Shown in pieces: positions 1 to 35,434 of a stretch of 35,434 nt of DNA; within the stretch, counting starts at the first letter, position 1; the number at the start of each line of letters is the position of its first letter. Location of the stretch: contig QHUT01000077.1 in NCBI GenBank assembly GCA_003222055.1, positions 1 through 35,434 of the forward strand. Direction: 5' to 3'. Below the pieces are notes generated by a model. It was not told where the DNA came from, searched no databases, and worked only from the letters and a program-made list of their open reading frames with translations. The translations under genes and the position numbers were made by a program. This DNA comes from Gemmatimonadota bacterium (GTDB lineage: Bacteria > Gemmatimonadota > Gemmatimonadetes > Gemmatimonadales > GWC2-71-9).

Positions 1-321
1 CTGGAGGTAGAGCGCCTCAACGTGCGCGACGGCTACGTGGAAACCTCCTGGTACGACGCCACCCGGCGCCGCTCCTACCGCCACCCGCGCGACATCGCCG
101 ATCCGCCGGCGACCGTCAAGATCCGCTGCTGGGCCGACCCCTGGGTCCCCGGGCAGACACGGCTCACCGTGGAGCCCGTGTACCGCCCACGCGTCGATCC
201 GTCGCGCACGGAGCGGGACCTCGAAGTGATCGCACCCCCGGAGCACGCCGGCTACAAGGTGGCGCAGGAGCTGATCGAGAAAGCGAAGCAGAAGCTCGGC
301 ACGCCGCAGTCGGCGCGGTAG
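1..321 (+). CDS. C-terminal part of an unknown protein (5' end outside window)
   Basis: The reading frame is open from the first base and ends at TAG 319-321, so the gene very probably starts before the window; a GTG at 22 is in the same frame but has no reason to be the true start. The visible 106 residues are polar, with basic and proline-rich segments and a charged helical tail (EKAKQKLG). No catalytic motif or membrane segment is visible, and I do not recognise the family. The alternation of short strands (ATVKIRCWAD, TRLTVEPVYR) would suit a small beta domain of an envelope or lipoprotein-like protein, but this is a guess. It converges with the DUF116 gene 6 bases downstream. Confidence 0.6.
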   Translation: MEVERLNVRDGYVETSWYDATRRRSYRHPRDIADPPATVKIRCWADPWVPGQTRLTVEPVYRPRVDPSRTERDLEVIAPPEHAGYKVAQELIEKAKQKLGTPQSAR

Positions 322-327
322 CCGTCG

Positions 328-1134
328 CTACGAGCCGACCCAGCTCTTTACCCACCGCTCCATCGTGTCCAGGTCGAGCATGGCGTCCCGGCAGGGTCCG
401 CTGGGGAGGCGCATGGTCAGACCGAGCACGGGGAGTTTGCCGGCCACGTCGCGCAGCCCGGTCGTCATGTCGCGCTCGCAGGCCACGGCCACCACCGCGC
501 GGGGCCGCCGCTCTCGGATCACGCGCCGCGCCAACTGTCCCCGGGTGGCGACGAACACGGGCACCTCGTAGCGTCCTGCGATCGTCAGCACGCCGTCCAG
601 CGCTTCCTTGGACAGGCAGCGCGGGATGAGCACCAGCAGCTCACCCTTCCCCACGGTCCGAGTCCGCCGCTCGGCCAGGGAGTTGTACACGTCGATGCCG
701 GCGTGCTCCACCCAGTCCCGCTTCCCGAAGGCCCGGGCGACGTACGACGTGACGCTCATCAGGATGAGGTATGGCCCCCGCTCGAGCCACCCCTCAGGCA
801 AGAGCCGCACGCGCCGATAAAAGGAAAGCAGCAGCAGGCCGAACCACAGCCAGGAGATGACGGTCGCCCCGGCCAGCGCCAGCCAGAGCGCGCGGGGCAA
901 CGACGCCCACACACCGGCGAGGCGGGGGGCGAGCAGGAAAATCACGGCCGCGGCGACCGCCGGGGCCAAGGCGACGCTCAGCGCCGCACACTGGAAGAAG
1001 AGACCGGGTTGCGCCGAGAAATCGCCGTTTCCGGGAAGCGGCTTGCCATCCCACTCGTCCCACTCGTGGCCGAGCCGGCGGTCGGTCTCGATTCGGATGA
1101 GCTGGGCGCGGGAAGACGCCGCGTCGACGGCCAT
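328..1134 (-). CDS. DUF116 family membrane protein
   Basis: 268 residues from the ATG at 1134; an in-frame TTG three codons earlier (1143) is possible but weaker. Two hydrophobic helices (about residues 50-75 and 80-105) are followed by a soluble cytoplasmic domain. This domain carries the cysteine motifs I associate with DUF116: PRCLSKE, VACERDMTTGL and GPCRDAMLDLD. The family's biochemical role is not established; the conserved cysteines suggest metal or redox chemistry. The usual second cysteine of the first motif is not evident. Its start is 46 bases from the divergent FAD oxidase start, so the two may share a control region. The family call is from memory of the motifs, the membrane topology from hydrophobicity. 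Confidence 0.7.
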   Translation of the reverse strand: MAVDAASSRAQLIRIETDRRLGHEWDEWDGKPLPGNGDFSAQPGLFFQCAALSVALAPAVAAAVIFLLAPRLAGVWASLPRALWLALAGATVISWLWFGLLLLSFYRRVRLLPEGWLERGPYLILMSVTSYVARAFGKRDWVEHAGIDVYNSLAERRTRTVGKGELLVLIPRCLSKEALDGVLTIAGRYEVPVFVATRGQLARRVIRERRPRAVVAVACERDMTTGLRDVAGKLPVLGLTMRLPSGPCRDAMLDLDTMERWVKSWVGS

Positions 1135-1180
1135 GGGGGTCAAGCATCACCCGGCGCCATGGTCGTGTCAAGCGTGAAAC

Positions 1181-2821
1181 GTGCGCGGTGCGCCCTACGC
1201 GGTAGCTTTCGGGGACAACCGCGTACCGCGCACGCTCTTGGAACCGAAGCCCCACCTGCTCACGGATCCCCGCATCCGCGCTGCCTACTCCGAGGGCGCG
1301 GGGATCCACCGCATCGTGCCTGCAGCGGTCGCCGTCCCGCACGGCGTGGAGGCACTGCAACGGCTGGTGCGCTGGGCGGCAGAGACAGGCACGCGCCTCG
1401 TGCCGCGAGGAGCGGGGAGCGGGATGGCCGGCGGGAGCGTGGGGCGAGACGTCGTCGTGGACATGAGTCAGGGATTCCGTTGGACCGCCCCCGACTGGTC
1501 GCGACGCACGCTCTGGGCGGGCGCTTCCGTCACCTGGGCGGCCGTGACGGACGCGGCGCGGGCATTCGGCCTGCGGCTTCCGCCCGATCCCTCTTCCGGC
1601 GGGTTCGCGACGTCCGGCGGGATGGTCGCCACCAACGCCGCCGGCCCGCGCTCGGTGCGGTGCGGCAGCGTGCGACGCTGGGTGGAAGCGATCGAGCTCA
1701 TCGGAGCCGATGGGGAGGCTCGGCGCGTCACACGGGGAGCGGGGAGCGGGGACAGGTTCCCCCTGTCTGCCGACCAGCGTCGGCTCGTGGCGGGTCGATT
1801 TCCCAAGACGCGCAAGAACTCGGCTGGGTATGCCCTGAACCACTTCGCCGAGTCGGGGGACGAGCTGGATCTGCTGATCGGCTCGGAGGGCACCCTGGCA
1901 TTCGTCACCGCGGTCCAGTGGCGGCTCGAGCCGATCCCGGCCGACGTGGCCGGCGTGGCGCTGGGGTTCCGCACGCTGGAGCAACTGACGGAAGCGGTGC
2001 CGTACCTCGTCGCCCTCAACCCCTCGGCGGTCGAGTTGCTCGATCGCACGCTGCTCGATTTCATACGCCCGGCCGGCGTCGACCTGCCCGAGGGTCTCGA
2101 GAGCCTGCTGCTGGTGGAATTCGAGCGCGAGACGCAGGCGGCGGCACGGGGCGTGGTGGGCGATGCGGTCCGGGGCCTCGCGGCGAGCACGGCGCACGTG
2201 GCCACCGCCGTGGACCGGGCGGGGCTGGAGCGGCTGTGGGCGGTGCGGCGGCTCGCGAGCCCCGCCCTGGCCCGGCTCCCCGACACGCAGCGCTCGCTCC
2301 AGGTGGTCGAGGACGGCTGTGTGCCCCTGGAGCGGCTGGGGGCGTACGTCGCGGGGATCAGGGCGGCCGCCGAGCGCCACGGCATCCCGGTGGCGGTCTT
2401 CGGCCACGCCGGCGATGGCCACGTGCACGTCAACGCGCTGCCCGACGTGACCCGCCCCGGCTGGAGCGACGGGCTGGCGGCGTTGTACCGGGACGCCGTC
2501 GAGCTGCTGCTCCGCTTGGGCGGCACGCCGAGCGGCGAGCACGGCGTGGGCCGGTTGCGGGCCGGACTGCCCGAGCGGTTCTACGGGCCCGAGGTGGCGG
2601 CACTGTTCCGGGGAGTCAAGCGCGCCTACGATGCGCGCTCGATCTTCAATCCCGGTGTTATTATCCCCTCGGCCGACTGGGCGCCGCTCGCGGACCTGAA
2701 GGTCGGTCCGGCGGCGGCGGCGATTCCCGACGACATCGCCGCCCGGCTGCGCGAAGTGGAACGGACCGCCGGTTGGGCGATCCCGAAGGTCGATCTGGCA
2801 ACCCCGAGCCCTGGCCCCTAG
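1181..2821 (+). CDS. FAD-linked oxidase, GlcD / D-lactate dehydrogenase type
   Basis: 546 residues. Probably oxidises a 2-hydroxy acid such as D-lactate or glycolate with bound FAD and passes electrons to a quinone or another acceptor. The N-terminal half is a PCMH-type FAD-binding domain: PRGAGSGMAGG, SSGGFATSGGMVATNAAG, FPKTRKNSAGY and GSEGTLAFVT are all characteristic. The C-terminal half has the FAD-oxidase cap with FGHAGDGHVHVN and SGEHGVGRLR. No iron-sulfur CxxCxxC domain follows, unlike the fused GlcD-GlcF proteins. The start is bounded by an in-frame TGA at 1175-1177, so GTG 1181 is the longest choice; no clear ribosome site is visible. Only 5 bases separate it from thyX, so the two are probably cotranscribed. 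The exact substrate cannot be told from sequence. Confidence 0.85.
   Translation: MRGAPYAVAFGDNRVPRTLLEPKPHLLTDPRIRAAYSEGAGIHRIVPAAVAVPHGVEALQRLVRWAAETGTRLVPRGAGSGMAGGSVGRDVVVDMSQGFRWTAPDWSRRTLWAGASVTWAAVTDAARAFGLRLPPDPSSGGFATSGGMVATNAAGPRSVRCGSVRRWVEAIELIGADGEARRVTRGAGSGDRFPLSADQRRLVAGRFPKTRKNSAGYALNHFAESGDELDLLIGSEGTLAFVTAVQWRLEPIPADVAGVALGFRTLEQLTEAVPYLVALNPSAVELLDRTLLDFIRPAGVDLPEGLESLLLVEFERETQAAARGVVGDAVRGLAASTAHVATAVDRAGLERLWAVRRLASPALARLPDTQRSLQVVEDGCVPLERLGAYVAGIRAAAERHGIPVAVFGHAGDGHVHVNALPDVTRPGWSDGLAALYRDAVELLLRLGGTPSGEHGVGRLRAGLPERFYGPEVAALFRGVKRAYDARSIFNPGVIIPSADWAPLADLKVGPAAAAIPDDIAARLREVERTAGWAIPKVDLATPSPGP
1734..1767 (+). repeat. In-frame purine-rich repeat plus hairpin inside FAD oxidase
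   Basis: Two tandem GGGGAGC heptamers (1734-1747) are followed by GGGGACAGG and an inverted half, giving a GACAGG/CCTGTC stem (1751-1756 with 1762-1767). It encodes TRGAGSGDRFPLS, a stretch between conserved FAD-oxidase motifs that looks like filler. The form recalls dispersed GGGGACAGG-type hairpins seen in other environmental bacteria. Confidence 0.4.
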
Positions 2822-2826
2822 CCCCT

Positions 2827-3579
2827 ATGGAAGTGTTCCGCGCCCCCCGCGTCACCCTCATCGCCCGCCCGGAGTTCCTCGAGCCCGCGCACCTGCGGGT
2901 GCAGTGGCAGGGGGATGCTTCGTCCGGCGAGCGGCTCGCCGAGTTCGCGGGGCGCGTCTGCTACATGAGCCAGCACAACCCGGCGAACCGGTCGACGGCC
3001 GAGTACCTCGAGAACATCAAGAAGCAGGGACATGGCTCCGTGCTGGAGCACGCCGTCTACGTGCTCCTGATCGAAGGGATCTCGCGCTCCTGCTCGCACG
3101 AGCTGGTGCGGCACCGGGCCGGGTTCGGCTATTCCCAGCTGTCGCAGCGCTACGTCGACGAATCGCACGCGGCGTTCGTGATGCCGCCGGCGATCCTCGG
3201 CGACGCCAAGCTCGAGGCGGAGTGGCAGGCGGAGGTCGCGGACGCACAGGTCGCGTACGTGCGCGCCGTCGAGGCGCTCATGCAACGCTACGACTGGGTC
3301 GCGGACAAAGTGCACCGTCGCAAGATGGCGCGGGAGGCGGCACGGAGCGTGCTGCCGAACGCCACCGAGGTGAAGATCGTCGTGTCGGGGAACGCGCGCG
3401 CGTGGCGCACGATGCTGGAGCTGCGCTCGGGCGAGGGCGCGGAGCTCGAAATCCGACGCATGGCGGTCGCGTGTCTGCGCATCCTGCAGCGCGAAGCGCC
3501 TGCGCTCTTCTCCGACTTCGACATCTACGTCGCCGACGATCGACAGGAGGCGGCGCGGGTCGCGTACCACAAGGTGTGA
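2827..3579 (+). CDS. thyX: Flavin-dependent thymidylate synthase ThyX
   Basis: 250 residues. Makes dTMP from dUMP using methylenetetrahydrofolate as carbon donor and FADH2/NADPH as reductant, replacing ThyA. The ThyX signature is present as RHRAGFGYSQLSQRY at residues 95-109, with the preceding HGSVLEHA (69-76) and SCSHELVRHR typical of the family. The C-terminal RSVLPNATEVKIVVSGNARAW and the MLELRSGEGAELEIR segment match the active-site face of the ThyX tetramer. The start ATG lies 5 bases after the upstream oxidase stop. Length is normal for the family. No ThyA homologue is in the window. The call is firm. Confidence 0.97.
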   Translation: MEVFRAPRVTLIARPEFLEPAHLRVQWQGDASSGERLAEFAGRVCYMSQHNPANRSTAEYLENIKKQGHGSVLEHAVYVLLIEGISRSCSHELVRHRAGFGYSQLSQRYVDESHAAFVMPPAILGDAKLEAEWQAEVADAQVAYVRAVEALMQRYDWVADKVHRRKMAREAARSVLPNATEVKIVVSGNARAWRTMLELRSGEGAELEIRRMAVACLRILQREAPALFSDFDIYVADDRQEAARVAYHKV

Positions 3580-3614
3580 CGCGCGTCATCCGAAAAAAAA
3601 TTCCGAATTGCCTA

Positions 3615-3643
3615 TTGCGCATCGCTTCGGCTTTTCTTATTCT
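3615..3643 (+). promoter_or_regulatory. Candidate sigma70-type promoter for the ATP-grasp/KamA operon
   Basis: TTGCGC (3615-3620), a 17-base spacer, then TATTCT (3638-3643), in the 137-base gap after thyX, which is much richer in A and T than its surroundings. A short CCGC/GCGG stem followed by six T (3680-3694) lies between it and the gene and could be a weak attenuator. The ribosome site AGGAGGT is at 3697-3703, 13 bases before the ATG. The -35 match is poor, so this is only a candidate. Confidence 0.35.
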
Positions 3644-3716
3644 CTATTCGAGAACTCGTTCTTCGATTCACAGACCGCACCCGCGGCCTTTTTTGTAGGA
3701 GGTCACCCGAGACCAC

Positions 3717-4811
3717 ATGCGAATCGGTCTCGCATACAACGAAAAGCCGGAGCCCGCGTCCACCGACGATCCCGACAGTACCAACGACGCGTACGCCGAG
3801 TGGGACGACCCGGCCACCATCACCGCGGTGGAGCAGGCTCTCGGTCTCTTCGGCACGGTCATCCGCCTCGAAGCCGATCAGTTCTTACCACAAAAGCTCG
3901 CGCTCTCCCGTCCCGATCTGGTGTTCAACATGGCCGAAGGATTCCGCGGCCAGAGTCGCGAGGCGCTCGTCCCGGCGATCTGCGAGTACCTGAGCATCCC
4001 CTACACCGGCTCCGATCCGCTCACGCTCGCGCTCTCGCTCCACAAGGGGCGCACCAAGGAGACGCTGGCCTTCCGCGGCGTTCCCACCGCACCGTTCGTG
4101 TGCCTCGAGACCGCGGACGACGTTGACCGCCTCGCGCTGCCGTTCCCGGTCTTCGTGAAGCCGGTGGCAGAGGGATCGGGCAAAGGTGTGTTCAGCAACA
4201 ACCTGTGCGACGGCCCGGCGGCGCTGCGGCAGCGCGTCCGGTTCCTGGTCGAGCGATACGCCGAGCCGGTGCTGGTCGAGACGTACCTGCCGGGCCCGGA
4301 GTTCACAGTCGCCATTCTCGGGAACGGCCTCGAGGCGTACTGCCTGCCGGTGATCGGGTTCGACTTCTCGACGTTGCCCCGGGGCGCGCCGCCCGTATAC
4401 GGCTACGAAGCCAAGTGGGTGTGGGACCGGCCGGAGGCGCCGCTGGCGATCTTCCAGTGCCCGGCGCGCGTGCCCGCCGGACTGTATCGTGAGATCGAGC
4501 GCACGGCGCTCGAAGCCTACCACGCCCTCGGCTGCCGCGACTGGTGCCGCGTCGACGTCCGGGTCGACCGGTTCGGCGTTCCCAACATCCTCGAGCTCAA
4601 CCCCCTCCCGGGCATCATCCCCGACCCGGCGATGAATTCCTGCTTCCCCAAGGCGGCCCGCGCCGCGGGCTTCGGCTACGACGAGCTGATCCAGGAAGTC
4701 GTACGCGTCGCCTGGCGGCGGCTCACGGGGCGCGACATCGAGGTTGGACGGCGTGCAGTGGGAGGGGCGCAGCATGGCGCGCCCCTGCATGCGGCGGCGG
4801 CGTCCGCGTGA
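3717..4811 (+). CDS. D-Ala-D-Ala-ligase-like ATP-grasp enzyme (first of two)
   Basis: 364 residues. Predicted to activate a carboxylate with ATP as an acyl phosphate and join it to an amine. The ATP-grasp features of Ddl-type ligases are present: phosphate loop VKPVAEGSGKGV, YLPGPEFTVAILG in the central domain, RVDVRVD and the metal-binding ELNPLPG near residues 285-310, then the Ddl-like MNSCFPKAARAAG. It is unlikely to be the housekeeping D-alanine ligase: it is paired with a second paralogue and sits in one operon with a GNAT and a lysine aminomutase. It overlaps the next gene by 4 bases (GTGA). The last 20 or so residues, after GRDIEVG, are low-complexity and encoded partly by a palindromic repeat, so the ancestral protein probably ended earlier. 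The substrate is unknown. Confidence 0.85.
   Translation: MRIGLAYNEKPEPASTDDPDSTNDAYAEWDDPATITAVEQALGLFGTVIRLEADQFLPQKLALSRPDLVFNMAEGFRGQSREALVPAICEYLSIPYTGSDPLTLALSLHKGRTKETLAFRGVPTAPFVCLETADDVDRLALPFPVFVKPVAEGSGKGVFSNNLCDGPAALRQRVRFLVERYAEPVLVETYLPGPEFTVAILGNGLEAYCLPVIGFDFSTLPRGAPPVYGYEAKWVWDRPEAPLAIFQCPARVPAGLYREIERTALEAYHALGCRDWCRVDVRVDRFGVPNILELNPLPGIIPDPAMNSCFPKAARAAGFGYDELIQEVVRVAWRRLTGRDIEVGRRAVGGAQHGAPLHAAAASA
4761..4788 (+). repeat. Diverged copy of a 28-base palindromic repeat, in frame
   Basis: This 28-base stretch matches the perfect palindrome at 31479-31506 at 24 of 28 positions (core GGGGCGCAGCATG). It encodes VGGAQHGAPL in the C-terminal tail of the first ATP-grasp ligase, compared with VGAQHAAPL for the other copy, so both are read in the same frame. 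Confidence 0.7.
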
Positions 4812-5833
4812 AGCTCGTCATCCTCTACGACCCCGGCGCCGAAGACTGGACGCCGGAGGACGTGCGCGGCGTGATGAAAGCCGTGGACGAGATCGGCGCG
4901 ATCTTCGGCGCCATGGGCGCCGGCCACGAGATCCGCAAGGTCCCCGTGCGACACGACATGCGCTGGTTCCAAGTGGCGCGCCGCGCCGACCTCGTCTTCA
5001 ACCTGTGCGAAGGCGTCCACGGCAGGAGCGAATGGGAAGAGCACGTCGTGGGCACGCTCGAGTTCGCCGGGATCCCGCTGACCGGCGCGAGCCTCTGGAC
5101 CATCGCCGCCTGCCGCCGCAAGCCGATCGTCAACGCGCTGCTCGCGCAGGCGGGCCTCCCGATCCCGCGCTGGACCGTGGCGCAAGGCAAGATCGAGGAC
5201 GACTTTCCGCTCCCCGCGATCGTCAAGCCGGCGGCGGAGGACGCGAGCGCGGGGCTGGATCGCGGCTCGGTGGTCGGCGACCGCAAGGGCCTGCGGGCCC
5301 GCGTAGCCGCCATGACCGAGCAGTTCGACGAGGTCCTGGTCCAGGAATACGTCGCCGGGCGCGAGTTCAACGTCGGGTTCGTCGGGAGCCGGGTGCTGCC
5401 GATCTCCGAGATCGACTTCAGCCGCATGCCCGAGGGGGCATGGCCGATCCTCACCTACGCCGGGAAGTGGGAAGCCGGCTCGCCCGACGACCTGGGGAGC
5501 GTGCCCGTCTGCCCGGCGAACATCCCCCAGAAGCTCGCCGACCGGCTGGTGCGCGTCGCCGAGGCGGCGTGGCGCGTGATGCAGGGGAAGGGGTACGGCC
5601 GCGTGGACCTGCGGCTCGACGAGCAGGGTCGCGTCTGGATCCTCGAGGTCAACCCCAACCCCGACTTGAACGACGATGCCGGCTTGTCGCGCATGGCCAA
5701 GACCGCGGGATGGGACTACGCCGAGCTGGTGCGCCGCATCGCGGAGGTGGCGTTGCGCGACGCGCAGGGGGCCAAGGCGGCGCGTGAGCTGCTCGCTCCG
5801 TCCCGTCGGCCGCGCCCAACGCGCACGGCTTGA
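4808..5833 (+). CDS. D-Ala-D-Ala-ligase-like ATP-grasp enzyme (second of two)
   Basis: 341 residues from GTG 4808, which overlaps the previous stop by 4 bases. A Ddl-like ATP-grasp ligase: an N-terminal domain (ADLVFNLCEGVHG), IVKPAAEDASAGL as the phosphate loop, VQEYVAGREFNVGFVG, EIDFSRMP, then GRVDLRLDEQGRVWILEVNPNPDL with the acidic and Asn metal ligands. The Ddl ending SLFPK is replaced by NDDAGLSRMAKTAGW, so the acceptor-amine pocket probably differs from both true D-alanine ligases and the upstream paralogue. Two different ligases in series suggest two successive amide bonds, or one bond made by a heteromer; this is inference. Its end overlaps the GNAT start by 50 bases in another frame. 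Confidence 0.85.
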   Translation: MKLVILYDPGAEDWTPEDVRGVMKAVDEIGAIFGAMGAGHEIRKVPVRHDMRWFQVARRADLVFNLCEGVHGRSEWEEHVVGTLEFAGIPLTGASLWTIAACRRKPIVNALLAQAGLPIPRWTVAQGKIEDDFPLPAIVKPAAEDASAGLDRGSVVGDRKGLRARVAAMTEQFDEVLVQEYVAGREFNVGFVGSRVLPISEIDFSRMPEGAWPILTYAGKWEAGSPDDLGSVPVCPANIPQKLADRLVRVAEAAWRVMQGKGYGRVDLRLDEQGRVWILEVNPNPDLNDDAGLSRMAKTAGWDYAELVRRIAEVALRDAQGAKAARELLAPSRRPRPTRTA

Positions 5834-6284
5834 GCTGCTCACCGCGGCCACCGGCCTGTTCCGGCCGGACGAAGTCGCCATAGCGGTCGAGCTGCTCGAC
5901 GACGCCCTCGCCGGCGACGAGGAATACCGTTTTCTCGGAGCGTTCTCCGGCGACGAGCTCGTGGGCTACGCCTGCTGGGGCCCCACGCCGGGGACGTCCG
6001 GGACCTACGACCTGTACTGGATCGTCGTGGACCCCGCGTGGCAGCGCAAGCGGGTCGGTACCCAGCTGTTGGCGTCTGTCGAAGACACACTGATGACGGA
6101 TAACGGACGACTGATCATCGTCGAGACGTCATCACGCGCCGAGTACGGGCCCACGCGCGCCTTCTACGAGCGTCGCGGCTACGCCCGCGCGGCGCAGATC
6201 CCGGGCTATTACACGGCCGGCGACGATCTGGTGATCTATCTCAAGGACCTGACGCATGGAGTCCTGGCAAGAGCTACTGCGTAA
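5784..6284 (+). CDS. GNAT family N-acyltransferase
   Basis: 166 residues from GTG 5784; the frame is open further upstream, but that part is an arginine-rich shadow of the previous gene. The GNAT fold is clear: FLGAFSGDELVGYACWG (beta 2-3), YDLYWIVVDPAWQRKRVGTQL with the acetyl-CoA pyrophosphate loop QRKRVG, and the C-terminal ETSSRAEYGPTRAFYERRGY motif. It should transfer an acetyl group from acetyl-CoA to an amine. Beside a lysine 2,3-aminomutase, an attractive substrate is beta-lysine or a peptide containing it, by analogy with AblA/AblB, which make N-epsilon-acetyl-beta-lysine; however, this protein is shorter than AblB and not obviously the same subfamily. It overlaps both neighbours (50 and 29 bases), implying translational coupling. 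Confidence 0.8.
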   Translation: MSCSLRPVGRAQRARLELLTAATGLFRPDEVAIAVELLDDALAGDEEYRFLGAFSGDELVGYACWGPTPGTSGTYDLYWIVVDPAWQRKRVGTQLLASVEDTLMTDNGRLIIVETSSRAEYGPTRAFYERRGYARAAQIPGYYTAGDDLVIYLKDLTHGVLARATA

Positions 6285-7335
6285 GAAAAGCCTCGCCTCG
6301 CTCGACGCGCTCGTCGCGAAATTCGGCCCGGAGCAGTTCCCGGACCTCGAGCGCCTGCGGCAGGCCGCGCTCAACTTCGAGTTCCGCATCTCGCCGGCCA
6401 TGGTCGACCTGATCAAGTCCCCCGGCGACCCGATCTGGCGGCAATACGTGCCCGATCTGCAGGAGCTCGAGGTGCGCGACGGACTGGTCGACTCGCTCGC
6501 CGAGGACGCCCATTCGCCCGTCCCCAACATCACCCACCGCTATCCCGATCGGGCCCTGTTCCTCGTGTCGCCGGTGTGCGCGTCGTATTGCCGATTCTGC
6601 ACCCGGCGCCGCAAGGTGGGCGACCCCGAGAAGATTTCGATGCGCGAGCTCGAGTCGGCGTTCCGCTACCTCGAAGCGCACTCCGAGATCCGCGACGTGA
6701 TCATGTCGGGGGGCGACCCCTTGCTCCTCTCCGACCGCCGTATCGACGAGCTGTGCCGCCGCCTGCGGGCGATCCCGCATCTCGAGATCATTCGCATCGG
6801 GAGCCGCGTGCCGTGCCACCTCCCGGAGCGCATCACCCCGGAGCTGTGCGGCATCCTGCGGCGGTACCATCCACTCTACATCAATACGCACTTCAACCAT
6901 CCGGACGAGCTCACGCCCGCCGCGGTCGAGGCCCTGGGCAGGCTCGCCGACGCCGGCATCCCGCTCGGTTGCCAGACCGTCCTTCTGAAGGGCGTGAACG
7001 ACGACGTCGCGGTCATGAAGCTCCTGATGCAGAAACTGCTCGCCGCCCGAGTCCGGCCCTACTACATCTACATGTGCGACCAGGTCGCCGGCGCGGAGCA
7101 CTTTCGGACGACCGTCGAAACGGGCCTCGAGATCATCCGCGCGTTGCGCGGCTGGACCTCGGGGCTCGCCGTGCCGCATTTCGTGATCGACGCCCCCGGC
7201 GGCGGCGGCAAGATCCCGCTCCTCCCCGAGTACGTCGAGTCGCTCACCGATGACGCGGTGGTGCTGCGGAACTACGCCGGCCAGCGCTACGTCTACCGGC
7301 AGCCCGCCCGCGAGGAGCCGATTCTGGTCGGCTAG
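6256..7335 (+). CDS. kamA: Lysine 2,3-aminomutase-like radical SAM enzyme (KamA family)
   Basis: 359 residues. Predicted to move the alpha-amino group of L-lysine to the beta position using a 4Fe-4S cluster, S-adenosylmethionine and PLP. The cluster motif CASYCRFC is at residues 108-115. The PLP lysine is K319 in DAPGGGGKIP. The two aspartates that bind the lysine side chain in the clostridial enzyme (D293 and D330) align with D275 (YMCD) and D312 (FVID), so lysine rather than glutamate is the likely substrate. Compared with the 416-residue clostridial protein the C-terminus is missing, including its three zinc-binding cysteines; the fourth (Cys268, in GVNDC) is Asp250 here. The size is like EpmB, but the core is closer to true KamA. 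Last gene of the operon. Confidence 0.9.
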   Translation: MESWQELLRKKSLASLDALVAKFGPEQFPDLERLRQAALNFEFRISPAMVDLIKSPGDPIWRQYVPDLQELEVRDGLVDSLAEDAHSPVPNITHRYPDRALFLVSPVCASYCRFCTRRRKVGDPEKISMRELESAFRYLEAHSEIRDVIMSGGDPLLLSDRRIDELCRRLRAIPHLEIIRIGSRVPCHLPERITPELCGILRRYHPLYINTHFNHPDELTPAAVEALGRLADAGIPLGCQTVLLKGVNDDVAVMKLLMQKLLAARVRPYYIYMCDQVAGAEHFRTTVETGLEIIRALRGWTSGLAVPHFVIDAPGGGGKIPLLPEYVESLTDDAVVLRNYAGQRYVYRQPAREEPILVG

Positions 7336-7433
7336 CTCGTCATGGCTGTGGCGGGGACGCGACATTCGCTGCTGAGCCACGAGGCTGGCGGCGGCGCCAC
7401 ATTTCTTGCTCCGACCAAGCGTCGGAGCTCCGC

Positions 7434-9866
7434 GTGACGTCCTTCTGCCGTCTCGCTGCTGTCGCGCTGCTGTGCCCTTGCGGCCTGGTCACGCCCGCGA
7501 GCGCACAGCGACTGGACACGGGGGAACGAGCGCCGCCGGTGCTCGCCAGCGGCGCCGCCGCCGAACGCTACGAGCCCGTGTTCGAGGCCCTGCGCAAGCT
7601 GGCGCCGCGGGGCGACAGCGTCGCCACCGTCAAGAACCTCACGCTCCAGCGTGATGCCATCCAGTTCCGCTTCGCCGAAGGCCGGCTCTACCTCCTGACC
7701 CCGGTCGCGGGCCGCACGATGGGCGCGGTGTTCGTCGGTCGGGGCGCGGTCTCGTTCGTGCCGCCGCTGGCGGTCGAGCGCGCCCAGCTCAGCCACGTGC
7801 TCGGCGACTCGGTCTTGAACACCGAGATCACCGCCGCCGTCCTGGTGTTCACGGACTCCACGCTGTGGGAGCTCACGCGCCAGCTCAGCTTCGGCCCCGG
7901 GTCCGTCGGCGGCGACGCGACGGGACCCGTGGGCGACGCGCGCGATCGTCTGCTCGAGGGACGCTCGCACGAGGCGGAGAGCTCCACCCTGATGAGCGCC
8001 CTCCTGAACGGGTATGCCAACGGCTTCTTCTACGGTCACGTCAAGCGCGCACATGGTGAAGACCTGATGTTCCAGGTCGATCCCGAGCAGCCGGAGCAGA
8101 TCGCGCTGCTCCGGGGCGGCAAGCTCGATAGGCAGAAGGTCCAGATCGTGTCGCAGTTTCCGCGAGTCGAGGATCTCCAGGACAGCGTGGTCGTGGGCGT
8201 CGAGCGCCCGGATCCGCTGAAGCTCGAGCGTTACCAGGTGGAAACGACCCTCGGGAAGGACCTGGACTTCTCGGCGAAAGCCTCGATCCGCGTGACCGCG
8301 CGGCGCGACGGCGTGCGTTGGGTGCCGTTCCTCTTATACCACGAGTTGAAGGTCGACTCGGTGCTCGACGAGATGGGGTCGGTGGACAGCTTCTTCCGGG
8401 CCAAGCACAGCCCGGAGCTGTGGGTGCGATTCGCGACGCCGCTCGCCGCCGGCCAGACACGATCCCTGCGTATCGCCTACCATGGCGACCTCATCACCTT
8501 CGGCTCGCTCATGGAGCAGATCGAGCGGATGTGGACCGATTCGATCCCGCGCCGCTGGCGCGACTCGGTGCGGCGAGCCCTGCCGCCGGCCATAGATCAC
8601 TGGTTTTTCCTGAAGTCCGCCAGTCTCTGGTTCCCGCGCTATGGCGCCCCGACGTACGGGTCGGGGCAGGCGGCGGACATGGAACTGACCTTCCACGCGC
8701 CGGCCAAGTACCTACTGGCGAGCAGCGGTCGGCTGGTCGACACGCGGGTCGAGGGCGACGTACGCACGACGCACTGGGTCACCGAGCGGCCGGCGTTCGT
8801 GGCATCGTTCAACGTCGGGCCCTTCAGCGAGTTCCAGATCACCGACCCCCGCATCCCGCCGGTGACCGTGCACCTCAACCGGGAAGCCCACATCCATCTG
8901 CGCAGCCTCCTCCTGGGGCAGCGCGATCCCGAGCAGATCGTGGGCGCCGACGTGGCCAACAGCCTCGCGTTCTTCACCCGCGTGTTCGGCCCGCCCCTGT
9001 TTCAGCGCTATTACGCCACCGAGATCCCATACGGACACGGGCAGGCGTTCCCGGGACTGATCCACCTCTCCTGGTGGACGTTCCAGTCGATCCGCGAGAA
9101 CGGGGCCGAGGAGATGTTCCGAGCGCACGAGATGGCGCACCAGTGGTGGGGCATCGGGGTCGAGCCGGCCACCTATCGGGACGCGTGGCTCTCGGAGGGG
9201 TTCGCCGACTTCGCCGGGCTCTGGTACATGCAGCTCGTGCTCAACGACAACGAGAAGTTCTTCAAGCACCTGAAAGATTGGCGCCGCGACATCCGGGCCA
9301 AGCGAGGCGACGCGCTGCCGACCGGGCTGGGCTCGCGCGTGGCCGAGGTCCGTCCCGACGACTACCAGGTGATGGTCTACGAGAAGGGCGCGTGGGTCGT
9401 CCAAATGCTGCGGAACCTGATGCTCGAATTCCGCACCATGAAGGAGGACGCCTTCTCGGCCATGATGCAGGACTTCTACCAGCAGTACCGCGGCCGCCGG
9501 GCGACCACACGGGACTTTCAACGGGTCGTCGAGAGGCACCTTGGGCTGCCCATGGATTGGTTCTTCGACGAGTGGGTGAACGGGACGGCCATTCCGACCT
9601 ACATCTTGTCGTGGCAGGCCGACTCGACGCCCGAGCACCGGTACGAATTGCACATCCGGATCCGCCAGGAGGACGTCCCCAAGGACTTCGTCATGCCGGT
9701 ACCGCTCCGGATCGAACTCGCCGGCGGCGGGCGCGCCTACGTGCGGGTGAACGTGCGCGGACCGCGGACCGAGGCGACCCTCCAGCTCCCGGCGCAGCCG
9801 ACGGAGCTGGAGCTCAACCCCCTGGAGTCGGTGCTCGCGGAGGTGAAGACGGAAGGTTGGGAGTGA
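7434..9866 (+). CDS. Secreted M1 family metallopeptidase
   Basis: 810 residues. An N-terminal signal peptide (AAVALLCPCGLVTPASAQ) sends it to the periplasm or outside. The zinc site HEMAHQWWG (H565, E566, H569) and WLSEGFADF (E588, 18 residues after H569) fit the M1 aminopeptidase pattern HExxH-18-E. The usual GAMEN exopeptidase motif is not visible; that position reads EIPYGHGQAFPGLIHLSW, so classical aminopeptidase activity is uncertain. The N-terminal 280 or so residues form an extra beta-rich part before the M1 core, which begins near YQVETTLGKDLDF. Starts at GTG 7434, after a 98-base gap in which I see nothing. Its last 53 bases overlap the 3' end of the opposing response regulator. Confidence 0.9.
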   Translation: MTSFCRLAAVALLCPCGLVTPASAQRLDTGERAPPVLASGAAAERYEPVFEALRKLAPRGDSVATVKNLTLQRDAIQFRFAEGRLYLLTPVAGRTMGAVFVGRGAVSFVPPLAVERAQLSHVLGDSVLNTEITAAVLVFTDSTLWELTRQLSFGPGSVGGDATGPVGDARDRLLEGRSHEAESSTLMSALLNGYANGFFYGHVKRAHGEDLMFQVDPEQPEQIALLRGGKLDRQKVQIVSQFPRVEDLQDSVVVGVERPDPLKLERYQVETTLGKDLDFSAKASIRVTARRDGVRWVPFLLYHELKVDSVLDEMGSVDSFFRAKHSPELWVRFATPLAAGQTRSLRIAYHGDLITFGSLMEQIERMWTDSIPRRWRDSVRRALPPAIDHWFFLKSASLWFPRYGAPTYGSGQAADMELTFHAPAKYLLASSGRLVDTRVEGDVRTTHWVTERPAFVASFNVGPFSEFQITDPRIPPVTVHLNREAHIHLRSLLLGQRDPEQIVGADVANSLAFFTRVFGPPLFQRYYATEIPYGHGQAFPGLIHLSWWTFQSIRENGAEEMFRAHEMAHQWWGIGVEPATYRDAWLSEGFADFAGLWYMQLVLNDNEKFFKHLKDWRRDIRAKRGDALPTGLGSRVAEVRPDDYQVMVYEKGAWVVQMLRNLMLEFRTMKEDAFSAMMQDFYQQYRGRRATTRDFQRVVERHLGLPMDWFFDEWVNGTAIPTYILSWQADSTPEHRYELHIRIRQEDVPKDFVMPVPLRIELAGGGRAYVRVNVRGPRTEATLQLPAQPTELELNPLESVLAEVKTEGWE

Positions 9867-10563
9867 CGGGCCCGGCGGGCCCGGGCTCGACGAGCAGCCC
9901 CGTGCGCAGCGCAAACCGCACCAGCTCCGGCCGGCGCGTCAGGCCGAGGCGATCCTTGAGGCGGGCGCGGTACTCGTCCACCGTTTTCGGACTGAGCGAC
10001 AGCTTCTGCCCAATTTCCTTGGAGCTGTGTCCCAGGGCGAGCAAAGCGAGCACTTCGCGCTCGCGGCGGCTCAGCCGCTCCGCCGCGGCTTTTTCGTCGT
10101 CGATCTGGCCCGTCTTGCGATAGCGCTGCAGCACGACCAGACGGGCCGCGTCCTCGTCGAGGAAGAGCCGGTCGCCCGCCACGGTGCGGATCGCCCGCGA
10201 TAGCTCTTCCACCGACGCGTCCTTCCGCAGGAACCCGCTGGCGCCCGCTTCGAGCGCGTCGCACAACTGCTGCTCCTGGGGCAGCGCGGTGATCACCAGG
10301 ACCTTGGTCCCCAGGCCGAGCATCGTGATGCGACGTGTGGCGTCGATGCCGCCTTCCCCGGGCATGGCGAGATCCATCAGGACCACGTGGGGACGCAACG
10401 ACGCGGTCAGTGCGACCGCCTCGCCGCCAGTCTCGGCCTCGCCGACCACGACGAAACCCGGCTGCTTCTCCAGCAGCGCCCGGAGTCCCGCGCGCACGAC
10501 GGCGTGATCGTCTGCCATGACGATTCGGATTTCTTGCCGACTGCTGCCGCCGACGTCGAACAC
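9814..10563 (-). CDS. NarL/FixJ-type response regulator
   Basis: 249 residues. The receiver domain (residues 12-130) has the acidic pair DD 18-19, phospho-acceptor D64 in MDLAMPG, the conserved Thr in LVITAL and Lys in FLRKDAS. A LuxR-type helix-turn-helix follows (about 165-225: LSRREREVLALLALGHSSKEIGQKLSLSPKTVDEYR). It should bind DNA when phosphorylated. No histidine kinase is nearby, so it is an orphan here. GTG 10563 is chosen because IRIVMADDH is strand 1 of the receiver and a GAGGTGAG ribosome site lies just upstream; an internal ATG would remove that strand. The C-terminal tail, after LVEPGPAG, is proline-rich and lies within the 53-base antisense overlap with the peptidase gene. The 134-base gap behind it holds only a weak GC palindrome. 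Confidence 0.93.
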   Translation of the reverse strand: MFDVGGSSRQEIRIVMADDHAVVRAGLRALLEKQPGFVVVGEAETGGEAVALTASLRPHVVLMDLAMPGEGGIDATRRITMLGLGTKVLVITALPQEQQLCDALEAGASGFLRKDASVEELSRAIRTVAGDRLFLDEDAARLVVLQRYRKTGQIDDEKAAAERLSRREREVLALLALGHSSKEIGQKLSLSPKTVDEYRARLKDRLGLTRRPELVRFALRTGLLVEPGPAGPVTPNLPSSPPRAPTPGG

Positions 10564-10697
10564 CGGAGTCTCACCTCAAGAACGCGGCTCTGCAGTGATA
10601 GCAAGATTTACACCTCGCGGGAAGGGTCGCCCTCAAACGGTCGCGTCGCCCTGCCTGTTGCGCCGGCGCGACACGAAACCGGGTGCGTGAGTCCGCG

Positions 10698-11699
10698 CTA
10701 TGGCAGCTGCCAGATCTCTACGCGATTCCCCTGCAGTACCGGAATCAGCAGGCGATTCCGCTTCGTGTCGTAGCCGATATCGGCGGGGCTGGGAATGCCC
10801 GCGACCAGTCTCACCTCCTGCCCCGTCTCGTAGCTCGACACCGTGGAATCGGCCCAGCTCGACACCATGATCCGGCCCCCCGCGACGACGACTCCATCGA
10901 AGCCGCCCGGACCCTTCGCGACCACGCTCGGCGCTTTGTCCCCGGGCTTCCAGGCGAGCACGTATCGTCCCCCGAACTCGACAATGATGAATCGCTTCCC
11001 CACCGGATCCACGGCGATCCCGTTGGGGCGACCCAGCGTGTCGCCGCGGATGGCCTGGGTCACCGCCCGGTCCGGTCCCACGCGGAAGACGCGATCCGGC
11101 CCCGGATGCAACACGTTGCCCACGTCGTCGAACCGGATCCCGGTGTCGGTGATGTACAGTGCGCCGGTGAGGCCGACCGCGATGTCGTTCAAGAACACCG
11201 CCCCGAGCTTGCTCAAGCTCACGGTGTCGATTGGCGCGCCCGTCTTCGCGTCGAACGCCCGTACGGCGTCGATATCGGCGACCCACAGCGTGTCGCCCTC
11301 GAGGGCCAGCCCTTTCGGCGCGTTGAGGGTGACGCCGTTGCGCCCGCCCTCGATGAACTTGAGGTTCTCGACCGCCCCGTCCGGCCGTACCCGGCTGATG
11401 AAGCCGTTGTTGTCCTTCGCCATGGGGCTGCCGTTGATGTTGGAGACGAAGTAGATGTCCTGCGCGCTGTCGTGTAACACCGATTCCGGCGTGAGGAACC
11501 CCTGCACCGTGGCGACCTTCGTGGCGGCCGGTATCGTCGGCGTCGGCGTCGACGCTGGAGCCGGTGACGGGGACGCCGGTGGCGCGACGGTGACCGTGGA
11601 CTCCGGGCGCGTGACGGTCGTGTCGGACGTTGCGGACCCCTTGTCGGGCCGCACGCAGCCCGTGGCCGCGAGAGCAACACACAGGCACGAGATTCTCAT
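10698..11699 (-). CDS. Secreted NHL / SMP-30-like beta-propeller lipoprotein
   Basis: 333 residues from ATG 11699, whose ATGA overlaps the stop of the EF-G-like gene. A short lipoprotein-type signal ends in ALAATGC (Cys15 would be lipidated). A proline/threonine-rich linker follows (about 30-60: APPASPSPAPASTPTPT), then repeated blades such as PKGLALEGDTLWVADIDAVRAFD, FLNDIAVGLTGALYITDTG and RPNGIAVDPVGKRFIIVEF. Such six-bladed propellers include SMP-30/gluconolactonases and NHL proteins; I cannot assign an enzyme activity, and metal ligands are not certain. Probably anchored at the envelope facing the periplasm. Translational coupling to an elongation-factor-like gene is odd and may only reflect compact gene packing. 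Confidence 0.75.
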   Translation of the reverse strand: MRISCLCVALAATGCVRPDKGSATSDTTVTRPESTVTVAPPASPSPAPASTPTPTIPAATKVATVQGFLTPESVLHDSAQDIYFVSNINGSPMAKDNNGFISRVRPDGAVENLKFIEGGRNGVTLNAPKGLALEGDTLWVADIDAVRAFDAKTGAPIDTVSLSKLGAVFLNDIAVGLTGALYITDTGIRFDDVGNVLHPGPDRVFRVGPDRAVTQAIRGDTLGRPNGIAVDPVGKRFIIVEFGGRYVLAWKPGDKAPSVVAKGPGGFDGVVVAGGRIMVSSWADSTVSSYETGQEVRLVAGIPSPADIGYDTKRNRLLIPVLQGNRVEIWQLP

Positions 11700-13792
11700 G
11701 CCTTCGCCTCCTCCAGCTCTTTCTTGCGCACCTCCGCGACCTTCTGCGCCGCATCGGGCGGGACTTCCTGGTAGACGTGGAACTTCGAGCGATACGTCCC
11801 GCGGCCGTGCGTGATCGAGTGCAGCGTGGTGGCGTAGCGGTCGAGCTCGGCTTCGGGGACCAGGGCCTTGATCTTCACCTGCCGCCCGTCCGGCTCCGTG
11901 CCGAGAATCTGACCGCGCCGCGACGAGAGATCGCCCATCACCGCTCCCTGATACTCGTCCGGCGTCCACACCTCGAGCTCCAGGATCGGCTCGAGCAGCA
12001 CCGGCTTACAGTTCGGGCTCACGTTCCGGAACGCCAGAATGCCGGCCATCTTGAACGACATTTCGTTCGAATCGACGTCGTGGTAGGAGCCGTCGTACAG
12101 CTCGACCTTGAAGTCCACGACCGGATAGCCGGCCACCGGCCCCCGCGCCGCCGCCTCCTGGACGCCGCGCTCCACGGCGGGAATGTACTGGCGCGGGATC
12201 ACCCCGCCCACGATCTGGTCCTCGAACTGGAAGCCCGACCCGCGCGGCAGCGGCGCGATGCGGATCCAGCAGTCCCCGTATTGCCCGCGCCCGCCGGTCT
12301 GCTTCTTGTGCTTCCCCTGGCCTTCCGCCCTGGCGCGAAACGTCTCGCGGTAGGCGATCTTGGGCCGCCCGATCAGGGCGTGCACGCCGAATTTGCGCGC
12401 CAGCCGGCCCACGATGATCTCGAGGTGCCGCTCCCCCAGGCCGCGGATCAGCGTTTGCCCCAGCTCGCCGGAGTACTCGTGCTGGAACGTCGGGTCCTCC
12501 TCATGGAGCTTGTGCAGGCCGTTCGAGAGCTTTTCCTCCTCCCCTCGCTGCTTCACGTCGATGGCTTCGGTGATCACCGGCTCGGGGAACGGGATCTTGG
12601 GCAGCACGATCGCATGGTCCTTGGTGGACAGCGTGTCGTTGGTATGCGTATCGCGCAGCTTCGCGACCGCGCCGATGTCGCCCGCGTGCAGCTCCGGGAT
12701 CTCGAAGCGGTCCTTGCCGACCGTGACGCACAGATGATTGAGCTTCTCCACCGCCTCCCGGGGCGCGTTGTAGACGTCCTGGCCGTTCCTCACGGTCCCG
12801 GAATACACCCGGAAGAACGTCACGTCGCCCACGTGCGGCTCGGAGATCGTCTTGAACACCTGTGCCACGAACGGCCCTCCGTCGTCGGCCCTGAGCGTCA
12901 CGCGCTCCGCGCTCCCCCACCGCTGCGCCTCGATGGGCGGCCGCTCGTGCGGCGTGGGGACCAGCTCCACCATCTTCGTGAGCAGCGCGCGCATGCCGTA
13001 GGTGAGCTCGGCGGCCCCGCAGAACAGGGGGAAGAGCTCGCCCTTCGCCATACCGGCCTTCATGGCGGCGATTGCCTCGTCCCGGCCGATCTCCTCACCC
13101 CCGAGGTAGCGTTCCAGCAGGGTGTCGTCCGTCTCGGCGATGCGCTCGATCAGCTCCTTGGAGTAGCGCTCGAACCGCGCCTGATACTCCGGCGGTACGT
13201 CCACCTCCTCGTACTCGCCCGCCTTCGTCCCCTTCTTGTACAGGTGGCATTTCTTCGAGAAGAGGTTGATGATCCCGTGAAAGTCGGGGCCTTCGCCCAC
13301 CGGGATCTCCACCGGGATCACCTTCGGCGTGAGCCGCTCCTTGACCTGGGCGTAGACCCGTTCGAAGTCGGCGTGCTCCTTGTCCATCAGGGACACGAAG
13401 AACAGCCGCGGGATGCCGCGCGTTTCGCAGTAGTCCCACACCTTCTCGGTGCCGACCTCCACGCCGCCGGTGGCGGAGAGCACCACCACGGCCCCATCGG
13501 CGGCATGGACACCCGCCAGCGCCTCGCCGGTGAAATCGAGGTAGCCCGGCGTGTCGATGAGGTTGAGCTTGGTGTCGAGCCATTCCGCCACGGCGAGGGC
13601 GAGGTTGATCGAGTACTTGCGTTCGATTTCGTCGGGCGTGTAATCGGTGAGGGCGGTCCCGTCTTTCACGGACCCGTGACGCTTGTTCGTACCGGCCACG
13701 AACGCGAGGGCATCGACGAGGGAGGTCTTGCCGCTCGCGCCGTGGCCGACGACCGCGACGTTGCGGATCTCCGGCGTCTTGTACACGCGCAT
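11696..13792 (-). CDS. Elongation factor G-2-like translational GTPase
   Basis: 698 residues from ATG 13792. Domain order is as in EF-G: G domain, domain II (VAQVFKTISEPHVGDVTFFRVYSG), III, IV and V. The P-loop is GHGASGKTS and G3 is DTPGYLDF, where canonical EF-G has a histidine (DTPGHVDF). Both features fit the EF-G-2 subfamily (Thermus TTHA1498 type) rather than the housekeeping factor. Switch I is ERKYSIN in place of the EF-G RGITI. The guanine-specificity motif NKxD reads SLMD in FVSLMDKEHADF, which is unusual. Its role may be ribosome-bound regulation or recycling rather than translocation; that is inference. It is followed by the propeller lipoprotein with an ATGA overlap. The 196 bases before the start hold a repeat element. 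Confidence 0.88.
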   Translation of the reverse strand: MRVYKTPEIRNVAVVGHGASGKTSLVDALAFVAGTNKRHGSVKDGTALTDYTPDEIERKYSINLALAVAEWLDTKLNLIDTPGYLDFTGEALAGVHAADGAVVVLSATGGVEVGTEKVWDYCETRGIPRLFFVSLMDKEHADFERVYAQVKERLTPKVIPVEIPVGEGPDFHGIINLFSKKCHLYKKGTKAGEYEEVDVPPEYQARFERYSKELIERIAETDDTLLERYLGGEEIGRDEAIAAMKAGMAKGELFPLFCGAAELTYGMRALLTKMVELVPTPHERPPIEAQRWGSAERVTLRADDGGPFVAQVFKTISEPHVGDVTFFRVYSGTVRNGQDVYNAPREAVEKLNHLCVTVGKDRFEIPELHAGDIGAVAKLRDTHTNDTLSTKDHAIVLPKIPFPEPVITEAIDVKQRGEEEKLSNGLHKLHEEDPTFQHEYSGELGQTLIRGLGERHLEIIVGRLARKFGVHALIGRPKIAYRETFRARAEGQGKHKKQTGGRGQYGDCWIRIAPLPRGSGFQFEDQIVGGVIPRQYIPAVERGVQEAAARGPVAGYPVVDFKVELYDGSYHDVDSNEMSFKMAGILAFRNVSPNCKPVLLEPILELEVWTPDEYQGAVMGDLSSRRGQILGTEPDGRQVKIKALVPEAELDRYATTLHSITHGRGTYRSKFHVYQEVPPDAAQKVAEVRKKELEEAKA

Positions 13793-13841
13793 TGCGCATG
13801 CAACTCCTGCAGGGGGTGAGGAGAATATGAAGCGACAAGGA

Positions 13842-14000
13842 GGCAGGCGGCTAGGCAGACGCCACAAATAGACGCCTAGACGCCGAGACGCCCAGCGGCG
13901 GTGAGGGTTTAGGAGGAGGTAGGCCTACCTGCATGCTCACGCCTACAACCCGCTAGGCGTCTGGGCGTCTAGGCGCCTGTCTCGGCGTCTAGCCGCTGCC
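13842..14000. repeat. TAGACGCC inverted-repeat element, copy A
   Basis: A 159-base palindromic element. The left arm has tandem octamers TAGACGCC (13869-13876), TAGACGCC (13877-13884) and GAGACGCC (13885-13892). The right arm has the inverse, GGCGTCTG (13956-13963), GGCGTCTA (13964-13971) and GGCGTCTA (13984-13991). The ends also pair (GGCAGGCGGCTAG against the complement of CTAGCCGCTGCC). A perfect 14-base palindrome AGGTAGGCCTACCT lies at the centre (13917-13930). The right end enters the MFS gene: its TAG stop (13989-13991) and final Gly-Ser-Gly codons are repeat sequence. Copy B is at 17223-17356. It has no open frame and is probably a mobilised or structure-forming intergenic repeat. Confidence 0.8.
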
Positions 14001-15173
14001 TTCAACTGCTTGAGGTTCGACGGCCGGCACCCGAAGACACGCCACTCCCCCCAGCGCCATCACCGCTCCCGCCACCAGGAACGCCGCCGGGCGCGACGCG
14101 TCGTACACTGCGCCCATCACGAGCGGCCCGAGCAGGCGGCCCAGAGCCGCCAGGGCCTGCGCGGCACCGAGCACGGTCCCCTGCTCGGTGGGATCGGCGA
14201 ACACGGAGACCAGCCCGGTCGCCGCGGGTCCGAAGATGCTGTTCGAGAACGCCAGCGCCGCCGTCCAGGCGTACAGCGCAGCACTGGAGTGCAGCGCCGG
14301 AACCAGGGCGATGGTCGCCGCCATGCCGAACCCGCCCACGATCAGGAGCCGGCGATCGCCGAACCGGCGCGCAAGCTTGCCGAACCCGTATCCCTGCACG
14401 ATCGCCGCCGTCACGCCGATCACCGTGAAGAACCACCCGAGCTGCTGCTCGCGCCAGCCGAAGGTCACGTTTGCCCACAAGGGAATCGCGACCGTGTAGC
14501 CGGAGAACGCGAAGGGCGCGAGCGCCCAGGCCATCATGAGGGGCGCGAGCCGCGGGTGCCGGATCGCGTCGCCGATGTGCGAGAAGTCCCACAGCTCCCG
14601 CTCGGTGCGATGCTCCGCCTTGAGCGACTCGGGGAGCACGAAGTACGCGGACGCGAAGTTGGCGAGCGACAGGGCTGCGGCCACGAGTCCGGGTGCGGAC
14701 GGCCCGAGGTAGTGCGCCGACAGCCCGCCGAGCGCAGGACCGATGATGAAGCCGAGTCCGAACGCGGCGCCGATCATGCCCATCCCCCGCGACCGCTCCG
14801 CCGGCGTCGTGATGTCGGCCATGTAGGCCTGCGCCGCGGAGATGTTGCCGCCCGCGAACCCCGAGACGACGCGCGCGAAAAACAGCACCGCGTAGGAGTG
14901 CGCGGCCGCGAACAGCACGTAGCCGAGGGCGTTGACGAGCATGGTCGTGAGGAGGATGGGACGGCGTCCCACGCGGTCCGACGTGCGGCCCAGGAACGCC
15001 GTCGCCACGAACTGCATGGCCGAGAACACCCCGAGCAACGCACCCAGCCCAAAACCACCCGCCCCCAACCGCTGCGCGTAGTAGGGGAGGATCGGGATGA
15101 TGATCCCGAACCCGATGAGATCGATCAGGACCGTGAAGAAAATGACGGCGACGCGCGAGCGGGTTGCGGGCAT
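13989..15173 (-). CDS. MFS transporter, drug:H+ antiporter (TetA-like) type
   Basis: 394 residues with about 12 hydrophobic helices. Motif A of the major facilitator superfamily follows helix 2 as GRTSDRVGRRP, and motif C-like glycines occur in GMGMIGAAFGLGFIIGPALGG, which marks exporters of the DHA1 group that includes TetA. It probably expels a small molecule using the proton gradient; the substrate is unknown. ATG 15173 lies only 39 bases from the divergent Rieske-fusion gene, so the promoters must be very compact. The TAG stop lies inside repeat element A. Confidence 0.9.
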   Translation of the reverse strand: MPATRSRVAVIFFTVLIDLIGFGIIIPILPYYAQRLGAGGFGLGALLGVFSAMQFVATAFLGRTSDRVGRRPILLTTMLVNALGYVLFAAAHSYAVLFFARVVSGFAGGNISAAQAYMADITTPAERSRGMGMIGAAFGLGFIIGPALGGLSAHYLGPSAPGLVAAALSLANFASAYFVLPESLKAEHRTERELWDFSHIGDAIRHPRLAPLMMAWALAPFAFSGYTVAIPLWANVTFGWREQQLGWFFTVIGVTAAIVQGYGFGKLARRFGDRRLLIVGGFGMAATIALVPALHSSAALYAWTAALAFSNSIFGPAATGLVSVFADPTEQGTVLGAAQALAALGRLLGPLVMGAVYDASRPAAFLVAGAVMALGGVACLRVPAVEPQAVEGSG

Positions 15174-15212
15174 CGGGGCTAGAATCTACACGGCCTCCAA
15201 CGGAAGCGTCCC

Positions 15213-16331
15213 ATGGCAACCTGGCACCGCCTCGGCGACACGGCCGAGCTGCGCGCGCGCGTTCCCTGCGCCGTCAAGCTCGACCGCTGGTCGGTCGCCC
15301 TCTTCTTCCACGATGGCCAGTTCCGGGCGATCGGCAACACCTGCAACCACAAGGGGGGACCGCTCGCCGAAGGCCGCCTGCACGGCGAGTTCGTGATGTG
15401 CCCCTGGCACGCCTGGGAGTACAGCGTGATCACGGGCAAGGGGCCCGAAGGCTACGATGAAGAGCAGGTCCCCGTGTTCGCGGTGGAAGAGCGACCCGAC
15501 GGCGTGTACGTGCAGACCCCGCCGGTGATGCCCCGCAAGCTCGTCAAGCACAAGCCGTCGCACCTGCTCGAGCAGCACCTGAAGCCCGTGGGCGCCCCGG
15601 CGCGCGTGCTCCTCATCTCCACCACGGCGATGGACGACGTCAACCCGCGCTTCTCCACGTCCGATGCCCTGCTGGAGCATGCGCTCGACCAAGCGAAACG
15701 CCGGGGCGCGGACACCCAGTACGTCAAGCTGCGCGACCTCAAGTTCCGGCACTGCGAGGGCAACTACTCCAAGGCGGCGCACGCCTGCACCTGGCCCTGC
15801 GCCATCACGGAGCGCGATCCGGAGGACCAGCTCGCCACCGTGTACGAAGGACTGGTGCACTGGGCGGACGTCGTGCTGCTCGGCACGCCCATCCGCTGGG
15901 GCAACGCGTCGTCGCTGTATTACAAGATGATCGAGCGGCTGAACTGCGTGCAGAACCAGGTGACCATCCGCAACCAGGTGTTGATCAAGAACAAGGTCGC
16001 GGCGTTCATCATCACCGGCGGTCAGGACAACATCCAGGCCGTGGCGGGCGCGATGTTCACCTTCTGGGCCGAGCTCGGCTTCGTGTTCCCGCCGTTCCCG
16101 TTCATCGCCCACTCGCGCGGCTGGGACGCGGAGGACATGCAGAACAACGTGCGGCAGGTGAAGATGAGCGACACGCTCAAGGAAGCCGCCTACGAGTTGC
16201 TCGACCGCGCGCTCGACTTCTGGTCGATCATCGATCGGCACAAGGCGGAGATGGACAAGCCCATGGAGCGGGCCGGCCGCAAGGCGAGCACCCTGCCCGA
16301 GCCGGAAGAGAGCGAGGAGATGACCGTATGA
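15213..16331 (+). CDS. Rieske ferredoxin fused to a flavodoxin-fold FMN reductase
   Basis: 372 residues with two redox domains in one chain. Residues 1-105 form a Rieske domain: CNH (C44, H46) and CPWH (C63, H66) give the Cys2His2 ligands of a 2Fe-2S cluster, spaced as in dioxygenase-type ferredoxins. From about residue 128 (ARVLLISTTA) to 320 there is a flavodoxin-like NAD(P)H:FMN oxidoreductase domain, with the insert CEGNYSKAAHACTWPC and the flavin-binding GTPIRWGNASS. Electrons would run from a pyridine nucleotide through FMN to the Rieske cluster or the reverse. The protein ends in a charged tail (EPEESEEMTV). It overlaps the NTF2-like gene by 4 bases (ATGA), so the two may form one small pathway. 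The exact substrate is unknown. Confidence 0.85.
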   Translation: MATWHRLGDTAELRARVPCAVKLDRWSVALFFHDGQFRAIGNTCNHKGGPLAEGRLHGEFVMCPWHAWEYSVITGKGPEGYDEEQVPVFAVEERPDGVYVQTPPVMPRKLVKHKPSHLLEQHLKPVGAPARVLLISTTAMDDVNPRFSTSDALLEHALDQAKRRGADTQYVKLRDLKFRHCEGNYSKAAHACTWPCAITERDPEDQLATVYEGLVHWADVVLLGTPIRWGNASSLYYKMIERLNCVQNQVTIRNQVLIKNKVAAFIITGGQDNIQAVAGAMFTFWAELGFVFPPFPFIAHSRGWDAEDMQNNVRQVKMSDTLKEAAYELLDRALDFWSIIDRHKAEMDKPMERAGRKASTLPEPEESEEMTV

Positions 16332-16765
16332 GCCGTCGCCTGGAGGTGGCCAAAGCCTACGAGAAAGCGCTGTTCGCAGGAAACCGAGCGGAAACGGGGA
16401 GCTACTTCACGGATGACATCGTCTATTGGGTGGCAGGCGCCGTCCGGATCGGCGGCGAGTGGCGCGGCCGCGAGGCGGTGCTCGATGCCCTCTGGAACCG
16501 CGAGCCCGGTCTGGGCGCCGCGGACTGGGGATACGAGGACGTCTGGCGCGATTGGTATGAGGCGGAGGAGCGGGTGATCGTCGAGATCCGCGAACGCTCG
16601 TGGTTGCAGTCCGACCCGCAGGACGTGATGGACCAGCGGACCTGCTGCATCCTCAGGTTCCGGGGCGATCGGATCGGCGAGATTCGGGATTACACGGATA
16701 GCCACATGTACGAGGAATTCTTGAAGCGCCACCGCGCCCAGCTGCCCAAGTTCAAGCAGCGCTAG
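16328..16765 (+). CDS. NTF2-like / SnoaL-like domain protein
   Basis: 145 residues. The sequence shows the cone-shaped NTF2 fold pattern: an N-terminal helix pair (VAKAYEKALFAGNRAETGSYFTDDIVYWVAG), WRGREAVLDAL, and strands EERVIVEIRERSW, TCCILRFRGDRIGEIRDYTDSH. This superfamily includes ketosteroid isomerases, SnoaL cyclases and dehydratases, plus many proteins of unknown role that bind a hydrophobic ligand. Translational coupling to the Rieske-flavodoxin fusion suggests that it acts on, or holds, the same substrate. No catalytic residues can be assigned with confidence. Confidence 0.75.
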   Translation: MSRRLEVAKAYEKALFAGNRAETGSYFTDDIVYWVAGAVRIGGEWRGREAVLDALWNREPGLGAADWGYEDVWRDWYEAEERVIVEIRERSWLQSDPQDVMDQRTCCILRFRGDRIGEIRDYTDSHMYEEFLKRHRAQLPKFKQR

Positions 16766-16850
16766 CGGGTACCCGTGTGATCGGCGTCACGCTGTTAACG
16801 CTGCCGCCGATGCCCGGGTCTTATCTCCGACTTTAACCGGGACTACCTGT

Positions 16851-17225
16851 ATGCGACGTCGATTCGCCGTCTTCGCCGTGCTGGCGCTCGCCGTGAGCGC
16901 TCCTCGAGTGCTCTCCGCCCAGGACTCGAACGAAGTGAAGCAGGACCGTAAGGAAGTGCGCCACGACCGCCGCGAGCTGCGCGGCGACCGCAAGGACATC
17001 CGCCACGACACCAGGGACATCCGGCAGGATCGTCGGGACGTGCGACAGGACCTGAAGAGTGGCGATACGACGGACGCGCGGCGCGACGCGCGCGATCTGC
17101 GGCGGGATCGTCGCGATCGGCGCCACGATCTGCGCGATGCGCGCCGGGATCGCAGGGATCTGCGGCAGGACCGCAAGGACGTGCACGAGGATAAGCAGGA
17201 GAACAAAGACAGCACGAAAGACTAG
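16851..17225 (+). CDS. Secreted Asp/Arg heptad-repeat protein
   Basis: 124 residues. A clear signal peptide (RRRFAVFAVLALAVSA, cleavage near LSAQ) is followed by almost perfect seven-residue repeats of the form xDRR(D/E)(L/I/V)R: QDRKEVR, HDRRELR, GDRKDIR, HDTRDIR, QDRRDVR. A break (SGDTTDAR) comes next, then RDARDLR, RDRRDRR, HDLRDAR, RDRRDLR and QDRKDVH. The mature protein should be one long, highly charged alpha-helix or two-helix hairpin in the periplasm, with salt bridges between D/E and R and one hydrophobic residue per heptad. I do not know a function; metal buffering (scattered His/Asp), envelope spacing or nucleic-acid binding are possible. The TAG stop falls inside repeat element B. 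The 85-base gap upstream shows no clear promoter. Confidence 0.8.
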   Translation: MRRRFAVFAVLALAVSAPRVLSAQDSNEVKQDRKEVRHDRRELRGDRKDIRHDTRDIRQDRRDVRQDLKSGDTTDARRDARDLRRDRRDRRHDLRDARRDRRDLRQDRKDVHEDKQENKDSTKD

Positions 17226-17356
17226 ACGCCGAGACGCCTAGACGCCTAGCGGTGCGTAGCGGGGATTGGTCAGGTCGGCTTTCCTGACTACTCTCAACTA
17301 GACCCCGCTGGGCATCTAGGCGTCTAGCCGTCTGCCTGACCGTCTAGCCGTCTAGG
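17223..17356. repeat. TAGACGCC inverted-repeat element, copy B
   Basis: A 134-base element between two convergent genes. The left arm is TAGACGCC (17223-17230), GAGACGCC (17231-17238) and TAGACGCC (17239-17246). The right arm is GGCATCTA (17311-17318), GGCGTCTA (17319-17326), GCCGTCTG (17327-17334) and GCCGTCTA (17347-17354). The centre holds a GTCAGG/CCTGAC stem with an 8-base loop (17269-17288). The outermost TAG trinucleotides are the stop codons of both flanking genes (17223-17225 on the plus strand, 17352-17354 on the minus strand). The arms match copy A, but the centre differs. Confidence 0.8.
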
Positions 17357-18578
17357 AAATTCTGTCCAGATGACGGTCCCGCCGCCGGGCAATCCAATAG
17401 AGCGGGATCCCCATCAACAACGTCACCCCACTCCCCGTCCACGCCGCACCGATGGATCGCGTCCGCGCGACCCAGCCCCACGCCGTCTGTCCCAGCACGC
17501 CGCCGCTGCTCGCGAACATCGAGTCGAGAGAGATGATCGTCGCCCGCTGGGCCGAGGGGATGTGCTCATTGAGGTAGGCTTGCTTGACGGGCATCGCGAG
17601 CCCGACGGCCACCCCGTAGAGCAGATACAGCGATACGACGGCGAAGAAGTTCGTGAGCAGGCCACAGGCCACCACGAGCACGGCCTGGGCCCCCGTCGAG
17701 AGCATGAGCACTCCGGTCCGCGTCCGCACGACACGGGAGACCGGCGCGACGAGCGCGTTGCCCACGATGAGGCTCAGGCCGACCAGCGCGCTGATCACCC
17801 CGTCCACCCATACGACGTCGCGTCCCAGCAGATCGAGGAAGTAGCGCTGCCAGCTGTAGAAACCGAAGATCATGAAGCTCATCGAGACGAGCGACGCCAG
17901 CATCACGGGCCGGAGGACCGGACTGCGCAGTCCGTAGCGCAAACCCGCGACGAAAACGCGCCGGAGCTCGGGCCCCACGCGGCGCAGCTCCAGTGCCCGC
18001 GGCGTGAATCCCAGCTCCGGCATGCGAAACCACGCCAGCAGGAACAGCGGCACGACGAGACTTGCGCGCACCAAGTACGGGATGTAGAGCCTGACGTCGC
18101 CCAGCAAGCCGCCGCCGATCGTCCCGACCAGCATCGCGGCCCCGAAGTACATCTGGCCCCGTGCGAACACGGGCTCCAGCGGGCGCGCAAAGCCCGTGGC
18201 CTTGAGGGCGTCCACCAGCCATGCATCCACGGCGCCCGTGTAGAACGTGTACCCCAGCCCGAGCAGCACCGAGATCCACATGAACCCCCCGAACCCCCAC
18301 CCGCGCCAGGCGCAGGTGACGTACAACAACGTCGTGGTGAACAGGGTGACGAGACACAACAGCAGCGACACGCGTCGTCCTACGGTATCCGCCACGACGC
18401 CGGTCGGAATCTCGAACACCATGGAGCCGAGCGTGAACGCGGCGTTGGTCAAGAGCACCTGCTGGATGTCGAGCCCGGCCCCCATCTTGAACAGGGTATC
18501 GACCCCCCAGATGAGCGACATCGCCAGGTTGAACAGTCCCGTGATGGCGAAATAGGTGCGGATGATCCGGTCGCTCAC
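17352..18578 (-). CDS. MFS transporter
   Basis: 408 residues, about 12 membrane helices. Helices 2-3 carry FEIPTGVVADTVGRRVSLL, the motif A form typical of the MFS subgroup with GxxADxxGRR. The GTG at 18578 is preferred over the longer frame (to 18605) because its GTGA overlaps the stop of the DMT gene by 4 bases, as in every other junction of this operon. It is the last gene of a six-gene operon that begins with the EgtD-like methyltransferase. The substrate is unknown; export of a product of the operon is possible. The TAG stop is supplied by repeat element B. Confidence 0.88.
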   Translation of the reverse strand: MSDRIIRTYFAITGLFNLAMSLIWGVDTLFKMGAGLDIQQVLLTNAAFTLGSMVFEIPTGVVADTVGRRVSLLLCLVTLFTTTLLYVTCAWRGWGFGGFMWISVLLGLGYTFYTGAVDAWLVDALKATGFARPLEPVFARGQMYFGAAMLVGTIGGGLLGDVRLYIPYLVRASLVVPLFLLAWFRMPELGFTPRALELRRVGPELRRVFVAGLRYGLRSPVLRPVMLASLVSMSFMIFGFYSWQRYFLDLLGRDVVWVDGVISALVGLSLIVGNALVAPVSRVVRTRTGVLMLSTGAQAVLVVACGLLTNFFAVVSLYLLYGVAVGLAMPVKQAYLNEHIPSAQRATIISLDSMFASSGGVLGQTAWGWVARTRSIGAAWTGSGVTLLMGIPLYWIARRRDRHLDRIS

Positions 18579-19441
18579 GCGGCCACCACCGCCGTGTCGC
18601 GCCACGACTTGAGCGCCGTCGCCGTCAGGATCACGGCGCCCCCGATGGCCGCCAGCGGCCCCGGCGTCTCACCGTGCGCGAGCCACGCCCACACGGGGCT
18701 CAGCACCGGCTCGACCAGCAAGAACAGCGAGGCCTCGAGCGCGGGTACGCGGGTGATGGCGCGCGACAGGAACACGTAGGCGAGGCCGAGCTGAAACACG
18801 CCGAGATAGATCACGATCAGCCAGTCGGCGCCCCGGCCGGCTGCGACAGGCAAGGCTCCGGGCAGGCACACGAGGAACACGATCAGGTTGCCGCACGCGG
18901 CGGCAGCAGCGATCGGGCCGTGACCCGCGCCGTATTCATGCCCTTGGCGCGCCAGCCAGCGGTAGCCGGTGACCGTGAACGCCCACGCCACCGCGCTCCC
19001 CGCGGCGAGCACGTTGCCGACAAAAGGATCGGGCGCCGTGGCGAAGCGTCGGTGCCCGCCCACGAACAGCAGGGCCAGGCCCACCGCGAGCACCCCCATG
19101 AACGCCAGGTCCGCCGCTCGCACCCGCTCCTTCAGGAGCCAGGGCGCCAGCGCGACCACGAACAGCGGGTTCGTCGCCTGGAGGAATACCGTATCGGCGG
19201 CGGTCGTCAGCTTGTTCGCGAACACGAACAGCAGACCCGCGGCCGCGTAGGCGATGCCTACGAGCCCGACGCGCCAGCTCCACCGCTGCCGGGCCTCGGG
19301 GATCAGCACGAGGATCGCGAGCATCGCCACCAGAGCACGGAACGCGGCGATCTGCGAGGCGCCGAACGCGCACCACTTGATAGCCGCGCCCGCGGTCGAG
19401 AAGCAGAGCGCGGCGAGCACCAGCTGCAGGCGCGCCTTCAC
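18575..19441 (-). CDS. EamA-type drug/metabolite (DMT) permease
   Basis: 288 residues with ten predicted hydrophobic helices and the internal duplication of EamA proteins: an N-terminal half starting LQLVLAALCFSTAGAAIKW and a second half near FVGNVLAAGSAVAWAFTVTGYRW. PALEASLFLLVEPVLSPVWAWLAHGE near the end is the conserved EamA helix 9 region. Such permeases usually export amino acids or small metabolites. It starts at GTG 19441, overlapping the binding-protein stop by 4 bases. Its place behind a betaine transporter suggests that it handles a related compound, but the substrate cannot be read from sequence. Confidence 0.88.
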   Translation of the reverse strand: MKARLQLVLAALCFSTAGAAIKWCAFGASQIAAFRALVAMLAILVLIPEARQRWSWRVGLVGIAYAAAGLLFVFANKLTTAADTVFLQATNPLFVVALAPWLLKERVRAADLAFMGVLAVGLALLFVGGHRRFATAPDPFVGNVLAAGSAVAWAFTVTGYRWLARQGHEYGAGHGPIAAAAACGNLIVFLVCLPGALPVAAGRGADWLIVIYLGVFQLGLAYVFLSRAITRVPALEASLFLLVEPVLSPVWAWLAHGETPGPLAAIGGAVILTATALKSWRDTAVVAA

Positions 19442-20337
19442 GGCAGGTTGATCTTCAGCCAGTCACGCGCGATGGTCGCGATGTCCTCGTGCGCCACGTC
19501 CGCGCGGGCGTTGAGCCGCCGCATCTCGCTATCGGAGATGCGGCCCGCGAGCTCTTCGAGGGCCGCACCGACGCCCGAGTGCCGCGCGAGCGTCGCCTGC
19601 CGGATCACCGGTGCGGCTTCGTATGGCGGGAAATAATGGCGGTCGTCTTCCAGCACCACGAGGTCGAGCGCCTGAATCTGGCCGTCGGTGGAGTTCCCGG
19701 CGATCACGTCCACCTTCCCCTGAGCGAGGGCGCGATAGGTGAGCCCCAGGTCCATCGCGATCGGGGGAGACGCGAACCGCAGGCCGTACGTGGCCGCGAG
19801 CCCCCGGAAGCCGTCGGCTCGCTCGAGGAACTCGTAGCCGAATCCCGCCCTCCAGCGAGGCGCGAGGCGCGCCAGGTCGGAGATGCGCCTCAGGCCATCG
19901 CGTGCAGCGTCGCGGCGCCGCACGGTGATGGCGAACGTGTTGTTGAACCCGAGCGGTTTGCCCCACACGAGCCCGAAGCGCTGCAGGTAGTCCCTCACCA
20001 CGGAGCGATAGACGCTGTCGGGAACGGCCACCGGTACGTGCTTCAGGACGGCGGTGTACGCCGTCCCCGTGTACTCCACGTAGAGGTCGATCTGGCCCGC
20101 CGTGATGGCGTGGTGGCAGACGAACGTGCCGCCCAAGTGGAAGCGGCGCTCGACCGGCAGCCCGGCACGTCGCTCGATCTGCTGCGCCACGATCTCGCCC
20201 AGCAGGTCTGACTCGGTGAAGTTCTTGGAGCCCACCACGATCCGGTCGCGATGGGCGCATCCCGCGAGGAGCAGCGCGGCCGCGACGACCCACGCACCGC
20301 CCCGCACCGCCCTCCACCGCCCTCCACCGCCCGTCAT
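19438..20337 (-). CDS. OpuC/ProX-type betaine-binding lipoprotein
   Basis: 299 residues from ATG 20337 (ATGA overlap with the permease stop). The lipobox LLLAGC marks a lipoprotein signal. The mature part begins IVVGSKNFTESDLLGEIVAQQIE, the classical start of the OpuBC/OpuCC/ProX family, and continues with DLYVEYTGTAYTAVL, NNTFAITVRR and VDVIAGNSTDGQIQALDLVVLEDD. These proteins capture quaternary amines such as glycine betaine, choline, carnitine or ergothioneine for an ABC importer. The N-terminal MTGGGGRWRAVRGG is encoded by a 10-base tandem repeat. With the EgtD-like enzyme first in the operon, a histidine-betaine-like or other methylated amine is a plausible ligand; this is inference. Confidence 0.92.
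   Translation of the reverse strand: MTGGGGRWRAVRGGAWVVAAALLLAGCAHRDRIVVGSKNFTESDLLGEIVAQQIERRAGLPVERRFHLGGTFVCHHAITAGQIDLYVEYTGTAYTAVLKHVPVAVPDSVYRSVVRDYLQRFGLVWGKPLGFNNTFAITVRRRDAARDGLRRISDLARLAPRWRAGFGYEFLERADGFRGLAATYGLRFASPPIAMDLGLTYRALAQGKVDVIAGNSTDGQIQALDLVVLEDDRHYFPPYEAAPVIRQATLARHSGVGAALEELAGRISDSEMRRLNARADVAHEDIATIARDWLKINLP
20295..20334. repeat. Four tandem 10-base repeats at the start of the binding-protein gene
   Basis: CACCGCCCCG, CACCGCCCTC, CACCGCCCTC and CACCGCCCGT stand in tandem (20295-20334). On the gene strand the unit is GGTGGAGGGC. It encodes the glycine/arginine-rich residues just after the initiation codon. The same decamer type (GGTAGAGGGC) occurs at 33016-33055 and 33168-33202. 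Confidence 0.7.
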
Positions 20338-20972
20338 GTGGCCCGCCACGCGAACCGTCGCTCCGCCAGGCCCAGCAGGCCGTCCGCCGCGAGGGCCATC
20401 AGCGCGGCGGGCAGCGCGCCGGCCAGAATCAGGGTGTTGTCCACCACCGCCACGCCGCGGAAGATGTACACGCCGAGCCCGCCGGCGCCGATGGCGGCCG
20501 CGATCGTCGCCGTCCCCACGCTCACCACGGTGGCGACGCGCACGCCCGCCAGGATCACGCTCAGCCCGAGCGGGAGCTCGACCTGCGTGAGGAGCTGCCA
20601 GTCGGTCATGCCCATCCCCCGGCCGGCCTCGCGCACCGCCGGGTCCACGCCGGCGAGCCCCGTGTAGGTGTTCCGGACGATCGGGAGCAGCGCGTAGACG
20701 ACCAGCGCGACGATCGCCGTCGTCGCCCCGATCCCGCCGATGAAGGGAAGCGGGATTAGAAACCCGAACAGGGCAAGGCTCGGGATCGTCTGGAATACAT
20801 TGGCGAGTCCCAGCACCGGCGCCCGCCAGGCGGGCCGCCGCGTGAGCGCGATGCCGACCGGCACCCCCAGGACGATCGCGATGGCGGTCGAGCTCGCGAC
20901 CAGCGACACATGCTGTCCCACGAGTCCCAGAACTTCCCCGGAATTGCGGGCGTAGAACTCCCAGAGACTCAC
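20334..20972 (-). CDS. OpuB/ProW-type ABC transporter permease
   Basis: 212 residues with about five or six membrane helices. VSLVASSTAIAIVLGVPVGIALTRRP, NVFQTIPSLALFGFLIPL and EAGRGMGMTDWQLLTQVELPLGLSVILAGVRVA are hallmarks of OpuBB/OpuCB permeases; the last one contains the EAA loop that contacts the ATPase. It forms the membrane channel for betaine-type compounds together with the ATPase and binding lipoprotein encoded next to it. GTG 20972 overlaps the ATPase stop by 4 bases. A single permease gene is present, so it probably works as a homodimer, unlike systems with two permease subunits. Confidence 0.94.
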   Translation of the reverse strand: MSLWEFYARNSGEVLGLVGQHVSLVASSTAIAIVLGVPVGIALTRRPAWRAPVLGLANVFQTIPSLALFGFLIPLPFIGGIGATTAIVALVVYALLPIVRNTYTGLAGVDPAVREAGRGMGMTDWQLLTQVELPLGLSVILAGVRVATVVSVGTATIAAAIGAGGLGVYIFRGVAVVDNTLILAGALPAALMALAADGLLGLAERRFAWRAT

Positions 20973-21721
20973 GCCGCCGCCATGAATGCTTTGGATTCTG
21001 GATGGTCGCTCTGGCGGAACTCCTGCGGCGTCCCCAGGAACACGAGCCTTCCCTGTTGCATGAGACCGATCCGGGTCGCGAGCATCAGCCCTTCACGCAC
21101 GTCGTGCGTGACGAACACCATCGCCTGGCCGAGGCGCTGCTTCAGGGTCTGGAACTCGCGTTGCAGCTCCACGCGCGTAATCGGGTCCAGCGCGCCGAAC
21201 GGCTCGTCCAGCAGGAGCAGGGGCGGGTCGGCTGCGAGGGCGCGTGCCACGCCCACGCGCTGGCGCTGCCCGCCCGAGAGCTGGTGCGGATAGCGCAAGG
21301 CGAACGTGTCGGCGTCCAGGCCCACCACCGCCAGGAGCTCGCGCACCCGTTCCACGATGCGCGGCGGCTCCCACCCCTCGAGCCGCGGCACGAGCCCCAC
21401 GTTCCGCGCCACCGTGAAGTGGGGGAACAACCCCACCTCCTGGATCACGTACCCGATGCGGCGTCGTAAACGGGTCGCCGCCAGATCGCGCGCACGCGCT
21501 CCGGCGATTCGCACCTCGCCCGTGGTCGGCTCGAGCAGACGATTGATGAGCTTCAGCGTGGTGGTTTTGCCCGATCCGCTGCGCCCGAGCAGTACGAGGG
21601 TCTCGCCTGCACCTACGGTGAAGGAGACATCGTGCACCAGGAAGCGTCCGCTTCCCGCTTCCCCTTTCCCCTTTCCCGGCAGTTCATAGCCGAGCCCCTG
21701 CACTTCGAGCGGCGTCGTCAC
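20969..21721 (-). CDS. OpuA/ProV-type ABC transporter ATPase
   Basis: 250 residues from GTG 21721, whose GTGA overlaps the methyltransferase stop. Walker A GRSGSGKTTT, Q-loop VIQEVGLFPHFTV, signature LSGGQRQRV, Walker B LLLLDEPFGALD and the H-loop VTHDVREG are complete, so it should hydrolyse ATP for the betaine-type importer. It lacks the CBS domains seen in some ProV/OpuCA proteins; it ends soon after PQEFRQSDHPESKAFMAAA. An unusual glycine/lysine-rich stretch (PGKGKGEAGSG) interrupts the first strand region and is encoded by a purine-rich repeat. The longer upstream frame is an antisense-like shadow of the methyltransferase gene. Confidence 0.94.
   Translation of the reverse strand: MTTPLEVQGLGYELPGKGKGEAGSGRFLVHDVSFTVGAGETLVLLGRSGSGKTTTLKLINRLLEPTTGEVRIAGARARDLAATRLRRRIGYVIQEVGLFPHFTVARNVGLVPRLEGWEPPRIVERVRELLAVVGLDADTFALRYPHQLSGGQRQRVGVARALAADPPLLLLDEPFGALDPITRVELQREFQTLKQRLGQAMVFVTHDVREGLMLATRIGLMQQGRLVFLGTPQEFRQSDHPESKAFMAAA
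21651..21679 (-). repeat. In-frame purine tract in the ABC ATPase gene
   Basis: On the gene strand this is a run of GGGAAAGGGGAAAGGGGAAG type, repeating a GGGGAAA unit. It encodes PGKGKGEAGSG between the first strand (LEVQGLGYEL) and FLVHDVSFTVGAGE. ABC ATPases of this type do not normally have an insert there. Confidence 0.45.
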
Positions 21722-22656
21722 GCGGGGGAAGCGAGCGCCATGAGGAACCGCTGGTCGTCGCTCGCGGCCTGCCAGCGCACGGCCAGCCCCGCGTCGGACA
21801 GGATCCGCAGGAAGCTGTCCGCGGCGTACTTGTACGAGTGACCCATCTCGAGCCGCTCGCCGCGACCGATGCGCACCGCTTCGCCGCCCATCCAGGCTTC
21901 CACGGCGCGCGTCGCGCTGAAGTGCTTGGCGATGAGGTGCAGACCGGGTAGCCGCGGATCGTCTCTGGCCTCGAACACGAGCGCGCCGTCCGCGTCGCCG
22001 ATCCCGACCGAGTGGAGCGGCGCCCATGCGAACCGGCGGTTGAGCGGGTTGTCGTAGCCCGCGACGGTGGCGTCGCCGGCATACAGCTCGCCGTCCACGA
22101 GGAGCGCGTCACCGGGACGCAACAGCTGCCGCAGCTGGCGGGCGGCGGCGATGGGATCGAACGCGCCGAGGGTGTTTCCGAGCAGCATCACGAGGCGCGG
22201 CGGCGCTTCCGGCTCGGCGGCAAGCGAGAGGAGCTGCTCGGGCATGGTAAAGTCGGCCTTGATTCCCTGGGCCGCGATGCCGGCGCGCAGCGCCCCGCCG
22301 CACGCCATTTCGAGCAGCGCCTGACTGGTGTCCACCGGGACGTACGCGCTGCGCGCGCCCTGCTCGCGCAGCGCCTCGAGCAGCAGCAGGTCCTTGTCGC
22401 CCTGTCCCGCGCCGAGGCTCAGGACCTCGAGAGGCGCGGGCGGGTAGAGTCGGGCCAGCTCGCGAGCCGTGCGCGCGATCAACGAGCGCGAGCGCACGAA
22501 ATTGCGATATGCGCCGTCCGAGCACAGGGCGAGCCAGGCCCGCACCGACAGCGGCAGCCAGTAGAAGAATTTCTCCGGCAGACTCCGCGCCTCGAAGGCC
22601 GTGACGAACTCGGCCGCGAGCTGGTTCTCGGTGAGCAGCACGTGAATCGCGATCAT
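21718..22656 (-). CDS. EgtD-like SAM-dependent methyltransferase
   Basis: 312 residues from ATG 22656; the frame continues to 22710 but crosses the promoter region. A class I methyltransferase of the histidine-specific (Methyltransf_33) type: EVLSLGAGQGDKDLLLLEAL is motif I, YVPVDTSQALLEMA binds SAM, VMLLGNTLGAFDP is the post-core loop, and EMGHSYKY lies near the end. True EgtD makes hercynine from histidine. Here the N-terminal EYYPTRTE-like motif is absent, the substrate-binding Asn of TxGN is Ala (TLGAF) and the Glu of the final ExS motif appears to be Gly (GHS). The substrate may therefore be another amine. It is the first gene of an operon with a betaine ABC transporter and two permeases, and divergent from the peptide operon. 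The motif comparison is from memory. Confidence 0.75.
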   Translation of the reverse strand: MIAIHVLLTENQLAAEFVTAFEARSLPEKFFYWLPLSVRAWLALCSDGAYRNFVRSRSLIARTARELARLYPPAPLEVLSLGAGQGDKDLLLLEALREQGARSAYVPVDTSQALLEMACGGALRAGIAAQGIKADFTMPEQLLSLAAEPEAPPRLVMLLGNTLGAFDPIAAARQLRQLLRPGDALLVDGELYAGDATVAGYDNPLNRRFAWAPLHSVGIGDADGALVFEARDDPRLPGLHLIAKHFSATRAVEAWMGGEAVRIGRGERLEMGHSYKYAADSFLRILSDAGLAVRWQAASDDQRFLMALASPA

Positions 22657-22677
22657 AGGCGCGTTGAGAGTTACCGG

Positions 22678-22706
22678 TTGACGGGTGTGGCGGCAACCCA
22701 TAGGAT
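22678..22706 (+). promoter_or_regulatory. Sigma70-type promoter of the peptide/MNIO operon
   Basis: TTGACG (22678-22683), a 17-base spacer and TAGGAT (22701-22706) give a strong consensus match, with transcription expected near 22713, about 40 bases before the peptide start. On the opposite strand TTGCCG (complement of 22691-22696) and TAACTC (complement of 22668-22673), also 17 bases apart, could form a weaker overlapping promoter for the methyltransferase operon. The whole divergent gap is 96 bases, so both directions may respond to one regulator. Confidence 0.6.
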
Positions 22707-22740
22707 TCACCGACTAGCTGTTTTGCTTGGCTCATCCGTT

Positions 22741-22748
22741 AAGGAGGA
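22741..22748 (+). promoter_or_regulatory. Strong ribosome binding site of the 30-residue peptide gene
   Basis: AAGGAGGA, with the AGGAGG core at 22742-22747, 5 bases before ATG 22753. It is one of the best Shine-Dalgarno matches in the window and decides that the short frame is translated. Confidence 0.8.
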
Positions 22749-22752
22749 AGCG

Positions 22753-22845
22753 ATGCAGATCGTCGAAACGCAGGAACTCGTGCCCAGCTGTCATCGTCCC
22801 GAGATCGTCGAGACGGCCGAGCTGGTACCTACCTGCCACTCCTGA
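22753..22845 (+). CDS. Putative RiPP precursor peptide with two Cys-His repeats
   Basis: 30 residues in two imperfect halves: IVETQELVPSCH (residues 3-14) and IVETAELVPTCH (18-29), joined by RPE, with a final Ser. Each unit ends in Pro-Ser/Thr-Cys-His. Strong initiation signals, position first in an operon and the 13-base gap to the next start argue for real translation. The repeated unit suggests two core segments, or a core and a leader of common origin, modified at Cys by the MNIO enzyme two genes downstream. MNIO enzymes are known to modify cysteines in short precursor peptides (methanobactin, 3-thiaglutamate and bufferin pathways). I know no described family with this sequence. Alternatives: a metal-binding peptide or a regulatory leader peptide. 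Confidence 0.75.
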   Translation: MQIVETQELVPSCHRPEIVETAELVPTCHS

Positions 22846-22858
22846 GGGAGCGGCTCTG

Positions 22859-23986
22859 ATGCGCCCGGGGGCCCGGCCTGACGTCGGGCCCCCTCCGCGT
22901 TTCCGGACCTCCGAGCCACGGCTCGGGTTCGGGGCCTGGGCGGTAGGTGGAGCGGCCTGGGGCCCCGCCACCCACGAGCGCGACCGTTTCGCAGCCGTCG
23001 CGCGAGCCGTGGAGCGCGGCGTCACGTTTTTCGATACGGCCCCGGCATACGGCGACGGCGCCTCGGAGGCCCTGCTCGGTCGGGCACTCCGCGCGGATCG
23101 CGACCGCGTCGCCATCGCCACCAAGGTCGGACCGCGCGATGACCCGCGCACCTCGCTCGAAGCGTCACTGCGCCGTCTGCGAACCGATTATGTAGACCTG
23201 GTGCAGCTGCACGAGGCGATCGAGCGCTGGGAGTGGCGGCTCGACGACCTGCACCGGCTCCAGGACGCCGGCAAGGCGCTCGCGATCGGGCTGTGCAACG
23301 CCACGCACCTCCAGCTCGCCCGTGCGCTCGAGCTCGTGCCCCTGGCCGCCTACCAGGGACCCTACAACCTGTTCGATCGCGACGTGGAGCAACGCGAGCT
23401 GCCGCTGTGCCGCGAACGCGGGCTGGCCTTCCTCGCCTATCGGCCACTCGCCGCCGGCCTCCTGACGGGCAAGTACACCGCACCGCCGCCGTTCCCGGCG
23501 GGCGACCACCGCGCTGGACTCTACTGGTTCAAGGGCCGGGAGTTCGCCCGGCGCCGCACCGCGATCGAGCGGCTCGAGCCCCTCGCCCGTCGCCGCGCCA
23601 CGTCGCTCGGCGCTCTCGCCCTGGCGTGGCTATTGCAGCGCCCCGGGGTCTCGATCGTGCTCGCGGGGGCGCGGACCGCAGCCCAGGTGGACCAGAACCT
23701 CGGAGCGGCCGACCTCGGCCTCACGCCCGACGACGTGGCCGCCGTCGACGCCGTGGTGGGCGACGTGTTCCGTCCGGTGCGCGCCACCGAGCGCGCCCGC
23801 GTCCTCGCCGCGGACTGGGGCGTTCGGGAGCGCCATGTCGTCGAGCGGCTGGACGGCTCCAAGAGCTACGAAGCGATCGCGGCCGAATGGACGGACCGCG
23901 GCGGCCCGCCGATGATCGCGGCGCAGGTCAAGGTCTTGTGTGACCAACTCGCCGAGCAGGGGTTACTAGTAGCGGACGACGGATGA
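22859..23986 (+). CDS. Aldo/keto reductase with extra C-terminal winged-helix-like module
   Basis: 375 residues from ATG 22859; the longer frame crosses the peptide gene. Residues 18-300 form a complete aldo/keto reductase barrel: FFDTAPAYG (D59, Y64), IATKVG (K89) and VQLHEA (H118) supply the catalytic tetrad, and the NADPH site is near VLAGARTAAQVDQN. After the barrel come about 75 extra residues, ending in ERLDGSKSYEAIAAEW and VKVLCDQLAEQGLL (327-370). This helix-helix-wing pattern resembles PqqD-type RiPP recognition elements or DUF2063-type tails and is not part of normal reductases. It could bind the precursor peptide and reduce a carbonyl or imine made by the MNIO enzyme; this is inference. 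Its stop overlaps the MNIO start by 4 bases. Confidence 0.85.
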   Translation: MRPGARPDVGPPPRFRTSEPRLGFGAWAVGGAAWGPATHERDRFAAVARAVERGVTFFDTAPAYGDGASEALLGRALRADRDRVAIATKVGPRDDPRTSLEASLRRLRTDYVDLVQLHEAIERWEWRLDDLHRLQDAGKALAIGLCNATHLQLARALELVPLAAYQGPYNLFDRDVEQRELPLCRERGLAFLAYRPLAAGLLTGKYTAPPPFPAGDHRAGLYWFKGREFARRRTAIERLEPLARRRATSLGALALAWLLQRPGVSIVLAGARTAAQVDQNLGAADLGLTPDDVAAVDAVVGDVFRPVRATERARVLAADWGVRERHVVERLDGSKSYEAIAAEWTDRGGPPMIAAQVKVLCDQLAEQGLLVADDG

Positions 23987-24774
23987 CGAACCGGCTGATG
24001 GTTGGCGCGTTCTACAACCCACACCTGGGGGCGGAGCTGGCCCAGGCGGAGGGGATCGACCATCTGGCAATGGCGGATCCGCCGGGGGCGACGGACCCGT
24101 GGTGGCCGGCGATCCGCGAGCGCTACACGCTGCTGCTCCACGACTACCTGGGCCAGCTGTCCGAGCCACTCGACGAGCGGTCGATCGGGAGGGCGCGGGC
24201 GCTGGCGGAGCTGTACGGCTCGCCGTGGGTGGCGGAGCACTTCCAGTGTCTCCACACCGCGGACGGCGCGTACAATCTGAACTATGTTTTCCCGCCGCTG
24301 TACACCGAAGAGTTCCTGGACCGGTTCGTGCGTAACGCGACCGCGCTCAAGGCGCGCCTGGACCAGCCACTGGTCATGGAGAACATTCCCGGCTTCTTCG
24401 ACGTTGCGGCGAGCCAGCTGCCGGAGCCGCTCTGGCTGCGGCGCTTCTTCGAGGCGACCGGGGCGGGCTTCCTGCTCGATCTCCCGCACGTCTGGCTCGA
24501 GGCCCACTATCACGACCGCAACCCGGAGGCGTGGCTCGCCGAATTCCCGCTCGAGCATGTGGTGGAGCTGCACGTCGCCGGCGTGGAGGAGGACCGCGAC
24601 CTGCGCGGGCCTTGGATCGCGCCGGCCGAGCCCTCGGACGAGATGCTTGCCTTTGCCGCACATGCGGTGAGCCGCTGCCCACGAGCCAAGGCCGTCACGT
24701 TCGATGCGTTTTCTCCTTCTCTCACACCCGACGTCCTGTTCCGAAGCGTGGAACGGATTCGGGGAGCGCTGTGA
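23983..24774 (+). CDS. MNIO (DUF692) multinuclear iron oxidative enzyme
   Basis: 263 residues, a TIM-barrel of the DUF692 family, which uses two or three non-heme irons and O2 to rearrange cysteine or other residues of RiPP precursors (MbnB, TglH and others). Likely metal ligands: H53 (LLLHDY), H86 (VAEHFQ), E133-N134 (VMENIPG), D166 and H169 (LLDLPHVW), H197 (ELHVAG) and D241 (TFDAF). VMENIPG and ELHVAG are close to the family consensus LLEN and EIHLAG. It is a little shorter than many relatives. It overlaps the reductase and the next gene by 4 bases each. With a two-Cys peptide encoded first in the operon, its substrate is very probably that peptide. Family call is from motif recognition; function on the peptide is inference. 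Confidence 0.82.
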   Translation: MTNRLMVGAFYNPHLGAELAQAEGIDHLAMADPPGATDPWWPAIRERYTLLLHDYLGQLSEPLDERSIGRARALAELYGSPWVAEHFQCLHTADGAYNLNYVFPPLYTEEFLDRFVRNATALKARLDQPLVMENIPGFFDVAASQLPEPLWLRRFFEATGAGFLLDLPHVWLEAHYHDRNPEAWLAEFPLEHVVELHVAGVEEDRDLRGPWIAPAEPSDEMLAFAAHAVSRCPRAKAVTFDAFSPSLTPDVLFRSVERIRGAL

Positions 24775-25973
24775 AACCGCTCGCGCTCGCGCTGCTCACG
24801 TTGCTCTCGGCCGACGTGGTGATTCCCGCCGGCACCCGCATCCCGATCCGGTTCGTGCAACGGATTACCAGTGGCAGGGACACCGTCGGGACGGGCGTGC
24901 TGGTGCAGACGATGGGGGCCCTGGTGCAGGATTCCTGCGTCCTGGTCCCGCCCTACGTGCGGGCGAAGGGGCGGGTCGTGGTCTCGCAGGGTGGCGGCCG
25001 GTTCGGTCGGCACGGCCGGCTGGGGCTGCGGTTCGACTCCTTGGAAGTGCGCTCGGGTCATTGGGTACCGATCGCCGGGGTGCTCGACACGCTCGAGTAC
25101 GCCAAGCCGGGCGCGGTCACCGACTCCGGGCTCGTGTCCAGCGGCAGGACCTCCGTCGGTGGCCTCGGCAAGAAGCTCGTGCCGGCGGGTGTCGTGGCGG
25201 CCGTCGATTTCGACGTGATCCCGGTGACGTTGCTCGGCGGATTCTCGCTGTTACGTCGGGGGCCCCCGGTGCGCATCCAGGCGGGCGAGACCGGCGGCAT
25301 CCGGCTCACCGAGCCGCTCGTTCTCCCAGGTCGGGAGCGGTGCGACCTCGTGGCGACACATCGCGAGCTGATCGAGATGCCGGCGCTGCCGAAGTTCGTC
25401 CCGCGCTCGGAGAACCGCTCGGGGACCGTGCTGGGAGATCCCTTCAACGTGCTGCTGCTCGGGACGTGGGCCGAAATCGACAGCGCGTTTCGAGCGGCCG
25501 GCTGGCTCCCCGCGCAAAAGCGGTCCGTCCTCGCCGTCACGCGGGAGGTAACCGCCGCGATCGCGAGCCGGCCGGCGATCACCGCCCCCGTCAGCACGCA
25601 GTACTTCGAGGGACGGCCGCAGGACCTCGCGTACGAGCTGGCGGGTCCCAACGTCCGGATTCGTCACCACATCCGGATCTGGCTGCTCGACAGTCTCTCG
25701 CTCGTCTGGGTCGGCGCCGCGAACAAGGACGTCGGGGTGATTTTCAAGCCGTGGGAGCCGCAGGCGACGCATCGCATCGAGCCGCACATCGATTGGGAGC
25801 GGGACCGGGTGGTGCGGGATGTCGAGGCGAGCGGGTGCGGCGACTTGCTGGACTACATGCGTCTTCCCGGCGCGGTCACCGAAGCGCGAAACGTCTCCGG
25901 CCAAAAGGTCGTCTCCGACGGGCGAACAGCCGTGGTGCGGTTGCGCCCCTGCAGCCCGGCGGACATGCCATGA
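24771..25973 (+). CDS. LssY_C-type domain protein with signal-like N-terminus
   Basis: 400 residues from GTG 24771 (GTGA overlap). The N-terminus KPLALALLTLLSADVVIPAGT looks like a short signal or anchor. Residues 20-150 resemble a beta-rich domain of the kind that begins with GTRIPIRFVQRI, common in secreted proteins. The C-terminal half has GDPFNVLLLGTWAEIDSAFRAAGWLPA, STQYFEGRPQDLAYE and RIRHHIRIW, which mark the LssY C-terminal domain seen next to DedA/PAP2-like membrane proteins. No enzymatic activity is established for that domain. In this operon it may be the periplasmic partner or carrier of the modified peptide, but nothing in the sequence proves a role. Its stop overlaps the next start by 4 bases. 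Confidence 0.7.
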   Translation: MKPLALALLTLLSADVVIPAGTRIPIRFVQRITSGRDTVGTGVLVQTMGALVQDSCVLVPPYVRAKGRVVVSQGGGRFGRHGRLGLRFDSLEVRSGHWVPIAGVLDTLEYAKPGAVTDSGLVSSGRTSVGGLGKKLVPAGVVAAVDFDVIPVTLLGGFSLLRRGPPVRIQAGETGGIRLTEPLVLPGRERCDLVATHRELIEMPALPKFVPRSENRSGTVLGDPFNVLLLGTWAEIDSAFRAAGWLPAQKRSVLAVTREVTAAIASRPAITAPVSTQYFEGRPQDLAYELAGPNVRIRHHIRIWLLDSLSLVWVGAANKDVGVIFKPWEPQATHRIEPHIDWERDRVVRDVEASGCGDLLDYMRLPGAVTEARNVSGQKVVSDGRTAVVRLRPCSPADMP

Positions 25974-26752
25974 ACCACCCGTCGAGCGATCGCGCGCTCC
26001 AGGACGACGTGATTCGCGCGCTCGCCGATGCGCCGTATCGTGCTTCGCCCCGCTGGCGGCGTCGGAACCTCGCCGATCCCTACCGCGTCGAGCGCTATGC
26101 GCGCTTCCTGGCGCGCCACTTCTATTTCGAGCGCATCGTCCAGTTCTTCAAGTATTCCCGCGCGCTGGCGCGCATCACCGGGCGGCCTCCGGAGGCAGTC
26201 TGTAAAGGGGATGCCTTCGACCTCCTGCTCCCGAGCGTCGTGCTCGGCAGCCAGGAGACGGCGCAGGCGGTGGCCCGGCTGGTCGTGGCACACGTCGGCG
26301 CGGCGCGCGCCCCGATTCCGTACCTCGCGGACCTGCTCCGATACGAAGAAGCGATGATGCTGGTCGAGGCGGGCCCCCGCATCTGGCGGGATGATACGCC
26401 CACCGAGGGAGCGCCCAGCCGTGCGCGGCACGCTCCCGAGAAGGTGGAGGGAACGGCGCTGTTGGAGCTGGATTTCGATCTGCCCGCCGTCCTGCCCAAG
26501 CTGCTCCAGCCCTGGACCGAGGTACCGCAGGCGGCCGCACGGCCCACCCAGCTGCTCGTCGCGCGATCACCGCACGGGCGCGTGGCGGTGGCGCGAAGCG
26601 ACGCTGGCATAGCCGCCGTGGTACAGCTGGCCGACGGGAAACGGACGCTCGAGCAGCTCGCCGCGGGCGCGGGCCTCCCCGTGGAAACGCTCGAGGCTAC
26701 GCTGCAGGGGCTCGTGGAGCTGGGCGCCGTGCGATTCCCGACCGGCAGCTGA
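25970..26752 (+). CDS. Putative MNIO partner protein (DUF2063/TglI/BufC-like)
   Basis: 260 residues. The N-terminal helical part (1-140) ends in PYLADLLRYEEAMMLVE, which recalls the PYLADLARLE motif of DUF2063-type partners of DUF692 enzymes. A middle part (GTALLELDFDLPAVL, TQLLVARSPHGRVAVAR) matches the beta segment of those partners, and a C-terminal winged-helix-like module follows (VVQLADGKRTLEQLAAGAGLP to LQGLVELGAV, 217-254). Such partners bind the precursor peptide and present it to the MNIO enzyme. The C-terminal module resembles the reductase tail three genes upstream. Last gene of the peptide operon; a 68-base gap follows. The assignment rests on remembered motifs and context, not on a search. 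Confidence 0.6.
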   Translation: MNHPSSDRALQDDVIRALADAPYRASPRWRRRNLADPYRVERYARFLARHFYFERIVQFFKYSRALARITGRPPEAVCKGDAFDLLLPSVVLGSQETAQAVARLVVAHVGAARAPIPYLADLLRYEEAMMLVEAGPRIWRDDTPTEGAPSRARHAPEKVEGTALLELDFDLPAVLPKLLQPWTEVPQAAARPTQLLVARSPHGRVAVARSDAGIAAVVQLADGKRTLEQLAAGAGLPVETLEATLQGLVELGAVRFPTGS

Positions 26753-26820
26753 TCGGCCTGGGTCGCCGCGGGAAAGCAGTCCGCGTAGCTTCCGAACAAC
26801 CGCTCATCCCGGAGCCGCCT

Positions 26821-27270
26821 GTGACCACCCAATACGAGAGCGCCGATCTGCTGCTCAAGCTGTACGACCTGCGCCGCGAGGCAGTGATGCGCAAGGCCCG
26901 CGCCTGGTTCCGTGCGGACTTTCACCCCGCGACCGCGGCGGAAATACTCACCATGTATCGCGGCAAGAACAGCGCGCCGTACCGCATGGTGACGACGTAC
27001 TGGAACATGGCCGCCGCGCTCGTGCTCCACGGCGCGATCGACGAGCAGATGTTCGCCGACACGAACGGCGAGCACGTCATGGTGTACGGGCGCCTCGAGC
27101 CCCACCTCGCCGAGCTGCGCGCCGCGCTCAAGAACCCCGGCTACCTGGACCAGCTGGAGAAGGTGATCCTGCGGATGCCCGACGCCCAGGCGCGGCTCGC
27201 CCGGGTGCGGGGCACGGCCGCGACGGCCGGAAAGCCCAGAGGGGCGAAGCGCCCCCGGAGGGTCGCGTGA
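26821..27270 (+). CDS. Conserved hypothetical protein (DUF4760-like)
   Basis: 149 residues from GTG 26821. An all-alpha soluble protein with YESADLLLKLYDLRREAVMRKARAWFRADFHP, MVTTYWNMAAALVLHGAIDEQMFADTN and EPHLAELRAALKNPGYLDQLEKV. Similar sequences with a LYDLRRE start and a WNMAA...GAIDEQMF centre are familiar from Acidobacteria and Gemmatimonadota-type genomes, but no function is known to me. It overlaps the DinB-like gene by 4 bases (GTGA). It ends in a basic tail (KPRGAKRPRRVA) that might bind nucleic acid or just be disordered. It may belong to a separate operon from the peptide locus, though the 68-base gap leaves read-through possible. Confidence 0.7.
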   Translation: MTTQYESADLLLKLYDLRREAVMRKARAWFRADFHPATAAEILTMYRGKNSAPYRMVTTYWNMAAALVLHGAIDEQMFADTNGEHVMVYGRLEPHLAELRAALKNPGYLDQLEKVILRMPDAQARLARVRGTAATAGKPRGAKRPRRVA

Positions 27271-27794
27271 CCGCCGCGGCCATCCCCCGGCCCCCCGCCG
27301 CGGAATACGCTCCGTACTACAGCAGGTACATCGACCGGGTCCCCGAGGGCGACCTGCTGCGGACGCTCGCGGATCAGGCCAGCGCGACGCAAACACTCAT
27401 CGGCGGCCTGTCCGAGGCCAACGCGCTGTACCGCTACGCCCCGGGGAAATGGAGCGTCAAGGAGGTGATCGGGCACGTCACCGACACCGAGCGCGTGTAC
27501 TCCTACCGCGCGCTGCGGTTCGCCCGCGGCGACGCCATCGCGCTCCCTGGCTTCGACGAGAACGCGTGGGTGCCGGCCGGGAACTTCGAAGCGCGTTCTC
27601 TCAAGGACCTGGCCGCCGAGCTCGACGCCGTGCGGCGCGCCACCATCGCTCTGTTCCGGGGCCTCGACGCCGCCGCCCTGGCGCGCCGCGGGACGGCGAG
27701 CGACAACGCGGTCTCGGTGCGCGCGATCGCCTGGATCATCGCGGGCCACGAGCGCCACCACGTGGCGCTGCTGCACGAGCGCTACAAAGTATGA
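27267..27794 (+). CDS. DinB-like four-helix metal-binding protein
   Basis: 175 residues. The DinB/YfiT-like bundle is shown by KWSVKEVIGHVTDTERVYSYR (first metal-ligand His in GHVTD) and by the C-terminal HERHHVALLHERY, whose histidines complete a three-His metal site. The superfamily includes bacillithiol and mycothiol S-transferases and maleylpyruvate isomerase, which use thiol cofactors and a divalent metal; many members have no known substrate. Here it may be a thiol transferase in detoxification. It overlaps both neighbours by 4 bases. Confidence 0.85.
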   Translation: MTAAAIPRPPAAEYAPYYSRYIDRVPEGDLLRTLADQASATQTLIGGLSEANALYRYAPGKWSVKEVIGHVTDTERVYSYRALRFARGDAIALPGFDENAWVPAGNFEARSLKDLAAELDAVRRATIALFRGLDAAALARRGTASDNAVSVRAIAWIIAGHERHHVALLHERYKV

Positions 27795-28810
27795 GCCCAG
27801 GGCTCTTCCTGCTCCTCGCAGCGGCGGCACAGGGAGATACCGGCACCTTCGTCATCGGCAACTTCCGGTTCGCGAGCGGGGAGACGCTGCCCGAGCTGCG
27901 GCTCCACTACCGCACCCTCGGCCGGCCGCGCCGCAACGCCGTCCTCATCCTTCACGGGACGGGCGGATCGGGCAGCCAGTTCCTCACACCCGTGTTCGCG
28001 GGCGAGCTGTACGGCGCCGGCCAGCCGCTCGACACGGCCACGCACTACGTCATTCTGCCGGACAACATCGGCCACGGCCGCTCGTCCAAGCCGAGCGACG
28101 GGCTGCGTGCCCGATTTCCCCACTACGCCTACGAGGACATGGTGGCGGCGCAGTACCGGCTGGTGACCGAAGGCCTGCACGTGAATCATCTGTTGCTGGT
28201 GATGGGCACGTCGATGGGATGCATGCACAGCTGGCTCTGGGGCGAGCACCATCCCGAGTTCATGGACGGTCTCGTGCCGCTCGCTTGCCTGCCGACCCAG
28301 ATTGCGGGGCGGAACCGGATGTGGCGCAAGCTGATCATCGACGACATCACGAGTGATCCCGACTGGAAGCACGGCGACTACGCCACCCAACCGCGCGGGC
28401 TACGCGCCGCACTGCAGCTGCTGTTCATCGCCGGGAGCGCGCCGCTCGTGCAACAGCGCCTCGGCCCCACGCGCGACTCCGCCGACGCCTACATCTCGCG
28501 CTGGATCGACGCCCGCCTCGCCGAAACCGACGCCAACGACCTGCTCTACCAGGTCGCGGCCTCGCGCGACTACGACCCCAGCCCCGCGCTTCATCGCATC
28601 ACCGTTCCGGTACTGACCGTCAACTCGGCGGATGACTTCATCAACCCACCCGAGCTCGGGCTCATGGAACGGCTCATCGCGAAGGTGAACGGCGCCCGCT
28701 ACGTCCTCATTCCCACGAGCGAGCGGACGCGAGGGCACGGGACGCACACGGCCGCTGCCGCGTGGAAGGAGTACTTCGCGCCGTTCGTCGCCGCGCTCGA
28801 GCGCCGCTAG
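27791..28810 (+). CDS. MetX-like alpha/beta hydrolase, probably secreted
   Basis: 339 residues. The N-terminus SPGLFLLLAAAAQGD looks like a short signal peptide. The alpha/beta-hydrolase core has the oxyanion strand VLILHGTGGSG, nucleophile elbow MGTSMGCMH (S141), acid in LTVNSADDF and His in RGHGTHT. The overall layout (LRLHYRTLGR...LPDNIGHGRSSKP...WLWGEHHPEFMDGLVPLACLP) is that of homoserine O-acetyltransferase MetX relatives. A signal peptide argues against a methionine-synthesis role; it is more likely an esterase or hydrolase. Its TAG stop shares a CTAG with the TAG stop of the convergent AAA ATPase gene. Confidence 0.85.
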   Translation: MSPGLFLLLAAAAQGDTGTFVIGNFRFASGETLPELRLHYRTLGRPRRNAVLILHGTGGSGSQFLTPVFAGELYGAGQPLDTATHYVILPDNIGHGRSSKPSDGLRARFPHYAYEDMVAAQYRLVTEGLHVNHLLLVMGTSMGCMHSWLWGEHHPEFMDGLVPLACLPTQIAGRNRMWRKLIIDDITSDPDWKHGDYATQPRGLRAALQLLFIAGSAPLVQQRLGPTRDSADAYISRWIDARLAETDANDLLYQVAASRDYDPSPALHRITVPVLTVNSADDFINPPELGLMERLIAKVNGARYVLIPTSERTRGHGTHTAAAAWKEYFAPFVAALERR

Positions 28811-29628
28811 ACCCGCAGTCTGCGCAGGAACGCCGCGGGATCGTTGAGAAACGCGCGGGTCAGCGCCACGTGCTCGAGGTCCTCGTATCGGACCGCGGAG
28901 ATTGGCACGCGATCGAAGCTGTAGATGGCCGCGTCGGGAAATGCCAGCAGCATGGGTGAGTGCGTCGCGATGATGAATTGCGCGTCGCGGCCCGCCCACT
29001 CGAGCAGCAACGCGAGCAGCCCAAGCTGGTTCTGGGGCGACAGCGGAGCCTCGGGCTCGTCCAGCAGGTAAAGGCCCTCGGGAACGAACCGACCCTGGAA
29101 CAGATTGAGGAACGCCTGCCCGTGCGAGCGGGCGTCCGGGTCACGTCCGTAGCGACGCTCCATATCGCCGAGCGACGCACGCACGGGACCAGCCGCGAGA
29201 CCCTTCGCGTAGGTCGACCGATCGGTGTAGGCGACGTCGATCTCCGCGAGTCGCTCCTCGAGCTCGCGCCGCTCGGCGGCGAGCCGACGCTGGAAACCGA
29301 AGAAGTCCTCGGCACGAAGGAAGAAGCCTCGATGGGTCCGCTTCGTCCACGTGAGCTGGAGCCGGGCGGCGAGGCGTCGCTGCGCCGCGAGCGTGCCGTC
29401 CCGCCCGATCTCGGCTGCGCCGACCGTGGGAAGCCCGGCGGCTGCGGCCAGCCCCTCGAGCAGCGTGGATTTCCCCGAGCCGTTCTCGCCCACGAAAAAC
29501 GTGACGCGGGCGGACAGGTCCAGGGGCGGCAGGGTCCGAATGGCCGGGATGGAGAAGGGGAAGTCCACCTCGGCGGCGGCCGCCGCCCGCTTCAAGTTGA
29601 CGCGCAACAACTGTGGCTTCCCCGTCAC
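28807..29628 (-). CDS. AAA-type ATPase (AAA_21/ABC-like, overcoming-lysogeny-like fold)
   Basis: 273 residues from GTG 29628, overlapping the stop of the ABC exporter gene by 4 bases. Walker A GENGSGKST (about residue 48), a central coiled segment (RRLAAERRELEERLAEIDVAY), signature-like SHGQAFLNLF, Walker B LYLLDEPEAPLSPQNQ and the switch IIATHSPMLLAFP. This arrangement is that of stand-alone AAA_21/AAA_15 ATPases, commonly annotated as ABC-type ATPases of unknown role, found in phage defence and metabolite contexts. No toxin or nuclease partner is next to it; only the ABC exporter. Its substrate is unknown. Confidence 0.85.
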   Translation of the reverse strand: MTGKPQLLRVNLKRAAAAAEVDFPFSIPAIRTLPPLDLSARVTFFVGENGSGKSTLLEGLAAAAGLPTVGAAEIGRDGTLAAQRRLAARLQLTWTKRTHRGFFLRAEDFFGFQRRLAAERRELEERLAEIDVAYTDRSTYAKGLAAGPVRASLGDMERRYGRDPDARSHGQAFLNLFQGRFVPEGLYLLDEPEAPLSPQNQLGLLALLLEWAGRDAQFIIATHSPMLLAFPDAAIYSFDRVPISAVRYEDLEHVALTRAFLNDPAAFLRRLRV

Positions 29629-31334
29629 CGATACCCCGCCGCCTGCAGGCTGAACAGCTCGGCGTACAGGCCCCCGCGCGCTACCAGCGCCTCGTGCGTC
29701 CCCTGGTCGATCAGCTCACCCCCCTGCAGCACCAGGATCCGGTCCGCCATGCGCACCGTCGAGAAGCGATGGGAGATGAGCACGGCCATCCTGCCTTGGG
29801 TCAGCTCGGCGAACCGCAGGAACACCTCGTACTCGGCGCGTGCGTCCAGTGAAGCCGTCGGCTCGTCGAGGATCAGCACCTGGGCATCGCGCATGTAGGC
29901 GCGCCCCAGGGCGACCTTTTGCCACTCGCCTCCCGACAGCTCCACGCCACCGTCGAACCGCCGGCCCAGCATCTGGTCGTAGCCCTTCTCGAGCCGCGTG
30001 GCGACGGAGTCGGCCAGGCTGCGGCGCGCCGCCTCCCGCACGCGCGCGTCGTCGTCGAGGGCCTCGACCTGACTGACCCCGATGTTCTCCTTGAGTACGA
30101 AATCGTAACGCACGAAGTCCTGGAAAATCACGCCGATGTTGCGCCGCAGGCTGCCGAGATCGTAGTCGCGCAAGTCCACGCCGTCGAGCAGCACGCGACC
30201 CTCGTCCGGGTCGTACAGCCGGGCCAGGAGCTTCACGAGCGTCGTCTTGCCCGCGCCGTTCTCGCCGACGAGCGCGACACGCTCTTCCGGCGCGAACGTG
30301 AACGTGAGATGGCGCACCGCCCAGCGGTCCGAGCCCGGATAGCGGAATCCGACGTCCTGAAACTCGAAGCCCCGCCGGATCGGCATCGGCACGGGCCGCG
30401 CCCCGGGCTGGGACGTCACGCGCGGCTGCACGTCGAAGAACGTGAACAGGTCGGAGAGATACAGGCTCTGCTCGAACACCTGCGACAGCGAGAGCAAAAT
30501 CCGCTGGATCAGATCGCGGCTCTGGCGGAACGAGCCCGCGAGGAAGGTCAGCGCGCCGATCGTGAACCGACCCAGCACGGTGAGATAGATCGTCACGGCG
30601 TAGGCGCCGTAGTACCCCAGGGTGCCGATCGTGACGAACACGGTGGACACGACGTTCCGCCGGATGGCGAGGCGCTTGTTCGCGTCGTAGAAGTCGTCGG
30701 ACAGCCTGGCGTACCGGCCGACCAGGAACTGCGACAGGTTGAACAGCTTCACCTCTTTCGCCATTTCGTCGGAGGCGCCGGCATAGCGGAGATAGTCGAG
30801 CAGTCGCCGTTCCGGGGTCCACGAGAACAGCAGCGAATAGCCCAGCGCCGCGTAGTGCGTTTCTCCCAGGAACGACGGCACGACCGCCACGGCGAGCAAG
30901 AGCAGCAGCCACGGCAGCTCCACCAGCAGCACGGCGGCGAGCGACGCCAGCGTCACGAGGTCCTGGGCCGTGGAGAGCAGCAGCGCGACCAGACCGATGC
31001 GGCCCACCGTCTGGCGGCGCGCCCGCTCGAGGTGGTCGTACGTCTCCGCGTCCTCATACTGCGCGATGTCGAGCGTGGCCGCATGCTCCATCAGTCGCAC
31101 GCTGATCCGGTTCGAGAACAGGTCGCCCAAGAGGCTCTCGAGCAGCGAGGAGAGCCGGGCCAGCCCCTCCCCCGCCACCGCGATCCCCAGCTCGAGGCCG
31201 ACGAGCCCACCCAGATGCCACCACTCCACGACCGCCCCTGCCGCCCGCATCCCCATGGCGGCGATGACGCCGTCGATGATCAGCTTCCCGATCCACAAGA
31301 CCGCCAGCGGCACGAACGCGCGGACGGCGCGCAA
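29625..31334 (-). CDS. ABC exporter, fused permease and ATPase
   Basis: 569 residues. An N-terminal exporter-type membrane domain (about six helices, to residue 310) is followed by an ATPase domain: Walker A GENGAGKTT, Q-loop VIFQDFVRYD, signature LSGGEWQKVALGRA, Walker B VLILDEPTASLD and H-loop ISHRFSTV. One gene gives a homodimeric exporter of lipids, peptides or drugs; the substrate is not clear. The start is uncertain: a TTG at 31334 is used here; the frame is open to a TGA about 50 bases upstream without ATG or GTG, while the first in-frame GTG is nine codons downstream. The first helix begins almost at once, so the usual cytoplasmic N-terminal tail is short. A 96-base gap separates it from the divergent DUF1800 gene. 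Confidence 0.88.
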   Translation of the reverse strand: MRAVRAFVPLAVLWIGKLIIDGVIAAMGMRAAGAVVEWWHLGGLVGLELGIAVAGEGLARLSSLLESLLGDLFSNRISVRLMEHAATLDIAQYEDAETYDHLERARRQTVGRIGLVALLLSTAQDLVTLASLAAVLLVELPWLLLLLAVAVVPSFLGETHYAALGYSLLFSWTPERRLLDYLRYAGASDEMAKEVKLFNLSQFLVGRYARLSDDFYDANKRLAIRRNVVSTVFVTIGTLGYYGAYAVTIYLTVLGRFTIGALTFLAGSFRQSRDLIQRILLSLSQVFEQSLYLSDLFTFFDVQPRVTSQPGARPVPMPIRRGFEFQDVGFRYPGSDRWAVRHLTFTFAPEERVALVGENGAGKTTLVKLLARLYDPDEGRVLLDGVDLRDYDLGSLRRNIGVIFQDFVRYDFVLKENIGVSQVEALDDDARVREAARRSLADSVATRLEKGYDQMLGRRFDGGVELSGGEWQKVALGRAYMRDAQVLILDEPTASLDARAEYEVFLRFAELTQGRMAVLISHRFSTVRMADRILVLQGGELIDQGTHEALVARGGLYAELFSLQAAGYR

Positions 31335-31430
31335 CGCGAGGATGGCGATGGTGTAGCCGCGATGCGTGTGGGGACGGGGGCGCCGTCACAAGCTTAACTT
31401 CTCCACGGGGCGGTGCGTCAATATAACCGC

Positions 31431-33014
<1,584 letters not shown>

Positions 33015-33015
33015 C

Positions 33016-33055
33016 GGTAGAGGGTGGTAGAGGGCGCTAACGGACGGTAGAGGTT
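33016..33055. repeat. Four tandem 10-base repeats between DUF1800 and DUF1501
   Basis: GGTAGAGGGT, GGTAGAGGGC, GCTAACGGAC and GGTAGAGGTT in tandem. They fill nearly all of the 54-base gap and end just before the ribosome site GAGGAGGAA of the DUF1501 gene. The unit matches the GGTGGAGGGC repeat at 20295-20334. Confidence 0.7.
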
Positions 33056-33068
33056 CGAGGAGGAACGG

Positions 33069-34328
33069 ATGTCGATCTCGAGACGAGTGTTTGTGAAATC
33101 CGGTGGGCTCGCGCTGTTCAGCCTGGGCCTCGATCCCCTGTTTCTGGCCCGCGCGGCGTTTGCCTCCTACCCTGTACCGTCCTCTCCCGCCCTCTCCCGC
33201 CCGATCCTCGTCTGCCTCTTCCAGCGCGGCGCCGTGGACGGGCTCAACATGATCGTGCCGCACGGCGACCCGATGTACTATCGCGAGCGGCCGCGCATCG
33301 CCGTGCCCGACACGGACGTCGTCGATCTCGACGGCTACTTCGGCCTGCATCCGCGCCTCGCGGCGCTCAAGCCCCTGTGGGACGCGAAGCGTCTCGCCGC
33401 GATCCACGCGATCGGCTCCCCCGACGCGACGCGCAGCCACTTCGACGCGCAGGACTACATGGAGTCCGGCACGCCCGGCGTGAAGGCGACTCTCGACGGC
33501 TGGCTCAACCGCTATTGCCAGCACGACCGGGAGCACCAGGACACGCCGTTCCGCGCCGTGGCGTTCGGACCCGAGCTGCCCCGCATCCTCGCAGGCACGG
33601 CGCCGAGCCTGGCTATCGCCGATCTCCAGGCGTTCGGTCTGCGGGCCCCGCAGCCCGCCGCGCGCGACCGGCTCACCCGCGCGTTCGAGGAGCTGTACGC
33701 AGGCTCCGCGACCGGACTGCTGTCGGCGTCGTCTCGGGAGGCATTCGAGGCCGTGCAGACGCTGAAGCGGGTCGACCCGACACAATATCAGCCGGCGAAC
33801 GGCGCCGACTACCCTCGAGGCAAGCTCGGCAAGGCGATGCTCGAGATCGCCCAGCTCATCAAGGCCGACGTCGGTCTGCAGGTGGCGTTCGCGGACGTCA
33901 CCGGGTGGGACACCCACGTGAACCAGGGGGCGAGCGAAGGACAACTCGCCGCGCGGCTCGCCGAGCTGGGACAGACCCTGACGGCGTTCGCGCAGGATCT
34001 GGGGGAAAAGCTGGAGGACGTGGTGGTGCTCACCATGTCCGAGTTCGGCCGTACGGTGCGTGAGAACGGCAACTCGGGAACCGACCACGGACACGCGACG
34101 GCGATGCTCGTCCTGGGCGGGCCTGTGAACGGCGGTAGAGTGCTGGGAAAGTGGCCGGGGCTCGATCCGGCCAGCCGGTTCGAGGGCCGCGACGTCGCCG
34201 TGACCACGGACTTTCGCGATCTGTTCGCGGAGGTCCTGGCGCGCCACCTCGGCGCACGCGACCTGTCGGCCATCTTCCCGGGGTTCACCCCCGACCCGGC
34301 TCGCTTTCCGGGCGCGATCAGCGCGTAG
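33069..34328 (+). CDS. DUF1501 family protein with Tat signal
   Basis: 419 residues. The twin-arginine signal SRRVFVKSGGLALFSLG (residues 4-20) predicts folded export through Tat. DUF1501 is shown by LVCLFQRGAVDGLNMIVPHGD, FGLHPRLAALKPLWDAKRLAAIHAIGSPDATRSHFDAQDYME, WDTHVNQGA, VVLTMSEFGRTVRENGNSGTDHGHATAMLVLGG. The family has the alkaline-phosphatase/sulfatase-like fold and pairs with DUF1800; the true substrate is unknown. Between the signal peptide and the first domain strand, the decamer-repeat tract encodes YPVPSSPALSRP as a linker. A ribosome site GAGGAGGAA precedes the start. The last 11 bases overlap the convergent DsbA-like gene. Confidence 0.92.
   Translation: MSISRRVFVKSGGLALFSLGLDPLFLARAAFASYPVPSSPALSRPILVCLFQRGAVDGLNMIVPHGDPMYYRERPRIAVPDTDVVDLDGYFGLHPRLAALKPLWDAKRLAAIHAIGSPDATRSHFDAQDYMESGTPGVKATLDGWLNRYCQHDREHQDTPFRAVAFGPELPRILAGTAPSLAIADLQAFGLRAPQPAARDRLTRAFEELYAGSATGLLSASSREAFEAVQTLKRVDPTQYQPANGADYPRGKLGKAMLEIAQLIKADVGLQVAFADVTGWDTHVNQGASEGQLAARLAELGQTLTAFAQDLGEKLEDVVVLTMSEFGRTVRENGNSGTDHGHATAMLVLGGPVNGGRVLGKWPGLDPASRFEGRDVAVTTDFRDLFAEVLARHLGARDLSAIFPGFTPDPARFPGAISA
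33168..33202. repeat. Inverted copy of the 10-base repeat inside DUF1501
   Basis: On the minus strand it reads as units GGGAGAGGGC, GGGAGAGGAC and GGTACAGGGT, the same 10-base period and consensus as 33016-33055, in opposite orientation. It encodes the proline/serine linker YPVPSSPALSRP after the Tat signal. Confidence 0.6.
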
Positions 34329-34866
34329 CCGCCGCCTGATCCAGGGCGGCGACGAGCGGCTCCAGGTCCCACGACTCGTCGTAACGCACGCCGTTGATAA
34401 AGAAGGTCGGCGTCCCGTTCACCCCGCTCGTGACCCCGCTGCGAAAGTCCTCCCGTACGCGGGGCGCATGGGTCCCGGCGTCGAGCTCTCGCCGAAAGCG
34501 GGCCGCGTCGAGGCCCAGGTCACCCGCGTACTCGATCAGGTAGTCGTCGTCCAGCGCGAACTGGCGCTCGAACAGGCGGTCGTGCATCTCCCAGAACTTG
34601 CCCTGCGCGCCCGCCGCTTCGGCCGCCTCCGCCGCGTGCTGGGCGTGCGGATGGCTCTCGCGCAGCGGGAAGTTGCGGAACACGAAGCGCAGCCGCCGTC
34701 CCAGGCGCTGCCGCAGCTGCTTGACGATCGGGTAGGCGCGCCCGCAATGGGGACATTCGTAGTCGCCGTACTCGACCAGCGTGACGGGCGCGTCCGCCGG
34801 CCCCTGCGCGTGGTCCCGCTCGCCCACCGGGAGCGTGAGCGCCGCGGCCGTGGCGCGCCTGCTCAT
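34318..34866 (-). CDS. DsbA-like thioredoxin-fold disulfide oxidoreductase
   Basis: 182 residues from ATG 34866 (ATGA overlap with the peroxiredoxin stop). The active-site CPHC (C38, C41) is in YGDYECPHCGRAYP, and the cis-proline loop is VNGTPTFFING. GPADAPVTLVEYGDYECPHC and the helical insert (HAQHAAEAAEAAGAQGKFWEMHDRLF) fit the DsbA family members often found near or fused to NhaA antiporters. No signal peptide is visible, so it may act in the cytoplasm with the peroxiredoxin encoded upstream, as its reductant or partner; this is inference. The longer frame upstream is a shadow of the peroxiredoxin gene. Confidence 0.88.
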   Translation of the reverse strand: MSRRATAAALTLPVGERDHAQGPADAPVTLVEYGDYECPHCGRAYPIVKQLRQRLGRRLRFVFRNFPLRESHPHAQHAAEAAEAAGAQGKFWEMHDRLFERQFALDDDYLIEYAGDLGLDAARFRRELDAGTHAPRVREDFRSGVTSGVNGTPTFFINGVRYDESWDLEPLVAALDQAAATR

Positions 34867-35366
34867 GCGGGCGTGCTGGCCCCGGCGAGCGCCTCGAGCG
34901 CGCGCAGGATGCCGTCGGCGCCCGGGTTCACGTCCACCGGCGACGCGTAGCTCCACCGGATGATCCCCTCCCCGTCGATCACGAACAACGCCCGCTCGCT
35001 GAACCCGTCGCCCGGGCGGTACGCGCCGTAGCGGCGCGACACCGCTCCCTTGGGCTCGAAGTCCGCCAACAGTGGAAAGTGGAGCTTGCGATCGCGGGCG
35101 AATGCGGTGTGGCACCACACGCCGTCCACCGAGATCCCGAGGAGCTGGGCGTGGTAGCGCTCGAACTCCGGCAGGACTTCGTTGTAGAGGGCCATCTGAT
35201 CGCCGCACACGGGGCTCCAGTCCGCGGGATAGAAGGCCAGGATCACGGGCCGACCGCGGAAACCCCCGAGCGACATCGTTTGACCAGGGGCGCTCGAGAG
35301 CGCGAAGTCGGGTGCCGGAGTTCCAGCGGGGAGCGGCGCTGCCGGACCTTGGGACGGTGTTGCCAT
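34863..35366 (-). CDS. Peroxiredoxin (AhpC/TSA, AhpE/PrxQ-like)
   Basis: 167 residues from ATG 35366, with an AAGGA-type ribosome site just upstream. A thioredoxin-fold peroxidase that reduces H2O2 and organic peroxides. The peroxidatic cysteine is C54 in FYPADWSPVCGDQ; a second Cys at 85 (DGVWCHTAFA) could act as resolving residue. FPLLADFEPKGAVSRRYGAY and GFSERALFVIDGEGIIRW are typical of the family. It is followed with a 4-base overlap by a DsbA-like protein, forming a small redox operon. No signal peptide: cytoplasmic. Confidence 0.93.
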   Translation of the reverse strand: MATPSQGPAAPLPAGTPAPDFALSSAPGQTMSLGGFRGRPVILAFYPADWSPVCGDQMALYNEVLPEFERYHAQLLGISVDGVWCHTAFARDRKLHFPLLADFEPKGAVSRRYGAYRPGDGFSERALFVIDGEGIIRWSYASPVDVNPGADGILRALEALAGASTPA

Positions 35367-35378
35367 GGCGGTTTCCTT

Positions 35379-35434
35379 TCAGGAGATGCGGGCGAGGTAG
35401 CGCGCGGCAGAGCGCGCGACCGCCTCGCGAGCGT
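35379..35434 (-). CDS. Possible C-terminal end of an upstream gene (partial)
   Basis: On the minus strand an open frame runs from the window edge to TGA at 35379-35381, encoding AREAVARSAARYLARIS, 12 bases before the peroxiredoxin start. The amphipathic helical composition looks like a real protein end, and the spacing suits an operon. Too short to name. Confidence 0.45.
   Translation of the reverse strand, partial: AREAVARSAARYLARIS

Follow-up and report, generated by a model that had tools for sequence, protein, structure and literature searches.

Repeated Cys-His and predicted single Sec-His peptide units beside MNIO genes in four bacterial phyla: candidate precursors of a RiPP pathway

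MNIO enzymes and their partner proteins oxidise Cys-containing peptides in known families. Among these, the TglHI pair has a C-terminal Cys as its target and uses a short preceding stretch for recognition (PMC9016710). It is inhibited by a synthetic Sec analogue of TglA-Cys (PMC9016710). A 2025 survey of the substrates and partner proteins of MNIOs describes in its text no precursor like the one reported here, and that text mentions neither methyltransferases, histidine, Acidobacteria nor Gemmatimonadetes (PMC12452194). Of the 119 families of prokaryotic selenoproteins inventoried in 2026, selenobacteriocin, from a radical-SAM system, is the sole RiPP (PMC13188914).

The window, meaning the whole 35,434-nucleotide stretch of Gemmatimonadota DNA that was analysed, encodes a 30-residue peptide, MQIVETQELVPSCHRPEIVETAELVPTCHS, at positions 22753 to 22845 (+). 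Just as the initial annotation described it, this frame contains two 12-residue units ending in Cys-His, IVETQELVPSCH (22759 to 22794, +) and IVETAELVPTCH (22804 to 22839, +). A Shine-Dalgarno AGGAGG (22742 to 22747, +) that is conserved in orthologues forms part of AAGGAGG, about 5 nt 5' of the ATG. The two units differ at 2 of 12 residues and at 11 of 36 bases. With 7.5 synonymous changes on 8.5 sites, which is near saturation, and 3.5 nonsynonymous changes on 27.5, the comparison bears out the old duplication that had been proposed. The repeat score of the peptide was 57, against a maximum of 40 in residue shuffles (0 of 20,000 reached it). Orthologues were present in 22 of 102 genomes of the window's own Gemmatimonadota family, from 8 genera (E<1e-12); all have 30 codons, and they share 83 to 100% identity. 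Their pooled pN/pS of 0.20 to 0.26, calculated from pairs that are not independent, indicates purifying selection and agrees with the earlier suggestion that the amino acids are under selection. This conservation and selection rule out a chance ORF. We also rejected a longer frame with a GTG start (22012 to 22845) as the real gene because relatives mostly lack an open frame immediately 5' of the Shine-Dalgarno and ATG (open frames of 37 to 138 aa). Neither Pfam nor NCBIfam contained a family model matching the peptide, and weak peptide matches at L023 to L030 (E 0.08 to 1) were taken as chance.

Downstream of the peptide and in the same direction, profile matches and locus comparison identified an aldo/keto reductase (AKR) gene (22859 to 23986, +), an MNIO gene (23983 to 24774, +; PF05114, the MbnB/TglH/ChrH family, 1.3e-26), a gene for an LssY_C-domain protein (24771 to 25973, +) that is inserted between MNIO and partner only in the window's genus, and a gene for a 260-residue protein (25970 to 26752, +). 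Starts and stops overlap at 23983 to 23986, 24771 to 24774, and 25970 to 25973. The last of these genes lies hidden inside a longer open frame and was missed by naive ORF calling; it was exposed by comparing ORFs across loci. An ORF on the opposite strand (26122 to 27396, −) that appeared conserved at the protein level between loci proved to be the antisense of this gene. The encoded protein matched the ApyI profile at 5e-6 and the HvfC profile at 0.03, both below cut-off, and gave no DUF2063 match. AlphaFold2 models of the MNIO and of this protein had mean pLDDT values of 88 and 89. The best PDB matches of the MNIO model were TglH (8hci/8hi7, 1.1e-15), followed by 3bww and MbnB, while those of the second model were TglI (8hi7_A, 4e-6) and then NGO1945 (3dee). 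Given the ApyI profile and the modelled fold, 25970 to 26752 encodes a predicted MNIO partner with an RRE-like domain. When the MNIO was aligned with TglH and MbnB, the Asn of the D-x-x-N motif was replaced by His and the later W-H-D motif was absent, and the iron site may therefore differ. The AKR has a conserved C-terminal extension of about 60 residues; that this might be a copy of the partner's RRE/winged-helix end was not supported (hhalign probability 1.7). Since the AKR is absent outside Gemmatimonadota, we rejected it as a core member.

Divergent from the peptide gene is an operon that begins with an EgtD-like SAM methyltransferase (Methyltransf_33; 21718 to 22656, −) and continues with an ABC ATPase of the quaternary-ammonium/betaine type (20969 to 21721, −), a choline/betaine-type permease (20334 to 20972, −), and an OpuAC-type substrate-binding protein (19438 to 20337, −). 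In the window's genus, an EamA-type transporter gene (18575 to 19441) is joined to the ABC operon. The methyltransferase scored 70.6 bits against the EgtD model TIGR03438, below its cut-off of 290.9. It keeps the Tyr, Ser284, and Lys positions of EgtD, while the equivalents of Asn166 (A, G, or I) and Glu282 (G, N, or S) are changed. As we take the latter two to be histidine-binding positions, their loss suggests that the substrate is not simply free histidine. No canonical EgtD over the TIGR03438 cut-off was found in any of 12 member genomes. The binding protein resembles binders of betaine, choline, and ergothioneine, matching EgtUC at 1.8e-45 and choline/betaine binders equally well or better. 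Elsewhere in the window, 15213 to 16331 encodes a Rieske ferredoxin domain fused to an NADPH-dependent FMN reductase/flavodoxin-like domain.

Alignment of upstream regions revealed a conserved promoter-like block, TTGACG-N17-TAGGAT (22678 to 22706, +). In Gemmatimonadota, positions 22678 to 22752 form a strongly conserved block, TTGACGGGTG.GACGGCAACCCGTAGGAT...GCCGTC, within which an inverted repeat (GACGGC/GCCGTC) flanks the −10 element. This repeat is a possible operator common to both divergent operons. Directly after the peptide is a putative GC-rich hairpin (22867 to 22893, +; z only −1.57) that overlaps the start of the AKR gene.

With the MNIO profile we collected 38 loci from Gemmatimonadota, Acidobacteriota, Planctomycetota, and Nitrospirota, and most of those with sequence available 5' of the MNIO have a similar small gene there. 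Taken from 23 precursors, 51 units gave the pattern [ILV]-[VIL]-[ED]-x-x-E-[VL]-x-P-[TAS]-[C/U]-H, where U is an in-frame TGA discussed below. Pro and His occur in all 51 units and Cys or Sec in 50; the single Ser is in one unit of a three-unit homologue (L138). The precursors are 18 to 65 aa long and end in CH, CH(S/Q/R), or UH(N). Counted per peptide, the units number one to four: Cys forms have two in Gemmatimonadota (four in L080 and L129), three in Acidobacteriota, and two in Nitrospirota. The initial annotation had regarded single-unit relatives lacking Cys as evidence against its reading. Other phyla do have single-unit homologues, but in them the Cys position is a TGA and has not been lost. 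Made from sequence alone, that annotation had not reached the variation in unit number, the TGA form, the MNIO partner, or the EgtD-like methyltransferase with the quaternary-ammonium importer.

Most loci share a core of precursor, MNIO, partner, and EgtD-like methyltransferase. This module is kept in Gemmatimonadota, Acidobacteriota, and Nitrospirota, and the Planctomycetota locus has the peptide, MNIO, and methyltransferase genes together with an ORF that looked partner-like on inspection by eye. Linked ABC importer genes accompany the module in Gemmatimonadota, Nitrospirota, and several Sec-form Acidobacteriota; they are unlinked in Cys-form Acidobacteriota loci and in the Planctomycetota locus (L093). 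Loci from the window's taxonomic family keep the window's arrangement where contigs allow; two loci of genus g3 have their ABC genes either elsewhere or past the contig end. The module includes no conserved, dedicated peptidase. Few genomes have the MNIO subfamily: 18 of 395 from Gemmatimonadota, 4 of 396 from Acidobacteriota, and 6 of 200 from a single acidobacterial order. For the phyla to which the Nitrospirota and Planctomycetota members belong, the counts are 1 of 246 and 1 of 294, and each of these is the query genome itself. With a PF05114 MNIO beside a short Cys precursor in four phyla, these are predicted genes of MNIO-modified RiPPs, and the precursor role first proposed for the window's peptide gains from homologous units that adjoin an MNIO and partner in all four. 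We consider it highly probable that MQIVETQELVPSCHRPEIVETAELVPTCHS belongs to a family of MNIO precursors. Judged from gene content and sequence, the family is one of cytosolic, leaderless precursors with one to four copies of a 12-mer ending P-T-[Cys/Sec]-His, predicted to be served by an MNIO like TglH and a partner like TglI.

The Cys-His pairs had been put forward as two modification sites. The homologous units beside MNIO and partner genes end in P-[TSA]-[C/U]-H, with the one Ser excepted, and we regard the Cys/Sec-His pair as the likely modified site. In the pathway that we propose, each unit would be a separate core: the partner would recognise its conserved E-x-x-E-[VL]-x-P segment, after which the neighbouring Cys-His or Sec-His pair would be oxidatively modified by the iron-dependent MNIO. 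Proteolysis would then free an S- or Se-modified product containing His, either an amino acid or a dipeptide, which the EgtD-like enzyme would N-methylate. The OpuAC-type importer would recover the resulting betaine. This logic would be that of pearlins (TglA/TglHI), with the peptide as a workbench, aimed at a redox molecule like ergothioneine or selenoneine. Some lineages that read UGA as Sec would use a single Sec unit, and others two to four Cys units. Together, the invariant His and the genes for an EgtD-like enzyme and a betaine-type importer suggest a product of the methylated S/Se-histidine type. Taken as a whole, a scaffold or precursor role in a new MNIO-dependent RiPP pathway is the best explanation and one that we think fairly probable. 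A methylated betaine-type product is a tentative element, for which we estimate a little less than an even chance. A more specific chemistry, in which the MNIO transfers S or Se from encoded Cys or Sec to the imidazole ring of the His that follows and the freed residue is N-methylated and salvaged by the betaine-type importer, is doubtful.

The same genes could instead make a metallophore. Here the MNIO and partner would form a thiooxazole or oxazolone-thioamide from each Cys, the heterocycle and His would chelate copper or another metal, and the methyltransferase would merely trim. Conversion of Cys to a heterocycle is the commonest MNIO chemistry, BufB and HvfB are among the best NCBIfam profiles for this MNIO, and paired Cys-His sites fit metal binding. 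We nevertheless consider a metallophore unlikely, if credible, because the module has no conserved signal peptide, DoxX, TonB receptor, P-type ATPase, or other metal gene, and the partner is ApyI/TglI-like and not clearly DUF2063. In addition, Sec would be odd, though conceivable, in a soft-metal chelator, and the betaine-type importer and EgtD-like enzyme would be left unexplained.

A closer parallel to the pearlins is carbon excision. The MNIO would remove the beta carbon of Cys or Sec to give 2-mercapto(seleno)glycine-His, which would later be methylated and released, with the sulfur staying at the former Cys. The models of MNIO and partner are indeed nearest TglH and TglI, the Cys or Sec lies at or near the C-terminus as in TglA-Cys, and a short recognition stretch precedes the Cys as for TglHI (PMC9016710). 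Yet we noticed no counterparts of tglB, tglE, or tglF, the invariant His after the Cys has no role in tgl, and the Sec analogue that inhibits TglHI (PMC9016710) is at odds with the natural Sec here. Carbon excision is improbable in our estimation.

The Sec forms come from eight loci that lack a Cys peptide 5' of the MNIO, seven from Acidobacteriota (L084, L086, L088, L089, L091, L112, L113) and one from Planctomycetota (L093). At this place, each has a gene of 18 to 28 codons ending in-frame in ...LVPT-TGA-CAC. If TGA were an ordinary stop, these peptides would end ...VPT and only the Cys forms would be functional, which would suit an extension of just one or two codons past the TGA. Against this, the TGA is at the exact position of the invariant Cys in the Cys forms, all eight loci have a His codon next, and in seven of them a stop follows directly, with one Asn codon intervening in L093. 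A SECIS-like hairpin occupies the same place in all eight loci; its apical loop starts about 20 to 25 nt after the TGA, with a G within the first two loop positions. In an alignment of six of these hairpins, 91.7% of cells pair, compared with at most 58% for every slid version, and changes on both sides occur at two pairs, although six hairpin sequences are few. The shuffle test on single hairpins was weak and mixed (P 0.002 to 0.34), and long GC hairpins are also found 3' of some Cys-form genes. Each of the eight draft genomes has at least one Sec-decoding component: SelA was found in seven of eight, tRNA-Sec above 70 bits in seven of eight, and SelB over cut-off in four of the six searched. 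By comparison, the Cys-form Nitrospirota genomes gave no SelB and no tRNA-Sec over cut-off, and one of them (G112) no SelA either. An ordinary stop is therefore very improbable. With UGA at the Cys position, a SECIS-like hairpin after it, and Sec genes in the genome, these are predicted bacterial selenoprotein genes, and the in-frame TGA is very probably read as selenocysteine. The window's own genome encodes SelA, SelB, and tRNA-Sec and thus probably decodes UGA as Sec, though its peptide uses Cys. Sec forms have one unit and Cys forms two to four. In the MNIO tree, the Planctomycetota Sec form groups with the Nitrospirota Cys forms, which implies at least two Cys/Sec switches; trees needing only one change made up 0% of bootstrap replicates.

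Two extra copies of the 30-residue peptide (L052:9452-9541 and L046:7709-7798) have no MNIO nearby; 3' of each come a GC hairpin and the gene for a DM13 (PF10517) electron-transfer protein. These orphans, and the GC hairpin directly 3' of the gene, could hint at a peptide that acts unmodified, serving as a regulatory leader of the operon or binding metal or a redox group as a small peptide; this is very improbable, as linkage to MNIO, partner, and methyltransferase is constant in several phyla, the units are conserved at the amino-acid level, and a genome with an orphan copy (G015) also has a full cluster elsewhere.

The peptide is apparently the founding member of an undescribed precursor family in four phyla, of a kind (MNIO RiPPs) already known. 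Among openly licensed papers, the literature on MNIOs with ergothioneine, EgtD, thiohistidine, or selenoproteins contained no description of it, and there we found no precedent for the Sec form among MNIO substrates. We know of no MNIO with selenocysteine as its natural substrate. The family adds to MNIO precursors a compact, encoded 12-residue unit in one to four copies, with natural Cys and Sec versions of one site. These versions of the Cys/Sec-His pair point to sulfur/selenium chemistry, and a natural Sec substrate would be a direct probe of sulfur handling by these iron enzymes. Were S/Se transfer true, this would be the first known MNIO with a natural Sec substrate, and its selenometabolite would derive from a Sec residue that had been translated. 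A methylated S/Se-histidine product would explain such antioxidants in soil Gemmatimonadota and Acidobacteriota that lack canonical EgtD. Exchange between one Sec unit and several Cys units, in whichever direction, is a testable case of selenium gain and loss in evolution.

Compared with known systems, methanobactins, bufferins, and oxazolins (MbnABC, BufABC, HvfABC) likewise have a Cys precursor modified by an MNIO and partner, and oxazolins have repeated Cys motifs, EGKCG (PMC12452194). Here the motif is PTCH, Sec forms exist, the partner is of another type rather than DUF2063 (PME-type 1), and there are no metal genes and no leader or signal peptide; precursors of 18 to 65 aa leave no room for a Sec-translocon signal. 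Among NCBIfam profiles, those of aminopyruvatides (ApyHI) fit the MNIO and its partner best, with both scores far below cut-off, but ApyHI acts on a C-terminal Asp, which is absent here, as are a P450 and a B12 radical SAM enzyme. The selenobacteriocin and thio(seleno)oxazole RiPPs (SbtM) also have a precursor with an in-frame TGA and a SECIS (PMC11002830, PMC13188914), although their enzyme is a radical SAM enzyme, not an MNIO, and their precursor, with an SGUG motif, is unrelated. Ergothioneine and selenoneine systems (EgtD, EgtUV, SenABC) share an EgtD-family fold, an OpuAC-type binding protein, and S or Se beside histidine, whereas the product here would be peptide-derived and the methyltransferase is far below the EgtD cut-off. 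Unlike in pearlins, where a PEARL enzyme (none among the window proteins scanned) adds Cys from tRNA to the peptide, the Cys here is encoded, followed by an invariant His in one to four units, has natural Sec forms, and is accompanied by an EgtD-like methyltransferase and betaine-type importer. What the locus has in common with pearlins and 3-thiaglutamate (TglA, TglHI) is a small, signal-less scaffold peptide with a C-terminal Cys, an MNIO with a TglI-type partner, and predicted folds of both enzymes that are nearest TglH and TglI.
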